Below the pieces are notes generated by a model that was given only the letters and a program-made list of their open reading frames with translations, was not told the DNA's origin and did not search any database. From Agromyces ramosus (lineage in GTDB: Bacteria > Actinomycetota > Actinomycetes > Actinomycetales > Microbacteriaceae), in contig NZ_SGWY01000001.1 of NCBI RefSeq assembly GCF_004216665.1, forward strand, positions 1,240,001 through 1,304,000: a DNA stretch of 64,000 nt, read 5' to 3'. The position numbers and the translations under genes were made by a program. Each line of letters opens with the position of its first letter. Positions within the stretch are counted from its first letter, which is position 1. This document shows positions 1 through 64,000 of this stretch, piece after piece.

Positions 1-98
1 CGAAGTCGGGCGCCTCGGGCGGGTCGAAGTCCGCGTCGGGCTCTGGCGACGGCGCGAAGAAGAAGGCGCCGGCGGCGAAGAAGAAGGCCGCATCATGA
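1..98 (+). CDS. 3' end of a gene with a Lys/Ala-rich tail
   Basis: An open frame enters from the left edge (codons in phase from base 3) and stops at TGA 96-98. The 31 visible residues are low complexity: a Ser/Gly-rich stretch and then a basic tail ending KKKAPAAKKKAAS. Tails like this occur in actinobacterial nucleic-acid-binding proteins such as topoisomerase I or histone-like proteins, but no catalytic domain is visible, so the function cannot be named. A strong hairpin follows directly, which fits a real gene end. Confidence 0.5.
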   Translation, partial: KSGASGGSKSASGSGDGAKKKAPAAKKKAAS

Positions 99-102
99 CG
101 AC

Positions 103-137
103 GGCGCGCGACATCCGCTGATCGGATGCCGCGCGCC
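103..137. terminator. Bidirectional hairpin terminator
   Basis: Two 15-base arms (103-117 and 123-137) pair with a single mismatch around a 5-base loop. It sits between the end of the plus-strand gene at 98 and the end of the convergent minus-strand lipoprotein gene at 162, so it can end transcription from both sides. Confidence 0.6.
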
Positions 138-161
138 GCTCACGCGCGGTCACGCCCATCG

Positions 162-581
162 CTACTCCGCCGAGCAGGCCTCGCTCGCCGACGTCGCTGC
201 GTCCTGGATCGCCGTCTGGTGCTCGGCGACCGCCTCGGAGTCGACCTCGGCCTCGGGGTCGCTCGGCAGGGTCGCCGCGAACTCGGCCGCGTCGTCGAGC
301 GCACCCGTGAGGGCCTCGAGCTCGGTGCTCACCTCGTCGCTGGTCGTCTCGCCGAGCTCGGTGACGCGGACGCTGTAGTCCTCCAGCGTCGACTGCACCT
401 CGGAGGGGTCGCCCCCGGCGGCGAGCGCGTTCTGCGCGCCGTTCGAGATATCGCGCACCTCGCTCTGCACCGTCTCGCACGGGTCGGCGCTCGGCGAGGA
501 GCCGCCGCCTCCCGCCGTGCAGCCCGAGAGCAGCAGAGCACCCGCGAAGACGAGCGCGGTGGACGTCATGATTCGTTGCAT
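162..581 (-). CDS. Small secreted lipoprotein of unknown function
   Basis: A 139-residue protein with a classic lipoprotein signal peptide: short basic start, hydrophobic core, and lipobox LSGC with the acylated Cys near residue 21. A Gly/Ser linker follows. The mature part is acidic and helical-looking (many Glu/Ala heptad-like runs) with Cys residues in DPCE and near the C-terminus (EACSAE), which could form a disulfide. A G-rich stretch (gggga) lies about 7-11 bases before the ATG. An internal ATG four codons later would also leave an intact signal peptide. No named family is recognised. It is probably anchored to the outer face of the membrane. Confidence 0.75.
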   Translation of the reverse strand: MQRIMTSTALVFAGALLLSGCTAGGGGSSPSADPCETVQSEVRDISNGAQNALAAGGDPSEVQSTLEDYSVRVTELGETTSDEVSTELEALTGALDDAAEFAATLPSDPEAEVDSEAVAEHQTAIQDAATSASEACSAE

Positions 582-767
582 GGCATATCCCCCTGGATCG
601 TGTTGGGATCCAGCCTAGCGACGACCCACCGACACGCGCTCGGGAACGGCGGCGGAGGCGCCGGTGACGGTGCCCGCCAGCGCGAACACCGGGCTGCGGC
701 ACGCGGCATCCGCTCATCCGCTGTCAAGGCCCTGCCGGCCGCCGGATCGCCGACCTACGCTCGCGAT

Positions 768-1034
768 ATGAGCACGCCAGACGAGACCGCCGCGCGACGC
801 AACCCCGACGCCGGTGCCGATGACCCGGCCCCCCTCACGGATGCCGAGCAGGCGCGCAAGGACGTGAGCTACAGCCCGGGCAGCGAGGACGAGACCGCGG
901 CGAAGCAGCGCGACCCGCTCCCCGACGGCCTGGACGAGGACATCGACGCCTCGCGGGTCCGTGCGGTGCCGGGCACCGGCGGGCCGGACGACGCGGGCGA
1001 CGTCGACCTCGACCCCGACGAGGTCAGGCAGTGA
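768..1034 (+). CDS. Small acidic, probably disordered protein
   Basis: An 88-residue protein rich in Asp, Glu, Pro and Ala with no hydrophobic core, so it is probably intrinsically disordered and cytoplasmic. The ATG at 768 was chosen because a -10-like TACGCT (756-761) ends exactly six bases before it, which would make the mRNA leaderless; there is no Shine-Dalgarno sequence. The reading frame extends further upstream but lacks this signal. It is followed 37 bases later by a second small acidic gene on the same strand, probably co-transcribed. Function unknown. Confidence 0.6.
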   Translation: MSTPDETAARRNPDAGADDPAPLTDAEQARKDVSYSPGSEDETAAKQRDPLPDGLDEDIDASRVRAVPGTGGPDDAGDVDLDPDEVRQ

Positions 1035-1071
1035 GCCGCGGTCCCGCGGCCGTGAGGAGAGGAACACGACC

Positions 1072-1272
1072 ATGACCGATTTCGTCGACCCGCTGGAGGA
1101 GCCGCTCGACGTCGACCGCGACCCGCGCCAGCCCCTGGACCCCGACGTGGACGAGGCGCTCGTCGACTCGGCGGAGGCCGACCGGCAGGCGGCCGAGGAG
1201 GGCACGAAGGTCACCAGCGCGAGCGAGGGCGACCCGATGGACGAGACGACGCCCGTCGACAACCTCGAGTAG
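1072..1272 (+). CDS. Small acidic, probably disordered protein
   Basis: A 66-residue, strongly acidic protein (start MTDFVDPLEEPLD) with no signal peptide or membrane segment. The start is set by a clear AGGAGAGG ribosome-binding site at 1055-1062, ten bases before the ATG. It resembles the preceding 88-residue protein in composition (Asp-Pro rich, ending in acidic residues), and the two probably share one transcript. No known domain is visible. A general stress or housekeeping role is possible but there is no evidence for it here. Confidence 0.6.
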   Translation: MTDFVDPLEEPLDVDRDPRQPLDPDVDEALVDSAEADRQAAEEGTKVTSASEGDPMDETTPVDNLE

Positions 1273-1408
1273 CGCTCGCCCCCAGTTCGGGTCAATATCC
1301 GGATTTTCGACCGCCCTGCCCTTTCTCGTGCGTTCCGCTGCACGTAGCGTCGGTCCAATGGCTGCCCGAAACGGGTCTCGCCGCACCGACCCGAAGGTGG
1401 AACAACCC

Positions 1409-3385
1409 ATGGAACGCATGCTCAAGCGGGCGGGGATGGCCGCGTCCGTCGCCCTCCTCACCATCGCAGGGGTGCTCGGCAGTACCCTCGTCGCACAGGC
1501 CGACACCCTGCAGGACACGATCGGCGACACCGTGGCCGACGCACTGGTCCTGGAGGCCGGAAGCCAGGCGACGGCGAGCGCGGGGATCCGCGTCATTGGC
1601 AACGCTGCACAGCAGGACCCCGACCCCGGCTGCAACATCGATGCGGGTGAGAGCGCCCTGGTGCTCGACGTGATCACGCCGACGGGCATCACCGCCACGC
1701 CCGACCCGCTCTCGATCACGGCCTGCGGGACGGACTTCCCGGTCGTCTTCAAGGCCGGCGCGAACGCGGTGAGCGGCACCGTCACGGTGGTAGTGACCTC
1801 GAGCCCCGCGGGTGGGGGCACGTACGTCAACCACGTGAGCATCCCCATCACGGTCACCCAGCCGCCGCCCGCCAACACCAAGCCGACGGTCTCGGTGCAG
1901 GGCGTCATCGCGGGGACCTACGAGATCGGATCCGTTCCCGCGGCGACCTGCGCCGTCTCCGACACCGAGGACGGCCCCAGCTCCTTCCCCGCCGCCATCA
2001 GCGGCACCCTCGTGCACGGCCTCGGCACGCAGACCGCGACGTGCGACCACACCGACACGGGCGGACTCGCCGCCGACACCGCCACGGTCACGTACACGGT
2101 CGGCGACACGGGCCTGCCGACGATCAGCCACGTGCTGAGCCCCGCCAACGCCAACGCCAACGGCTGGTATCGCACCAACGTGGGCGTGGCGTTCACCTGC
2201 GCCGACAGCGGTTCGGGCATCCAGTCCTGCGGGCCCGACACCGTGCTGTCCGAGGGCGCCGATCAGTCGTACACCGGCACCGCGACCGACTGGGCGGGCA
2301 ACAGTACCTTGGACACCGTCTCGAACGTCGACATCGACACGACCATCCCGGAGATCACCTCGTCGCTCACCCCCGGCGATGGACCCAACCCCCACGGCTG
2401 GTACCGGGCCGCTGTGGTCATCGACTTCGAGTGCACCGACGACCTGTCGGGCATCGAGAGCTGCACTGGCGACACGACCATCGGCCAGGGAGGCCCCGTC
2501 TCGAGCACGGGAACCGCCACCGACCGCGCAGGCAACACCGCCGAGGCCACTGTGACGGGGATACGCGTCGACACGAGCGCCCCGGAGATCACCGCGACGC
2601 TCACCCCCGGCGATGGACCCAACTCCAACGGCTGGTACAACAAGCCCGTCCATGTTGGCTTCACCTGCAACGACGCGCTCTCCGGGATCGACACCTGCGA
2701 GGGGGACGTCGACCTCGGCGAAGGCGAGAACCTCTCGGCGACCGGCACCGCGACCGACCTGGCGGGCAACGTCACGGAGCGCGAGGTGTCCGACATCGAC
2801 ATCGACCTCACCGCGCCGGACGTCGCGTTCTCGGGTGCGTTCGGCTCGGCGTACTCCTTCGGCGACGTGCCGCCGGCGCCGTCCTGCACCGCCGACGACG
2901 AGCTGTCGGGTCTGGTGTCGCCATGCGTCGTGAGCGGTTACGGCACCGGCGTGGGCGAGCACACCCTGACGGCCACCGCGACCGACCGCGCCGGCAACGT
3001 CGCGACGCAGACCCTGCATTACACGGTTCTCGCGTGGAACCTCGCCGGCTTCTTCAATCCGGTCGACATGGGCGGCGTGTGGAACACGGTGAAGAACGGC
3101 AGCACGGTGCCCCTGAAGTTCGAGGTGTTCTCGGGTGCCACCGAGCTGACCAGCACCGCCGCGATCGATCGCTTCACGGTGGTCTCGACCGCCTGCCCCG
3201 GCGCCTCGGCCGCCACCGACCCGATCGAGTTCACCACGACCGGCGCAACCGCGCTGCGCTATGACGCGACTGCGGGCCAGTTCGTCCAGAACTGGGCGAC
3301 GCCGAAGAAGGCGGGCACATGCGTCGTGGTCACGATGACGACCGACGACGGGTCCAGCATCGCCGCGAAGTTCATCCTCAAGTAG
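1409..3385 (+). CDS. Secreted repeat protein with C-terminal PxKF domain
   Basis: A 658-residue exported protein. The signal peptide (start MERMLKRAG) ends at AQA near residue 30. A Cys-containing Ig-like region spans about 60-235. Three related repeats of 77-78 residues then begin near residues 237, 313 and 390, each with GWY, a pair of Cys residues and the phrase T(G)TATDxAGN, typical of bacterial Ig/HYR-like adhesive or spacer modules; a diverged fourth begins near 468. The last ~110 residues (about 548-658) hold the PxKF domain, with FFNPVDMGG and VPLKFEV visible. The ATG at 1409 follows a GAAGGTGG ribosome-binding stretch. Proteins of this type are cell-surface or secreted; the ligand is unknown. 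No sortase motif or C-terminal anchor is seen, so it may be released. Confidence 0.75.
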   Translation: MERMLKRAGMAASVALLTIAGVLGSTLVAQADTLQDTIGDTVADALVLEAGSQATASAGIRVIGNAAQQDPDPGCNIDAGESALVLDVITPTGITATPDPLSITACGTDFPVVFKAGANAVSGTVTVVVTSSPAGGGTYVNHVSIPITVTQPPPANTKPTVSVQGVIAGTYEIGSVPAATCAVSDTEDGPSSFPAAISGTLVHGLGTQTATCDHTDTGGLAADTATVTYTVGDTGLPTISHVLSPANANANGWYRTNVGVAFTCADSGSGIQSCGPDTVLSEGADQSYTGTATDWAGNSTLDTVSNVDIDTTIPEITSSLTPGDGPNPHGWYRAAVVIDFECTDDLSGIESCTGDTTIGQGGPVSSTGTATDRAGNTAEATVTGIRVDTSAPEITATLTPGDGPNSNGWYNKPVHVGFTCNDALSGIDTCEGDVDLGEGENLSATGTATDLAGNVTEREVSDIDIDLTAPDVAFSGAFGSAYSFGDVPPAPSCTADDELSGLVSPCVVSGYGTGVGEHTLTATATDRAGNVATQTLHYTVLAWNLAGFFNPVDMGGVWNTVKNGSTVPLKFEVFSGATELTSTAAIDRFTVVSTACPGASAATDPIEFTTTGATALRYDATAGQFVQNWATPKKAGTCVVVTMTTDDGSSIAAKFILK

Positions 3386-3406
3386 GCGACGCCGACGGCT
3401 GATTGA

Positions 3407-3446
3407 AACGAGGGGCCTCCGGCGCGTGCGCCCGAGGCCCCTCGTT
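3407..3446. terminator. Bidirectional terminator
   Basis: Perfect 13-base arms AACGAGGGGCCTC (3407-3419) and GAGGCCCCTCGTT (3434-3446) flank a 14-base loop. It lies between the convergent PxKF gene and the FAD oxidoreductase operon. A run of A before and T after the stem gives each strand a partly T-rich exit. Confidence 0.75.
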
Positions 3447-3452
3447 CGCGCC

Positions 3453-4916
3453 CTACGAGTCGAACCCGAGGCCGAGCGCGTCGAGCGTCTTCAGGAGCAC
3501 GTTGCGGCGACCCTGGCGGTGATCGGCTCGATCGAGCGACCAGCGCGTCAGGTTGATGCCGATGGATGCGGCCGGCTCGGGCGGGAACGGCCACGGCCGG
3601 TCGCGCACCATCTCGAGCGAAGTACGCTCGGTGTCGAGGCCGCGCAGCCGGTCGAGCATGACGTCGGCGGCGAAGCGGGCGGCACCGACGCCGAGCCCGG
3701 TGAAGCCGGCCGCGTACGCGACCTTTCCGCCCCGAGCGAGGCCGTAGAACGCGCAGAACCGGGTGCTCGCGTCGATCGCCCCCGACCAGCGGTGCGTGAA
3801 TCGGGTGCCCTCGAGCTGCGGGAACGTCGTGAGGAAGTGGCTCGCGAGCTTCTCGAATGAGGAGCGACGGTCCTCGTACTCGGGCCTGATCCGGCCGCCG
3901 GCGTGGTAGATCGCGTCGTACCCACCGAACAGGATGCGGCCGTCGGCACTGAGCCGGTAATAGTGGAACTGGTTGGCCAGGTCGCTCACGCCCTGGCGGT
4001 TGCGCCAGGCGAGCTCGGCCAGGCGGTCGTCGCCGAGCGGCTCGGTCATGAGCACGTAGTCGTACACCGGCACGGTCATCAGCCGATTCCGCTTCAGCAG
4101 CGACGGGAACACGTTCGTCGCGAGCACGGCGCGATCGGCGCGCACCACGCCACGGTCGGTGACCACCTCGACGCGCGAACCGGCATCGTCGATGCGGCGC
4201 ACGGGCGTGCGCTCGTGCACGACCACGCCGGCCTCGACGATGACGCGGGCGAGTTCGAGTGCCAGCTTCGCGGGATGCAGGATCGCGTTCGTGCGGCGGT
4301 CCCACCGGCCCGCGAGGTAGGTGGGCGACGCGATCTCGGCGCGTACCGACGACTCGTCGAGGAAGGCGTCGCGTCCGTCGTCGGAGTCGGGTCCGGCGAT
4401 CCACGGCACCTGGTGCGGCTCGACCGCCACCGCGAGCATGCCGGTGCGCTCGAAGTCCACGTCCATGCGGTAGCGGCGCACGGTCGCCTCGATCTCGTCG
4501 AGATTCTCCAGCCCGAGTCGCGTGAGGGTGTCGATCTCGTCGGGCCAGCGCGAGCGGCCGTTCTCGTCGCCGTGGGTGAGGCTCGCTTCGCAGAACCCGC
4601 CGTTGCGTCCGGATGCCGCCCAGCCCACGCTCTCGGCCTCGAGCAGCACCACGCGCAGGCCGGGCTGCCGCTCGACGGCACGCAGCGCGGTCCAGAGCCC
4701 GGTGTAGCCGGCGCCGACGATCACGAGGTCGGCCTCGACGTCGCCCACGAGCGGCCCGTGGTCGACCCGCCGGCCCCGCACATCGTCGAGCCAGAACGGC
4801 GCCGCCACGGTGCCGCCGAGCGAGTGGGCGATCGCCGCGGGGCTGGGCTGCGAGCGCTCGAACACGGTCGTGCGCAGAGCGGGGCGCCGTGACCGGTCGA
4901 CGATGGTGGCGTTCAT
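3453..4916 (-). CDS. FAD-dependent oxidoreductase (DAO family)
   Basis: A 487-residue protein of the D-amino-acid-oxidase-like flavoprotein family (DAO, PF01266). The FAD-binding Rossmann motif VIVGAGYTG lies at residues 65-73, after a ~60-residue N-terminal extension. Further DAO-type segments include the GRNGG stretch near residue 100 and the C-terminal AAGFTGLGV loop. Such enzymes oxidise amines, amino acids or N-methyl amino acids using FAD and usually O2. It is the last gene of a minus-strand operon; its ATG overlaps the stop of the ABC ATPase gene (ATGA, 4913-4916), so translation is coupled. The context suggests it oxidises a compound released by the operon's amidohydrolase or brought in by its transporter. 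The substrate cannot be read from sequence. Confidence 0.85.
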   Translation of the reverse strand: MNATIVDRSRRPALRTTVFERSQPSPAAIAHSLGGTVAAPFWLDDVRGRRVDHGPLVGDVEADLVIVGAGYTGLWTALRAVERQPGLRVVLLEAESVGWAASGRNGGFCEASLTHGDENGRSRWPDEIDTLTRLGLENLDEIEATVRRYRMDVDFERTGMLAVAVEPHQVPWIAGPDSDDGRDAFLDESSVRAEIASPTYLAGRWDRRTNAILHPAKLALELARVIVEAGVVVHERTPVRRIDDAGSRVEVVTDRGVVRADRAVLATNVFPSLLKRNRLMTVPVYDYVLMTEPLGDDRLAELAWRNRQGVSDLANQFHYYRLSADGRILFGGYDAIYHAGGRIRPEYEDRRSSFEKLASHFLTTFPQLEGTRFTHRWSGAIDASTRFCAFYGLARGGKVAYAAGFTGLGVGAARFAADVMLDRLRGLDTERTSLEMVRDRPWPFPPEPAASIGINLTRWSLDRADHRQGRRNVLLKTLDALGLGFDS

Positions 4917-6607
4917 GCGGGGACTCCCTCGGTGCGATCGATGGCGGCGAGTGCATCGAGGTCCCAGTCGGGCCTCGGCACGGAGTCGAGCAGTAGCCGC
5001 GTGTACGGATGCCGCGGACGCTCGAGCAGCGTGGCAGTGGCGCCGCGCTCGACGATCTCGCCGCTGCGCATCACGACGGTCTGCTCGCACACGCGGCGCA
5101 CGACCGCGAGGTCGTGGCTGATGAAGAGGACCGTGAGGCCTCGCTCCCGTCGGATGCCGGCGACGAGGTCGAGCACCTGCGCCTGCACCGACACGTCGAG
5201 GGCGCTCGTCGCCTCGTCCATCACGAGCACGTCGGGCTCGACGGCGAGCGCGCGGGCGATCGCCACCCGCTGCCGCTGACCACCCGACAGGGTGCGCGGC
5301 ACGGCGGTGGCGTGCCGCTCGCCGAGGCCGACCTGCTCGAGCAGGTCGAGCACGCGGGTCCGCGCGTCCCGGCTCGTGAGGGTCGAGTGCAGCCGCAGGG
5401 TGTCCTCGATGGCGCGGCCGGCCGAGATGCGGGGGTCGAGCGACAGGTACGGGTCCTGGAAGACCATCTGCACCGAGCGGGAATGGGCGAGCCGCTCCGC
5501 CCGCCTGCGTGGCATGGCCGTTCGCACGACACCGTCGACGAGGATCTCGCCCGTGTCGGCGGACTCCAGGCCGACGATCATGCGTGCGAGCGTCGACTTG
5601 CCCGATCCCGACTCCCCCACCACGGCGAGCGCGCTGCCGAGCGGGATCTCGATCGACGCGTCCACCACGGCACGGACCGGGGGCTTGCCGTGCAGGTGGT
5701 ACGTCTTCGCGATGGAGCGCACGTCGAGCATGGGGGCTTCGGCGTCGACCGCCCGTGGGAGCTCGACGACGCTGCGGGGCGCGGATGCGGCATCCGTCGC
5801 CTCGCCGATCACGACCGGACCGAGCGGCCCGATGGAAGCGATCGTCGGCGTCGCCGCCACAAGCCGACGCGTGTACGCGGCCTGCGGGTTGCGGAACACC
5901 CGACGGGCGTCGCCCTCCTCCTCGACCCGGCCCGCGTTCATCACGTAGACCCGATCGCAGATCGAGGCGGCGAGGTTGAGGTCGTGCGTGATGAAGAGCA
6001 TGCCCATGCCGCGGGTCGCGCGCTGCTCGCCGAGCACCGAGATGATCTCGGCCTGGGTGGTGACGTCGAGCGCCGTGGTCGGCTCGTCGCAGATCAGCAG
6101 GCGCGGGGAGCTCGTGAGCGCGCCGGCGATCATGACACGCTGCAGCATGCCGCCCGACAGCTCGTGGGGGTACTGGCGCAGGTGGTCCTCTGGACGGGGC
6201 AGGCGAACCGCCCGCAGCAGCTCGACGGCGCGCGCCTCGGCGTCGGACTTCGACCTGCCGTCGACGAGCCGGAGCGTCTCGGTGAGGTGGTCGCCGATGG
6301 TGCGCATCGGGTTGATGCCCGCTCGCGGGTCCTGGAAGACCATGCCGGCGCTCGATCGCCGGACCGCGAGCAGGTCGCCGGCCGGTGCACCGAGCACCTC
6401 GCGCCCGTCGAGGCGAACTGAGCCGCCGGTGGTCGCTCCACGGGGCTGCATGCCGAGCACCGACCTGGCCGTGAGCGACTTGCCGGAGCCGGATTCGCCG
6501 ACCAGGCCGACGGTCTCGCCCACGGCCACCGTGAGCGAAACCCCGTCGAGGAGGCGGGTCCCGTCGGGCAGGTCGAGGGTGTAGTCGGAGATGTCGAGGA
6601 GTGTCAT
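4913..6607 (-). CDS. ABC transporter, two fused ATP-binding domains (oligopeptide type)
   Basis: A 564-residue protein holding two complete ABC ATPase domains, equivalent to DppD and DppF joined. Domain 1 has Walker A GESGSGKS (about residue 38), signature LSGGMLQR and Walker B LLICDEPTTALD. Domain 2 has Walker A GESGSGKSTL (about residue 330), signature LSGGQRQR and Walker B VLVMDEATSALD. Both end in the region typical of oligopeptide/nickel importers. It powers import through the two permeases encoded just upstream. It starts within the stop of the DppC-like gene (ATGA, 6604-6607) and ends within the start of the oxidoreductase gene. Confidence 0.93.
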   Translation of the reverse strand: MTLLDISDYTLDLPDGTRLLDGVSLTVAVGETVGLVGESGSGKSLTARSVLGMQPRGATTGGSVRLDGREVLGAPAGDLLAVRRSSAGMVFQDPRAGINPMRTIGDHLTETLRLVDGRSKSDAEARAVELLRAVRLPRPEDHLRQYPHELSGGMLQRVMIAGALTSSPRLLICDEPTTALDVTTQAEIISVLGEQRATRGMGMLFITHDLNLAASICDRVYVMNAGRVEEEGDARRVFRNPQAAYTRRLVAATPTIASIGPLGPVVIGEATDAASAPRSVVELPRAVDAEAPMLDVRSIAKTYHLHGKPPVRAVVDASIEIPLGSALAVVGESGSGKSTLARMIVGLESADTGEILVDGVVRTAMPRRRAERLAHSRSVQMVFQDPYLSLDPRISAGRAIEDTLRLHSTLTSRDARTRVLDLLEQVGLGERHATAVPRTLSGGQRQRVAIARALAVEPDVLVMDEATSALDVSVQAQVLDLVAGIRRERGLTVLFISHDLAVVRRVCEQTVVMRSGEIVERGATATLLERPRHPYTRLLLDSVPRPDWDLDALAAIDRTEGVPA

Positions 6608-7467
6608 GCGGGGATCCCTCCGCCGATGCGGTCGGAGACTTCCTCGCCGATCACGTTGACGGCGACGACGACGATCACGACGGCCACGGCGGGCACGATC
6701 GCCGGCAGGAAGTGCCCGCCGAGCAGGCCGGCCTGGGCCTCGTTGATCATCGCGCCCCAGTCGGCGGTCGGCGCCTGCACGCCGAGGCCGAGGAACGACA
6801 GGGCCGCGAGCTCGGCGAGCACGTAGCCGAAGTTCAGCGTCGACTGGGCGCCGACGATGGGTGTCACGTTGGGCAGCACGCGGCGCGTGGCGATCCAGCC
6901 CCCCGAGAAGCCCTGCACCCGGTACGCGGAGACGTACGGGCGGCTCCGCTCCGAGGTGACGAGCGAGCGGGTGAGCCTGGCGACGAAGGGCGCATAGGCG
7001 ATGCTCATGGCGATCACCGGCGCCACGAGGCCCTTGCCGAAGAGCGCGACCGCCATGATCGCGATGAGCAGCGCCGGGAATGCGAAGACGACGTCGAAGA
7101 CGCGGCCGAGCACGGCGTCGATCCACCCGCCCCGCCAGCCGGCGAGGAGCCCGAGGAGGATGCCGAGGATCGTCGACGAGACGACGACGATCAGGGGTCC
7201 GAGCAGCGCGGTGCGCGCGCCGAAGATCATGCGGCTCAGGAGGTCGCGGCCCAGCGCGTCGGTGCCGAGCCAGTGCGCGGCGGTGGGTCCCGAGTACACG
7301 GCGGAGAGGTCGACCTGGTCGGGATCGTACGGTGCGATCCAGGGGGCGAACACGGCGGCGAGCGTCATCAGTGCGACGACGCCGAGGCTGACGACGAAGG
7401 CGGCGTCCGCACGGTGCACGCGCGGTGCACGAAGCACCTCGAGCGCGAGCGTGGGAGTGGCGGTCAT
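6604..7467 (-). CDS. ABC transporter permease, DppC type
   Basis: A 287-residue inner-membrane permease of the oligopeptide/dipeptide family (BPD_transp_1). It has an N-terminal membrane segment (FVVSLGVVALMTLAAV), the family-typical periplasmic phrase HWLGTDALGRDLLSR, and further helices in the C-terminal half; the EAA-loop region is near YRVQGFSGGWIATRRVLPN. It forms the translocation pore with the DppB-type partner encoded directly upstream, whose stop it overlaps (ATGA at 7464-7467). Confidence 0.92.
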   Translation of the reverse strand: MTATPTLALEVLRAPRVHRADAAFVVSLGVVALMTLAAVFAPWIAPYDPDQVDLSAVYSGPTAAHWLGTDALGRDLLSRMIFGARTALLGPLIVVVSSTILGILLGLLAGWRGGWIDAVLGRVFDVVFAFPALLIAIMAVALFGKGLVAPVIAMSIAYAPFVARLTRSLVTSERSRPYVSAYRVQGFSGGWIATRRVLPNVTPIVGAQSTLNFGYVLAELAALSFLGLGVQAPTADWGAMINEAQAGLLGGHFLPAIVPAVAVVIVVVAVNVIGEEVSDRIGGGIPA

Positions 7468-8420
7468 CTGGCACCAGCTCCTGCGGCGGACCGGGGGTCG
7501 ATCCAGGGTTCGAGGATGTCGATGATCGCGTTCACGACGACGAACGCGAACACGACGAACAGCACGATCGCCTGGACGACCGGGAAGTCGAGGCGGTCGA
7601 CCGACTGCACGAGGAGCGAACCGATGCCGGCGAGCCCGAAGGCCGCCTCGACGATGGAGCTCGCCACGAGGAGGCCGGCCACGAGGAGCCCGCTCACCGT
7701 GAGGATCGGCCCGATCGCGTTGCGGAGCACGTGCCGGCGGATCACCGTGCCGCGCTTCAGACCGCGACTCGTGGCGACCTCGACGTGCTCGCGGCCGAGC
7801 TGGTCGACCATCGACGAGCGGGTCACCTTGCCGACGAGCACGACGAACACGACCGCGAGGGCGATCGACGGCAGCACGAGGTGGTACAGCGTGTCGAGGA
7901 ACCCCTCACCCGAGCCGAACGACGGAAACCAGCCGAGCTGCACCGCGAACACCGCGATGAGCACGATCGATCCGACGAACGACGGGATCGCGCCGAGCAT
8001 CGTGAGGAAGACGAGCACCGATCGATCGAGCACGCGGCCGCGCTTGAGCGCGGCGATGATGCCCGCCGTGAGCCCGACGATCGCGATCATGGCGCCGGCC
8101 ATGAGGACGAGCCCGAGCGTCACGGGCAGGCGCTCGCCGATCACCGTGGTCACGTCCTGCCGGTACTGCAGCGACCGGCCGAAGTCGCCCACCAGCACGC
8201 CTCCGAGCCACTGCAGGTACTGCTGCCATGGCGGGAGGTCGAGCCCGTACTGAGCGGTGACCTGCGCGATCGCCTCGGGCGTCGGCTTGCGCCCGCGGAG
8301 CAGGAAGCTCACCGGGTCGCCCGGCACCAGGAAGCGCGAGAAGAAGACCAGCAGCGAGGCCAGGAACAACGTGAGGAGCAGGGCGCCGAGCTTGCCGGCC
8401 ACCCGGCGGCCGGCGGTCAT
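7464..8420 (-). CDS. ABC transporter permease, DppB type
   Basis: A 318-residue permease with six probable membrane helices. Family marks are the N-terminal FFSRFLVPGDPVSFL segment, the GDFGRSLQYRQDV stretch typical of DppB proteins, and the EAA-like loop REHVEVATSRGLKRGTVI. It pairs with the DppC-type permease encoded downstream. A 48-base gap separates its ATG from the stop of the binding-protein gene, the longest gap inside the operon; no hairpin was noted there. Confidence 0.92.
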   Translation of the reverse strand: MTAGRRVAGKLGALLLTLFLASLLVFFSRFLVPGDPVSFLLRGRKPTPEAIAQVTAQYGLDLPPWQQYLQWLGGVLVGDFGRSLQYRQDVTTVIGERLPVTLGLVLMAGAMIAIVGLTAGIIAALKRGRVLDRSVLVFLTMLGAIPSFVGSIVLIAVFAVQLGWFPSFGSGEGFLDTLYHLVLPSIALAVVFVVLVGKVTRSSMVDQLGREHVEVATSRGLKRGTVIRRHVLRNAIGPILTVSGLLVAGLLVASSIVEAAFGLAGIGSLLVQSVDRLDFPVVQAIVLFVVFAFVVVNAIIDILEPWIDPRSAAGAGAR

Positions 8421-8468
8421 GAGGCGACCGCCGATCCGCCTGGCCGGCCGAGGTGCCGACGGATGCCG

Positions 8469-10124
8469 CTACCGGGCGCCAATGGTGGCCGCCCACGGGT
8501 AGTACAGGAACGCGATCGACGGCGCGACGCCCGTGATGCGCTCCCCGAGGAACAGGGGCATCGGACCGGCGTACAGCGGCAGCCATGGGAGCTGCTCGTT
8601 GGCGATGCGCTGGGCCTCGGCGGTCTTCTCGGAGCGAGCCGCGGGGTCGTCGATCGCGATCGCCTCGTTCACGACCTGATCGAACTCGGGGTCGGACCAT
8701 CCGCCGTAGTTGCTGAACTCGCCGGTGCGCAGCACGCTGTACATCTCGAGCGGGTCGGGGCTCGACAGGTACCAGGACGTGTAGAAGAGATCCACGCCCT
8801 CGCGTGCGCTCGGGTCGGAGAAGAGCGCGGTGTAGGCGTTCGGCGTGATCGTCTCGATGGTGGCCTTCAGGCCGATCGACTCGGCGGCCGCGGCGGTCGC
8901 CTGCGCGATCACGTTGAAGTCGCTGCTGATCGGCGCGGTGACGAGCACGATCTCCTCGCCGACGACCCCGGCCTCCTCCACGAGCTGCTTCGCCGCGGCG
9001 AGGTCGTACGGATACTCCGCGAGGCCCTCGAAGGCCGTCGCGAGGCCGGCCTCGCTCGCTCCGACCCAGACGGACTCGGTCGTGAGCGCATCGGTCACCT
9101 CCCCGTAGCCCTTGGCGGCGGCGGAGACGATCCCCTCGCGGTCGAGGGCCATGAGCAGCGCCGCGCGCACGTTCACGTCGCCGAGCGGCCCTTCGAGATC
9201 GCTCACGATGAGGCTCGACACCGCCGTGCTCATGCCGAAGAGCATGTCGCCGACGCTCGAGTTCTCGAGCTGCGGAACCGCCTCGAACGGGACCATCCAG
9301 CCGCCGTCGACCTCGCCCGAGGCCAGGGCGTTGACGCGGGCATTGGCGTCGTTCATGAAGATGAACTCGACCTCGCCCGACTTGGCCCGGAGCGACTCGT
9401 CCCAGTAGTCGTCGTAGCGGGTGAGGGTGATGCGTTCGCCCGCCTTCCACTCCGTGAGGCTGAACGGCCCCGTGCAGTTCACGCCGCCGGTCGAGTTGCC
9501 GTAGTCGGCGCCCTTCTCGGCGAGGGTGGCCGCCGACTCGATGACGCCGGCCGAACCGCCCATCGCGAGGTTGAACTGCGAGTCGGGAAGCGACTCGGTC
9601 ACGGTGACCTCGCGGTCGCCGGTCTGCTCGATCGAGGCGACGTTCTGGTACACCGAGTACCACGACGAGCCGACGGCGGGGTCGAGGTGGCGGTTCATGG
9701 AGGCGACCACGTCGGCGGCCGTGAGCGGCGTGCCGTCGTGGAATGTCACGCCGTCGCGGATCGTGTACACCCACGTCGTCGGCGTCGGATGCTCGAACGC
9801 CTCCGCGAGCCCGGGCGACAGCGAGTAGTCGGGGTTGAGCCGCAGCAGCGACTCGCACACGTTCGCGAGCACCTGGTTGTCGGCGTAGTCGAACGCGTAG
9901 GCGTAGTCGAGCGAGAAGGGCTCGGCGTAGCTCACCCACGAGAACGAGTCGATGTCGCCAGATGGGGCGTCGGTCGTGGCGGTGAGCTCCCAGTCGACGT
10001 TCGTGTCGGCGTCGGGTTCGGGGCCGGTGCAGCCTGCGAGCACGAGGGCGGCGCTGACGCCGCCGGCGACCATCGCGACGGTGCGACGAGCTCGCCGCCG
10101 GGCGGGGGTGGATGGGCTGGACAT
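8469..10124 (-). CDS. Substrate-binding lipoprotein of the oligopeptide-type ABC importer
   Basis: A 551-residue SBP_bac_5 family protein. The signal peptide has twin arginines and ends in lipobox LAGC near residue 32, followed by an acidic linker. Family-typical segments include NVCESLLRLNPDYSLSPGLA near the N-terminus and VTFHDGTPLTAADVVAS about 50 residues later. It captures substrate outside the cell and delivers it to the permease pair. It lies 15 bases downstream of the amidohydrolase gene in the same operon. Family members bind peptides, opines, glycosides or nickel; the ligand here is unknown, and the partner enzymes suggest an amide- or amine-containing compound. Confidence 0.9.
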   Translation of the reverse strand: MSSPSTPARRRARRTVAMVAGGVSAALVLAGCTGPEPDADTNVDWELTATTDAPSGDIDSFSWVSYAEPFSLDYAYAFDYADNQVLANVCESLLRLNPDYSLSPGLAEAFEHPTPTTWVYTIRDGVTFHDGTPLTAADVVASMNRHLDPAVGSSWYSVYQNVASIEQTGDREVTVTESLPDSQFNLAMGGSAGVIESAATLAEKGADYGNSTGGVNCTGPFSLTEWKAGERITLTRYDDYWDESLRAKSGEVEFIFMNDANARVNALASGEVDGGWMVPFEAVPQLENSSVGDMLFGMSTAVSSLIVSDLEGPLGDVNVRAALLMALDREGIVSAAAKGYGEVTDALTTESVWVGASEAGLATAFEGLAEYPYDLAAAKQLVEEAGVVGEEIVLVTAPISSDFNVIAQATAAAAESIGLKATIETITPNAYTALFSDPSAREGVDLFYTSWYLSSPDPLEMYSVLRTGEFSNYGGWSDPEFDQVVNEAIAIDDPAARSEKTAEAQRIANEQLPWLPLYAGPMPLFLGERITGVAPSIAFLYYPWAATIGAR

Positions 10125-10139
10125 GATGCTCCTCAGGGG

Positions 10140-11819
10140 TCAGCTCGTGCGGGAGTAGGCGAGCTCGCCGTCGATCCACGTGGCGACCACGGTGGAGCGG
10201 TGGATCTCGCCTGCGGGGAGGCCGAACGGATCGGGGTCGAGCACGACGAGGTTCGCGAGGTACCCCTCGCGGACGTAGCCGGTGTCGTGGTCGCGGTGGT
10301 TCACGTAGGCGGAGCCCGAGGTGTAGGCCGCCATCGCGGTGGCGAGGTCGAGGCGCTGATGGGCGCCGCCGAGCGGCTCGGAATCCAGGCCGGGTGCGAC
10401 CCGGGTGACCGCGATGTGGATCGCGTGCATCGGGTCGGCGCTCGAGACGGGCCAGTCGCTGCCCGCCGCGAGTCGGGCGCCGTTGCGCACGAGATCGCCG
10501 AACGGGTACTGCCGCGCCTCGGCGCCATCCTGCAGGAACGGGAGCGTCAGCTCGTCGATCTGGTCCTCGTGCGTGGCCCAGAGCGCCTGGATGTTGGCGA
10601 CCGCCTCGAGGTCGGCGAACCGTGCGGTCTCGCGCTCCTCGACGACCTGCAGGTGCGCCAGGTGGTGCCGCCCGTCGGTGGCGCCGTTGGCCTCGCGTGC
10701 GGCCTCGACCGCGTCGAGCGCCTCGCGCACCGCACGGTCGCCGAGGGCGTGGAAGTGCACCTGGAATTCGGCGGCGTCGAGCTGGGTGACGATCTCGCGC
10801 AGCCGCTCGGGATCGATGAAGGAGAGGCCTCGGTTGCCGGTGTCGTGTCCGTGCACGTCGCGATACGGGGTGAGCATGGCCGCAGTCTGGTTCTCGGCCA
10901 CGCCGTCGACCATGATCTTCGTCGTGCCGAGCGTGAAGCGCCCGTGGTCGAGCGCGGCGAACTCGGCGCGTCGGCGCACCATCTCGTCGAGCTGCTCGAG
11001 ACCGCCCGCGCGTTCCCACCACTGGGCGCCGACGACGTGCACCTTCAACGTGCCCTCGGCCAGCGCGCGGCGGTAGACGGATGCCACGTCCTGAACACCC
11101 CCGAGGCCGGTGCCGACCCATGCGTCCTGCCATCCGGTGATGCCGAGCGCGATCAGATCCTCCTGCGCACGGAGCAGGCCGGCGTAGGCGAGGTCGGCGC
11201 CGATCGGCGGGCGCACGTGGTCGAACAGGGCGCCGGCGCCCTCGTGGAACGTGCCGGCCGGGGTGCCGTCGGGCTCGCGCTCGATGCGGCCGTCGGCCGG
11301 GTCGGGGGTGGACGCGTCGAGGCCCGCCGCCCGGATCGCCGCGGTGTTCGCCCACGTCGAGTGGTGGTCGCGGCTCATGAGCAGCACCGGCCGATCGGGC
11401 ACGACCGCATCGAGCAGCGCGCGCACGGGCGCACCGCCCGGGAAGTGGTCCATCGACCAGCCGCCGCCCTGGATCCAGGCCTCGTCGGGGTTCGCGTCGG
11501 CGTACGCCTGCACGTGGGCGACGGCGTCGGCGGCATCCGTCGCCTCGGTCAGGTTGCACATGAGCAGCTCGACGCCGGCGCTCACCGGATGCACGTGCGC
11601 GTCCTGGAAGCCGGGGCTCAGCAGTGCGCCGTCGAGGTCGACCACACGAGTGTGCTCGTCGATGTGCGCGGATGCCTCGGGCTCGGGCACCACCGCAAGG
11701 ATGCGGTCGCCCGCCACGGCCACCGCGTGGCCGTGCAAGGGCTCGCCGGTTCCGGTGAACACGGCTCCGCCGGTGAACAGTACGTCGGCTGCAGGCAACG
11801 GGCGCCCTCGCTTCCTCAT
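10140..11819 (-). CDS. YtcJ-type metal-dependent amidohydrolase
   Basis: A 559-residue amidohydrolase of the YtcJ/exoenzyme-regulatory (Amidohydro_3) family. It has the small N-terminal beta domain, the metal-binding DAHVHP motif near residue 77, the HFHALGDRAVR motif in the second half, and GSDWPVSSADPM near the C-terminal end. Such enzymes hydrolyse N-acyl or cyclic amide bonds; there is no signal peptide, so it works in the cytoplasm. The ATG at 11819 was chosen as the first in-frame ATG downstream of the proposed promoter (-10 TACGCT at 11840-11845); upstream in-frame codons fall inside the operator. It is the first gene of the six-gene operon and is divergent from a TetR regulator. Its product could feed the FAD oxidoreductase at the operon end. 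Confidence 0.85.
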   Translation of the reverse strand: MRKRGRPLPAADVLFTGGAVFTGTGEPLHGHAVAVAGDRILAVVPEPEASAHIDEHTRVVDLDGALLSPGFQDAHVHPVSAGVELLMCNLTEATDAADAVAHVQAYADANPDEAWIQGGGWSMDHFPGGAPVRALLDAVVPDRPVLLMSRDHHSTWANTAAIRAAGLDASTPDPADGRIEREPDGTPAGTFHEGAGALFDHVRPPIGADLAYAGLLRAQEDLIALGITGWQDAWVGTGLGGVQDVASVYRRALAEGTLKVHVVGAQWWERAGGLEQLDEMVRRRAEFAALDHGRFTLGTTKIMVDGVAENQTAAMLTPYRDVHGHDTGNRGLSFIDPERLREIVTQLDAAEFQVHFHALGDRAVREALDAVEAAREANGATDGRHHLAHLQVVEERETARFADLEAVANIQALWATHEDQIDELTLPFLQDGAEARQYPFGDLVRNGARLAAGSDWPVSSADPMHAIHIAVTRVAPGLDSEPLGGAHQRLDLATAMAAYTSGSAYVNHRDHDTGYVREGYLANLVVLDPDPFGLPAGEIHRSTVVATWIDGELAYSRTS

Positions 11820-11839
11820 CGAACGGGTCGGACTCGGCG

Positions 11840-11869
11840 AGCGTACCCATCGCCCAACACCGATGTCAA
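11840..11869 (-). promoter_or_regulatory. Promoter of the amidohydrolase operon
   Basis: On the minus strand, -35 TTGACA (11869-11864), an 18-base spacer and -10 TACGCT (11845-11840) give a good vegetative promoter. The -35 lies inside one arm of the 35-bp palindrome, so binding of a repressor there would block it. Confidence 0.65.
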
Positions 11870-11889
11870 CACCGTTGACATCGGTGTTG
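11855..11889. promoter_or_regulatory. 35-bp palindromic operator between divergent genes
   Basis: Perfect 15-base inverted arms, CAACACCGATGTCAA and TTGACATCGGTGTTG, are separated by CACCG. It lies between the amidohydrolase operon and the tetR gene. Each arm contains a TTGACA that reads outwards as the -35 of one of the two divergent promoters. Size and position fit an operator bound by one or two TetR-family dimers controlling both directions. Confidence 0.75.
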
Positions 11890-11905
11890 TCCATTTCGTT
11901 ATGCT
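11875..11905 (+). promoter_or_regulatory. Promoter of the tetR gene
   Basis: TTGACA at 11875-11880, inside the right arm of the palindrome, is followed after 19 bases by TATGCT (11900-11905). Overlap with the operator implies autoregulation. Confidence 0.5.
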
Positions 11906-11993
11906 GGGCTTCCATCGCGTCCGCGACTGGCGCCCTGCCACAGGGGGTCGCGGGCGTGGCAGCATGGGCCATGACACGACGGGGGCGACACCG

Positions 11994-12686
11994 ATGACGA
12001 CTGCGACGCGATCCACCGCCGGCCGCGCGGGCCGCGGCGGAGGCAAGGCGCGCCTCGACCGCGACGCGATCGTCGCCGCCGGACTCAAGCTCGCCGCGCA
12101 GCCGGGCGTCGGCTCCGTCTCGGTGCGCGACCTCGGCGCCGAGCTCGGCGCCGACCCGACAGCCATCTACCGCCATTTCCGCGGCAAGGACGAGCTCATG
12201 CGCTCGCTCCTCGACGAGCTCATCGGCATGAGCCTGCAGCGCGTCGACGCGGAGCCCGACGACTGGCGCGGTCGGCTCACGCAGGTGGCCGTCTCCACCC
12301 TCGAGATGTTCGCGACCTACCCGGCGATCGGCGTCGAGGCGACGGTGCTCACGACCGGCGGTCCCCATGAACTCGACGTCATCGAGTTCATGCTCGACGC
12401 CTTCTCGCGCGCCGGCCTCGAGGGCGAGGATCTCGTGAGCCACTACGCGCTCATGGCGTCGCACACCCTGTCGAGCGCGGCGGGCATCGCCCGAAGCCGC
12501 AGCGAGCGCGGAACCGGGCCGTCGGCGCCCAGTCCGTGGATCGAGAGCCCGCTGCTCGTCGACCCGGCGCGGCATCCGCTCATCGCCTCGCTCGGGCCCA
12601 GGCTGCGCGCCCTCGACGACCGTGAGCTCTTCATGCTCGGCGTGGAGTCCGTGCTCGATTCGGCGGAGCGCGCGGGGGCGCGCTGA
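11994..12686 (+). CDS. TetR-family transcriptional regulator
   Basis: A 230-residue protein. The helix-turn-helix is in residues ~20-65, with SVRDLGAELGADPTAIYRHF matching the TetR HTH consensus. The remaining ~160 residues form an all-helical ligand-binding domain of the TetR_C type. The ATG at 11994 follows a gggggcg stretch nine bases upstream; an in-frame ATG at 11964 is an alternative adding 10 residues. It is divergent from the amidohydrolase operon across the 35-bp palindrome and is the obvious candidate repressor of both sides, with a substrate or intermediate of that operon as probable inducer (inference). Confidence 0.9.
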   Translation: MTTATRSTAGRAGRGGGKARLDRDAIVAAGLKLAAQPGVGSVSVRDLGAELGADPTAIYRHFRGKDELMRSLLDELIGMSLQRVDAEPDDWRGRLTQVAVSTLEMFATYPAIGVEATVLTTGGPHELDVIEFMLDAFSRAGLEGEDLVSHYALMASHTLSSAAGIARSRSERGTGPSAPSPWIESPLLVDPARHPLIASLGPRLRALDDRELFMLGVESVLDSAERAGAR

Positions 12687-12726
12687 GGGCGGCCCCGGGT
12701 CAGCCGCCTCGGGCTACACTGCGGGA

Positions 12727-13188
12727 ATGGCCGACGCGCCGGCATATCGGATCTGGCCGCCTGTGGCGCTTGGTGTTCCGCTCCTGATCGGCCTCGGCAT
12801 CACCGCCGGGGTGGGCGACCCGATCGCGTTGCCGGTCACGCTCTCACGATCGGTGGCGGTCGTCCTCATCCTGGCCTTCGCCGTCTGGAACGGGTGGGCG
12901 ATCTGGCTCATGGCCCGGCATCGAACAGCCCTGCTGCCCGGTGGCTCGACGCGCACGATCCTCGACCGGGGCCCGTTCGGGGTGAGCCGCAACCCGCTCT
13001 ACCTGGGCCTGATCGCGTTGGATGCGGCACTGGCCTTGCTGTGGCCGTCGTTCTGGGCACTCGTGCTCACGCCGGTCGGCGTCGTGGCGTTGTGGTGGGG
13101 GGCCATCCGCCCCGAGGAGCGGTATCTCAGCGCGAAGTTCGGCAGGGAGTACGACGCCTACCGCGCTCGCGTGCGGCGCTGGCTGTAG
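12727..13188 (+). CDS. PEMT/ICMT-like membrane methyltransferase
   Basis: A 153-residue integral membrane protein with about four hydrophobic segments. The RNPLYLGLIAL motif (about residues 91-101) and the C-terminal GREYDAYRARVRRWL are hallmarks of the isoprenylcysteine carboxyl methyltransferase / phosphatidylethanolamine N-methyltransferase superfamily; the PEERYL stretch completes the SAM-binding end. The substrate is unknown. The start is supported by TACACT (12715-12720) six bases before the ATG, indicating a leaderless mRNA. It lies 40 bases after tetR but with its own promoter. Confidence 0.8.
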   Translation: MADAPAYRIWPPVALGVPLLIGLGITAGVGDPIALPVTLSRSVAVVLILAFAVWNGWAIWLMARHRTALLPGGSTRTILDRGPFGVSRNPLYLGLIALDAALALLWPSFWALVLTPVGVVALWWGAIRPEERYLSAKFGREYDAYRARVRRWL

Positions 13189-13299
13189 TCATCCCGAAGC
13201 GGGATCGACGTGCTGGCTGGGCCCGACGACGTGCGTACCCGCGGGCATAGATTGAACGCAGGGCGGTGCGCCCGCACGGCTCCGAGCGAAAGGATCGGC

Positions 13300-14124
13300 A
13301 TGACGGAGCACGACGTCACCTCGAGGTGGAGACGGTTCTGGGAACGGGGCGGGTGGTGGCGTTCGCTCCTGCTCGTGGTCGCCTACTACCTGCTCTTCCA
13401 GGCGGGCTCGTTGCTGTTCGCACCGCTGCTCGCAGGGGTCGACGACCCGGCGATGATCGTGTTCGTCGGCACGGCGCTGCCCATCGCGCTCGGCGGGCTC
13501 ATCCTCGTCGCGTTCGGGTGGTCGACGGGGTGGCTCCGCGAACTGTTCGGGCCTCAGCCGATCCGCGGACGGGCCTGGATGTGGATCGCGGTTGCCGTCG
13601 TGCTCCTGTTCAACGTGCTGCGGTTCGCGACGGTCGACTACGGCGAGGCCGGAGCGGGCATGGTGATCGCCTGGTTGGTCGCGGGACTGTTCATCGGGTT
13701 CGCGGAAGAAGTCCTGACGCGCGGGTTCGTGGTGAACCTCATGCGCAAAGCGGGGTACCGCGAGATCGTGGTCGCCGTGGTCTCGGCCGCGCTGTTCGCG
13801 GTGCTGCATTCGGGCAATCTGCTGTCGGGGCAGTCGCCCCTCGCGACGCTGCTCCAGCTCGTCTACACCTTCGCGTTCGGGCTGTGCATGTACTTGGCTC
13901 TGCGGGTGACGGGAAACCTCATCTGGCCGATCCTGCTGCACGCGACCACTGACCCCTCGATCTTCCTGCAGACCACCTATCCGGCGGACAGCCCACTCAC
14001 GGGCATCGCGGCATTGGGCAACCCGGCGGTCATCGTCACCGGACTCGTGCTCCTCATCTTCATCCGCGGCCGAGTGAGCCTGCCGGCCGGCCCGAACGTC
14101 ACGAGCGATCGAGTGTCGGCATAG
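13300..14124 (+). CDS. CPBP-family intramembrane metalloprotease
   Basis: A 274-residue membrane protein with about eight hydrophobic segments. It carries all the CPBP (Abi/CAAX protease) motifs: EExxxR (E136, E137 in FAEEVLTRG), FxxxH (H170 in FAVLHSGN) and a third motif with H214 in HATTD. These residues bind the catalytic metal inside the membrane. Family members cleave CAAX-type or other membrane proteins, or act in bacteriocin self-immunity; no partner is encoded next door. A GAAAGGA ribosome-binding site precedes the ATG. A strong hairpin follows the gene. Confidence 0.88.
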   Translation: MTEHDVTSRWRRFWERGGWWRSLLLVVAYYLLFQAGSLLFAPLLAGVDDPAMIVFVGTALPIALGGLILVAFGWSTGWLRELFGPQPIRGRAWMWIAVAVVLLFNVLRFATVDYGEAGAGMVIAWLVAGLFIGFAEEVLTRGFVVNLMRKAGYREIVVAVVSAALFAVLHSGNLLSGQSPLATLLQLVYTFAFGLCMYLALRVTGNLIWPILLHATTDPSIFLQTTYPADSPLTGIAALGNPAVIVTGLVLLIFIRGRVSLPAGPNVTSDRVSA

Positions 14125-14131
14125 TCGAGAA

Positions 14132-14156
14132 GGGCCGGCGGGGCGGCCGCCGGCCC
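14132..14156 (+). terminator. Terminator of the CPBP gene
   Basis: Perfect 10-base arms GGGCCGGCGG / CCGCCGGCCC around a 5-base loop, eight bases after the CPBP stop codon, with additional outer pairing (GAGA/TCTC). Confidence 0.65.
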
Positions 14157-14188
14157 GTCTCGGCATGTCCGGTGTCATGGCCGGAAAG

Positions 14189-14234
14189 GAGAAGCCCCAA
14201 CTGGACCGGAATTCCGGGCCACTTGGGGCTTCTC
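14189..14234. terminator. Long hairpin terminator next to tRNA-Ser(GCU)
   Basis: Arms GAGAAGCCCCAA (14189-14200) and TTGGGGCTTCTC (14223-14234) pair perfectly. Pairing continues inward past one mismatch, and the loop holds the palindrome CCGGAATTCCGG. It begins six bases from the 3' end of the minus-strand tRNA gene, so it most likely ends that transcript; it may also stop readthrough from the CPBP side. Confidence 0.7.
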
Positions 14235-14239
14235 GTGAG

Positions 14240-14328
14240 CGGAGACGGCGGGATTTGAACCCGCGGTCCCCTTACGGGGACTCCACCTTAGCAGGGTGGT
14301 GCACTCGACCGGACTATGCGACGTCTCC
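14240..14328 (-). tRNA. tRNA-Ser (anticodon GCU)
   Basis: An 89-base cloverleaf can be drawn: acceptor stem GGAGACG/CGTCTCC, anticodon stem CCACC/GGTGG with loop CTGCTAA (anticodon GCT, reads AGC/AGU), long variable arm of type II tRNA, and T arm GCGGG-TTCAAAT-CCCGC. The discriminator base is G, as expected for serine tRNA. CCA is not encoded. Confidence 0.97.
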
Positions 14329-14357
14329 TCGCGCATGCTCCCGCACACGCGACAGCA

Positions 14358-14363
14358 ATCATA
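14358..14363 (-). promoter_or_regulatory. -10 element of tRNA-Ser(GCU)
   Basis: TATGAT on the minus strand, about 30 bases upstream of the tRNA 5' end, with a weak -35 (TCGTCA) 18 bases further upstream. The predicted start leaves a leader of about 23 bases for RNase P to remove. Confidence 0.5.
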
Positions 14364-14413
14364 ACCTGCGGATGCCGCGGATGACGATTCGGCGCCGGCC
14401 GCCCAGGTGGGCC

Positions 14414-15703
14414 CTACTGGTCGTCGAGGGTGCGACCGGCGGAGCAGCGGGTCTCAGCGGCGGTCTGGCCGGTGACGTCGGCGGGGAGCGCCTCCACGGT
14501 GGGCGCCGGAGCGGTCTCGGCAGGGGCCTCCTCGGCGGGGACCTCCTCGGCGGGGACCTCGGCCGGCGGCGCAGCATTGGGATCGGCCACGGTGCCGAAC
14601 TCCGACTCGGCCAGCGCGGCCGGGTCGAAGGACACCGGGAGGTCGTTCTGCAGCGCCGTGCGCACGTAGTCGGCGGAATCGGTCGGGACGACCGCTCCGC
14701 CCCCGTCGGCGTAGGCGGTCGGGTACTGGATGAAGGCGATCTTGTTCAGGTCGGTGTCCTTCAGCGCCTTCGCGATGGAGATCATGCGAGTGGGGTCCAT
14801 GAGGCTGTCGGAGAGCTGCATGTTCGCGAGCGCCGCCTTGGCGATCGAGTACAGCTTCACCGGATCGCCCAGCGTGCCGTTCGACTGCAGGGTGCGGGCG
14901 AGCGACGACAGGAACACCTGCTGGTTCGAGATCCGGGCGAGGTCGCTGCCGTCGCCCACGCCGTGGCGCGTGCGGAGGAACTGCAGTGCCGCAACACCCG
15001 AGAGCGTGTGGGTGCCCGCCTCGAGGAACGTTCCGGTGTACTCGTCCTCGATCGGCTCGGCGACGCAGACGTCGACGCCGCCCACGGCCTCCGACAGGCC
15101 GGCGACACCCATGAACTGCACGATGCCGGCGAAGGGGATGGTGATGCCGAGCTCGGTCTCGACGGTCTTCACGACGCATCCGAGCCCGCCGTGCGAGAGC
15201 ACGGTGTTGATCTTCACGCCGTACTGCTCGGAGAGGGTGCTGCTCGGGTCCTCGGGGTCGGTGCACTCGGGTACGTCGATGAGCATGTCGCGCGGGAAGC
15301 TCACGACCGAGGCGTTCGTGTGGTCCTCGGAGATGTGCATGAGCATCGTCACGTCGTTGAGGACGGCGGTCTCCTCGTCAGGATCGCCGAACGCCTCGCC
15401 CTGGCCCTGACGGCTGTCACTGCCCACGACGAGCAGGTTGACCCCGCCCTCCATGGCGCCGACGTCGGGCACGCCCTCGAGCACTTCCTCGTTGCCGAGG
15501 GTCACGGTGGGCTTCACGGTGCTGGCCAGGTCCCATGCGGCATAGGCGGCGACGGCGGAACCCGAGATCAGGGTCACGGCGACGACGGATGCCGTGATCT
15601 TCGCCACGGTCCTCCATGCGCTGTGGGTCTTGAGACGTCCGTGGCGTGCCACAGAAGGGGTCTTCGCAGCGCGGCGCGAGCTGTGACGCAGGTCCTGGTT
15701 CAA
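14414..15703 (-). CDS. LCP-family (LytR-CpsA-Psr) envelope glycopolymer transferase
   Basis: A 429-residue protein: basic cytoplasmic N-terminus, one membrane anchor (about residues 35-60), then an extracellular LCP domain. LCP marks are VGSDSR, LNDVTMLMHIS, VVSFPRDM (phosphate-contacting Arg) and FLRTRHGVGDGSDLARI. LCP enzymes move glycopolymers from lipid carriers to peptidoglycan. The domain is followed by a Pro/Glu/Ala-rich linker and a conserved tail (EALPADVTGQTAAETRCSA) shared with the paralogue at 15945. The start is a TTG at 15703, set by AGGAGAG at 15711-15717; longer starts would run into the tRNA gene. Only 36 bases separate it from the tRNA-Ser(UGA) 3' end, so the two are probably co-transcribed. 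Confidence 0.88.
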   Translation of the reverse strand: MNQDLRHSSRRAAKTPSVARHGRLKTHSAWRTVAKITASVVAVTLISGSAVAAYAAWDLASTVKPTVTLGNEEVLEGVPDVGAMEGGVNLLVVGSDSRQGQGEAFGDPDEETAVLNDVTMLMHISEDHTNASVVSFPRDMLIDVPECTDPEDPSSTLSEQYGVKINTVLSHGGLGCVVKTVETELGITIPFAGIVQFMGVAGLSEAVGGVDVCVAEPIEDEYTGTFLEAGTHTLSGVAALQFLRTRHGVGDGSDLARISNQQVFLSSLARTLQSNGTLGDPVKLYSIAKAALANMQLSDSLMDPTRMISIAKALKDTDLNKIAFIQYPTAYADGGGAVVPTDSADYVRTALQNDLPVSFDPAALAESEFGTVADPNAAPPAEVPAEEVPAEEAPAETAPAPTVEALPADVTGQTAAETRCSAGRTLDDQ

Positions 15704-15739
15704 CCGGTGCCTCTCCTGTCTGTTCCGTGGTCGTATGCG

Positions 15740-15824
15740 CGGAGGGCGTGGGATTCGAACCCACGAGGCATTGCTGCCCACTGGTTTTCAAGACCAGCTC
15801 CATCGGCCGCTCGGACAGCCCTCC
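15740..15824 (-). tRNA. tRNA-Ser (anticodon UGA)
   Basis: An 85-base type II cloverleaf: acceptor GGAGGGC/GCCCTCC, anticodon stem CTGGT/ACCAG with loop CTTGAAA (anticodon TGA, reads UCA and others), a variable arm of about 16 bases, and T arm GTGGG-TTCGAAT-CCCAC. The discriminator base is G; CCA is not encoded. It lies directly upstream of, and in line with, the LCP gene starting at 15703. Confidence 0.97.
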
Positions 15825-15876
15825 TCACCGGCACGCCGACGCCCCGTGAGGGGCGACGTCGCACGGGCAGGCCCCG

Positions 15877-15882
15877 ATTCTA
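15877..15882 (-). promoter_or_regulatory. -10 element upstream of tRNA-Ser(UGA)
   Basis: TAGAAT on the minus strand, about 53 bases before the tRNA 5' end; no convincing -35. A small hairpin (CGCCCC-GTGA-GGGGCG, about 15839-15855) lies in the leader and may also be the end of the upstream LCP transcript. No other promoter-like sequence is apparent before the LCP gene at 15703. Confidence 0.45.
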
Positions 15883-15944
15883 GCCGAAGCGCATTCCGAC
15901 CAGCCTCCCAGCACACCCTGAGAGGGTCCTGAAGCGACCCGCCG

Positions 15945-17213
15945 TCAGCCCGCGTTGGCGGCCGAGCAACGGACTTCGGCGGCCGACTGTCCGGTCACGT
16001 CCTCGGGCAGCGCCTCGACGGGGGCCTCGGGCGCGACGGTCGCCGACGGATCCCCGGTGGCGGGCGCCTCGGGGACCGCGGGCTGTGCGTTGGGATCGGT
16101 CACCGTGCCGAACTCCGACTCCCCCGTGGCCGCCGGGTTGATCGCGACCGGGCGGTCCGCCTGCAGCGCCGCGTTCAGGATCGCGGAGGACTCGGCCGGC
16201 ACGACACCGCTCCGATCGTCGGTGTAGCCGGTCGGGTACTGCACGAAGACGATCTTCGAGAGGTCGACGTCCTGCAGCGTGCGCGCGATGGACATGAGCT
16301 GGGCCGGGTTCTGCAGGGCGTTCGACAGCGTCATGTTCGAGAGCACGGCCTTGGCGATGGAGTAGAGCTTGATCGGGTCGCCGAGCGTGCCCGAACTCTG
16401 CATCGTCCGCATCAGCGAGGCGAGGAACGTCTGCTGGCTCGAGATGCGGCCGAGATCGCTGCCGTCGCCCACCCCGTGCCGGGTTCTGAGGAACGCGAGC
16501 GCGTCGATGCCGGTGAGGGAATGCGTTCCAGGGTCGAGATGCAGGCCCGTGTAGTCGTCGTCGATGCGCTCGACCACGCACACCTCGACGCCGCCGACCG
16601 CCGAGGAGAGCGCGGCGACGCCGTAGAACTCGACGATGCCGCCGACCGGGATCGTGACCCCCGTGAGCTGCTCGATCGTCGAGGCGACGCAGCCGAAGCC
16701 GCCCCACGAGAGCACCTCGTTCATCTTCGCGCTCGACAGGGACGGGAGCGGCTCGCCGGCCGGATCGTTCGGATCGGGGCATTCCGGCACCGAGACGTAC
16801 ATGTCGCGCGGGAAGCTCACGACCTCCACGTGCGTGTGGTCCTGCGAGATGTGCAGCAGCATCGTGACGTCGTTGAGCACCGCCGACTCCTCCTCGGGGT
16901 CGCCGAACGCGCCGTCCTCCGGCCGCTTGTCGCTGCCCACCAGCAAGAAGTTGAGCCCGCCCTCCATCGCACCGATGTCGGGCACGTTCTCGAGCACCTT
17001 CTCGTTCTCGAGCTCGACCGGGGGCTTCGCGGTCACGGACGCGACGAGGTCGACCGCCGCATAGGCGACGACCGCCGTGGCGCTCACGGCGAGCACGGCG
17101 ATCACGGATGCCGCGATCTTCGCGTAGGTGGCGGCGGCGCCGTGCCGGGGCATCCGACCGTGCCGTGGAACGGCAGGCTCGACGGGCGGTCGCTGGTCGG
17201 TGCCGCCGATCAT
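15945..17213 (-). CDS. LCP-family (LytR-CpsA-Psr) envelope glycopolymer transferase, paralogue
   Basis: A 422-residue paralogue of the protein at 14414, with the same plan: cytoplasmic N-terminus, one transmembrane segment (about 33-58), extracellular LCP domain with LLVGSDKR, LNDVTMLLHIS, VVSFPRDM and FLRTRHGVGDGSDLGRI, then a Pro/Ala/Glu-rich linker and a tail ending EALPEDVTGQSAAEVRCSA plus four residues. The start ATG follows GAGAGGGGCGAC, a good ribosome-binding site. Tandem LCP paralogues suggest attachment of two different polymers or partial redundancy. It follows the HAD gene by 59 bases on the same strand. Confidence 0.9.
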   Translation of the reverse strand: MIGGTDQRPPVEPAVPRHGRMPRHGAAATYAKIAASVIAVLAVSATAVVAYAAVDLVASVTAKPPVELENEKVLENVPDIGAMEGGLNFLLVGSDKRPEDGAFGDPEEESAVLNDVTMLLHISQDHTHVEVVSFPRDMYVSVPECPDPNDPAGEPLPSLSSAKMNEVLSWGGFGCVASTIEQLTGVTIPVGGIVEFYGVAALSSAVGGVEVCVVERIDDDYTGLHLDPGTHSLTGIDALAFLRTRHGVGDGSDLGRISSQQTFLASLMRTMQSSGTLGDPIKLYSIAKAVLSNMTLSNALQNPAQLMSIARTLQDVDLSKIVFVQYPTGYTDDRSGVVPAESSAILNAALQADRPVAINPAATGESEFGTVTDPNAQPAVPEAPATGDPSATVAPEAPVEALPEDVTGQSAAEVRCSAANAG

Positions 17214-17272
17214 GTCGCCCCTCTCGACGCGCTGATCCTATCCGGCGCGGCTCGAAGCGGGGTGGAAGCGGG

Positions 17273-18127
17273 CTATGGCAGCGAGTCGAGCACCGCCGCC
17301 AGGCCCGCGTGGTCGACGTCGGCGGCGGTCTCGGCCGCGGCGGCGCGCACCTCGACGGGCGCCTGGCCCATCGCGACCGAGCGGCCGGCGGCGCCGGCCC
17401 ACGTGAACATGTCGATGTCGTTCCGTCCGTCGCCCACCGCGATCACGCGGTCGAGCGGCACGTCGAGCCAGCCCCGCACCCGCTCGAGCGCCGTCGCCTT
17501 GCTGACCCCGTCGGGGGCGATGTCGAGCCAGGCGGTCCAGCCGATCGCGTAGCTGACCTGGTGCAGCCCCATCTCCTCGACGATCTGCAGGAACTCCTCG
17601 AGCTCGTGGTCGGGCGACACGACGACGACGCGGGTGGCGCGCTGGTCGAGCAGCTCGTCGAACCGCACCTCGCGGGCGTTCTCGAGGTTCCAGTCGCTCA
17701 TGCCCTCGGTGTACAGGCGGAACCCGTCGGGCATCTCGACCATGAACCGGCCGCTCGGCAGGAACGTGCGGATGCGCTCGAGCACCGCGGTGGGGTCGAA
17801 GGTCTCGACGTGCACGCGGGTGTACCCGCCGGATGCCCCGTCGTCGCGCTGCATCGTGATCGCGCCGTTCGCGCAGACCACGTACTCGGGGTTGAGGTCG
17901 AGTCGGTCGAGCACGGGAGCCGTCGTCGCCCACGAGCGCCCGGTCGCGAGCGTCACCTCGTGACCGCGTTCGCGCGCGGAGAGGATCGCGTCGGCGACCC
18001 GCTCGTCGATCGACTCGTCCTCGTGCAGGATCGTGCCGTCGACGTCGAGCGCGACGAGCCACGGTGCTGCGGATGCCCCGAACTCGGGTGCTGGCTCGGG
18101 CATCGACATCGGCATCCGCTCGCTCAT
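17273..18127 (-). CDS. HAD-superfamily hydrolase (Cof type)
   Basis: A 284-residue cytoplasmic phosphatase of the Cof/IIB HAD subfamily. Motif I is ALDVDGTI (about residues 25-32), motif II is in LATGRSW, motif III is the Lys in GVSKATAL, and motif IV is [12 protein letters not shown]. These enzymes dephosphorylate sugar phosphates or cofactors; the substrate is not predictable. It starts inside the stop codon of serS (ATGA, 18124-18127), so the two are translationally coupled. A second ATG four codons downstream (MPMSMPEP) is an alternative start. Confidence 0.88.
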
Positions 18128-19392
18128 CGCGCGACGGGCTCGAGCACCTCGAGGCCGCCGAGGTAGCCGCGGAGCGCCTCGGGCACCACCACGGAGCCAT
18201 CGGCCTGCTGGTGCGTCTCGAGGATCGCGACGATCCACCTCGTCGTGGCGAGCGTGCCGTTGAGCGTGGCCACCGGCGCCGTCCTGCCGCTCTCGGTGCG
18301 GTGGCGGATGTCGAGGCGTCGCGCCTGGAACGTCGTGCAGTTCGACGTGGAGGTGAGCTCGCGGTACGCCTCCTGGGTGGGCACCCACGCCTCGACGTCG
18401 TACTTGCGGGCCGCGCTCGACCCGAGGTCGCCGGCCGCCGTGTCGATGACCCGGTAGGCGAGGCCGAGCGATTGCAGCATGTCCTCCTGCCATCCGAGGA
18501 GGCGCTCGTGCTCGGCCTCGGCGTCGGCCGGGTCGACGTAGCTGAACATCTCGAGCTTGTTGAACTGGTGCACCCGGATGATGCCGCGGGTGTCCTTGCC
18601 GTGGCTGCCGGCCTCGCGGCGGTAGCACGTCGACCACCCGGCGTAGCGCAGCGGCCCATCGGAGAGGTCGATGATCTCGTCGGCGTGGTAGCCCGCGAGG
18701 GCGACCTCGCTGGTGCCCGTGAGGTAGAGGTCGTCGTCGGGCAGGTGGTAGATCTCCTCGGAGTGGGCGCCGAGGAAGCCCGTGCCCTGCATGATCTCGG
18801 GGCGCACGAGCGTGGGGGTGATCAGCGGCGTGAATCCCGCGGCGAGCGCGCGATCGAGGCCCATCGTCATGAGCGCGAGCTCGAGGCGGGCGCCGACGCC
18901 CTTCAGGTAGTGGAAGCGCGCGCCGGAGACCTTGGCCCCGCGCGCCATGTCGATCGCATCGAGCAGCTCGCCGAGCTCGAGGTGGTCGCGCGGCTCGAAC
19001 GGGAAGGCCGGGATCTCGCCGACCTCGCGCAGCACGAGGTAGTCGTCTTCGCCGCCGGCCGGAACGCCGTCGATCACGACGTTGCCGATGCGCTGCACGG
19101 CCACGGTGAAGGCGGCCTCGGCGTCGTTCGCGCGCTGGTTGGCCTCCTTCACCCGCGCGGCGAGCTCCTGGGCCTGCGCGACCAGCCGGGCCTTCTCCTC
19201 CTTGGGAGCCTTGGCGACCTGCTTGCCGAACGCGTTCTGCTCGGCGCGCAGCGACTCGAAGTCGGTGATGGCGGTGCGGCGGGCAGTGTCCGCTGCGACG
19301 GCGTCGTCGACGTCGGCGGACGACTCACCGCGCAGCTCCTGCGAATGCTTGATCAGCTCTGGGTTCTCGCGAAGCAGCACGGGGTCGATCAC
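18124..19392 (-). CDS. serS: Seryl-tRNA synthetase
   Basis: A 422-residue class II synthetase that charges tRNA-Ser. The N-terminal ~110 residues form the coiled-coil arm that grips the long variable arm of tRNA-Ser; the catalytic core shows motif 2 ([17 protein letters not shown]), the [13 protein letters not shown] stretch and motif 3 ([15 protein letters not shown]). The GTG at 19392 gives the usual [13 protein letters not shown] start and length; a TAGACT -10 (19400-19405) ends seven bases before it, indicating a leaderless mRNA. Both of its tRNA substrates seen here lie within 5 kb downstream on the same strand. Confidence 0.96.
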
Positions 19393-19502
19393 GCGAGCCA
19401 GTCTAGCCCGGGGCATCCGGCCCGCTGCGGGCACGGGAGGCGCGGCGCCCCTGCACGACCGCACCCGGCCCGCACTCGGCAAGATGCAATACCGTGGGCT
19501 TC

Positions 19503-20513
19503 GTGGCGGCGAGAGCGAGGCGGGGAGCGGCGGATGCCGCGTCGGCACGCTCGCGCGCCGCGGTGATCTTCAATCCCACGAAGAGCGGCATCGACCTGCT
19601 GCGCGACGCGGTGGCGCGTGCGGAGGAGCGGCAGGGCTTCGAGCCATCGATGTGGATCGAGACGACCGAGGACGACCCGGGCAAGGGCATGGCGAGGCAG
19701 GCGCTCGAGGCGGGCGTCGATCTCGTGATCGCCGCGGGCGGCGACGGCACGGTGCGTTCGGTCGCGGCGGCCGTGCGCGGCACCGGCGTTCCGGTGGGGC
19801 TCGTGCCGCTGGGCACCGGCAATCTCTTCGCGCGCAACCTCGGCATCCCCGTGAACGACCTCGGCGACGCCGTCGTGCTCGCCTTCGCCGGACTCGATCG
19901 CGCCGTCGACGTGCTCGTCGCCGACGTCACGAGGCCCGACGGCAGCGACGAGATGCACGCCTCGCTCGTGATGTCCGGCATCGGCATCGACGCGGCCATG
20001 ATCGCGAACACGAATGCCGACCTGAAGAAGCGCGTGGGCTGGCTCGCCTACGTCGATGCGGGCCTGCGCGCGATCCCCGCGTCGAAGCCGTTCCGCGTCG
20101 TGCACCGCACCGACGGCGGCCGGCATCACCGCTCGCGCGTGTCGAGCATCCTCGTCGCCAACCTGGGCTACCTCCCCGGCAACATCGAGCTCATCCCCGA
20201 CGCCGAGATCGACGACGGCAAGCTCGACGTGGTCGTGCTGCAGCCGCGCAACATCCTGGGATGGCTCCTCGTGTGGCGCAAGGTCACCTGGGAGAACCGC
20301 GTGCTGCGCAAGTCGGCGCTCGGGCGGCAGTTCCTCGACCTGACGGGCGGCAGCCGGCGACGTGAGGTCGTCTACTCGCGCGGCCGGGCGGTGGACATCG
20401 AGATCGAGGCCGACCCCGAGGAGTTCGAGATCGACGGCGACGAGTTCGGCACCGTCGTGGCGGCCCGCTTCCGCGTCGATCCGGCCGCGCTCATCGTGCG
20501 CGTGCCGCGCTGA
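19503..20513 (+). CDS. Diacylglycerol kinase-family lipid kinase
   Basis: A 336-residue DAGK_cat family protein. The nucleotide-binding GGDGTVRS motif (about residue 79) and [14 protein letters not shown] (about 102) are diagnostic; the C-terminal half is the typical beta-sandwich, ending in the DGDEFG motif. It phosphorylates diacylglycerol or a related lipid at the membrane. The GTG at 19503 is preferred over the GTG at 19494 because TACCGT (19490-19495) ends seven bases before it, fitting a leaderless mRNA, whereas the earlier GTG overlaps that element. Its 3' end overlaps the convergent gene at 20491 by 23 bases. Confidence 0.9.
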
Positions 20514-20796
20514 CGTCGGCACCCGGCCGACCGGCACGGTTCGTGACCGCACCGATCACGATGACGCCGAGGAGCGCGAGCACGCCGACCAGCGTCGCCG
20601 GCTCGGGAACGGCGTTGGCGAATTGCACGAGGCGGAAGGCGGCGAGGGCCTCCTCCGTGACCTGTCCGCCGTTCCAGACCTGCCCGGTGTCCGACACGAC
20701 GACGCGCACCGCCCAGACGTCCATGATCACGGCGCCGACGACGATCGCCGCGAGCGCCACGGCGGCAGGATTTCGCAGGAGTCGCACCACCGTCAT
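20491..20796 (-). CDS. Small membrane protein of unknown function
   Basis: A 101-residue protein with two hydrophobic segments (near residues 11-28 and 65-86) separated by an extracytoplasmic loop of about 35 residues. No family is recognised. Its ATG overlaps the stop of the upstream membrane protein gene (ATGA, 20793-20796), so the two are coupled and probably work together. Confidence 0.7.
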   Translation of the reverse strand: MTVVRLLRNPAAVALAAIVVGAVIMDVWAVRVVVSDTGQVWNGGQVTEEALAAFRLVQFANAVPEPATLVGVLALLGVIVIGAVTNRAGRPGADVSAARAR

Positions 20797-21449
20797 GAGG
20801 GCTCCCGATGACGACGAGCCCAGCGAACCCCGGTCCACACGAGCATCGCGACGATGCCCACCAAGCCGCCCTGGACGAGCGCCGGCGCGACGACCCAGCC
20901 GACGTACTGCAGCCAGCGGTCCGACGGGCGGGCCCCGCCGAACGGATCCTCGGCCATGATCCCGGCCCACCAAAGCGCCCCGCCGACCACCACGGCGACC
21001 GTCGCGACCGCCCAGGCCGCGAGGAACCACGGGTCGGTCGGCGAGGGTTCGTCGTCGGTCTCCTCGAACATCGCCGACAGCTGGTCGTCGACGGCCGGCT
21101 CGTCCGTCACGGCGCGGGGGAATGGCGTGGCGCCCCGGTCGTCGGGCGCGACACGCGACGACGTCGCCACGGGCTCACGCGCCGACGTGGCCGGCAGGTC
21201 CGCCGACGAGCGTGGCGGCGCCGGGGCGGGGGTCGGGACGAGCACGGAGGCCCGGGCCGACGCGGATGCCGCGGCGGACGCATCCGGCTCGACCCGCCCG
21301 GGCGCCATGGCCGCCGGCGCACCGGCGCTCGCCGACACCGGCGTCTCATCGTCCGGCTCCGGCGCCTCGGCGGCATCCGGAACGTATCCGCGCTGGAAGC
21401 GTGGATCGAACCGCGGGTCGATCCCCGCCCGGTCCGTGGTCTGGCTCAT
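20793..21449 (-). CDS. Membrane protein with long Ala/Pro-rich N-terminus
   Basis: A 218-residue protein. Residues 1-135 are low complexity, rich in Ala, Pro, Ser and Glu and probably disordered in the cytoplasm. Two membrane segments follow, near AAWAVATVAVVVGGALWW and VVAPALVQGGLVGIVAMLVW. A TACTGT -10-like element and a GGGAG site precede the ATG. It is the first gene of a two-gene unit. No known domain. Confidence 0.75.
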   Translation of the reverse strand: MSQTTDRAGIDPRFDPRFQRGYVPDAAEAPEPDDETPVSASAGAPAAMAPGRVEPDASAAASASARASVLVPTPAPAPPRSSADLPATSAREPVATSSRVAPDDRGATPFPRAVTDEPAVDDQLSAMFEETDDEPSPTDPWFLAAWAVATVAVVVGGALWWAGIMAEDPFGGARPSDRWLQYVGWVVAPALVQGGLVGIVAMLVWTGVRWARRHREPS

Positions 21450-21529
21450 CGCACTCCCGAGTCCTCAGCGTCACAGTACCGCCGACGACGCCGACGCGGG
21501 AGTCGCGGTTCGAGGACGGGCGGCCCGGA

Positions 21530-22483
21530 TCAGTCGGGCTCGCCGCTGATCAGTCCCCGAAGCCAGTCGCGCGCCTCGATGAAGATCTCGTCGTCGAACC
21601 TCGAGTGGTACTCGATCGCGCGCTGGTCGGCCCTCGGGTACGAGCCGAGGAAGATCACGTTGGGGCTCGTGCGGCGCAGGCCGAGCAGGGCGTCGGCGAC
21701 CCGCTCGTCGGCGATGTGGCCGTCGAGGTCGACCACGAAGCGATAGCGGCCGAGCTCGTCGCCGATGGGACGCGACTCGAGCAGCGACAGGTTCACGCCC
21801 CGCGTCGAGAACTGCTCGAGCATGGCGAGCAGCGATCCGGGCTCGTCGTCGGGCAGCTCGACGATGAGGCTCGTCTTGTCGGCGCCGGTGGGCTCCGCGA
21901 GCGCACGCGAGCGCGAGACGAGCACGAAGCGCGTGACCGCGTTGGGGTTGTCGCCGATGTCGCGCGCGAGCACGTCGAGGTCGAGGTGGTCGGTGATGCC
22001 GGGCGGTGCGACCGCGGCATCCGCCTGGCTGCCTTCGAAGAGGGATGCCGCGGCCTGCACGTTGCTGGTCGCGGGGATGTGCCCGTGGTCGGGCAGCTCG
22101 CGCTCGAGCCAGCCACGCGACTGCGCGTACGCCACGGGATGCGCGTTCACGATGTGCACGTCGCCGAGGGCGGTGCCGGGGCGTGCCACCAGCACGAAGT
22201 TCACGGGAACGAGGTACTCGCCGATGATGCGGAGCCCAGGCACCGTCGCGAGCGCGTCCTGCGTGGCGGACACGCCGCCCTCCACCGAGTTCTCGATCGC
22301 GATCATGGCCGCCACGGAGCGCCCGGTCGTGACGTCCGAGAGCGCCTCGCCCACGTTGTTCACCGAACGCCAGTGCTTGCCCGCTGCCTCGGGCACCTGC
22401 TTGAGCGCCGCCTCGGTGAAGGTGCCCGCCGGACCGAGGTACGAATACGTGTGCTCGGGCGGCGTTGGGGCGGCATCCGTCAT
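21530..22483 (-). CDS. pheA: Prephenate dehydratase
   Basis: A 317-residue enzyme converting prephenate to phenylpyruvate in phenylalanine synthesis. The catalytic PDT domain starts with YSYLGPAGTFTEAAL and contains the conserved ENSVEGGV and TRFVLVSR segments; the C-terminal ACT domain (about residues 205-285) has the LSLLESRP motif for allosteric feedback by phenylalanine. The ATG at 22483 is supported by TAGGCT (22491-22496) seven bases upstream, indicating a leaderless transcript. No chorismate mutase domain is fused, as usual in actinobacteria. Confidence 0.95.
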   Translation of the reverse strand: MTDAAPTPPEHTYSYLGPAGTFTEAALKQVPEAAGKHWRSVNNVGEALSDVTTGRSVAAMIAIENSVEGGVSATQDALATVPGLRIIGEYLVPVNFVLVARPGTALGDVHIVNAHPVAYAQSRGWLERELPDHGHIPATSNVQAAASLFEGSQADAAVAPPGITDHLDLDVLARDIGDNPNAVTRFVLVSRSRALAEPTGADKTSLIVELPDDEPGSLLAMLEQFSTRGVNLSLLESRPIGDELGRYRFVVDLDGHIADERVADALLGLRRTSPNVIFLGSYPRADQRAIEYHSRFDDEIFIEARDWLRGLISGEPD

Positions 22484-22563
22484 GGACGCAAGCCTAGTGA
22501 GCACATGCGCGGCAGGCGCTAGCGTCGAAACGGACCGCAATCCCGATGCGAGGGGGCCGGCAC

Positions 22564-23856
22564 ATGACGGCGATCGACGAGCTCCGTGCCACGAGGGTGC
22601 GCACGACACCCACCGACGCGGAGCGCCGAGCCGCGCTGCGCAGCATGAAGCGGGTGGCGACGAGCCTGCTGGTCGCCGCCGCGCTCGTCTTCACCGTGGC
22701 GTTCGCGCTGCAGGACGCCGTGCCGTGGCTCGCCTATGTGCGGGCGGCGGCCGAGGGCGCGATGGTCGGCGCGCTCGCCGACTGGTTCGCCGTGACGGCG
22801 CTGTTCCGGTACCCCCTCGGGCTCCGGATCCCGCACACGGCGATCATCCCGACGAGGAAGGACGAGATCGGGGCGACGCTCGGCGCGTTCGTCGAGGACG
22901 AGTTCCTCTCCGACGAGGTCGTCGTCGGCAAGCTGCGGTCGATCGGGATCTCGCGCTGGCTCGGCGGCTGGCTCGCGACGCCCGCGAACGCCGACCGGCT
23001 CACGGCCGAGGCCTCCGTGGCGGCACGCGGCGTGATGACCCTGCTCGGCGACGACGACGTCGAGGACGTCATCGAGAAGCTCGCGCGCCGACACCTGTTC
23101 GAACCCGAGTGGGGTCCGGCGATCGGGCGCATGGGCGAGCGCCTCGTCGCCGCCGACCAGCAGCGCGCCGCGGTCGACGCCCTGTTCGAGAAGGCCGAGG
23201 AGTGGCTCGAGGCGCACCCCGAGGGGATCGGCGGCATGGTCTCGGGGCGCCTGCCGCGGTGGATGCCCGACTTCGTCGACCGCTTCGTCGACGACCGGGC
23301 GCACCGGGAGGTGCTGGGGTTCGTGCGCGCGGTGCGCGAAGATGCCGCGCATCCGCTGCGCGAGGCCATCGACGGCTACCTCGCCGACCTCGCGAACGAC
23401 CTGCAGCACGACCCGCTGATGATCGGCCGGCTCGAGCAGCTCAAGGTCGACCTCCTCGAGAGCCCGCGCGTGCGCGAGTTCGCCGGCGAGGTGTGGACGA
23501 GCGTGAAGGAGACCCTCGACGCGGCGCTCGGCGATCCCGACAGCGAGCTGCGCCAGGGCTTCCGCTCGGCGGTGATCGAGGTGGGCAGCCGGCTCGTCGT
23601 CGACGAGGAGCTCGCGGCCAAGGTCGACGAATGGGTCACGGATGCCGCGGCCTACGTCGTGCGCAACTACCGGCACGAGATCGCGGGGGTGATCACCGAG
23701 ACCGTCGAGCGGTGGGACCCGCGCGAGACCACCGAGAAGCTCGAGCTGCAGGTGGGTCGCGACCTGCAGTTCATCCGCATCAACGGCACCGTCGTGGGCG
23801 CACTGGCCGGGCTCGCGATCTACACGATCGCCACCGGCGTGCAGACCCTCTTCTGA
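22564..23856 (+). CDS. DUF445-family membrane protein
   Basis: A 430-residue protein of the DUF445 (YjiN-like) family. It has an N-terminal membrane helix ([18 protein letters not shown], about 35-52), the family core [22 protein letters not shown] right after it, a long helical cytoplasmic or surface domain, and a C-terminal membrane segment ([21 protein letters not shown]). The biochemical function of the family is unknown. A GAGGGGG ribosome-binding site precedes the ATG. It is divergent from pheA. Confidence 0.88.
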
Positions 23857-23902
23857 CCGGGTGGGGGTGTCGTCGCACGCACGGGCGGGGCAGACTGGGC
23901 AG

Positions 23903-25537
23903 ATGCACGAGCGAGCGGGAACCCCGGCGACCGAATCCGACCTGATCGACGTGGAGGCCCTCGTCAGGGCCTACTACGAGCGGAAACCGGATGCCTCGAT
24001 CCCCGAGCAACGCGTCGCGTTCGGCACGTCCGGCCACCGCGGCTCCGCCTTCAACACCGCGTTCAACGAGGACCACATCCTCGCGATCACGCAGGCGATC
24101 GTCGAGTACCGGGCGTCGCAGGGCATCACCGGCCCGCTGTTCATCGGCGCGGACACCCACGCCCTCAGCGCCCCGGCGCAGACCACGGCACTCGACGTGC
24201 TCGTGGCCAACAACGTGCGGGTGCTCGCCGACCAGTACGACGACTACGTGCCGACGCCCGCCCTCTCGCACGCGATCCTGAAGTGGAACAACGACCCCGC
24301 GAAGCGGGCCGAGGGCGAGGCCGACGGCATCGTGATCACGCCGAGCCACAACCCGCCGCAGGACGGCGGCTTCAAGTACAACCCGCCGCACGGGGGTCCG
24401 GCCGACTCCGACGCCACGAACTGGATCGCGAACCGCGCCAACGAGCTGATCGCCGACGGGTGCCGCGAGGTGAACCAGGCCGAGCCGAGCGGCGTCGAGA
24501 CCTACGACTTCCGGTCGAACTACGTCGACGACCTCGGGGACATCATCGACTTCGAGGCGATCCGGAAGTCGGGGATCAGGATCGGCGCCGACCCGCTGGG
24601 CGGGGCATCCGTGCACTACTGGGCTGCGATCCGCGACCGCTACGGCATCGACCTCACGGTCGTGAACGAGCGCGTCGACCCCGCGTGGGGGTTCATGACC
24701 CTCGACTGGGACGGCAAGATCCGCATGGACCCGTCGAGCCCGTCGGCGATGGCGTCGGTGCTCGAGCACGGCAGCACGTTCGACATCCTCACCGGCAACG
24801 ACGCCGACGCCGACCGGCACGGCATCGTCACGCCCGACGGCGGGCTGATGAACCCCAACCACTACCTGGCGGTCGCGATCGAGTACCTCTTCGCGCACCG
24901 GCCGAACTGGCGCCCCGACGCCGCGATCGGCAAGACGCTCGTGTCGAGCTCGATGATCGACCGCGTGGCCGAGTCGCTCGGGCGGCGCCTCTGGGAGGTG
25001 CCGGTCGGGTTCAAGTGGTTCGTGCCCGGACTGGTCGACGGATCGGTGGGCTTCGGCGGCGAGGAGAGCGCCGGAGCCTCGTTCCTGCGGTTCGACGGCA
25101 CGGTGTGGACGACCGACAAGGACGGCATCCTGCTGTGCCTGCTCGCGTCGGAGATCAGGGCGGTCACCGGCAAGTCCCCGTCCGAGCTGTACCGCGAGCT
25201 CGTCGAGCGCTTCGGCGATCCCGCGTACCAGCGCACGGACGCCGTGGCGACGCCCGCCCAGAAGGCGGCGCTCGGCAAGCTCGACGGCGACGCGATCGCC
25301 GCGACCGAGCTCGCGGGCGAGCCGATCACGGCGAAGCTGTCGCACGCCCCGGGCAACGACGCGGCCATCGGCGGCGTGAAGGTGGCGACGGCCGACGCGT
25401 GGTTCGCGGCCCGGCCGAGCGGCACGGAGGACGTGTACAAGATCTACGCCGAGTCGTTCCGCGGCCCGGAGCACCTCGCGGTCGTGCAGGAGGAGGCGAA
25501 GCGCGTCGTGAGCGACGCGCTGGCAACCGCCGGCTGA
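23903..25537 (+). CDS. pgm: Phosphoglucomutase (alpha-D-glucose phosphate-specific)
   Basis: A 544-residue enzyme interconverting glucose 1-phosphate and glucose 6-phosphate. Visible: FGTSGHRG, the phosphoserine loop TPSHNPP with S148, the metal-binding loop NDADADRHG, the sugar-specificity loop GGEESAGAS and the phosphate-binding loop ARPSGTED near the C-terminus. Length matches the 546-residue E. coli Pgm. CAGACT (23891-23896) lies six bases before the ATG, suggesting a leaderless start. It sits upstream of the glgX-treY-treZ block and feeds the same glycogen/trehalose metabolism. Confidence 0.95.
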
Positions 25538-25664
25538 GCGTTCTCGCAACCCCCCGCCGGCGATTCGCCCGATCACCGGCGTGATGCGATGATCGGGCCT
25601 ACGCGGCATCCGCCCGCACCTCGATCAGCGCCGACCCCGAGCCCGTACGACCACGAGGAGCCCG

Positions 25665-27911
25665 ATGGAAGCCTGGCCCGGCACCGCCTATCCGCTCGGT
25701 GCGACCTTCGACGGCAGCGGCACGAACTTCGCCATCTTCAGCGAGTCCGCCGAGCGCGTCGAGCTTTGCCTGTTCGCCGAGGACGGCACGGAGACCCGTG
25801 TCGAGCTGCAGGACGTCGACGCGTTCGTCTGGCACGCCTACCTGCCGCAGGTGCAGCCCGGGCAGCGCTACGGCTACCGGGTGCACGGACCGTACGATCC
25901 CGAGAACGGCCAGCGCCACAATCCGAACAAGGTGCTGCTCGACCCGTACGCCAAGGCGATGGCCGGGTGGTTCGACTGGGACCAGTCGCTCTTCGGTTAC
26001 GACTTCGGCGATCCCGACTCGCGCAACGACGACGACTCCGACGCGCACGTGATGCACTCCGTGGTCATCAACCCGTTCTTCGACTGGGCGGGCGACCGGC
26101 ACCCCAACACCCCGTACTCGGAGTCGATGATCTACGAGGCGCACGTGAAGGGCCTCACGGCGCTGCATCCGGATGTCCCGGAGGAGCAGCGCGGCACCTA
26201 CGCCGGCGTCGCGCATCCCGCCATCATCGAGCACCTGCTGAAGCTCGGCGTGACCGCCATCGAGCTCATGCCGGTGCACCAGTTCGTGCAGGACTCGACG
26301 CTCGAGGAGAAGGGCCTTCGAAACTACTGGGGCTACAACACCATCGGGTTCTTCGCGCCGCACAACGAGTACTCGTCGACCGGCGAGCTCGGCCAGCAGG
26401 CGCAGGAGTTCAAGGGCATGGTGCGCGCCCTGCACGAGGCGGGCATCGAGGTGATCCTCGACGTCGTCTACAACCACACGGCGGAGGGCAACCACCTCGG
26501 CCCGACGATCGGCTTCCGCGGGATCGACAACGCCGCGTACTACCGACTGGAGGAGGACGACCGGAGGTACTACACGGACTACACGGGAACCGGGAACTCG
26601 CTGAACGTCAGGAACCCGCACGCGCTGCAGCTGATCATGGACAGCCTGCGGTACTGGGTGCTCGAGATGCGCGTCGACGGATTCCGGTTCGACCTCGCGG
26701 CCACCCTCGCCCGCGAGTTCTACGACGTCGACCGCCTGTCGAGCTTCTTCGAGCTCGTGCAGCAGGACCCGGTCGTCTCGCAGGTGAAGCTCATCGCCGA
26801 GCCGTGGGACGTCGGCCCCGGCGGCTACCAGGTGGGCAACTTCCCGCCCCAGTGGTCGGAGTGGAACGGCAAGTACCGCGACGTGGTGCGCGACTTCTGG
26901 CGCGGCGAACCCGCCAGCCTCGGCGAGTTCGCGTCGCGCATCACCGGATCGGCCGACCTCTACGAGAACAGCGGCCGGCGGCCGGTGGCCTCGATCAACT
27001 TCGTGACCGCGCACGACGGGTTCACGCTCCGCGACCTCGTTTCGTACAACGAGAAGCACAACGACGCCAACGGCGAGCGCGGCAACGACGGGGAATCCCA
27101 CAACCGGTCGTGGAACTCGGGCGTCGAGGGGGAGACCGACGACCCCGAGGTGCTCCAGCTGCGGGCGCGCCAGCAGCGCAACATCCTCGCGACCCTGCTG
27201 CTGTCGCAGGGCGTGCCGATGCTGGCGCACGGCGACGAGCTCGGCCGCACGCAGCTCGGCAACAACAACACCTACGCGCAGGACAACGAACTCAGCTGGA
27301 TGCACTGGGACCGGGCCGACAAGCCGCTCATCGAGTTCACCGCGGCCGTCGCGCAACTGCGCAAGGACCACCCGACGTTCCGGCGCAGCCGGTTCTTCGA
27401 CGGCCGGCCCGTCGAGAGCGAGGAGGGCCCGGAGGGCCCGATGCCCGACATCGTGTGGCTGCGGCCCAACGGCACCCAGATGCGGCCGAGGGACTGGGAC
27501 GCACCCCTCGGGCGCGCCGTCGGGGTGTACCTGAACGGCAACGGCATCCGGCAGCGGGACGCGCGCGGGGAACCGATCACCGACGTGGACTTCCTGCTCT
27601 TCTACAACGCGGAGCCCGAGGCGGCGCGGTTCACGATTCCGCCGCGCACCCACCAGCAGTGGGACGTCGTGATCGACACGGCCGGCCGGACGGCCGACTC
27701 ACCACCGAAGAGCGCCGGTGAGGCGTTCGAGCTCGAGGCGCGCTCGATGCTCGTGCTCCGCGCCCACACCGAGCCCGAGGTCGAGCCCGACCACTCCGTC
27801 GCGGCGTCGCTCGCGGTGCGCACGTCGCAGTCGGATCAGCCGCCGCGGGCAACCATGGGTCCGGTCGTCTCCGGACGGCCGCAGGCGGCCAAGGCGAAAC
27901 CCGCCGACTAG
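25665..27911 (+). CDS. glgX: Glycogen debranching enzyme (GlgX/TreX)
   Basis: A 748-residue GH13 isoamylase-type enzyme cleaving alpha-1,6 branches of glycogen. A CBM48-like N-terminal domain (start [19 protein letters not shown]) precedes the (beta/alpha)8 catalytic domain, with nucleophile D343 in GFRFDLA, acid/base E379 in LIAEPWD and D451 in [16 protein letters not shown] ribosome-binding site precedes the ATG. With treY and treZ immediately downstream this is the TreX member of a TreX-TreY-TreZ set: debranch glucan, isomerise the end to trehalose, release trehalose. Confidence 0.95.
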
Positions 27912-27936
27912 CGGCGCGACAGTGGGGGGAACACCA

Positions 27937-30267
27937 GTGAAGGCACCCGTCTCGACGTATCGCATCCAGGTGCGCCCGTCGTTCGACCTCGACGCCGTCG
28001 CGGACGTCATGGACTACCTCCACGACCTCGGCGCCGACTGGGTCTACCTCTCGCCGCTGCTCGAGGCCGAGGCCGGCTCCGACCACGGGTACGACGTGGT
28101 CGACCACTCCAGGGTCGACCCGGCGCGCGGCGGCGCCGAAGGGCTCAAGCGCGCAGCGGCGGCGGCACGGGCACGTGGCATGGGAGTGCTCGCCGACCTC
28201 GTGCCGAACCACGTCGGCGTCGCCACGCCCGCCGCGATGCGGTGGTGGTGGGATGTGCTCGCGCACGGACGCGGCTCGAGCCACGCCGAGGCCTTCGACA
28301 TCGACTGGGACTTCGGCGGGGGCAGGCTCCGCCTTCCCGTGCTCGGCAGCGCCGACGACCTCGGCGCACTGCGCCTGGTCGAGGCCGACGGCGGCCTCGA
28401 GCTGCACTACTGGGATCACCGCTTCCCCGTGGCATCCGGCACCGCGCAACCGGGCGACGACCCCGTCGCCGTGCACGGCCGCCAGCACTACGAGCTCGTC
28501 GACTGGCGGCGTGCCGACTTCGACCTGAACTACCGCCGCTTCTTCGCGGTGAACACCCTCGCCGCGATCCGCGTCGAGGTGCCGTGGGTGTTCGACGAGA
28601 GCCATGTCGAGGTGCTGCGCTGGCTGCGTGAGGGGCTCGCCGACGGCCTGCGCGTCGACCACCCCGACGGGCTCCTCGACCCGGGCGGCTACCTCGAGCG
28701 GCTCGCCGAGCAGACGCGCGGCGCCTACGTGCTCGCCGAGAAGATCCTCGAGGGCGACGAGCGGATGCCGCCGGGCTGGGCGACCGAGGGGACCACCGGG
28801 TACGACGCCCTCGCCGACGTCGACCGGGTGCTCGTCGACCCGGCCGGCGAGGCGCCGCTGACCGACCTCGACACCCGGCTGCGCGGCGGCGAGCCCGTCG
28901 ACTGGGCGGCGATGATCCACGGCACGAAGCGCGCGATCGCCGACGGCATCCTCCGGTCGGAGGTGCTGCGGCTCGACCGCACGCTCGTCGACGCGGCATC
29001 CGGCGACGACGAGCCCGGGGCCATCGCCGACGCGGTCGCCGAGCTGCTCGCGTGGTTCCCCGTGTACCGCTCGTACCTGCCGTTCGGCGCCGGCCACCTG
29101 CGCGAGGCGGCCGAGCTCACGGTGCGGCACCGCCCCGAGCTGGCGGCCGTGGTCCAGCGGCTGCTGCCGATCCTGTCCGATGCGGGCCACCCGGCGGCGC
29201 AGCGGTTCCAGCAGACCAGCGGGATGGTCATGGCGAAGGGCGTGGAGGACACCGCGTTCTACCGGTACACGCGGCTCACCAGCCTGACCGAGGTGGGTGG
29301 CGACCCGGCCGAGTTCGCGATCGACGTGGCGGAGTTCCACGCCCGGGCCCTCAGCCGGGAGGAGCGGATGACGCGGTCGATGACGACGCTGTCGACGCAC
29401 GACACCAAGCGCGGTGAGGACGTGCGCGCCCGCCTCCACGTGATCGCCGAGGTGCCGGCGGAGTGGGCGGCCGTTCTCGACGAGCTGCGTGCGCTGACGC
29501 CCCTCGGCGACGGCCCGCTCGAGCACCTGCTCTGGCAGGCGATCGTCGGCTCGTGGCCGGCGAGCCCGGAACGACTGCACGCCTATGCCGAGAAGGCCGC
29601 CCGCGAGGCCGGGGACTCGACGACGTGGAGCGCGCCCGACGCGGAGTTCGAGGCGCGCATGCACGCGCTGGTCGACGCGGTGTTCGAGGACGAGCGCGTG
29701 GCCGGGCTCGTCGGCCGGGCCGTGGCCCTGCTCGAGACGCCCGGATGGTCGAACTCGCTGGCGGCGAAGCTGATCCAGCTCACCGCACCCGGCGTGCCCG
29801 ACGTGTACCAGGGCAGCGAGCTGTGGGAGCAGTCGCTCGTGGACCCCGACAACCGCCGGCCGGTCGACTTCGACCTGCGCCGCCGCATCCTGGCCATGCT
29901 CGACGCCGGGGCCGTTCCCCGGCTCGGTGGTGGCGGGGCGGCCAAGCTGCTCGTCACGAGCCGGGCGCTGCGGCTGCGCCGCGATCGGCCCGAGCTGTTC
30001 ACGGAGTACACGCCGCTCGCGGCATCCGGACCGGCCGCCGATCACCTCGTCGCGTTCGACCGGGGCGGCGCGATCACCCTCGCCACGCGGCTGCCGGTCG
30101 GCCTCGCCGCGCGGGGCGGCTGGGAGGACACCGTGGTCGACGTCGGCAGCACGCCGGTCGTCGACGTCATCACCGGCCGGCACCACTCGGGCGGTGCCCT
30201 GCGGCTCGCCGAGGTGCTCGGCACCTATCCGGTGGCGCTGCTCGTCGACGAAGGAGGCCCGGCATGA
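27937..30267 (+). CDS. treY: Malto-oligosyltrehalose synthase
   Basis: A 776-residue GH13 enzyme that turns the reducing-end alpha-1,4 bond of maltodextrins into the alpha,alpha-1,1 bond of trehalose. It starts [16 protein letters not shown], with [18 protein letters not shown] typical of TreY. Catalytic residues are D241 (LRVDHPDG), E268 (VLAEKILE) and D489 ([10 protein letters not shown]). Start is GTG with a GGGGGGA site at 27923-27930. Its stop overlaps the treZ ATG (30264-30267). Confidence 0.95.
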
Positions 30268-32045
30268 CCGAGTTCCGCGTGTGGGCGCCCCGGGCGACCC
30301 GGATGACGCTGCAGCTCGACGGCATGCTGCATCCGATGTCCGCCGAGCCCGGCGGCTGGTGGAGCGCGTCGGGAGCGGGCAGCGAATACGGCTACCTCAT
30401 CGACGAGGCCGAGACGCCGCGACCCGACCCGCGGTCGCGGCAGCAGCCCGACGGCGTGCACGGGCTCTCCCGCGTGTTCGATCCGCGCGCGCACGAGTGG
30501 CGTGATCGCGGCTGGACGGGCCGCCAGCTGGCGGGCGGCGTCGTCTACGAGCTGCACATCGGCACGTTCACGCCCGAGGGCACGCTGGACGCCGCCATCG
30601 GCCGGCTCGACCACCTCGTCGACCTCGGCGTCGACTTCGTCGAGGTGCTGCCCGTCAACGCGTTCAACGGCGAGTGGAACTGGGGTTACGACGGCGTGCT
30701 CTGGTACGCGGTGCAGGAGTCCTACGGCGGCCCCGCCGCCTACCAGCGCTTCGTCGACGCCTGCCACCAGCGCGGGCTGGCGGTGATCCAGGACGTGGTC
30801 TACAACCACCTCGGTCCGAGCGGCAACTACCTGCCCGAGTTCGGCCCGTACCTGCACGAGGGTCGCGCGAACACCTGGGGCGCGTCGCTCAACCTCGACG
30901 GGCCGGACTCCGACGCGGTGCGCGAGCACGTCATCCGGAACGCGCTGATGTGGCTCGACGACTATCACGTCGACGGGCTGCGGCTCGACGCCGTGCACGC
31001 GCTCGTCGACCACCGCGCCGTGCACGTGCTCGAGGAGCTCGCCGAGCGCGTCGACGCGCTGTCGGCGCACCTGGGCCGCCCGCTCACGCTGATCGCCGAG
31101 AGCGACCTCAACGATCCGCGGATGATCCGACCCCGCGAGGCGCACGGGTACGGCATCGCGGCGCAGTGGAGCGACGACTTCCACCACGCGGTGCACGTGG
31201 CCGTCTCGGGTGAGACCGTGGGCTACTACGAGGACTTCGCCCCGCTCGCCGCCCTGAAGGACGTGCTCGAGCGCGGGTTCTTCCACGCGCGCGCCACGTC
31301 GACGTTCCGCGGCCGGCTGCACGGGCGCCCGATCGACGTGGAGCGCACGCCCGCCTGGCGGCTCGTCGTGTTCGACCAGGACCACGACCAGGTCGGCAAC
31401 CGGGCCTCGGGCGACCGGCTCGCGGCATCCGTCGACGACGGCGGCCTCGCGATCGCGGCGGCGCTCACCCTGCTCTCGCCGTTCACGCCGATGCTGTTCA
31501 TGGGCGAGGAATGGGCGGCCTCCACGCCGTGGCAGTTCTTCACGTCGCACCCCGAGCCCGAGCTCGGGCGCGCGACGGCCGAGGGGCGCATCGCGGAGTT
31601 CGCGCGCATGGGGTGGGACCCCGCCGTCGTGCCCGATCCGCAGGATCCCGAGACGTTCCGGCGCTCGAAGCTCGATTGGGCGGAGCCGTACCCCGAGGCC
31701 GACGTCGACACGCGTCAGACGCTGATGCTGCGCTGGTACCGGGACCTCATCGCGCTGCGCCGCGAGCGACCCGAGCTCACCGACCCGTCGATGCTCGCCA
31801 CGCGGGTCGACGTGGACGAGGAGGCGCGCACCGTCGTCGTGCATCGCGGCGGCGTGGTGATCGCGGCGAACCTGGGGCCGGCCGGAACCGCCACGACGCT
31901 CGGCGGCCGGGTCCTCCTGCACTCCGGCGAGCTCGCCGGCGACGACGTGCCCGAAGCGGCGCAGGCGCTCGTGCTCCCGGCCCGTTCGGTCGTGGTCGTC
32001 GACACCGCGGTTCGCCCCACGGCGAATCCGCTGGCGCGCGGCTGA
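30264..32045 (+). CDS. treZ: Malto-oligosyltrehalose trehalohydrolase
   Basis: A 593-residue GH13 enzyme releasing free trehalose from the TreY product. The N-terminal beta domain starts [11 protein letters not shown]; the catalytic barrel has [14 protein letters not shown]242 (LRLDAVHAL), E279 (LIAESDLND) and D375 in [20 protein letters not shown] (30251-30257) precedes the ATG, which overlaps the treY stop (ATGA). Trehalose made here would serve as osmoprotectant or carbon reserve. Confidence 0.95.
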
Positions 32046-32093
32046 CGTGTCGACCCCCTTCGCCCATCGGTCGGTTCCGCCTAGCATGTCGGG

Positions 32094-32804
32094 GTGAGCA
32101 ACCTCGTCGTGATCCCGTGGCGCGCGACGCCGTCCCGGCTGGAGGCGTTCGAACGGGTCGTCGCGTGGTACGAGCTGACCCTGCCCGAGTTCGCGATCCG
32201 GACCCTCGACACCGACGACGAGCAGTTCGCGCTCGCCCGGATCCGCAACCTCGCCGTGTCGATCCTCGACGACCCCGACGACGTCGTGGTGATCAACGAC
32301 GCCGACACGTTCCCGGAGCCCGAACCGCTCCGTGCGGCCGTCGTCGCGGCCGCCGACAGCGGACGCGTGCAGCTTCCGTACACGGCCTACCACTGGCTCG
32401 GCCCCGAGGGCTCGGCGCAGTTCGCGGCGGGCGCCGCTCCACGGGACTGCACCTTCGAGCTCGTGCACCGCGCCTGCTCCGGCGTGTACGTCACCACCCG
32501 CCGCACCTGGGAGGCGCACGGCGGGCAGGACGAGCGGTTCCGCGGCTGGGGCTTCGAGGACGTGGCGTGGTATCTCGCCCATGAGACGCTGCTCGGCGCA
32601 CCGCCGCAGCGACACGAGGGCCGGGTGTACGCGCTGGACCATGCCGTGGAGACGCGGGCGGGCGAACAGTACGAGCGGAACGCGCGGCTCATGCAGCGCT
32701 ACCGGGATGCCGCCGGCGACGTCGCGGCGATGGCCGAGCTCGTCGGCGAGCGTCAGGCTGCGAGCGCCGCGAGGGCCAGCTCCGGTCCGGGCGCCGCGGC
32801 CTGA
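32094..32804 (+). CDS. Glycosyltransferase with galactosyltransferase-type C-terminal region
   Basis: A 236-residue GT-A type enzyme. The DxD metal/nucleotide motif is in NDADTFPEP (about residues 69-77), and GGQDERFRGWGFEDVAW (about 142-158) matches the Glyco_transf_7C / galactosyltransferase C-terminal motif (GWGxED). There is no membrane segment. The GTG start is supported by TAGCAT (32082-32087) six bases upstream (leaderless). The last 17 codons overlap the 3' end of the convergent glycosyltransferase gene, and this Ala/Ser-rich tail is probably unstructured. Donor and acceptor are unknown; the neighbours suggest glycan or glycolipid synthesis. Confidence 0.8.
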   Translation: MSNLVVIPWRATPSRLEAFERVVAWYELTLPEFAIRTLDTDDEQFALARIRNLAVSILDDPDDVVVINDADTFPEPEPLRAAVVAAADSGRVQLPYTAYHWLGPEGSAQFAAGAAPRDCTFELVHRACSGVYVTTRRTWEAHGGQDERFRGWGFEDVAWYLAHETLLGAPPQRHEGRVYALDHAVETRAGEQYERNARLMQRYRDAAGDVAAMAELVGERQAASAARASSGPGAAA

Positions 32805-34048
32805 CCCGCCGCCGCGGCGTCGAGCCGCGCCCTCGCATCGGGATCGAGCCCGAGCACCTGTGCGATCGCGCCCGCGAGCTCGTCGACGGATGCCGCGTTC
32901 GGGTCGAGTGCCACGCCGAAGCCGCTGCGCTCGACGGCGGCGGCGCCCGCGAACTGGTCGGTCGAGAACGGCAGCACGACGAGCGGGACTCCCGACCCGA
33001 TCGCCTCGGTCACGGAGTTGTTGCCGCCGTGCGTCACGCCGGCACCGGCCGCGCCGAGCAGCCGCACCTGTGGCAGGTAGTCGCGCACCAGCCAGCTGCG
33101 GGGCACTTCGCCGAGCTCGGCGGCTTCCGTCGAGCCGGTCGCGATCGCCGCCCTGACGTGAAGGGTGCGGAGCGCGTCGGCCACCCGTCGGAGCACGTCG
33201 CCGCGCACGGAGAGGAAGCTGCCGAAGCTCACGTAGACGAAGGGGTCAGCCGTGGCCAGCCAGGCCTCCACCTCGGGGTCCTCCGGCTCGACGCGACGCG
33301 TCGACCCCAGGAAGCGGTGCGGTGGCAGGAGGGCACGACGCCCGGGGTCGGCGAGCTCCTCCGGGTAGTTGTAGAGCACGAGCGGGCCGTGCTCCGCGAA
33401 CGCGTCGGAGGACGGCGAGGCATCGGGTCGGAGCTCCTGCGCGGCGCGGTTCCATTCCGCGGTGAAGCGCGCCGACACCCGCCGGCAGAGCCCGAGGAGC
33501 TCCTCGAGCTCGTCGGCGCCCGGACGGAATGCGGCCGGCCACGTCGGCGGGTAGCCGTAGACCTCGGAACCGACCGGGAGCGCCGTCGGGTGCCCCAGGA
33601 CGATGTCGCCGTGCGGGATCCCGGCGGTGGTGAGGCCGAGGCGTGCGCTGAAGGCGAGGTGGTCGACGATGATCGCGTCGGGCGACACGGCGTCGACGAT
33701 GCGCTGCGTCTCGCGCGCGGCTTCGACCGGTCGCCACATGAGGTCGGTGAGCCGCTCCGCCGCCTGGTAGGCCAGCGTCGGAACCGCGCCGCGCCGGGTC
33801 GCCGCGAAGAATCCGCGGAGTGAGTCGCCCTCGTCCGCCGGTTGCCGGTCGGCCGTGATCACGCCCGGATTCGAGCCTCGACCGAGCCGGAGGTCGCGGC
33901 GCTCGAAGCCGAATCGCGCGACGAGGTCCGCCGTCGCGGGCCCGCAAGCGACGACCACGTGCTCGCCCCGGTCGCGCCATGCGGTCGCGAGGGTGGCGAG
34001 CGGCAGCAGGTGCGACGCGTAGTCGGGGCTGATGACGAGGAGCGTCAT
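32753..34048 (-). CDS. GT1-family (MGT/UGT-like) glycosyltransferase
   Basis: A 431-residue GT-B enzyme. The N-terminal domain begins MTLLVISPDYASHLLPLATLA, with HLLPL matching the acceptor-side His of GT1 enzymes; the C-terminal domain has YVSFGSF, the donor-binding GVTHGGNNSVTEAIGSGVP and LPFSTDQFAGA, a clear nucleotide-sugar signature of macrolide/antibiotic-type and related bacterial glycosyltransferases. Targets are usually small hydrophobic molecules or lipids. It starts inside the stop of the HEAT-GT4 gene (ATGA, 34045-34048) and overlaps the convergent GT gene by 52 bases at its end. Confidence 0.85.
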   Translation of the reverse strand: MTLLVISPDYASHLLPLATLATAWRDRGEHVVVACGPATADLVARFGFERRDLRLGRGSNPGVITADRQPADEGDSLRGFFAATRRGAVPTLAYQAAERLTDLMWRPVEAARETQRIVDAVSPDAIIVDHLAFSARLGLTTAGIPHGDIVLGHPTALPVGSEVYGYPPTWPAAFRPGADELEELLGLCRRVSARFTAEWNRAAQELRPDASPSSDAFAEHGPLVLYNYPEELADPGRRALLPPHRFLGSTRRVEPEDPEVEAWLATADPFVYVSFGSFLSVRGDVLRRVADALRTLHVRAAIATGSTEAAELGEVPRSWLVRDYLPQVRLLGAAGAGVTHGGNNSVTEAIGSGVPLVVLPFSTDQFAGAAAVERSGFGVALDPNAASVDELAGAIAQVLGLDPDARARLDAAAAGQAAAPGPELALAALAA

Positions 34049-36201
34049 CGGATGGCGTCGACCCGATCGAGCATGGCGGCCTCGTCGCGCGCGACGCCGC
34101 GGTACACCTCGCCGAGGGCCACCGACATCCGCTGGATCGTGAAGCGGTCCCGCACCATCGCCCGCGACCGATCGGCTCGGGCATCGCCGGGCTCCGCCGC
34201 GACGGCCGAGACGGCCGCGTCGAGGGCCTCGTGGAGTCGAGCCGCGTCCCAGGTCGCGGTGAGCAGCCCGGTCACGCCGTGCTCGATGTAGGTGGCCGGC
34301 CCGCCGCCGTCGGGTGCGACGACGAAGAGCCCGGTGGCCATGGCCTCGAGCAGCGCGATCCCGAACTCCTCCTTGATGCTCGCGCAGGCGTAGACGCCGC
34401 CCGGAGCACTGAGGCCGGGCAGCCCGAATCGGGCGGCGGCGATCCATCGGGCTGCGACGTCGTTGGCCCGATGACCGGGAAGCAGCAACCCGGCACCCGC
34501 CCGCTCGGCCACGGGCACGATCGCCTCGATGCGATCGAGCTGCTCGCGCTCGTCGAGAGAGGGCCGGTCGACGTCGCCTCCGATGACGAGGAGATTGGCG
34601 CGCCCCGCGAGCGGATCGCGGGCCCAGGCCTCCACGAGGGTGGCCATGCCCTTCACGCGGTGCAGGCGTCCGACGCTCACGATGAGGGGCATGCCACGGC
34701 GCTCGACCGGAAGCGACCCGACCAGTTCGCGCAGCTCGCGCAGCGCGGCCCCCGGTTCGCCGCCACGCGCGTGCGCCGACGCGTCGGAGATCGCGCGATC
34801 GATCGTGGCCAGGTCGACGCCCTCCGGCACGATCGTGTGCCGCTCGGCGTGCGCGGTGAGGTCGATGCCGACGAGGCGGCGCATGTCCTCCTCCAGTCGC
34901 GGCCTCGGGAACAGCACGGTATGGGCGGCGTTCGCCGCCAGGCTCTGGACGAGACGCGACCGGAACCAGAAGTGCTCGGCGACGTCCCTCCGGCCGAAGG
35001 CCCCGCGCGTGAGCGAGCCCGACCGGTCCAGTGACTCGATCACCGCGTGCGGGTCGGGGGCGACGGTGAAGACGACCGGGATCCCGAGCTCGCGCGCGAC
35101 ATCCGCCGCCGCCAGGCTGCCGACGTCGGCCATCCGCAGGTGCAGCAGGTCGACGCGGCCGGCGGCACGGAGGATGCGTCGGATGCCGCGGCGCGTCACG
35201 ACCCGCAACGGCCACGCGGCGGCGGACGGCACGGGATCGCGGAGCAGCGGGATGCGGCCGTACACGTGGCCGTGCTCGGCGGCGCGAATCGCGCGGAGGT
35301 CGGCGGTGGCTTCGAGCACCGACCCGCGCGAGAGGGTGATGACGCGTCGCACGCCGGTCGAGCCGTCGCGCACGAGTGCGTCGCCGAGTCGCACGAGGAG
35401 CGTCGCGATGCCGCCGTTGTCGCCCGACCCCGCCGAGCTCAGCAGCGGATCGATGTCGGCGTGCAGGAAGAGCTGGGCGATGGTCAGCTCTTGCGTTCGA
35501 GTGGACTCGCGAGGGCGCGGGGCGGCCAGGTCGACGAGCGCGAGTCGGGCGACGTCGCCGAGGAGGTCGTCACCGATCGCCGCCGCCTCGAGCAGGTCGA
35601 CCACGCGCTCGTCGGGTGGGCGCTGGCCGATCGCCGCCATCGCCGCGATGCGCACGACGTCGGCCTCGCCGGCATCCGTCGCGAGCCGCAGCAGCGGGGC
35701 GGTCGCGAGCGAGTGCCGCACGAGCCCGAGCGTCTCGGCGAGCCGTGCGCGAGCCTCGGGTCCGGCGACGCCCAGGAGGGCGCCCTCCACGCCGACGACC
35801 ATCTGCTCCGCGGTCGCCGCCGACCACCGCTCGAGGGTGCGCTGCGCCAGCATGCCGGTGAACCCGCCGTCGACCACCATGCCCAGGAGCGCGCCCATCG
35901 CGTCCGCACGGGGAAGGCCGGACCCGAGCGCCCAGGCGGCGTGCTCGCGGAGGAATGCGCGCTCGTCGGACAGCAGGCCGACGAGCGTCCGGCCGGCCTC
36001 GCCGTCGAACACCTGGGCGAGGGCATGGGTCGCCGCGATCGCGGCGAGCTCGTCGTCGCCGTGGAGCGCCTGTGCGAGCACCCGGATGGTTCGGACACCC
36101 GGATCACGACCGGCCTCGAAGGCCAGGTCGTCGGCGAGGCGCATGGCGTCGACGATCGACGGCGCGACCATGACGGCGTCGAGTGCGGTCTGGACTCCCA
36201 C
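34045..36201 (-). CDS. HEAT-repeat-like domain fused to a GT4-family glycosyltransferase
   Basis: A 718-residue protein. Residues 1-215 are built from repeated ~30-residue helical pairs (for example LSDERAFLREHAAWALGSGL and EADVVRIAAMAAIGQRPPDE), the pattern of HEAT/PBS-lyase repeats used for protein binding. The rest is a GT-B fold: N-domain about 225-480, C-domain about 490-700 with VSVGRLHRVKGMATLVEAW and EEFGIALLEAMATGLFVVAP followed by GGPATYIEHG, the GT4 donor-site signature. Start is GTG at 36201 with AGGGAGGG 5-12 bases upstream. There is no membrane segment. It is coupled to the GT1 gene. The repeat domain may recruit a partner or acceptor (inference). Confidence 0.85.
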   Translation of the reverse strand: MGVQTALDAVMVAPSIVDAMRLADDLAFEAGRDPGVRTIRVLAQALHGDDELAAIAATHALAQVFDGEAGRTLVGLLSDERAFLREHAAWALGSGLPRADAMGALLGMVVDGGFTGMLAQRTLERWSAATAEQMVVGVEGALLGVAGPEARARLAETLGLVRHSLATAPLLRLATDAGEADVVRIAAMAAIGQRPPDERVVDLLEAAAIGDDLLGDVARLALVDLAAPRPRESTRTQELTIAQLFLHADIDPLLSSAGSGDNGGIATLLVRLGDALVRDGSTGVRRVITLSRGSVLEATADLRAIRAAEHGHVYGRIPLLRDPVPSAAAWPLRVVTRRGIRRILRAAGRVDLLHLRMADVGSLAAADVARELGIPVVFTVAPDPHAVIESLDRSGSLTRGAFGRRDVAEHFWFRSRLVQSLAANAAHTVLFPRPRLEEDMRRLVGIDLTAHAERHTIVPEGVDLATIDRAISDASAHARGGEPGAALRELRELVGSLPVERRGMPLIVSVGRLHRVKGMATLVEAWARDPLAGRANLLVIGGDVDRPSLDEREQLDRIEAIVPVAERAGAGLLLPGHRANDVAARWIAAARFGLPGLSAPGGVYACASIKEEFGIALLEAMATGLFVVAPDGGGPATYIEHGVTGLLTATWDAARLHEALDAAVSAVAAEPGDARADRSRAMVRDRFTIQRMSVALGEVYRGVARDEAAMLDRVDAIR

Positions 36202-36320
36202 GGTGCCCTCCCTCGCTGGCGGCACGATCGCGCCGCCGGGGCGGTGCAGGTGCTGTGCACGATACTTGGTCAGTTCACGGGTTCCGTCCACCGGTTGACA
36301 GGCCTCGGAAAGGCAGGCAG

Positions 36321-37538
36321 ATGCGCGTCGTCGTGATCGGAGACGTCGGCGTCGTCGACGGGATGCTGCACGTCGGCGACGAGGCGATGTTCGACGCCCT
36401 CGTGGACGCCCTCCTCGGGCGCGGGGTCGGCTCGATCGTCGGCATCTCGAACGCCCCGGCCGAGACCGCCGAGCGCCACGGGATCGAGGCGGTCGGTCGG
36501 ATCGGGTTCTCGGGCCCACGCGCCGACATGCGGGCCCGATTCGACCGGGTGCTGCGCTGCTCCGCCGGAGAGCGCGCGCTCCCCGTCGACGACCCCGTGT
36601 GGCCGGTGATCGACGCGGTCTCGGGTGCGGATGCGGTGGCCGTCGCGGGTGGCGGCAACCTGGCCTCGAACTGGCCGACCCACGTCTTCGAGCGCGCGGC
36701 ACTCGGCGCGATCGCCGAGCGGACCGGCCGGCCGCTGGTCGTGACCGGGCAGACGCTCGGGCCTCGACTCGATCCGGCGGACCGGGAACTGGTCGCCACG
36801 CTGCTGCGCTCGGCGCGGCTCGTCGGGGTCCGCGAGCACGCGTCGGCCGACGTGGCGCGGCGGCTCGGCGTGACCTCCGAACGGGTCGTCGCCAACCGCG
36901 ACGATGCGAGCTTCCTCGGCGCCGGCGACGTCGAGCACCCCGGTGGATCGCGACGGCCGCACGGCATGATCCTCGTCAGCCTGTCGGTGCACCTCGGCGG
37001 CCTGCGCCGAGCGCCGACGGTCGCGGGACTCGCCGCCGCGCTCGATGGGCTCGCCGCCCGGAGCGGACTCCGCGTCGTGTTCCATCCGCACTTCGGATCG
37101 CTCGATCCCGGTCGCCTCCGCGGCGACGAGGTGCTGCACGACGAGGTCCGTGATCGCATGACGACCGACGCCGAGCTGCTCCGGGTGGGGACGCCTCGAA
37201 CCGCGGCGATGCTCGCCCGCCGCGCCGCGATGCTCGTGACGAGTCGCTACCACCCGGCCGTGTTCGCCGGCCCGGCGGGCGTGCCGATCGCCGCGCTCGC
37301 CGCCGACGACTACACGGCCGTGAAGCTCAGGGGCGCCACCGGCTGGTGGGACCAGCGGGGCGTCCTCGACCTCGCCGATGCGGCGTCGCCGGGCGATGGC
37401 GGCACCCGGCTGGCCCGTGCGTGGGACGACCGGCAAGCGGCCCGGGAGGCGGCCGCGCGGCTGCGAGGCGAGGCCGAGCGCGCGGCATCCGCGTGGTTCG
37501 ACCGCGTCGCGGGCGCCCTCGGCGGCGACACCGCCTGA
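36321..37538 (+). CDS. Polysaccharide pyruvyl transferase-family protein
   Basis: A 405-residue protein of the PF04230 family (CsaB/WcaK-like). Visible marks: an N-terminal GDVGVVDGMLHVGDEAMFDAL segment, VAVAGGGNLASNW, VTGQTLGPRLD, a VGVREHAS stretch and the C-terminal VTSRYHPAVFAGPAGVPIAALA. Family members add pyruvate ketals to sugars of capsules, teichoic-like polymers or S-layer anchors, using PEP; some only resemble glycosyltransferases. The ATG follows AAAGGCAG. It is divergent from the HEAT-GT4/GT1 pair with a 119-base shared upstream region, suggesting joint regulation and a pyruvylated surface glycan (inference). Confidence 0.82.
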   Translation: MRVVVIGDVGVVDGMLHVGDEAMFDALVDALLGRGVGSIVGISNAPAETAERHGIEAVGRIGFSGPRADMRARFDRVLRCSAGERALPVDDPVWPVIDAVSGADAVAVAGGGNLASNWPTHVFERAALGAIAERTGRPLVVTGQTLGPRLDPADRELVATLLRSARLVGVREHASADVARRLGVTSERVVANRDDASFLGAGDVEHPGGSRRPHGMILVSLSVHLGGLRRAPTVAGLAAALDGLAARSGLRVVFHPHFGSLDPGRLRGDEVLHDEVRDRMTTDAELLRVGTPRTAAMLARRAAMLVTSRYHPAVFAGPAGVPIAALAADDYTAVKLRGATGWWDQRGVLDLADAASPGDGGTRLARAWDDRQAAREAAARLRGEAERAASAWFDRVAGALGGDTA

Positions 37539-37608
37539 GCTGGTTTCGGGCTTCCGGGACCGCACGCCGGGCCGCTGCGGCCGCCGTCGCGCTGGGTGGC
37601 GCGGAGGT

Positions 37609-39060
37609 CTAGCGGATCGAGAAGTAGCTCACGGAGCCGCCACCGGTCGCGAGCGCCGTGTCGACGTCCCAGTAGTCGGCGTCCTTGGTGTGGCCGCCGA
37701 CCCACACCTTGGTGCCCGTTTCGGTGTGCTCGACCCGGGTGACGACCGCCGTGTGGTCGCGGTCGCCCGAGCCGTCCCAGTCGAACTGGGCGATGTCGCC
37801 CGCCTTCACGAGCGAGCGCTGTCCGTCGTCGAGGTAGGTGGCGCGGTCGGTGCGGGTCAGCAGGTAGTCGCGGAGCGCGGTCGAGCTGGCCCAGGTCGGC
37901 GACATCGCGCCGGTGGCGCGGTCGAGGTACCACCCGCCGTCCATGGCCCAGCCGCGCGCGATCAGCGACTGGCTCGCGAAGTTCGCGCAGTCGTAACCCT
38001 CGATGACGGGGTACTCCGCGGAGTTGTAACTGCTCCAGTAGGCGAGCACGTAGCCGACCTGGGCGTCGATCCCGGGATCGCTCGTGTACGTGAGGCTGAG
38101 CGTGCGCGGTGCCGTCGGGACCTCCGCCTCGGGTGCGCCGGTCAGCTCCCCCTCGAGCGGCTGCACCACGGACGTGCCGGCGGCGACCACGGCGGTCGGC
38201 GTCTCGACGTCGACGGGCCGGCCCGCGGCATCCGTGAACTCGACGGGCGCGGTCGTCCCCAGCGCGGCGTCGTCGACGGCGGGCACCGCGAAGGTGATCG
38301 TGCGCTCGTCTGCCGCGACGATCGTCGCCGGGGCTCCGCCGACGAGCACGGCACCGACCTGGTCGAGCTCCTCGCCCGTGACCGTCACCTGCGTGCCGCC
38401 GGTGAACGGGGCGGCTGCCACCGAGAGGTCGCTCATCACGGTGGGGCCGTCGTCGGCACCCGCCTCGCCGTCGGGCGTCGCGATCGTGTCGGTCGGGGTC
38501 GCGCGGTCGGCCGCGTTCGCCGACACGGCGGTGGCGCTCGACGCGTCGTCGTCGGCGGATGCCGCGACGGCGCCGAATGCGCTCACGCCCATGATCGCCG
38601 AGGCGCAGCCGAGCGCGATGGTGCGGCGGAACGACGCGCCCGAGGGGCGGCGATTGCGCAGCCGCTCGGCGCGGTGGCGCGGACCCGGTCGCTTCGCCGG
38701 CTCCTGCGGCTCGAGCGCGGGTTCCTCCCGCGGTTCCTCGTGCGCCGCGGCGGTCGGTTCGGGCTCGACCGCCGCGGGCTCGAGGAGGGAGGCCGCGTCA
38801 TCCTGCTCGACGGCGACGGCGGTCTCGACCGCGTCATCCGGCTCGGGCGCGGCCGGCCCGTCGACGTTGGTCTCGACCGCGTCATCCGGCTCGGGCGCGG
38901 CCGGCCCGTCGACGGCGTCGATCGACGACGGGTCGTCGAGGCCCGCCGTGGCGGCACGGAAGGTCGAGCGGAAGCGCAGGGGGAGCTCAGGAGTGTGGGG
39001 GGTGTGGGGCACGGCGAAGATTCCGGTGTCGGCATTAAGGGGGACACGACAGCACACCAC
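37609..39060 (-). CDS. Secreted amidase-like (amidase_6) protein with IPT/TIG domain
   Basis: A 483-residue protein. Residues 1-145 are acidic, Pro-rich and probably disordered; a signal/anchor segment (RRTIALGCASAIMGVSAFGAV) follows near 146-166. An IPT/TIG Ig-like domain (about 195-275, PFTGGTQVTVTGEELDQVG) precedes a C-terminal putative amidase domain (about 310-483) with YDCANFASQSLIARGW, matching the DCxNFxSQ catalytic motif, and HTAVVTRVEH supplying His. It probably acts on cell-wall peptides or a related amide outside the membrane. The GTG at 39060 is assumed; a start further in (GTG-CCC near residue 17) is possible. The acidic N-terminal region contains a perfect 46-base tandem repeat. 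Confidence 0.8.
   Translation of the reverse strand: MVCCRVPLNADTGIFAVPHTPHTPELPLRFRSTFRAATAGLDDPSSIDAVDGPAAPEPDDAVETNVDGPAAPEPDDAVETAVAVEQDDAASLLEPAAVEPEPTAAAHEEPREEPALEPQEPAKRPGPRHRAERLRNRRPSGASFRRTIALGCASAIMGVSAFGAVAASADDDASSATAVSANAADRATPTDTIATPDGEAGADDGPTVMSDLSVAAAPFTGGTQVTVTGEELDQVGAVLVGGAPATIVAADERTITFAVPAVDDAALGTTAPVEFTDAAGRPVDVETPTAVVAAGTSVVQPLEGELTGAPEAEVPTAPRTLSLTYTSDPGIDAQVGYVLAYWSSYNSAEYPVIEGYDCANFASQSLIARGWAMDGGWYLDRATGAMSPTWASSTALRDYLLTRTDRATYLDDGQRSLVKAGDIAQFDWDGSGDRDHTAVVTRVEHTETGTKVWVGGHTKDADYWDVDTALATGGGSVSYFSIR
38821..38914. repeat. Perfect 46-bp direct repeat inside the amidase-like gene
   Basis: 38821-38866 and 38869-38914 are identical (both begin GGTCTCGACCGCG), with a 48-base period that keeps the reading frame and encodes a duplicated acidic DGPAAPEPDDAVET segment. 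It is recent enough to be free of substitutions. Confidence 0.85.
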
Positions 39061-39099
39061 GCGTATTTGTGAGGATTCTTCCCGATGACTGGGAAAGCC

Positions 39100-39115
39100 A
39101 TGAGAGCGCGATCAC
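39100..39115. promoter_or_regulatory. Degenerate CebR-type operator candidate
   Basis: ATGAGAGCGCGATCAC matches 13 of 16 positions of the perfect operator found at 41579 and 52781. It lies 40 bases upstream of the amidase-like gene. It is not itself a full palindrome, so this is a weak candidate. Confidence 0.25.
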
Positions 39116-39245
39116 GAGCATCGCTCGGAATTGGCTGCGTCGCTGACGGCGACGGCGGCGAGACGGGCACGGCAGCAGACGCCACCGCACGACCATGCGA
39201 CCCTACGCTCCCCGGCCTGAGCGGCGGCTGGACGGATGCTGGGCG

Positions 39246-40604
39246 CTACGCCGGGGCCTGGCGCCCCACGAGCCGCAGGCGCAGCGCCGCGACGGCGAGC
39301 GGCACCAGCACGAAGATCGCGACGACGTTGACGCCTGCGAAGCCGCCGACGCCGAGTACCACCCCCGAGATCGCGGCGGCACCGGCCGCGGCGAGGTTCA
39401 TCGCGGCATCCGTCGCACCCTGCAGCGGCACGCGCAGTCGCTCGTCGACCGAGGTCGTGAGCAGCGTCGAACCGCCGATGATGCTGGCCGACCAGCCGAG
39501 GCCGAGCAGGCCGAGCGCCAGCGGCAGCAGGAGCACGTCGTCGGCGGGCGCGAGGATGCCGATGACGGTCGCCGTGACGAGGATCGCGGCGCCGATCCCG
39601 ATCACCCGCGTCGAGCCGATGCGGTCGGAGAGCCAGCCCATGAGCGGGCTCGCCCCGTACATGCCGAGGATGTGGATGCTGATCACCACCCCGACCAGCG
39701 AGAGCGAGAGGCCGTGCTCGGTCATGTGCACGGGGGTCATCACCATCACGCAGATCATCACGGTCTGCGAGCACACGATCGCGAGGATCGCGACGAGCGC
39801 TCGGGGTTCGCGCACCGCGGTGCGCAGGGCCTGCCAGGACCCGACGCGCTTCGTCGTCGCGGTCGCCACGGGGGCCGCGGGCCCGGCAGGCGCCGAGGGC
39901 CCGGCAGGCGGGTCGGATGCCGCGGCGGGGTCGGCGAGGGCGACGGGCTCGGGTTCCGCCGCGGCCTCCTCCGCCGGCCCGCGATCGACCGCGAGGTGCC
40001 CCGCCTTCGGGATGCGCAGCAGCGTGCCGACGATGAGCGTGGAGAGGGCGAAGGCGACCGCCGAGAACACGAACGGCCCGACGAGCGGCGGCAGTCCGAG
40101 CGACTGGCCAAGCGCGTCTCCCGTCTGCGAGAGCAGCGGGCCCGCGACCGAGCCGATGGTCGTGGCCCAGAGCACGAGCGACATCGCGCGGGCCTCGAAT
40201 CCGGGCGCCGCCACCTCGGTCGCCGCGAATCGCGCCTGCAGCCCCGCCGCGGCACCCGCTCCGAACGCCCCGAGGCCGAGGAACACCAGCAGCGCCGCGC
40301 CGCTCGCGGCCGCGACGATCACGAGGACGGCGCCGACGCAGGCCAGGGCGTACCCCGTCGCGAGTGCCACGTTGCGACCCGATCGCACCGCCAGGCGCGC
40401 GAGCGGCACGGCGACGATGGCCGCACCGAGCACGCTGGACGACTGCGCCAGCCCACCCATCGCGAGGACGCCCGTGAGGTCGGCCGTGAGGATCGCGGCG
40501 AGGGCCATGCCGGTGGCCACGCCGACGCCGGCGAGCAGCTGGTTGACGATCAGCACGGCGAGCGAGAAGCCACGCCGCGGCACCCGTCGCGCCCGATCGG
40601 CCAT
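39246..40604 (-). CDS. MFS transporter
   Basis: A 452-residue major facilitator protein with about 12 hydrophobic segments and a long Ala/Pro-rich cytoplasmic loop in the middle (about residues 210-250). The N-half has the VPLARLAVRSGRN loop and the C-half the SPLMGWLSDRIGSTRVIGIG motif A-like loop. Substrate unknown; drug or metabolite efflux is likely for this type. It lies four bases after the carboxypeptidase gene, so the two are probably one transcript. Confidence 0.88.
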   Translation of the reverse strand: MADRARRVPRRGFSLAVLIVNQLLAGVGVATGMALAAILTADLTGVLAMGGLAQSSSVLGAAIVAVPLARLAVRSGRNVALATGYALACVGAVLVIVAAASGAALLVFLGLGAFGAGAAAGLQARFAATEVAAPGFEARAMSLVLWATTIGSVAGPLLSQTGDALGQSLGLPPLVGPFVFSAVAFALSTLIVGTLLRIPKAGHLAVDRGPAEEAAAEPEPVALADPAAASDPPAGPSAPAGPAAPVATATTKRVGSWQALRTAVREPRALVAILAIVCSQTVMICVMVMTPVHMTEHGLSLSLVGVVISIHILGMYGASPLMGWLSDRIGSTRVIGIGAAILVTATVIGILAPADDVLLLPLALGLLGLGWSASIIGGSTLLTTSVDERLRVPLQGATDAAMNLAAAGAAAISGVVLGVGGFAGVNVVAIFVLVPLAVAALRLRLVGRQAPA

Positions 40605-40608
40605 CGAC

Positions 40609-41418
40609 TCAGCCGTAATCGGGCGCCGGCGGGAGCCCGAAGAACTCCTCGAGCGTGGTCACCCCGGTCTCGCGCATCTCGTTGGCGAGGTCGGGGCCGA
40701 CGTAGCGGAAGTGCCAGGGCTCGAAGGTGTATCCGGTGATGTCGGTCTTGTCGGCGGGGTACCGCAGGATGAACCCGAACCGCCAGGCGTTGTCGCGGAG
40801 CCAGATGCCCTCGGGGGTCTCGCCGAAGCACTCGTCGAGCGAGCACTCCCCCGACAGCGGGCCGATGTCGATCGTGAGGCCGGTCTGGTGCTCGCTGAAC
40901 CCGGGTCGAGCGGTGGTGAGGTCGTCGCCGTCGTAGACGTTCTCCTGGGCCGAGTACGACCGGTAGGCGCTGTTCGACGCGAGCTCGAGGCCGGCCTCTC
41001 CGAGCGCGGTGTCGAACATCGCGACCACGGCATCGGATGCCTCCTGCCGCAGCAGCGGCTCATTCGTGTACTCCACCGGCACCTCGACGAGGTCGAGCGG
41101 CTCGAAGTCCTGCGGGTTCATGGGTCGCAGCTTGTTCACGACGACCCAGATGCTCGTCGGGTCGTCGATGGACCGGGCGGCTCGGTCGAACGTGTCGACG
41201 CTGGCCGGCGCGGGGAGCGCGTTCGGGGCGGGCCTGGGGGTCGGCGTCTGCTCCTCGGCCGCCGTGGACGACGACGGACCCGATGCGGGAAGCCCCGTCA
41301 CGTAGCCCACGACGAGGGCGGCCACGGCGATCAGCGCGAGGCTCAGCGAGCCGGCGACCACGAGCCGACGGCGCTGGCGCGCCCGGTCGGGCGGGTCACG
41401 GCGATCGCTTGCGGACAC
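40609..41418 (-). CDS. M15-family D-alanyl-D-alanine carboxypeptidase (VanY type)
   Basis: A 269-residue membrane-anchored or secreted peptidase. A basic N-terminus and one membrane segment (about 20-42) are followed by a Pro/Thr linker and the VanY domain. Zinc ligands and catalytic residues appear in SEHQTGLTIDIG (His and Asp) and FEPWHFRYVG (Glu and His). It trims D-Ala from peptidoglycan stem peptides. The GTG start at 41418 is supported by TAGACT (41425-41430) six bases upstream, so the mRNA is probably leaderless. Confidence 0.9.
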   Translation of the reverse strand: MSASDRRDPPDRARQRRRLVVAGSLSLALIAVAALVVGYVTGLPASGPSSSTAAEEQTPTPRPAPNALPAPASVDTFDRAARSIDDPTSIWVVVNKLRPMNPQDFEPLDLVEVPVEYTNEPLLRQEASDAVVAMFDTALGEAGLELASNSAYRSYSAQENVYDGDDLTTARPGFSEHQTGLTIDIGPLSGECSLDECFGETPEGIWLRDNAWRFGFILRYPADKTDITGYTFEPWHFRYVGPDLANEMRETGVTTLEEFFGLPPAPDYG

Positions 41419-41521
41419 CGTTCGAGTCTACGCCCGAGGGGGCCGCGAACCCGTCGGAGGGCCACGCCGAGCCCTCGATGCCGCATCCGCCACGGTCACG
41501 GCTCGGTAACGAAACGAATTT

Positions 41522-41594
41522 GTGAGAGCGCTCTCTTGACATTCATGATCGCGCTCTCATAGCATCATGCCTTGCATCGTGAGAGCGCTCTCAC
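41522..41594 (+). promoter_or_regulatory. ceb operon promoter with three LacI-type operator sites
   Basis: Promoter: -35 TTGACA (41536-41541), 18-base spacer, -10 TAGCAT (41560-41565). Operators: O1 GTGAGAGCGCTCTCTT (41522-41537, 14/16) abutting the -35; O2 (41545-41560, reverse strand ATGAGAGCGCGATCAT, 12/16) in the spacer; O3 GTGAGAGCGCTCTCAC (41579-41594, perfect 16-bp palindrome) just after the predicted start. The core GAGAGCGCTCTC resembles the GGGAGCGCTCCC core of CebR/CelR sites in other actinobacteria (established knowledge). Confidence 0.85.
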
Positions 41595-41658
41595 CCCGTG
41601 TTGGGGCGAGTCCTCACGTGACCATTCCGCAACCCACCACGCACACAAAGGAGTGACC

Positions 41659-42930
41659 GTGAAGCTTTCACGACGCACCAGGGCGATCGCCGCCGTCGCA
41701 GGCGCCGCATCCATCGCCATCATCGCCGCAGGCTGTTCGCCGGCGTCCGACTCGGGCTCCGAGGACGGCACGGTCGAACTGACCGTCGCGACGTTCAACG
41801 ACTTCGGCTACACCGACGAGCTCCTCCAGGAGTACATGGACGAGAACCCGAACGTCACCGTCGTGCAGAACAAGGCGGCGACGTCGAACGACGCTCGCGC
41901 GAACTACTTCCAGAAGCTCGGCAAGAAGGGCCTCGCCGACGTCGAGGCCATCGAGGTCGACTGGCTGCCCGAGGTCATGCAGTACTCCGACCTGCTCGCC
42001 GAGGTGCCCTCCGGCACCGCCGACCGCTGGCTCGACTGGAAGGTCGACGCCGCCACCGACGCCGACGGCCGCCTCATCGGCTACGGCACGGACATCGGCC
42101 CCGAGGGCGTCTGCTACCGCTCCGACCTGTTCGCCGCCGCCGGCCTGCCGACCGACCGCGAGTCGGTCGCCGCGCTGCTCGAGGGCGACTGGGCGACCTA
42201 CTTCGAGGTCGGCGCGCAGTACACCGCGACGACCGGCAAGGCGTGGTTCGACTCGGCCGGCGGCACCTACCAGGGCATGATCAACCAGGTCGAGGCCGCG
42301 TACGAGGACCCCGACAGCGGCGAGATCATCGCCACCGACAACGCCGAGGTCGAGGACCTCTACAACCAGGTGCTCGACGCCAGCGCGGCGCAGTCCGCGC
42401 ACCTCGGGCAGTGGAGCGACGACTGGTTCGCGGGCCTCTCGAACGGCGCCTACGCGACCATGCTCTGCCCGGGCTGGATGCTCGGCGTCATCTCGGGCAA
42501 CGCCGAGGGCGTCACCGGCTGGGATGTCGCGAACGTGTTCCCGAACGGCGGCGGCAACTGGGGCGGCTCGTACCTCACGGTGCCCGCCAACGGCGCCCAC
42601 GTCGAGGAGGCGCAGAAGCTCGCCGACTGGCTGACCGCCCCCGAGCAGCAGATCAAGGCCTTCGTGAACGCGGGAACCTTCCCGAGCCAGAACGACGCCT
42701 ACACCGACGAGGCCCTCACCGGCTTCGTGAACGAGTACTTCAACGACGCGCCGGTCGGCCAGATCTTCACGGATCGCGCCAAGGCCGTCTCGGTGGCTCC
42801 GTTCAAGGGCGAGTTCTACTTCCAGGTCAACGACGCGATGCAGAAGGCACTGACGCGCGTCGAGGACGGCACGCAGGACAAGCAGGCGTCGTGGGACCAG
42901 TGGGTCTCCGAGGTCGAGGCCATCGGCTAG
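41659..42930 (+). CDS. cebE: Cellobiose-type ABC importer, substrate-binding lipoprotein (CebE-like)
   Basis: A 423-residue family 1 sugar-binding protein. Signal peptide with lipobox AAGC at about residue 24, acidic linker, then LTVATFNDFGYTDELLQEY, a beginning typical of CebE proteins. It binds cello-oligosaccharides outside the membrane and hands them to CebF/CebG (assignment by family resemblance and by the beta-glucosidase, CebR and cellulase context). The GTG at 41659 is set by AAAGGAG (41647-41653). It is the first gene of the operon behind the three-operator promoter. No ATPase is encoded here; such importers use a shared MsiK-type ATPase elsewhere. Confidence 0.88.
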   Translation: MKLSRRTRAIAAVAGAASIAIIAAGCSPASDSGSEDGTVELTVATFNDFGYTDELLQEYMDENPNVTVVQNKAATSNDARANYFQKLGKKGLADVEAIEVDWLPEVMQYSDLLAEVPSGTADRWLDWKVDAATDADGRLIGYGTDIGPEGVCYRSDLFAAAGLPTDRESVAALLEGDWATYFEVGAQYTATTGKAWFDSAGGTYQGMINQVEAAYEDPDSGEIIATDNAEVEDLYNQVLDASAAQSAHLGQWSDDWFAGLSNGAYATMLCPGWMLGVISGNAEGVTGWDVANVFPNGGGNWGGSYLTVPANGAHVEEAQKLADWLTAPEQQIKAFVNAGTFPSQNDAYTDEALTGFVNEYFNDAPVGQIFTDRAKAVSVAPFKGEFYFQVNDAMQKALTRVEDGTQDKQASWDQWVSEVEAIG

Positions 42931-43014
42931 TCACGTGACTCCCCCGCGGTGGCCGGCCCACCCGGCCACCGCGGGATCACGTCTGCACCCAACCCGGAAG
43001 CCAGAGGAACGACC

Positions 43015-44160
43015 GTGACCACGACCGCCACCGCGCCCCCGTCATCCGCCGAACGTCCGGATGCGCCAACCGGTCCGCCACCGCGGCGGGCCCCGAAGCG
43101 GATCGCCTTCGGGCACCGCCTCAGCCGGTGGGACCTCAAGCTCTCGCCGTACCTCTACATCTCGCCGTTCTTCATCCTCTTCCTCGTCGTCGGGCTTTTC
43201 CCGATCGCCTACACGGCGGTCATCTCGTTCATGGACTGGGACCTGGTGCGCAACTCCGGCACCTTCATCGGATTCGACCAGTACGTGTACGTGCTGACCC
43301 AGCCGAAGTTCTGGATCGCCCTGCGGAACACCTTCAGCATCTTCCTGCTGTCGAGCATCCCCCAGCTCATCCTCGCGATCTTCATCGCCGCGATGCTCGA
43401 CCAGAACATCCGCGCCAGGACCTTCTGGCGCATGGGCGTGCTCCTCCCCTACGTGATGGCGCCGGTGGCCGTCGCCCTCATCTTCAGCAACATGTTCGGC
43501 GACAAGTACGGGCTCGTGAACACGACGCTCGCCGACCTGGGCATCCCGCCGATCATGTGGCACTCCGACGCCTTCGCCAGCCACATCGCGATCGCGACCA
43601 TGGTGAACTTCCGGTGGACCGGGTACAACACCCTGATCCTCCTCGCCGCGATGCAGGCCATCCCGCGCGACTACTACGAGGCCGCAGCCATCGACGGGGC
43701 GTCGAAGTTCCGCCAGTTCACGGCGATCACCGTGCCGAGCCTGCGCCCGACGCTCATCTTCGTGATCATCACGTCCACCATCGGCGGCCTGCAGATCTTC
43801 GACGAACCGCGCATGTACGACCAGTACGGCACGGGCGGCGCCGACTCGCAGTGGCTCACGATCACGCTGTACCTCTACGACATCGGCTGGGGGCAGTGGA
43901 ACTTCGGCCGGGCGGCGGCGCTCGCGTGGATCCTGTTCCTGATCATCCTCGCCATCGGCATCGTCAACCTGCTCGTCACCCGACGCGTGGTGCGCGACGA
44001 GGGCTCGCGCGGCTCCCTCGGCCGGCGCGAGCACCGCGCCGCGGCCCGCGCCGCCCGTCGAGACCTGCGCCGTGCGGCGTCCTCGGGCACCCTGGCCGAC
44101 GCACCCGAGCCCGAACCGGCACCCGAATCCGCGACCGACACCCCGGAGGCCCAGCGATGA
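43015..44160 (+). CDS. cebF: Cellobiose-type ABC importer permease (CebF-like)
   Basis: A 381-residue permease of the MalF/UgpA family with six membrane segments. A ~45-residue cytoplasmic Pro-rich N-terminus precedes LSPYLYISPFFILFLVVGLFPI. The EAA loop is EAAAIDGASKFRQFTAITVPSLRP. The C-terminal ~60 residues are basic then acidic and look disordered. GTG start with AGAGGAA upstream. Its stop overlaps the cebG start (ATGA, 44157-44160). Confidence 0.9.
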   Translation: MTTTATAPPSSAERPDAPTGPPPRRAPKRIAFGHRLSRWDLKLSPYLYISPFFILFLVVGLFPIAYTAVISFMDWDLVRNSGTFIGFDQYVYVLTQPKFWIALRNTFSIFLLSSIPQLILAIFIAAMLDQNIRARTFWRMGVLLPYVMAPVAVALIFSNMFGDKYGLVNTTLADLGIPPIMWHSDAFASHIAIATMVNFRWTGYNTLILLAAMQAIPRDYYEAAAIDGASKFRQFTAITVPSLRPTLIFVIITSTIGGLQIFDEPRMYDQYGTGGADSQWLTITLYLYDIGWGQWNFGRAAALAWILFLIILAIGIVNLLVTRRVVRDEGSRGSLGRREHRAAARAARRDLRRAASSGTLADAPEPEPAPESATDTPEAQR

Positions 44161-45067
44161 GCGTCTTGAACCCCGCGCCGCTCGCCGTCGTCGACGAGGG
44201 CATCCCCAACGCGCCGAAGCGCGAGCAGCAGCGCCGCCGGCGCGTACAGGGCTCCCGTCCGGGCTGGTTCGTCTACACGAGCCTCGCGGTCGTGCTGGGC
44301 GCGGCGATCTTCCCGTTCTACTGGTCGTTCCTGATCGGTTCGGGCGACGCCTCCACGATCCGCGACCCGGACATGTCATGGCTTCCCGGGGGCAACTTCC
44401 TCGAGAACGCGGCATCCGTGGTCAACGACCCCGCGGTGAACTTCTGGCCGGCGCTGTGGAACTCCATCTACAGCTCGGGGCTCATCGCGCTCTCGGTGGT
44501 GTTCTTCTCGACGCTCGCCGGCTGGGCGTTCGCCAAGCTGCGCTTCCGCGGGTCGCGATGGCTGCTCGTCTTCGTGGTCGCGACCATGGCCGTGCCCACG
44601 CAGCTCGGCGTGGTGCCGCTGTACATCCTGTTCTCCGACCTGGGCTGGACCGGCAGCATCGGCGCCATCATCATCCCGGCGCTCACGAGCGCGTTCGGCG
44701 TGTTCTGGATGACGCAGTACCTCCAGCAGGCGGTGCCTGACGAGCTGATCGAGGCCGCCCGGGTCGACGGCGCCAGCTCGTTCCGCACGTTCCTGACGGT
44801 CGGCCTGCCCGCCGCGAGGCCCGCCGCCGCCATGCTGGGCCTCTTCACCTTCGTGTCGGCGTGGAACAACTTCTTCTGGCCGTTCATCGTGCTCGACCGC
44901 AGCGACCCCACGCTCCCCGTGGCCCTGTCGCTGCTGCAGTCCAACTACTTCGTCGACTACTCCATCGTCCTCGCGGGCGTGCTGCTGTCGACCATCCCGC
45001 TCCTCATCCTCTTCGTGTTCGCGGGCAAGCAGCTCGTGAGCGGCATCATGGCGGGAGCCGTGAAGGG

Positions 45068-45071
<4 letters not shown>
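44157..45071 (+). CDS. cebG: Cellobiose-type ABC importer permease (CebG-like)
   Basis: A 304-residue permease of the MalG/UgpE family with six membrane segments, starting after a basic cytoplasmic N-terminus (KREQQRRRRVQGSR). The EAA loop reads EAARVDGASSFRTFLTVGLP. It forms the pore with CebF. It is coupled to both neighbours by ATGA overlaps (cebF at 44157, beta-glucosidase at 45068). Confidence 0.9.
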
Positions 45072-46561
<1,490 letters not shown>

Positions 46562-46633
46562 ACGTCACGAGACCACCGTTCCGGCCGCCACGGAAATAGA
46601 CTGATCGATATGCAGGGGGGTGGTGGTATCCGG

Positions 46634-47635
46634 ATGCGACCCACCGCGCCGACGCTCGAGGAGGTCGCGCGTGAGGCGAATGTCTCCCGCGCGACGGTCA
46701 GCCGCGTCGTGAACGGCTCTCCCAAGGTGAGTCCCGACGTGGTGACCGCGGTGAACGCCGCGATCGCCAAGCTGAACTACGTGCCGAACCGGGCCGCCCG
46801 GTCGCTGGCCAGCCGCACCTCGGGCGCGATCGCGCTGATCGTCCCCGAGGACACGGCGTTCTTCTTCGGCGACCCCTACTTCGCGGCGATCGTGCAGGGC
46901 ATCACCCGCCGGCTCGACGACAGCGACTACCTGCTGAACCTGCTCGTCGCGTCGACCGACCCCGGTCACAAGACCGTGCGGTACCTGCGCTCCGGCGTGG
47001 TCGACGGGGCCCTCGTCATCTCGCACCACGAGGGGGACGACCTGCAGCACGAGGCCGGCATGCTGCTCCCGCTCGTCTACGGCGGCCGCCCGTCGCAGGC
47101 CGGCGACCACATCTTCGTCGACGTCGACAACGTCGAGGGCGGCGCGATCGGCACGCAGCACCTCATCGACGTGGGACGGCATCGCATCGGCACGGTGACC
47201 GGACCGCTCGACATGCCCGCGAGCGTCGACCGCCTCGAGGGTTACCGTCGCGCCATGGGGGCGGCCGACCTGCCCGCCGACGCGGTCGAGACCGCCGACT
47301 TCACGGCGGCCGGCGCCGTCGCCGCCGCCCGGCGCCTGCTCGATCGCGTCCCCGAGCTCGACGGCATCTTCGTCGCGAGCGACATCATGGCCACCGGCGT
47401 GCTCTCCGTGCTGCGCGAGCGCGGTCGGTCGGTGCCCGGCGACGTCGCCGTGGTCGGCTTCGACGACAGCCCCGCGGCGACCTCCTCGGCGATCCCGCTG
47501 ACCACCGTGCACCAGCCCTCCGAGCAGATGGGCTTCGAGATGGCCGACCTGCTGCTCCGGCATCTCGCCGGCGATCCCGAGGTGCCCCGGCGCAACATCA
47601 TGCCGACGCACTTGGTTCGCCGCGCATCGGCGTAG
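46634..47635 (+). CDS. cebR: LacI-family regulator (CebR-like)
   Basis: A 333-residue LacI/GalR regulator. The HTH is at residues ~5-50 (TLEEVAREANVSRATVSRVV plus hinge LNYVPNRAARSLAS), followed by a periplasmic-binding-protein-like sugar sensor domain (SGAIALIVPED onwards). The ATG at 46634 was preferred over an in-frame ATG at 46610 because the 8 codons between encode MQGGGG-, i.e. they are the G-rich ribosome-binding tract itself. It follows the beta-glucosidase gene by 72 bases. It should bind the GTGAGAGCGCTCTCAC sites at 41522-41594 and 52781 and release them with cellobiose (inference from the family). Confidence 0.88.
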   Translation: MRPTAPTLEEVAREANVSRATVSRVVNGSPKVSPDVVTAVNAAIAKLNYVPNRAARSLASRTSGAIALIVPEDTAFFFGDPYFAAIVQGITRRLDDSDYLLNLLVASTDPGHKTVRYLRSGVVDGALVISHHEGDDLQHEAGMLLPLVYGGRPSQAGDHIFVDVDNVEGGAIGTQHLIDVGRHRIGTVTGPLDMPASVDRLEGYRRAMGAADLPADAVETADFTAAGAVAAARRLLDRVPELDGIFVASDIMATGVLSVLRERGRSVPGDVAVVGFDDSPAATSSAIPLTTVHQPSEQMGFEMADLLLRHLAGDPEVPRRNIMPTHLVRRASA

Positions 47636-47669
47636 GTCTCGTGGCGCGGCGCCGGCGCGCGGCATCCGC

Positions 47670-48560
47670 TCAGCCGACGGCCCGCACGCCCTCCTGGAAC
47701 TCGACGCCCGCGATGCCGGCGAACCGTGCTTGCATCACCGCGATCGCCTCGGGGTTCTCGTCGACGAGCACGAAGCGCCGCCCGAGCGTGGCGGCCACCG
47801 CGCCGGTCGTGCCCGAGCCCGCGAAGAAGTCGAGCACCCAGTCGCCCTCGCGCGTCGACGCCTGCACGATGCGGCGCAGGATCCCCTCGGGCTTCTGCGT
47901 CGGGTAGCCCGTCTTCTCGCGCCCGGTCGGCGAGACGATCGTGTGCCACCACACGTCGGTGGGAAGCTTGCCCAGCTCGGCCTTCTCGGGCGTCACGAGG
48001 CCGGGCGCCATGTACGGCTCCCGATCGACGGCGGTCGAGTCGAACCAGTAGCGGGCGGGGTCCTTCACGTACACGAGGATCGTGTCGTGCTTCGTGGGCC
48101 AACGCCGCTTCGCCTTTGCGCCGTAGTCGTACGCCCACACGATCTCGTTGAGGAAGCACTCCCGCCCGAAGAGGGCGTCGAGCAGCACCTTCGCGTAGTG
48201 CGCCTCGCGGTAGTCGAGGTGGAGGTAGAGCGTGCCGTCGTCGGCGAGCACCCGCCACGCCTCGGCGAGCCGCGGCTCGAGGAACCCCCAGTAGTCCTCG
48301 AACCGGTCGTCGTAGCGCAGCAGGTCGCCGCGCACGCGCCGGTACTGCTTGCCGGCGAACCCGGTGATGGTTCCGGATGCCCCGGCGACCGCGTCATCCG
48401 CCGGCGACACCCGCACGTGACTGGTCGCCTGCCGGGCCTGGGCCCGCCCGGTGTTGAACGGCGGGTCGAGGTAGACGAGGGTGAACAGGCCGTCGGGCAG
48501 GGTGGGCAGCACGTCGAGGTTGTCCGCGTGGATGATGCGGTCGGGCTCGTCGGGTGGCAC
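47670..48560 (-). CDS. Orphan DNA methyltransferase (N4/N6 type, beta class)
   Basis: A 296-residue SAM-dependent DNA methylase (N6_N4_Mtase). Motif IV DPPFNTG (residues 34-40) comes first and the SAM-binding motif I DFFAGSGTTG (about 244-253) last, the beta-class order; the variable middle includes YLHLDYREAHYAK and GYPTQKPEGILRRI. It methylates adenine N6 or cytosine N4 at an unknown site. The GTG at 48560 is supported by CAGACT (48567-48572) six bases upstream (leaderless). No restriction endonuclease or specificity subunit is encoded nearby, so it is probably a solitary, possibly regulatory, methylase. Confidence 0.88.
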   Translation of the reverse strand: MPPDEPDRIIHADNLDVLPTLPDGLFTLVYLDPPFNTGRAQARQATSHVRVSPADDAVAGASGTITGFAGKQYRRVRGDLLRYDDRFEDYWGFLEPRLAEAWRVLADDGTLYLHLDYREAHYAKVLLDALFGRECFLNEIVWAYDYGAKAKRRWPTKHDTILVYVKDPARYWFDSTAVDREPYMAPGLVTPEKAELGKLPTDVWWHTIVSPTGREKTGYPTQKPEGILRRIVQASTREGDWVLDFFAGSGTTGAVAATLGRRFVLVDENPEAIAVMQARFAGIAGVEFQEGVRAVG

Positions 48561-48687
48561 GGGAACAGTCTGCCGCAGCCGGCGCGTCGCGTGGAGGCGG
48601 ATGCATGCCCGTGGCGGATGCGCGCCACCGGCGGCGACTACCGGACCGGACGACGGAGGCGTAGGTTGCCGATCGGAGGTGGTCGAC

Positions 48688-49185
48688 ATGCGCACGCTCA
48701 TCGTCGTGGAATCCATCTGGGGCAACACCGAGGCGATCGCCCGCGCGATCGCGGCGGGCGTCGGTGGCGATGTCGAGGTGGTCGACGCGGATGCCGCATC
48801 GCCCGTCGTTCCCGACGACCTCGACCTGCTCGTCGTCGGCGGCCCGACCCACGCGTTCTCGATGTCGACGGCGACGACCCGCGAGTCGGCGCGACAGCAG
48901 GGTGCCGAGCGGATCCCGGTCCGCGGTATCCGCGAGTGGATCGAAGGACTGGCCGCTCCGGGCCGGCACATGCGGGTGGCGACGTTCGACACGCGGACGG
49001 TCTCGCCCCGCCTGCCGGGGTCGGCGGCGAAGAAGGCGCTCAAGAGGCTGGTCGCCCTCGGATTCCAGCCCGTGGCGAAGGCCGAGACGTTCGGCGTGCA
49101 CGGCTACTCCGGCCCGCTCGCCGACGGCGAGGAGTCGCGGGCGCAGGCGTGGGGCCGCACCATCGCGTCGGCCGTCGCGGGCTGA
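48688..49185 (+). CDS. Flavodoxin-family protein
   Basis: A 165-residue FMN-binding-type protein. The phosphate loop VVESIWGNTEAIARAI (about residues 6-21) and the VVGGPTHAFSMSTA segment (about 52-65) match flavodoxin-like folds; no membrane segment. It could carry electrons or act as a small FMN reductase/WrbA-like enzyme. GGAGGT (48675-48680) precedes the ATG. It is divergent from the methyltransferase gene. A short GC hairpin (TCGGGCC-cc-GGCCCGA, 49195-49210) follows it. Confidence 0.82.
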   Translation: MRTLIVVESIWGNTEAIARAIAAGVGGDVEVVDADAASPVVPDDLDLLVVGGPTHAFSMSTATTRESARQQGAERIPVRGIREWIEGLAAPGRHMRVATFDTRTVSPRLPGSAAKKALKRLVALGFQPVAKAETFGVHGYSGPLADGEESRAQAWGRTIASAVAG

Positions 49186-49217
49186 GCGCTCGGCTCGGGC
49201 CCCGGCCCGAACGGTGT

Positions 49218-49538
49218 CTAGCGGCGATCGATGTCGAGGCGGATGCGCCCGCGGAAGCGATCGGGGTCGTCGTCGTCGGCCTCCTCGGCCGCGAACGCGA
49301 TGCCCTTGTCACCGTCGCCCGGTAGGGGCGCGGGAGCGGGCAGGCGGCTCTGGCGATCGAGCTCGACCTGCGCCTCGTGCTTGCGCGGGGCGAACACCTC
49401 GTCGCCGATCATCATGACGCCGCCACCGCCCCCGCCACGACGGGTCTTGTCGGAGAGGTCGATCCAGCCCCGCGCCACGGCGACCCACACGAGGGCGACG
49501 ACGAGCGCGGCGATGCCGACCCAGATCCACCAATCCAC
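49218..49538 (-). CDS. Small membrane-anchored protein
   Basis: A 106-residue protein: an N-terminal membrane helix (WIWVGIAALVVALVWVAVA), a glycine run (GGGGGG), and a charged cytoplasmic-looking tail with GDEVFAPRKHEAQVELDRQ. This tail resembles actinobacterial DUF6191-type small proteins, but I am not certain. GTG start, with TAGAAT (49545-49550) six bases upstream, so probably leaderless. Confidence 0.65.
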   Translation of the reverse strand: MDWWIWVGIAALVVALVWVAVARGWIDLSDKTRRGGGGGGVMMIGDEVFAPRKHEAQVELDRQSRLPAPAPLPGDGDKGIAFAAEEADDDDPDRFRGRIRLDIDRR

Positions 49539-49617
49539 CCGGCGATTCTACCGGGCGAGGATGAGTGCTCCTCACCGTCGGGCGGACGCCCCCTTCGGCG
49601 CGCTTGCTCCGGCGCGG

Positions 49618-50667
49618 TCAGGGCACGCGGTAGAGCCACTCCCGGGTCGCGAATTTCGCCTCGACGAGCTCCTCGGCCTCGGCGAGTTCGTCGGGCGTGA
49701 CGGATCCCGGCGTCGCGCCGTAGAGGTCGGTGAACGTCCGCTTCAGGCTCTCGATGATCGCCGACCGGCTGAGCCCGGTCTGCGACCGCAGCGGGTCGAC
49801 GCGCTTGGCCGCCGAGGCGATGCCCTTGTCACTGATCTTCTCGCGGCCGATGCGCAGCACCTCGAGCATCTTCTCGTTGTCGAGGTCGTACGCCATGGTC
49901 ACGTGGTGCAGCACCCCGCCCGAGCCCAGCCGCTTCTGCGCGGCACCGCCGATCTTGCCGAGCGGGCTCGCGATATCGTTGAGCGGCTGGTAGGTCGCCT
50001 CGATGCCGATGCCGCGCAGGCCCTGCAGCACCCAGTCGTCGAGGAACGCGTACGAGTCGGCGAAGCTCATGCCCTGCACGAGCTCCGAGGGCACGTACAG
50101 CGAGTAGGTCACGACGTTGCCGCGCTCCATCATCATCGCCCCGCCGCCCGAGATGCGCCGGACGACGTCGAACCCGTACCGCTCGGCGCCCTCGGGGTCC
50201 ACCTCGTTCTTCACCGACTGGAAGCTGCCGATCACGACGGCCGACTCGTCCCACTCCCAGAACCGCAACGTCGGCTTACGGCGCCCCTCGCCCACGCGGG
50301 TGGCGAGCACCTCGTCGAGCGCGAGGTGCAGGCGCGGTGGCACGGCGGCGTCGTGCACGACCTCCCACTCGTAGTTCGACCAGCTCGTGGCGTCCGTCAG
50401 CGCCCGGCGCACCGCGACGGCGACCGCCTCGGCCGAGAACCCGAGCATGACGGCGCCGTCGCGCAGCCCCGCCGTGATCGCCGCGGCGATCTGCTTGGCG
50501 TCGGATGCCGCGGGAAGCCCCTCGAGGGCCGCGTCGATGTCGGCGAGCGCCTCGTCGGGCTCGAGGAAGAAGTCGCCCGCCACGCGCGGGTGACGGATGA
50601 CGCCGTCGACCACGTCGAAGTCGACGACCACGAGCTTGCCGCCGGGAACCTTGTACTCACCGTGCAT
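49618..50667 (-). CDS. lplA: Lipoate-protein ligase A-family protein with N-terminal accessory domain
   Basis: A 349-residue protein. Residues 1-~85 (MHGEYKVPGGKLVVVDFDV, GDFFLEPDEALADI) form the small accessory domain normally found at the C-terminus of LplA. The catalytic BPL/LplA domain follows, with RRISGGGAMMMERGNVVTYS and the lysine motif KIGGAAQKR. It would attach lipoate (or octanoate) to 2-oxoacid dehydrogenase E2 or GcvH. TAGGCT (50675-50680) lies seven bases before the ATG, so the mRNA is probably leaderless. The domain order is swapped relative to E. coli LplA. Confidence 0.85.
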   Translation of the reverse strand: MHGEYKVPGGKLVVVDFDVVDGVIRHPRVAGDFFLEPDEALADIDAALEGLPAASDAKQIAAAITAGLRDGAVMLGFSAEAVAVAVRRALTDATSWSNYEWEVVHDAAVPPRLHLALDEVLATRVGEGRRKPTLRFWEWDESAVVIGSFQSVKNEVDPEGAERYGFDVVRRISGGGAMMMERGNVVTYSLYVPSELVQGMSFADSYAFLDDWVLQGLRGIGIEATYQPLNDIASPLGKIGGAAQKRLGSGGVLHHVTMAYDLDNEKMLEVLRIGREKISDKGIASAAKRVDPLRSQTGLSRSAIIESLKRTFTDLYGATPGSVTPDELAEAEELVEAKFATREWLYRVP

Positions 50668-50805
50668 GGGGTACAGCCTATGGTCGCGAGCAGGGCGTGG
50701 CCGGCACGCCCCGGGACACACCTCGGCTGCGCCGCCTCCGGGGCCGCTCGGGGCGCGCCGGGAGGCCGACCGCCTACGATCGGATCAGGGATCGGGGGTG
50801 CTCGG

Positions 50806-51447
50806 ATGACGACGTTCTTCCTCGCGCGACACGGCGAGACGGTCTGGCACGCGGAGCATCGATACGCCGGCAACTCGGATGTCGGCCTCACGCGGCGGGG
50901 TCTCGGGCAGGCTGCCGCGTTGGGAGCATGGGCGGCCGATGCGCGCCTCGACGCGATCATCGCCTCGCCGCTCAGCCGCGCGCGCCGGTCGGCCGCACCC
51001 GCCGTCGAGACGACCGGCCTGGATCTCCGGATCGACGAGCGTCTCGTCGAGATCGACTTCGGCGCCGCCGAGGGGCTCACGCCCGAGGAGATCGCCGAGC
51101 GGTTCCCCGACGAATGGACGGCGTTCACCCGCGCGCCGGCCAGCAATCCCCTCCCGGCCGGGGAGCGCGGACGCGACGGCATCGCGCGCGCCCTCCCGGC
51201 GCTCGACGACCTGGTCGCCGAGTTCCCCGAGGGCCGGGTGCTCATCGTCGGGCACGCCACGCTCATCCGGCTGCTCTTCTCGGAGCTGGCGGGCATGGAT
51301 CCCGACGGCTACCGCGACCTGCTGCCGGTGCTCGGCAACTGCAACCTGACGACGATCGTCTACCCGTGGGCGACGGAATCGCAGGCCATGCACCACCCTC
51401 GCATCCGCCTGCTCGGGTTCGACGTGCCGCCGTGGCGGGCGACCTGA
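50806..51447 (+). CDS. Histidine phosphatase-family protein
   Basis: A 213-residue phosphoglycerate mutase-like phosphatase. The catalytic ARHGETVW (RHG, His at about residue 9) and the second-half GHATLIRLL (His at about 150) are the family's two key motifs; ASPLSRARRSA and LVEIDFGAAEGLTPEEI are also typical. The substrate is unknown (sugar phosphates, nucleotides or cofactors). It ends at a bidirectional hairpin shared with the convergent GH6 gene. Confidence 0.88.
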   Translation: MTTFFLARHGETVWHAEHRYAGNSDVGLTRRGLGQAAALGAWAADARLDAIIASPLSRARRSAAPAVETTGLDLRIDERLVEIDFGAAEGLTPEEIAERFPDEWTAFTRAPASNPLPAGERGRDGIARALPALDDLVAEFPEGRVLIVGHATLIRLLFSELAGMDPDGYRDLLPVLGNCNLTTIVYPWATESQAMHHPRIRLLGFDVPPWRAT

Positions 51448-51457
51448 CCGCCGTGGC

Positions 51458-51488
51458 GGGCGGCCCGACCTCGGTTGGCGGGCCGCCC
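51458..51488. terminator. Bidirectional terminator
   Basis: Nine-base arms GGGCGGCCC (51458-51466) and GGGCCGCCC (51480-51488) flank a 13-base loop, between the convergent histidine phosphatase and GH6 cellulase genes. Confidence 0.65.
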
Positions 51489-51496
51489 GACCTCTG

Positions 51497-52732
51497 CTAC
51501 GGAGTGACCGCCGGCACGGCGTTGTCGATCAGCTCGTCGGCCATCTCGACGAACCACTGGCCCGCGGCCGGGTCGACCATGCCGCGCTCGGGATCCTCGG
51601 GGCCGTCCGTGCCGCGCAGGCACTCGCCGTCGGACTCGCCGGGCACCTTCACCCAGAGGTAGGCGTCGATGAGCTCGTCGCCCGTGTCGGTGGTCGGACG
51701 CAGCCCGAGCCCGCGGTCGGGCGGGTTGCACCACACCTGCGGGTCGGGGTACACCGTGGTCGGCGTCCACGGGCCCACCCCGTTGCGGCTCGTGTCGACC
51801 ACGAAGTGCGCCTGCGTCGCGGGATCCCGGGTGACGCCCGTGTCGGCGTAGGCCTGGTCGTAGGCGGCATCCGTGAGTCCCCAGGTCGAGAAGTCGGCCG
51901 GGTTCGCCGGGTAGTACTGGCTCGCACACCATTCCGGCTGCCACCATGAGGCGACCGACAGGTTGATGCAGTCGGAGATCCAGGTGCCGAACTTCTGCTG
52001 GCGCTCGGTGGTCTCGTAGTTGGAGACGTTGAGGAAGAATCCGTCGGCCCGCTCGACGCCGGCCTTGATGAGCCGATCGCTGATGTCCCCGACGCCGAGC
52101 CACGCGGAGTGCGTGCCGTCGAGGTAGACGGCGGTGTTCGGCAGCGCGGCGAAGGCGTCCACGGCATGGTTCAGCATGGCGAAGCGCTCGGACGCCGCGG
52201 TCGCCGCGTCGGCCTCGGCCGGCTGGCACCACTCGAGCTGCCCGTTGATCGTCGTGTACCAGGGGATGATGCCGAGGCCGTCTGGCTCGAGGATGACGAC
52301 CGCGTCCTTGTTGCCGATGCCCTTCGCGAACCCGTCGATCCAGGCCGTGTACTCTGCGGCGGACGTCGCTCCGCCTGCGGAGTACTGCGCGCAGTCGCGG
52401 AACGGCAGGTTGTAGGCGACGAGCACGGGCACCTCGTCGGCGGCGTGCGCACCGGACACGGCGCGCTTCACGTCGCGCTTCGCCTCGTTCGGGGTGCCGC
52501 CGTTGATCCAGGTGGCACTCGGGAACGAGCCGAGCAGCAGCGCATCGGCGCGGGCGTCGCCGCTGAGCGCGGTAGCCGCCTCCAGCGTGGTGCTCGAGGG
52601 GTTGGTCCACAGTTCGGCGTCGGGCGAGAGCACGTCGTTCGCGGCCTGTGCGGGCGTCGCGGCCAGCATGGACAGTGCGAGGGCGGCCGCGGCGGCGAGT
52701 GCCGTCCGTCTCGCGAGGGATGGAAGCTGCAT
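51497..52732 (-). CDS. Secreted GH6 cellulase (endoglucanase type)
   Basis: A 411-residue exported enzyme hydrolysing beta-1,4-glucan. Signal peptide 1-30 ends AQA. The GH6 domain follows directly; conserved AYNLPFRDC holds D113 and VVILEPDGL holds the probable catalytic acid D151. WWQPEWCAS and WVKVPGESDGEC near the C-terminus match the cellulose-tunnel and base regions. There is no carbohydrate-binding module, so it probably acts on soluble or amorphous cellulose. GGAGGAA precedes the ATG. The operator at 52781-52796 puts it under the same CebR-like control as the cebEFG operon. Confidence 0.93.
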   Translation of the reverse strand: MQLPSLARRTALAAAAALALSMLAATPAQAANDVLSPDAELWTNPSSTTLEAATALSGDARADALLLGSFPSATWINGGTPNEAKRDVKRAVSGAHAADEVPVLVAYNLPFRDCAQYSAGGATSAAEYTAWIDGFAKGIGNKDAVVILEPDGLGIIPWYTTINGQLEWCQPAEADAATAASERFAMLNHAVDAFAALPNTAVYLDGTHSAWLGVGDISDRLIKAGVERADGFFLNVSNYETTERQQKFGTWISDCINLSVASWWQPEWCASQYYPANPADFSTWGLTDAAYDQAYADTGVTRDPATQAHFVVDTSRNGVGPWTPTTVYPDPQVWCNPPDRGLGLRPTTDTGDELIDAYLWVKVPGESDGECLRGTDGPEDPERGMVDPAAGQWFVEMADELIDNAVPAVTP

Positions 52733-52780
52733 CGGTTCCTCCGGTGGTCGGCGTCGACCGTGGTCGACGGCGGTGTCGAG

Positions 52781-52796
52781 GTGAGAGCGCTCTCAC
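52781..52796. promoter_or_regulatory. CebR-type operator of the GH6 cellulase gene
   Basis: GTGAGAGCGCTCTCAC, a perfect palindrome identical to O3 of the cebE promoter, 49 bases upstream of the cellulase ATG. A minus-strand TTGACA (52841-52836) with a weak -10 (GAGTCT) 17 bases on would place the start just before the operator, so repression would be by blocking initiation or early elongation. Confidence 0.85.
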
Positions 52797-52890
52797 GAGC
52801 GATCCGAGTACCAGACTCGCCCTCCGGCGCGGCCGTGTCAAGGGGTCGGGCGGCGGCATCCGCGTGCGATCGGATGCCGCGTGCGCAGCA

Positions 52891-53739
52891 TCAGTCGGTG
52901 GCGAACCGCTCGTCGAGCCAGCGGATCAGGTCGGCGCGCACCTCGTCGCGATTGATCTCGTTGAACACCTCGTGCCGGGCGCCCTCGTAGACGATGAGCG
53001 TCGCGTCGACGAGGCGCGCGCGTCGGATGTAGTCCTTGAGCAGCGCCCTGGCGCTCCGCTCGCCGGCCACCGGGTCGTCGGAGCCGACGAGGATGAGCAG
53101 CGGCAGCTCGGCCGGGATGCGCTTCGACGGCCGGGTCATGAGCGAGAACGACTGCGGCCAGCCGAACAGCTGCTGCAGCGTGCGGTCGGTCGTGTGCGGG
53201 TCAGCCACCCAGGCCTCGGCCACGGCGGGATCGCGGCTGAGCCATTCGACCGCGGTACCGCCGGGGCGCGCGAACCGCTTGTTGAGATCGCCGATGTTCG
53301 TGTATCCGAGCTGCAGCCACGCCGTGCCCGAGAGTACGACGGCGTCGTAGCGGTCGGGATGCCGGTTGACGATGTGCTGCGTCATGAACGACCCCCACGA
53401 GTGGCCGAGGATGACGAGCGGAACGTCGTCGCCCTCCGTCTCGCGGATGACCTCGCCGAATCGCTTGACACCGGCGATGGCCGCGCGCATGCCGCCGGGC
53501 CCGGGCCGCCCCAGCCGGTCGAGGTCGCCGCCGTGCTGCTCGACGCCCGTGCGGCCATGACCGCGGTGGTCGTCGGCCCAGACGGAGTAGCCCGCCTCGT
53601 TCAGTGCGGCGACGAGCTCGGCGTAGCGACCCAGGTGCTCGCCGATCCCGTGCGCGAGCTGCACCACCGCCGTCGGCTCGGGCACGCGCCACGCCTCGTA
53701 GTGGATGCGGATCCCGTGCGCGTCGGTGAACGTGGGCAT
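52891..53739 (-). CDS. Alpha/beta hydrolase (monoacylglycerol lipase-like)
   Basis: A 282-residue serine hydrolase of the Hydrolase_4 family. The oxyanion region is QLAHGIGEHLGRY (HG motif), the nucleophile elbow GHSWGS (Ser near residue 116), and the catalytic His lies in EGARHEVFNE near the end; LVGSDDPVA supplies the acid. Probably cleaves monoglycerides, other lipids or esters in the cytoplasm. CACAAT lies six bases before the ATG, suggesting a leaderless mRNA. Confidence 0.88.
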   Translation of the reverse strand: MPTFTDAHGIRIHYEAWRVPEPTAVVQLAHGIGEHLGRYAELVAALNEAGYSVWADDHRGHGRTGVEQHGGDLDRLGRPGPGGMRAAIAGVKRFGEVIRETEGDDVPLVILGHSWGSFMTQHIVNRHPDRYDAVVLSGTAWLQLGYTNIGDLNKRFARPGGTAVEWLSRDPAVAEAWVADPHTTDRTLQQLFGWPQSFSLMTRPSKRIPAELPLLILVGSDDPVAGERSARALLKDYIRRARLVDATLIVYEGARHEVFNEINRDEVRADLIRWLDERFATD

Positions 53740-53911
53740 GCCGCCATTGTGGCAGCACGGAGCGGCCGAGCGAGCACGGAACGTCCTCCGGCTCGCGGGC
53801 GGCCGGAGGCGGGTGCGCTCGCCGATCGGCGGCACGCCGGAGGGCGTGGGGACGCTCGACGGGCGACACGCCGACTCCACGCGAAAACGTCATCGAAATC
53901 CGCCGGATCTC

Positions 53912-53943
53912 TTGACCGGAGTGAAACAGAGCTGATCTTATAT
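53912..53943 (+). promoter_or_regulatory. Possible promoter in an AT-rich leader of the GH31 gene
   Basis: TTGACC (53912-53917) followed 20 bases later by TTATAT (53938-53943). The spacing is long, but the stretch from about 53910 to 53995 is distinctly less GC-rich than anything around it, as expected for a promoter and leader. Confidence 0.35.
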
Positions 53944-53999
53944 GAGCGTTCCTGCGCCCTTCAAATCACTATCAATCATTCTGGTGAAAGCGAGCAACG

Positions 54000-56900
54000 A
54001 TGATCCTCCACCGAACACCACGCCACGGAAGGCGCCGCAGAACGGCGCTGGCCGGCGTCTGCGCGCTCGTCGCCGCGGGCCTCCTCGCGACCGCGGGCGT
54101 CTCCCCCGCCCTGGCCGCGACGCGGATGACGACGGATGCCGAGACGAGCGCGACCGCGAACGCCGCCGCTGCGGCATCCGGAACCGCCTCGACCTCCGCG
54201 GCGACGCCGGCGACCACCCCGATCGCGCCCAAGGCCGTCACTCCCGAGGTTCCCGTCGACCCGGCGGGCGCGCCCCTGGGCGCCGTCTCGGCGGTCGAGC
54301 AGGACGGCTCGAGCGTCACCCTCACGGCCGAGCAGGGCGCCATCCGGGTGAGCTTCCTCGATGCGCGCACGTTCCGCCTCGAGGCCGACCCCAGCGGCAG
54401 CTTCACCGACCCGGCGAACACCCCGCAGGGCGACCCGGCGCGCACCGCCGACATCGTGGTCGGCGACGAGAGCTTCGACGGCGCCGACGTGACGGTGGCC
54501 GACGGCGACCCGATCACCATCGCCACCGCCGACGTGACCGTGACGATCGATCGCGCGACCGGGCGGTCCTCCGCGACGCGCGCCGACGGCTCCGTCATCT
54601 GGTCGGAGTCGGCGCCCATCACCTTCGGCACCTCCTCGGCCACCCAGCACCTCGCAGCGGTCGACGGCGAGCAGTTCATCGGCGGCGGCATGCAGAACGG
54701 CCGGTCGGTGCACACGGGCGCGACGATCAACATCGCGCGCAACTTCGACTGGGACGACGACGGCTACCCCAACGCGGTGCCGTACTACATGTCGTCCAAC
54801 GGCTACGGAGTGCTCCGCAACACATTCGCCCGCGGCAGCTACGACTTCGCAGGGCACACGACCACACATGAGGAGCGCCGCTTCGACGCGTACTACTTCG
54901 TGGGCGACTACAAGGCGTCGCTCGAGTCGTACACGCAGCTCACGGGCCGGCCGATGATGCCGCCCGTCTACGCCCTCGAGTACGGCGACGCCGACTGCTA
55001 CAACCGCTCGAACCCGGGCTACAGCTCGTCGGGCTACGGCGACCCGCAGAACACGAAGCAGCGCACCCCGCAGGCCCTGAACATCGCGAAGCAGTTCGTC
55101 GAGCACGACATGCCGGCCGGCTGGATGCTCGTGAACGACGGCTACGGATGCGAGTACCAGCAGCTGCCCGAGACGGTGTCCTCGATCGAGGACCAGACCG
55201 ACCTCAAGGTCGGCCTCTGGACGCAGCGCTCGCTCACGAACCAGGAGTTCGAGGTCGGCGAGGCCGGCGTGCGCCTGCGCAAGCTCGACGTCGCGTGGGT
55301 CGGCTCCGGCTACCGCCAGGCGCTCACCGGCTGCGAGGCCGCGCACGGCGGCATCGAGCAGTACTCCGACGCGCGCGGCACGTCGCTCATGGTGGAGGGC
55401 TGGGCGGGCTCCCAGCGGTGCGGCATGCAGTGGACCGGCGACCACACCGGCAACCTCGACGCGGTGCGCTGGCAGGTGCCGGCGCTCACGGGTGCGGGCA
55501 ACTCGGGCCTCGCGTTCACGACGGGCGACGTCGACGGCATCTTCGGCGGATCGGCCGAGAGCTACGTGCGCGACCTGCAGTGGAAGGCGTTCGCACCGGC
55601 GCTCTACTCGATGAGCGGCTGGGCCCCGACCGACAAGCGGCCGTGGATGTACGGCGACGAGGCGACCGCCATCAACCGGGACTACCTGCAGCTCCGGCAG
55701 CGGCTGATGCCCTACATCTACACGCTCGCCCACGAGTCGCACCGCACCGGCGTGCCCATGATGCGCTCGATCGCGCTCGAGTACCCGACCGACCCCGGCG
55801 CCTACAGCGTCGAAGCGAACAACGAGTTCCTGCTCGGCGACGACTTCCTCGTCGCGCCGGTGTTCACCGACTCCGACGTGCGGAACGGCATCTACCTGCC
55901 CGCGGGCGACCAGTGGGTCGACTACTGGACCGGTGCGCTGCACGAGGGCGGCACGGTGCTCGACGGGCACCCGGCGCCGCTCGACCGGCTGCCGATCTTC
56001 GTGCGAGCCGGTGCGGTGATCCCCGAGGGCGTCGTGGCGCGCAACGCGTCGCTCGTGCCCGAGGACGCGCCCATCACGCTGGTGACCTACCCGCAGGGCG
56101 AGTCGACGTTCGACCTCTACGAGGACGACGAGGTGACCCGCGCCCACGCCGATGGCGAGTCGAGCACGCAGCGCTTCACGGTCGACGCACCGAAGGCCGG
56201 CAAGACCGGCACGGTGAGGATCGACCTCGGCGAGCGCGAGGGCGCGTACGACGGCAAGGTCGACGCCCGCCCGTACCGCGTCGAGGCGCACACCGGCTCG
56301 GAGCCCGACGTCGTGAAGCTCGGCAGCAGGACCCTCCCGCGGGTCGACGACGCCGCAGCGCTCGACGACGGCCCCGGCTGGACGTACGAGGCCGACCGGG
56401 CCGGGGGCGTCGTGCTGATCGCCACGGGCGCGATCGAGTCGGGGGACTCCGCGCGGCTCACGCTCACCGCCACGAGCGGCGTGGGCGGTCAGGAGGCGGA
56501 TGCCGCCGCGGCATCCGTCGCCGTCGAACTCGCCGACCGGGTGTTCCAGGGGGAGCAGACCACCGTGACGGCGACGTTCCGCAACACGGGCACGAAGGCG
56601 AAGGACGACGTGGTGCTCACGCCGACGGCGCCCGAGGGCTGGACGCTGGTCTCGTCGACGGGCGACCGGGCCGGCACCGTCAAGAAGGATGGCGAGGCCA
56701 CGGCCGAGTTCACCTTCGAGGTGACGGATGCCGCGGCAGCCGACCTGCAGACGGTCACCGTCACGGCGGCCTACACCTCGCAGCAGCAGCCGCGCACGGT
56801 GTCGGGCGCCAACCAGCTCTACGTCGCGTACGGGTCGCTGGCCGGTGCCTACAACGCCGTGTCCATCACCGACCTCGCGACCGCGAGGGCCGGCAACTTC

Positions 56901-57878
56901 GACGGCGGCGGCGCCTCGTTCTCGGCCGCGGCGCTCGCGACCGCGGGCGTGACGCCGGGCAGCACGGTCACGGTGGGCACGGGAGACGCGGCCATCGCGT
57001 ACACCTGGCCCGAACCGGTGGGCACGCCGAACTCGGTGGCGCCCGCCGGCCAGACCATCGCGGTGAGCGGACAGGGCACGCACCTCGCGATCCTCGCGTC
57101 CGCGGCATCCGGCGGCGGAGTGAACCCCGAGCTCACGCTCACCTACACCGACGGCACGGTCTCGAAGCAGAACGTGTTCTTCCCGAACTGGCTGCCGCAG
57201 GCATCCGGACTCGGGGGTGCGACGGTCGCGGTGAAGTCACTCGGGCGCAACAGCGCGACCAACCCGAACGTGTACGAGTACCCGACGTACGGCTACCAGG
57301 TGTACTCCAACCTCGTACGCCTGAACCCGTCGAAGGAGCTCGCGTCGATCGTGCTGCCCAACGAGAGCCGCCTGAAGATCTTCGACTGGCAGGTCGTCGA
57401 CCAGCCGCTGCCGCCGGCACCGACCGCGTCGGCGTGGGCGTCGGAGCTGAGCTGGCTCAGCGCGACGAACGGCTGGGGGGTGATCGGCAGGAACGTGGCG
57501 AACAAGGACGCCGCCAACTCGCCCGACCTGCCGCTGAAGATCAACTACACCGACCCCGCCACCGGGCAGTCGCCGGTGTACGCGAAGGGGCTCGGCGTGC
57601 ACGCCCAGTCGAAGATCACGTACTACGTGGGCGGCGCGTGCTCGGCGTTCACGGCGCAGGTCGGCCTCGAGGCCGGCTTCGGCGGCAACGTGATCTTCAA
57701 GGTCGACGCCGACGGGGCCAACCGCTACCAGTCCCGCACGTTCACGCCGGGGTTCGCGCCCGAGTCGGTGGACGTCGACCTGACCGGGGTGCAGTACGTC
57801 GACCTGATCGTCGAGGCGCCCGGCAGCATCAACGGCGCCCACGGCGTCTGGGGCGATGCGAGGTTCACCTGCGACTGA
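54000..57878 (+). CDS. Secreted GH31 glycoside hydrolase with NEW3 and NPCBM domains
   Basis: A 1292-residue exported enzyme. The signal peptide ends at ALA near residue 39, then a Thr/Ala linker. A GH31 N-terminal beta domain leads to the catalytic barrel: candidate nucleophile D430 in RKLDVAWVG and acid/base D481 in WTGDHTG, followed by TTGDVDGIFGGSAESYVRDLQW. A NEW3-type domain (about 835-925) and a C-terminal NPCBM domain (about 1140-1292) with KGLGVHAQSKITYYVGG and a Cys pair follow. The barrel sequence recalls the alpha-N-acetylgalactosaminidase branch of GH31, but alpha-glucosidase or alpha-galactosidase cannot be excluded. No anchor is seen, so it is released or bound through NPCBM. 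Confidence 0.85.
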   Translation: MILHRTPRHGRRRRTALAGVCALVAAGLLATAGVSPALAATRMTTDAETSATANAAAAASGTASTSAATPATTPIAPKAVTPEVPVDPAGAPLGAVSAVEQDGSSVTLTAEQGAIRVSFLDARTFRLEADPSGSFTDPANTPQGDPARTADIVVGDESFDGADVTVADGDPITIATADVTVTIDRATGRSSATRADGSVIWSESAPITFGTSSATQHLAAVDGEQFIGGGMQNGRSVHTGATINIARNFDWDDDGYPNAVPYYMSSNGYGVLRNTFARGSYDFAGHTTTHEERRFDAYYFVGDYKASLESYTQLTGRPMMPPVYALEYGDADCYNRSNPGYSSSGYGDPQNTKQRTPQALNIAKQFVEHDMPAGWMLVNDGYGCEYQQLPETVSSIEDQTDLKVGLWTQRSLTNQEFEVGEAGVRLRKLDVAWVGSGYRQALTGCEAAHGGIEQYSDARGTSLMVEGWAGSQRCGMQWTGDHTGNLDAVRWQVPALTGAGNSGLAFTTGDVDGIFGGSAESYVRDLQWKAFAPALYSMSGWAPTDKRPWMYGDEATAINRDYLQLRQRLMPYIYTLAHESHRTGVPMMRSIALEYPTDPGAYSVEANNEFLLGDDFLVAPVFTDSDVRNGIYLPAGDQWVDYWTGALHEGGTVLDGHPAPLDRLPIFVRAGAVIPEGVVARNASLVPEDAPITLVTYPQGESTFDLYEDDEVTRAHADGESSTQRFTVDAPKAGKTGTVRIDLGEREGAYDGKVDARPYRVEAHTGSEPDVVKLGSRTLPRVDDAAALDDGPGWTYEADRAGGVVLIATGAIESGDSARLTLTATSGVGGQEADAAAASVAVELADRVFQGEQTTVTATFRNTGTKAKDDVVLTPTAPEGWTLVSSTGDRAGTVKKDGEATAEFTFEVTDAAAADLQTVTVTAAYTSQQQPRTVSGANQLYVAYGSLAGAYNAVSITDLATARAGNFDGGGASFSAAALATAGVTPGSTVTVGTGDAAIAYTWPEPVGTPNSVAPAGQTIAVSGQGTHLAILASAASGGGVNPELTLTYTDGTVSKQNVFFPNWLPQASGLGGATVAVKSLGRNSATNPNVYEYPTYGYQVYSNLVRLNPSKELASIVLPNESRLKIFDWQVVDQPLPPAPTASAWASELSWLSATNGWGVIGRNVANKDAANSPDLPLKINYTDPATGQSPVYAKGLGVHAQSKITYYVGGACSAFTAQVGLEAGFGGNVIFKVDADGANRYQSRTFTPGFAPESVDVDLTGVQYVDLIVEAPGSINGAHGVWGDARFTCD

Positions 57879-57895
57879 GCGGATGAGGCGACACC

Positions 57896-57924
57896 GGAGC
57901 CCGCGTGCATGCCACGCGGGCTCC
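57896..57924. terminator. Bidirectional terminator
   Basis: Perfect 12-base arms GGAGCCCGCGTG and CACGCGGGCTCC around a 5-base loop, between the convergent GH31 and transglutaminase genes. Confidence 0.75.
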
Positions 57925-57944
57925 GACCCGTGTCGGGGGAGTGC

Positions 57945-58790
57945 TCACGCGACGCGCGTGATCTCCACGGTCACGAACAGCGCCGACGAGCTGGGGCCCG
58001 CGTAGACGCCGCGCAGCGGCGGCACGTCGCTGTAGTCGCGGCCGCGGCCCACGAGCACGTGCAGCTCGCCGACCTCGGCGAGGTTGGTGGGGTCGTAGCC
58101 CCGCCACTCCCCCGCGTACCACTCGACCCACGCGTGCGACTCGCCGATGACCGTCCGGCCGATCGCCGCGCCGGCGTCGGGGTGCAGGTAGCCCGAGACG
58201 TAGCGTGCCGGGATGCCGACCGAGCGCAGCGCGCCCAGCGCCACGTGCGCGATGTCCTGGCAGACCCCCTTGCGCTCGGCCCACGCCTCCGCGGCGGTGG
58301 AGTGCACGCCCGTGACGCCGCGCATGTACTCCATCGACGAGCCCACCGCACGGCAGATCTCGAGGGCGGTCTCGCTCACGGGCGCGCCCTCCGCCGCGAT
58401 CTCGCCGGCCAGCGCGGCGACCTCGGGCGGCGGCGTGGTCGCCGCCGACAGCGTGGAGGCCTCGACGAGGGTCACCGTGCCCAGCGCGGCCTCGGCCAGT
58501 TCGGCCCAGTCGAGCTCGGTGCGCGGCACGGGCCCCGGACGCACCTCGACGAGGCTCGTCGCCGTCACCGAGAGCTCGCGGTGCGGCGTGAGCACCTCGA
58601 AGGTCGACACGCGCGTGCCCCAGTAGTCGAGGTACGAGTGCTGCGTCGCGCCCGGGCGGATGTCGAGGCCGGCCTGCAGCACGAACTGCTCGCCGCCCGA
58701 ATGCGGCAGCATGCGCGCCTCGTTGTACGACGCGGTGGCCGGCTGCTCGTAGGTGAAGCCCGTGCGGTGCACGATCCGGATGCGGCTCAC
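57945..58790 (-). CDS. Transglutaminase-like cysteine protease-fold protein
   Basis: A 281-residue protein with the bacterial transglutaminase-like N-terminal domain (about 1-85, start SRIRIVHRTGFTYEQPA) and a transglutaminase core with the catalytic Cys in RKGVCQDIAHV, His in GESHAWVEWY and Asp in YDPTNL. Such proteins hydrolyse or transfer peptide/amide bonds. GTG start with GGGGAGG upstream, overlapping the stop of the alpha-E gene (58787-58790). It is the last gene of the conserved ATP-grasp / alpha-E / transglutaminase trio. Confidence 0.9.
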   Translation of the reverse strand: MSRIRIVHRTGFTYEQPATASYNEARMLPHSGGEQFVLQAGLDIRPGATQHSYLDYWGTRVSTFEVLTPHRELSVTATSLVEVRPGPVPRTELDWAELAEAALGTVTLVEASTLSAATTPPPEVAALAGEIAAEGAPVSETALEICRAVGSSMEYMRGVTGVHSTAAEAWAERKGVCQDIAHVALGALRSVGIPARYVSGYLHPDAGAAIGRTVIGESHAWVEWYAGEWRGYDPTNLAEVGELHVLVGRGRDYSDVPPLRGVYAGPSSSALFVTVEITRVA

Positions 58791-59716
58791 GAGACCTCCC
58801 CGATCCAGACCGGCGCCACGCTGGCGGGGAAGTACCGCTGGCGGATCGCCTCGCTCGCCGAGGACGTGACCCCCTGCACGTGCTCCATGTGCCCCGAGAG
58901 GTCGACGAGGATGTCGGCGATCGGGCGGTACTCGAGCTCGGAGCGGATCTGGCCGAGCAGCCGGCGGGCCTGGTCGGTCACGCCGACGCGGCCGGCTCGC
59001 GGGTCGATCTCGCGCAGCGACTCCTCGGCCCGGATGACGCTCGAGATGATCGAGCGCGGGAACAGCCGGTCCAGCAGCAGGAACTCGGCCGCCGACTGGC
59101 TGGACGGCACGCCGCGGTAGCTGCGCAGGTAGGCCTCGTAGCCGCCGCAGCTGCGCAGGATCGTGGTCCAGCTCGGGCCGCTCGCCTCGGTGAGCGATCG
59201 CGTGGCGAGCAGGCGCGCGGTCATGTCGGCACGCTCGATCGCGCGTCCGAGCGAGAAGAAGTGCCACGCCTCGTCGCGGCTCGTCGCCGAGTCCACGACG
59301 CCGATCGCGAGGGCGGAGCGATCGCGCACCCAGCGAAAGAACTCGTGCGTCTTGTCGGAGGCGACGCGCCGCGGCATCCGTGCGTTCGTCTGGTTGAGCG
59401 CCTCCCACAGCTCGGTTGAGACGATCTCCCGGGCGCGGCGGGCGTTCTCGCGCGCCGACGCGATCGAGTGCGCGATCGACGCGGGATGCGTGCGGTCGAC
59501 GGCGAGCAGCGCGATCACGTCGTCGCGGCCGAGGGCCACGTCGTCGTTCGCCTCGCTGCCCATGACCGACAGCAGCGAGCGGCAGGCGGTGTCCTCGTCG
59601 ATCCACGGGTCCTCCAGCAGCAGCTGCAGGTGCACGTCGAGGATCCGCGCGGTGCCGTCGCTGCGCTCGATGTAGCGGCCGATCCAGAACAGCGACTCGG
59701 CGATGCGGCTCAGCAT
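58787..59716 (-). CDS. Alpha-E domain protein (DUF403)
   Basis: A 309-residue all-helical protein of the alpha-E / DUF403 family, starting MLSRIAESLFWIGRYIERSD, with the conserved GRAIERADMTARLL near the middle. Its biochemical role is unknown; it nearly always travels with a circularly permuted ATP-grasp enzyme and a transglutaminase, as here. GGGGGAGG precedes the ATG. It overlaps the ATP-grasp stop by seven bases and the transglutaminase GTG by four. Confidence 0.9.
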   Translation of the reverse strand: MLSRIAESLFWIGRYIERSDGTARILDVHLQLLLEDPWIDEDTACRSLLSVMGSEANDDVALGRDDVIALLAVDRTHPASIAHSIASARENARRAREIVSTELWEALNQTNARMPRRVASDKTHEFFRWVRDRSALAIGVVDSATSRDEAWHFFSLGRAIERADMTARLLATRSLTEASGPSWTTILRSCGGYEAYLRSYRGVPSSQSAAEFLLLDRLFPRSIISSVIRAEESLREIDPRAGRVGVTDQARRLLGQIRSELEYRPIADILVDLSGHMEHVQGVTSSASEAIRQRYFPASVAPVWIGEVS

Positions 59717-61431
59717 GGGGCGCCTCCCCCATCGTCGAGCGGATGCCGCGGCGTCCGCTGCTGCTGCTGTTGCTGTTGCTGCTGGCGCGCCGGCGCATCC
59801 TCGTCCTGCGGCGACGCATCCGGTCGGTGGCTGCGGTGCGGTGCGGCCTGCTCGGCTTCGACGACCGGCGTGGACGCGGTCGCGGGGGCGCTGGCCTGGT
59901 CGGCGACGACCGCGCCGACACGGGCGCGGGCAGCCGGGGCGATGCCGGGGATCGGCCCGGTGATCGTGCCGCCGTCGAGCACCCACGTGTCCTTCGATCC
60001 GCCGCCCTGGCTGGAGTTCACCACGAGCTGGCCCTCGGGAAGCGCGACCCGCGTGAGCCCGCCCGGCAGCACCCACACGTCGTTCCCGTCGTTCACCGCG
60101 AACGGCCGGAGGTCGGCATGGCGCGGGCGCATGCCGTCCTCGACGAGTGTCGGGATCGTCGACAACTGCACCACCGGCTGCGCGATCCAGCCGCGCGGGT
60201 CGGCGAGCAGGCGGAGGCGGAGCTCGGCGAGCTCGGTGCGCGAGGCATCCGGCCCGACGACCAGGCCCTTGCCGCCCGAGCCGTCGACGGGCTTGACCAC
60301 CAGCTCGTCGAGCCGGTCGAGCACCTCGGCGAGCGCGGCGGGCTCCTCGAGTCGCCACGTGTCGACGTTGGGAAGGATCGGCTCCTCGCCGAGGAAGTAC
60401 CGGATGAGGTCGGGCACGTAGGTGTAGACGAGCTTGTCGTCGGCGACGCCGTTGCCGACCGCGTTCGCGATCGTCACGTGACCGAGTCGCGCGGCGAGCA
60501 TCAGCCCGGGGGCGCCGAGCACCGAGTCCGGCCGGAACTGCTGCGGATCGAGGAACTCGTCGTCGACGCGACGGTAGATCACGTCGACGCGAGTGGGACC
60601 GGCGGTCGTGCGCATCCACACGCGGCCGCCGGAGCAGAACAGGTCGCGGCCCTCGACGAGCTCGACGCCCATGAGTCGCGCGAGCAGGGTGTGCTCGTAG
60701 TACGCGGAGTTGTAGACGCCCGGCGTCAGCACGACGACCGTCGGATCGTCGACGCCCTCGGGCGCGCTCGCACGCAGCGCCTGGAGCAGGCGGTTCGGGT
60801 AGTCGCCGACCGGCCGCACCCGCATCGACGTGAACAGCTCGGGCAGGGTCTGCGCCATGACCCGGCGGTTGGAGATGACGTAGCTCACGCCGCTCGGCAC
60901 GCGCACGTTGTCCTCGAGCACCCGCCAGGCGCCGAGCTCGTCGCGGATCACGTCGATGCCGGAGACGTGCACGCGCACGCCGTTCGCACCCACGATGCCG
61001 GCGGCCTGCCGGTGGTAGTGGGTCGAGGAGCTGATCAGCGCCGCTGGGATCACCCCGTCGCGGATCGCGTGCTGCGGGCCGTAGACGTCGGCGAGGAACC
61101 GCTCGAGCGCGCGCACCCGCTGCGCGACGCCCGCCTCGACGATGCTCCAGTCGGAGGCCGCGATGACGCGCGGCACGGCGTCGAGCGGGAACGGTCGCTC
61201 CTCGCCCGCGAAGTCGAAGGTGACGCCCTGTGCGAGGTACGAGCTCGCCAGTGCGTCGGTGCGGCCGCGGAGCTCGTCCTGCGACATCCGCGCGAGCGCC
61301 GGGTAGAGCTCGCGGTACGGCTCGCGCACGGTGCCGGGCTCGGCGGGGAACATCTCGTCCCACGGGCGGGCGGCGCGCTTCCGCTTCCGCCCCGACCGCG
61401 TCGTGGCGTACCCGTCGAAGAGCGTTCCCAT
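59710..61431 (-). CDS. Circularly permuted type 2 ATP-grasp protein
   Basis: A 573-residue protein of the CP_ATPgrasp_2 (DUF404/DUF407) family, predicted to form peptide-like bonds with ATP. It starts MGTLFDGYATT with WDEMF, and has SYVISNRRVM, VELVEGRDLFC, TIANAVGNGVADDKLVYTYV and the nucleotide-loop-like VKPVDGSGGKGLVVGP. The C-terminal ~70 residues are a low-complexity extension ending with nine glutamines and a short Pro/Gly tail, absent from the family core. The ATG at 61431 gives the usual family start; an upstream in-frame ATG at 61551 is less likely because it would reach into the terminator hairpin. Confidence 0.88.
   Translation of the reverse strand: MGTLFDGYATTRSGRKRKRAARPWDEMFPAEPGTVREPYRELYPALARMSQDELRGRTDALASSYLAQGVTFDFAGEERPFPLDAVPRVIAASDWSIVEAGVAQRVRALERFLADVYGPQHAIRDGVIPAALISSSTHYHRQAAGIVGANGVRVHVSGIDVIRDELGAWRVLEDNVRVPSGVSYVISNRRVMAQTLPELFTSMRVRPVGDYPNRLLQALRASAPEGVDDPTVVVLTPGVYNSAYYEHTLLARLMGVELVEGRDLFCSGGRVWMRTTAGPTRVDVIYRRVDDEFLDPQQFRPDSVLGAPGLMLAARLGHVTIANAVGNGVADDKLVYTYVPDLIRYFLGEEPILPNVDTWRLEEPAALAEVLDRLDELVVKPVDGSGGKGLVVGPDASRTELAELRLRLLADPRGWIAQPVVQLSTIPTLVEDGMRPRHADLRPFAVNDGNDVWVLPGGLTRVALPEGQLVVNSSQGGGSKDTWVLDGGTITGPIPGIAPAARARVGAVVADQASAPATASTPVVEAEQAAPHRSHRPDASPQDEDAPARQQQQQQQQQRTPRHPLDDGGGAPC
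59758..59784 (-). repeat. Polyglutamine CAG/CAA trinucleotide tract
   Basis: Nine consecutive glutamine codons, seven CAG and two CAA, near the 3' end of the ATP-grasp gene. The CAG units can slip in frame. Confidence 0.9.
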
Positions 61432-61503
61432 GTCGGAAGGCTTCCAGTAGTCGGTTACCGGGATGTTTCCGACACGCGACGCGCGGCGCATCCGTGGCAC
61501 GGA

Positions 61504-61544
61504 GAAGCCCCCAGGCTCGGGCCATCCCGAGGGCTGGGGGCTTC
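61504..61544. terminator. Strong hairpin terminator
   Basis: Arms GAAGCCCCCAG (61504-61514) and CTGGGGGCTTC (61534-61544) with further inner pairing CTCGGG/CCCGAG around a CCAT loop. It lies just after the minus-strand small secreted protein gene and before the ATP-grasp gene, so it separates their transcripts. Confidence 0.7.
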
Positions 61545-61560
61545 GTTCCACTCGCTGCGG

Positions 61561-61842
61561 CTAGCAGGAGTTCGGCGCGCCCTGGCTGTTGGGCGGGTTC
61601 ACGGTGCACTCGTCCTCGAGATCCTGGGGCTCCGGACTCGTGTTCGTCGTGTTGCCCTTCGTCTCCACCGTCGAGGTGGAGCCGACGCCGGCCTGGTTCT
61701 TCCCGGGACCTTCGAACGTCGCGCACGTCACCGTGCCCCGGTCCTTGGTACAGCCGTCTGGGAGCGGCGCTGCCGCGGCCCCCATGGCCGAGGCGCCGAC
61801 CAGCAGCCCCGTCAGCGCGAAGGTTGCGAGGAGTTTCCGCAT
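61561..61842 (-). CDS. Small secreted cysteine-containing protein
   Basis: A 93-residue protein: a signal peptide (MRKLLATFALTGLLVGASA) cleaved at AAA near residue 25, leaving a ~68-residue mature domain with four Cys residues (in DGCTK, VTCAT, DECTV and the final NSC), enough for two disulfides. The centre is rich in Gly, Thr and Ser. GGGGGAA precedes the ATG at 61842. No family is recognised. It lies upstream of the ATP-grasp trio on the same strand but is separated from it by a terminator. Confidence 0.7.
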   Translation of the reverse strand: MRKLLATFALTGLLVGASAMGAAAAPLPDGCTKDRGTVTCATFEGPGKNQAGVGSTSTVETKGNTTNTSPEPQDLEDECTVNPPNSQGAPNSC

Positions 61843-61859
61843 GGTTCCCCCTTGGAACG

Positions 61860-61879
61860 CCGGGCATGCCGATGCCCGG
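61860..61879 (-). promoter_or_regulatory. Leader hairpin of the small secreted protein gene
   Basis: CCGGGCAT and ATGCCCGG arms (61860-61867, 61872-61879) form a tight stem with a 4-base loop directly upstream of the ribosome-binding site, where it could stabilise the mRNA or modulate translation. The remaining ~220 bases up to the MarR gene hold no gene that I can see. Confidence 0.35.
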
Positions 61880-62069
61880 AACGTGAGGAGCGTCGGGTGG
61901 CACTCCCCTCCGCGCAGTCGCACCGGCGAGCGCAGATTCTCGGGTTGCACGTCCCGCGACTACGAGGAATCCTCAGGTTATGGCGGGCAACCGCGCGCGA
62001 CAAGTCCCCCAATGAAGGGGGCACGCGCCGGGAGGCGCCGGACGGCCGGTCGCGGGGAACCGAGTGTCC

Positions 62070-62095
62070 TTAGCAAGGCTAATGAGCTAGGCTAA
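62070..62095. promoter_or_regulatory. Two abutting 13-bp MarR operator copies
   Basis: TTAGCAAGGCTAA (62070-62082), itself an inverted repeat TTAGC-AAG-GCTAA, is followed without gap by TGAGCTAGGCTAA (62083-62095), 11/13 identical. The second copy contains TAGGCT (62088-62093), the probable -10 of the MarR gene, so occupancy would block transcription. The ATG lies six bases after the second copy. Confidence 0.65.
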
Positions 62096-62101
62096 CTATC
62101 C

Positions 62102-62524
62102 ATGGCCACCATCGCAGAACAGAGCGCTGAGCTCCGCATGGCGACGTTCCGGCTGTCCCGGCGGCTCCGCGCGCAGAAGGCCGACCAGGGCCTCTCCGAC
62201 GCCCAGTTCGCGGTGCTCGGCGTGCTCTACCGGCACGACGCGCTGACGCTCACCGAGCTGGCCGAACAGGAGCGCGTGTCCGCCCCGTCGATGAACCGCA
62301 CCGTCAACTGCCTCGAGGAGTCGGGCTACATCGAGCGCGTCGCCGACGACCTCGACCGCCGCAAGGCGAACATCACCCTCACCGCTTCGGGCCGCGACGT
62401 CGTGAAGGCCACGATCTCCCAGCGCGACGCCTGGCTCACCACGCGCCTCCGCGAGCTGTCCAAGGACGACCGCGCCGCGCTGGCCCGAGCCGCCGAGCTG
62501 ATGGGAGGGCTCGCGACCCAGTGA
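62102..62524 (+). CDS. MarR-family transcriptional regulator
   Basis: A 140-residue winged-helix regulator. The recognition region is LTLTELAEQERVSAPSMNRTVNCLEESGYIERV and the wing DDLDRRKANITLT, with the family's conserved DRR. It acts as a dimer whose N- and C-terminal helices pair. The mRNA is probably leaderless or nearly so, since the -10-like TAGGCT ends eight bases before the ATG. It overlaps the MFS gene (GTGA, 62521-62524), so it most likely represses its own operon with the exported compound as inducer (inference). Confidence 0.92.
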   Translation: MATIAEQSAELRMATFRLSRRLRAQKADQGLSDAQFAVLGVLYRHDALTLTELAEQERVSAPSMNRTVNCLEESGYIERVADDLDRRKANITLTASGRDVVKATISQRDAWLTTRLRELSKDDRAALARAAELMGGLATQ

Positions 62525-64000
62525 GTGCGATGTTCCGCTCCCTCGCCAGCCGCGACTATCGCATCTGGTTCATCGGCGCCCTCGTCTCCAACATCGGAGC
62601 GTGGATGCAGGCCACCGCCCAGAACTGGGTGGTGCTCACCGAGCTCACCGACACCGACGCCCTCGCCGTCGGCATCACCATGGCGCTGCAGTTCGCGCCG
62701 CAGCTCCTCCTCGTGCCGATCACGGGCCTCATCGCCGACCGGTTCGAACGCCGCAGGATCCTCATGGTCACGCAGAGCTGCCTCATGGTGCTCGGCCTCG
62801 CGCTCGGGCTGCTGCTCATCCTCGGCCACGCCGAGCTCTGGCACCTCTACGGCTTCGCGCTGGCCCTCGGCCTCGTGAACGCGGTCGACACGCCCGCGCG
62901 CCAGACGTTCGTCGCCGACCTCGTGTCGGGGTCGAACATGTCGAACGCGGTCGCGCTCAACTCGGCGTCCTTCAACGCCGCACGCATGATCGGCCCGGCC
63001 GTCGCGGGATTCCTCATCGCGCTCGTCGGTTCGGGCTGGGTCTTCGTCATCAACGCGTTCACCTTCGTGGCCGTGCTCGTCGCGCTCGCGATGCTGCGCG
63101 GCATGACGGTGCACCGGATGCCGCGGGCGACCGGCTCCGGCAGCCAGTTCGTGGCGGGCTTCCGCTACGTCGCGCGGCGTCCCGACCTCGTGATCGTGTT
63201 CGTGATCGTCTTCCTCATCGGCGCGTTCGGCATGAACTTCCCGATCTTCTCCTCGACCATGGCGGTCGAGTTCGGGCGCGGCGCCGGCGAGTACGGCGTG
63301 CTCAACTCGATCCTCGCGATCGGCTCGCTCACCGGCGCGCTCCTCGCGGCGCGACGCGAGCGGGCGCGCATGCGGGTCATCATCCTCGCCTCGGCCTTCT
63401 TCGGCGTCGCCGTGCTCATCGCCGCATTCATGCCGACGTACTGGGCCTTCGCGGCCTCGACCATCCTCATCGGATTCGGCGCGGTGTCGATCCTCACCAC
63501 CGCGAACGGGTACGTGCAGACCACGACCGATCCCGAGCTGCGCGGCCGCGTGATGGCGCTCTACATGGCGATCCTCGTCGGCGGCACGCCCATCGGCGCC
63601 CCGATCGTCGGCGCCGTCGCCGACACGTGGGGTCCTCGCTGGGCGCTCGGCGTGGCCGCGGTCGCGGCGGGTGCGGCCGCGCTCATCGGCCTCGGCTGGC
63701 TCGTCTTCGCGCGGGGAATGCACCTCGCGCGGCATCCGCGGGCCCGCTGGCGGCCCGTCGTGCGATTCGCGGACGCCCCGACGGCCGCGATCGCGGTCAT
63801 CCCCACGCGACCCGTGCGGGTGGTGCGCGACCAGGGCTCCCCGCCCCGCGAGCTCCGGGACCACGGGGAGCTCGTGCCGTCGGTGCCGAACGCACGGCTC
63901 GTGCCGGCCGACTTCTCCGAGGAGGTCGCGCTCACCTCGCCGATCCCGGTGCCACGGTCGCACCCACGCGACCGCGCGGCGCCGCATCCCGACGTCGCCG
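62521..64000 (+). CDS. MFS efflux transporter (3' end outside the window)
   Basis: The frame is open for 493 codons up to the window edge. The protein starts SAMFRSLASRDYRIWFIGALVSNIGAWMQ, typical of the MFS_3/enterobactin-exporter-like group, with motif A-type loop GLIADRFERRRIL and about 12 hydrophobic segments ending near residue 400. The remaining visible part is a Pro/Arg-rich cytoplasmic tail. It starts with GTG overlapping the marR stop; an ATG three codons later is an alternative. MarR-coupled transporters of this type usually export drugs or toxic metabolites. Confidence 0.9.
   Translation, partial: MSAMFRSLASRDYRIWFIGALVSNIGAWMQATAQNWVVLTELTDTDALAVGITMALQFAPQLLLVPITGLIADRFERRRILMVTQSCLMVLGLALGLLLILGHAELWHLYGFALALGLVNAVDTPARQTFVADLVSGSNMSNAVALNSASFNAARMIGPAVAGFLIALVGSGWVFVINAFTFVAVLVALAMLRGMTVHRMPRATGSGSQFVAGFRYVARRPDLVIVFVIVFLIGAFGMNFPIFSSTMAVEFGRGAGEYGVLNSILAIGSLTGALLAARRERARMRVIILASAFFGVAVLIAAFMPTYWAFAASTILIGFGAVSILTTANGYVQTTTDPELRGRVMALYMAILVGGTPIGAPIVGAVADTWGPRWALGVAAVAAGAAALIGLGWLVFARGMHLARHPRARWRPVVRFADAPTAAIAVIPTRPVRVVRDQGSPPRELRDHGELVPSVPNARLVPADFSEEVALTSPIPVPRSHPRDRAAPHPDVA

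Follow-up and report, generated by a model that had tools for sequence, protein, structure and literature searches.

The region between a tetR-family gene and a divergent amidohydrolase gene in Agromyces ramosus raises the question of whether one symmetric DNA element can serve as operator and promoter for both directions of transcription and, if so, what the repressor would recognize in it. Throughout, the window denotes the whole stretch of DNA analyzed, 64,000 nucleotides in length. A preliminary description had placed two outward-facing TTGACA boxes in a single 35-bp palindrome with perfect 15-base arms, and had proposed that one protein binding event would switch both directions. The palindrome is real: positions 11855–11889 form a perfect 35-bp palindrome whose arms, CAACACCGATGTCAAC and GTTGACATCGGTGTTG, are 100% complementary around a 3-nt spacer (ACC), and are 16 nt long, one longer than had been given. 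Each arm does carry an outward TTGACA, at 11875–11880 (+) and 11869–11864 (−), and the range 11840–11905 is the span from one −10-like hexamer to the other.

It is unlikely that a palindrome of this size arose by chance. A whole-genome search finds the 35 bp once, with the inner 31 bp having a single genomic occurrence even when up to 3 mismatches are allowed. Within the 64-kb window, it is the sole inverted repeat with perfect arms of at least 16 nt and a spacer of at most 20 nt, as compared to 1 in total across 60 dinucleotide shuffles of the window. We note that the window also has two G+C-rich inverted repeats, at 42943–42975 and 57895–57925, whose perfect arms measure at least 13 nt, and that no RNA element reaches its gathering score within 3300–14200. 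We dropped a terminator or attenuator reading of the palindrome, since it lies upstream of both predicted transcript starts. The genes on either side are as follows:

11994–12686, + strand: TetR-family regulator P0001, 230 aa, TetR_N and TetR_C_1 (domain profiles, predicted structure)
10140–11798, − strand: amidohydrolase (Amidohydro_3), probable TTG start at 11798 behind GAGGAAGCGAGG (domain profile, start-motif conservation)
8469–10124, − strand: ABC solute-binding protein (SBP_bac_5; domain profile)
7464–8420, − strand: ABC permease (BPD_transp_1; domain profile)
6604–7467, − strand: ABC permease (BPD_transp_1, OppC_N; domain profile)
4913–6607, − strand: fused double ABC ATPase (two ABC_tran stretches, oligo_HPY; domain profile)
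3453–4916, − strand: FAD-dependent oxidoreductase (DAO), probable last gene of the operon (domain profile)

The row of amidohydrolase, oligopeptide-type ABC transporter, and FAD-oxidoreductase genes is probably one operon. The open frame of the amidohydrolase extends to an ATG at 11819; translation nevertheless probably starts at the TTG at 11798, because GAGGAAGCGAGG is present just upstream of the amidohydrolase start in 13 of 25 Agromyces loci (with variants in the others, and mostly followed by GTG, TTG, or ATG), compared to only 7 of 25 for ATGAGGAA, which contains the ATG at 11819 in the window. Just past the end of the DAO gene, an inverted repeat with 13-nt arms and no T run lies at 3407–3446, where a terminator scan found none; it is possibly an operon-end hairpin. 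A 1753-codon antisense open frame (7425–12686, +) covers part of the operon, extends into tetR, and is most likely a composition artifact given the G+C content of 71.5%.

P0001 matches both TetR_N (PF00440, 43.2 bits against a cut-off of 24) and TetR_C_1 (PF02909, 30.0 bits against a cut-off of 21), and falls below the equivalog cut-off for the tetracycline repressor proper (NF010319, 38.8 bits against 265). Its best named TetR matches are from A. humi (83%) and Agromyces sp. Soil535 (81%). The predicted structure (pLDDT 91.8, pTM 0.85, 41 sequences) is all-helical and TetR-like, with 2hxi, ActR, SCO7222, SimR, and TetR as the nearest solved folds. In the model, a long helix (144–172) is followed by a non-helical stretch (173–194), a short helix (195–205), and then the last helix; judged by its helix boundaries alone, this arrangement would resemble that of TetR more than that of QacR. 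The CprB paper associates TetR-family operators that take a dimer of dimers with the lack of an insertion between helices 8 and 9 (PMC4150764).

Comparison across loci shows that the conserved entity is an 11-bp unit, CAACnnnGTTG, which repeats every 12 bp. Scored by the match to its eight defined positions, the three units of the window obtain 7, 8, and 7, and the palindrome is thus a three-unit array in a 12-bp register:

11855–11889, no strand: 35-bp palindrome, three operator units in 12-bp register (inverted-repeat and unit scoring)
11855–11865, no strand: left operator unit CAACACCGATG, 7/8 to CAACnnnGTTG (unit scoring, row L003)
11867–11877, no strand: central operator unit CAACACCGTTG, 8/8, core of TGTCAACnnnGTTGACA at 11864–11880 (unit scoring and conservation)
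11879–11889, no strand: right operator unit CATCGGTGTTG, 7/8 (unit scoring, row L003)
11891–11901, no strand: weak and doubtful fourth register position, 5/8 (unit scoring, row L003)

Upstream of tetR, a unit matching at no fewer than seven of the eight positions is found at 125 of 131 loci, and the TetR proteins of the six misses are only 32–39% identical. After dropping these six for their weak core and a further 23 as duplicates or for short flanks, 102 distinct sites were retained. Some of these, from Streptomyces-like loci, have their center of symmetry between two units (8 of the 15 being exactly GCGCAACnnnGTTGwCAACnnnGTTGCGC), and A. tardus (L022) has four consecutive units, each matching at seven or more positions; it was these two forms that led us to run a test of the 12-bp register. 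The mean unit match over the 102 sites is 7.83 of 8 at the center, 5.33 at −12, 5.34 at +12, and 3.78 at +24, compared to 0.87–2.86 at the other offsets beyond ±12 (tested to 48); inside ±12, offsets 3 and 9 give 3.0–3.8, where the pattern overlaps the core. Counting only the bases outside the 17-mer, the left flank matches at 3.51 of 6 positions against 1.57 in shuffled sites (highest of 200 shuffles, 1.82), and the right flank at 3.83 of 6 against 1.84 (highest of 200, 2.15), with a standard deviation of about 0.1; at least five of these six outer positions match on the left in 28 of 102 sites and on the right in 37. The shuffle tests ignore relatedness, and thinning to 61 sites gave the same picture. 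As the best unit was picked from about 345 positions per locus, cases of low TetR identity such as L136 and L137 could be chance; without these two loci, the means for the remaining 100 sites at −12, 0, +12, and +24 are 5.39, 7.85, 5.38, and 3.76, respectively. The longest run of adjacent units (at a match of 6/8 or better) is one unit in 10 sites, two in 63, three in 28, and four in 1. The earlier proposal of one binding event on one palindrome thus stands insofar as it posits a shared operator, and needs amending insofar as it posits a single site, since relatives hold one to four units; on this comparative reading, a phased array would replace the single event.

The promoters appear to be built into the array itself. 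TTGACA is what forms at the junction of consecutive units (GTTG-A-CA), and the central unit therefore holds both outward −35 boxes, 5 bp apart:

11864–11869, − strand: −35 box TTGACA of the amidohydrolase operon promoter (sequence, conservation)
11840–11845, − strand: −10 box TACGCT of the amidohydrolase operon promoter, spacer 18 (TANNNT conservation in Agromyces)
11875–11880, + strand: −35 box TTGACA of the tetR promoter (sequence, conservation)
11900–11905, + strand: −10 box TATGCT of the tetR promoter, spacer 19 (TANNNT conservation in Agromyces and Streptomyces-like sites)

A generic promoter scan of 11600–12150 returned no promoter, because one hexamer has 3/6 of the consensus and the other a spacer of 19, both of which are beyond the limits of the scan. 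Despite this result, both promoters are supported by the conserved spacing of their −10 boxes. On the left, TANNNT occurs at spacer 17 or 18 in all 25 Agromyces loci, and on the right at spacer 19 in 23 of 25, with no other spacer within 14–23 used on either side. Across the 87 non-Streptomyces sites, the left box is kept in 78 and the right −10 at spacer 19 in only 32, and the TTGACA hexamers themselves are conserved in 76 (left) and 48 (right). The 15 Streptomyces-like sites have the right box at spacer 19 in 13 cases, and no left TANNNT at a spacer of 14–23 from the chosen unit; in 14 of these 15 sites (L100–L114), AGGAGTGAAC is found to the left of the operator. The operator overlaps both promoters, as judged solely by sequence and by the conservation of the −35/−10 spacing.

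The preliminary description had named a lack of conservation of the palindrome in relatives with the same gene pair as one finding that would refute it, and this check did not refute it. The TetR ortholog is present in 25 of 60 Agromyces genomes at 58–100% identity (the next matches being near 30%), and the core TGTCAACnnnGTTGACA lies beside tetR, between it and the divergent gene, in all 25, with 20 exact copies and five matching at 13/14. The exact 17-mer occurs in 20 of the 60 genomes, every one of which has the TetR ortholog; the exact core is found in none of the 35 genomes that lack this TetR, and a reversed control pattern has no match in any of the 60. Of 80 named loci, 76 have a divergent amidohydrolase gene next to tetR (within about 300 bp, allowing for unaligned ends), with a match to the binding protein behind it in 71; in this count, L090 was scored by its stronger-matching paralog. 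The site is kept at each of the four exceptions (L059, L092, L094, and L099), and it stays with tetR where the partner gene differs (L059 and L099), with L059 having a different neighbor gene and a weaker site (7/8). At three loci, in Paeniglutamicibacter terrestris (L090), Arthrobacter sp. MYb227 (L092), and Glutamicibacter uratoxydans (L094), tetR is present as two neighboring paralogs, and each paralog has a divergent target and an operator of its own.

Taking these data into account, we consider it highly probable that the region is a shared operator/promoter, at which TetR would act as an autorepressor, with its dimers loading at a 12-bp step and occluding the two −35 boxes. As an operator/promoter, this reading is well supported by conservation, as is the shared control region for TetR autoregulation and the operon that had been proposed at the outset; binding and switching are what we infer from it. 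In this mechanism, a TetR dimer would recognize the 11-bp unit CAACnnnGTTG, and a dimer on the central unit would block sigma at both −35 boxes, with more dimers loading on the flanking units in 12-bp steps and thereby widening the occlusion across the spacers of the two promoters. The dimers would be freed from the DNA by an inducer, which may be a substrate or product of the operon and of the amine or amide type, such that tetR and the operon would be switched together. As the −35 boxes are back to back, two RNA polymerases could hardly be bound at once, and the two directions would be expected to compete. Loading beyond the central dimer may, however, be optional or absent, as the flanking units of the window have one mismatch each and 10 of the 102 sites are single units. 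In addition, adjacent 17-bp footprints at a 12-bp step would overlap by 5 bp.

A single TetR dimer on the central 17-bp core, with the flanking units only raising local affinity and no stepwise loading, is a variant of our preferred explanation, so that the likelihoods of the two overlap; we consider it a serious contender, albeit one that is probably not correct. It would account well for the central unit being nearly invariant (1.00 at columns −5 to −3 and 0.98/0.99 at +4/+5, in 87 non-Streptomyces sites chosen for that match) and the flanks far less so, and is consistent with the nearest folds including TetR and SimR, which the CprB paper assigns to a class with one dimer on a 15–17-bp operator (PMC4150764), such that dimers repeated every 12 bp would be out of the ordinary for the subfamily. 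It does not lead one to expect flanking units that keep exactly to the 12-bp register to the left and right of the center, well beyond what shuffles give, nor the exact two-unit form of the Streptomyces-like sites, nor at least two adjacent units (each at a match of 6/8 or better) in 92 of 102 sites, bearing in mind that two of the eight unit positions are shared with the −35 box. Were the 35 bp instead one composite operator for a dimer of dimers of the QacR, CprB, or DarR type, symmetric about its center, the fully mirrored arms of 4 of 88 sites would be explained, and there is precedent in known operators of this kind, which span 22–32 bp (PMC4150764), and in DarR, which binds overlapping palindromes with its dimers in contact (PMC10636190). 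A fixed pair, however, predicts neither runs of one to four adjacent units nor a symmetry center that lies on a unit in some sites and between units in others, and most arms are not mirrored beyond what column composition gives, making this arrangement rather unlikely.

Two further explanations dispense with the adjacent TetR altogether. If back-to-back consensus −35 boxes simply happened to be palindromic, with no repressor involved, the conservation of TTGACA would follow directly; yet CAACnnnGTTG is retained where the hexamer is TTGACT or TTGCGC, the satellite units fall outside of the hexamers, and the presence of the site tracks that of tetR, and we thus regard a pure promoter constraint as extremely improbable. 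Binding by a regulator other than the adjacent TetR is only marginally less improbable, given that exact cores are confined to Agromyces genomes with this TetR, that the site remains by tetR when the partner differs, and that there is one site per tetR where the gene is doubled.

The perfect symmetry of the window's arms calls for a separate explanation. Four of 88 sites have all nine flank positions mirrored, with the letters differing between sites: that of the window, that of L124, and the second site of both L092 and L094. The expected number is 0.12, and none of 2000 shuffles reached four; thinned to 61 sites, the numbers are 3 and 0.13, respectively. These counts use the second L090 site (5903) and leave out L136 and L137. 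Sites below 8/9 are mirrored at a mean of 3.99 positions against 3.82 when shuffled, a value reached by 203 of 2000 shuffles. The mirroring includes the nnn positions at the unit center, bases that a TetR dimer presumably does not read: all three are mirrored in 13 of 88 sites, as compared to 4.2 expected, a number reached by none of 2000 shuffles. The mirroring in the window may tentatively be ascribed to templated mutation, that is, to hairpin correction of an imperfect palindrome rather than selection for symmetry, as the excess sits in the tail of the distribution, with sites below 8 near expectation, and extends to the unit centers. We note, however, that the shuffle breaks relatedness, that the events are few, and that selection for a symmetric reading could also be at work, and we consider this origin doubtful on balance. 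Among the matches listed from open-licence PubMed Central texts, nothing was found on hairpin-templated mirroring. Similarly speculative, and in our view improbable as a whole, is the broader proposal that dimers of a TetR_C_1 repressor load one after another on CAACnnnGTTG units repeated every 12 bp, the junctions of which form the −35 boxes, with the number of units setting the strength of repression and evolving by gain, loss, and hairpin-templated mirroring.

The unit also occurs away from tetR. In two Agromyces genomes, where an amino-acid permease gene is followed by a flavin amine oxidase gene, a second exact core lies upstream of the oxidase gene. Such an oxidase (E ≤ 1e-100) is found in 6 of the 60 genomes, all of which have the TetR ortholog, and these hold 10 copies of it in total. 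Every one of the six has the array ahead of a single copy, with a TANNNT box at spacer 18, and the remaining four copies have no array. Two of the genomes came up by way of the site, leaving four as independent cases. The sites are:

L141 2163–2179 and L142 2209–2225, also L147–L152: array sites before flavin amine oxidase, in six Agromyces genomes

Since the array precedes a flavin amine oxidase, amine or amide use may be the theme of the regulon. The window's own genome has no match to this oxidase at E ≤ 1e-100. There, the 17-mer with up to 2 mismatches finds one site besides the palindrome, against 2 for the reversed control, and a two-unit pattern with up to 3 mismatches matches at 16 places, as compared to 5 for its control; of the 16, two belong to the palindrome, a 5.5-kb contig has one with 2 mismatches, and the other 13 have 3 mismatches. 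We note that 14 of these two-unit matches (G000:C6:916-938 and 13 further places), compared to the 5 of the control, lie outside of the palindrome; we do not claim a second target in this genome.

In Tn10-type tetR/tetA systems, the TetR repressor gene lies divergent from its target, with operators over both promoters and autoregulation, whereas here 11-bp units recur at a 12-bp step and the central one holds the −35 boxes of both directions. No paper on this operator was found in open-licence PubMed Central texts, among the matches listed; CAACNNNGTTG occurs within a Desulfovibrio Zur site (PMC545781) and TGTCAAC in a primer (PMC6534649). SimR, the DNA-bound form of which (3zql) is among the nearest folds to the P0001 model along with Streptomyces ActR, is described in the CprB paper as binding a 17-bp operator with one dimer (PMC4150764); what sets the present system apart from both SimR and ActR is its array of several units next to an amidohydrolase/ABC-importer row. 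QacR, CgmR, MS6564, and CprB share with it the longer operators, of 22–32 bp and bound by two dimers, cooperatively for QacR and CprB according to the CprB paper (PMC4150764), but theirs is a fixed pair of dimers, as opposed to runs of one to four units in a 12-bp register. In DarR, two dimers touch on overlapping palindromes, one half-site of which is degenerate (PMC10636190), and the site is 20 bp long with the half-site TXC, as compared to a different half-site here.

The unit provides a search pattern for a regulon that would comprise the amidohydrolase/ABC row as well as the flavin amine oxidase of six Agromyces genomes, and the array offers a natural series for how the number, spacing, and symmetry of units set cooperativity and repression. 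Most descriptions of TetR-family operators give a single palindrome or a single composite site, the CprB paper being an example (PMC4150764), whereas here a single unit is repeated in a strict 12-bp register and in varying number, and is kept across several actinobacterial genera along with the promoters.
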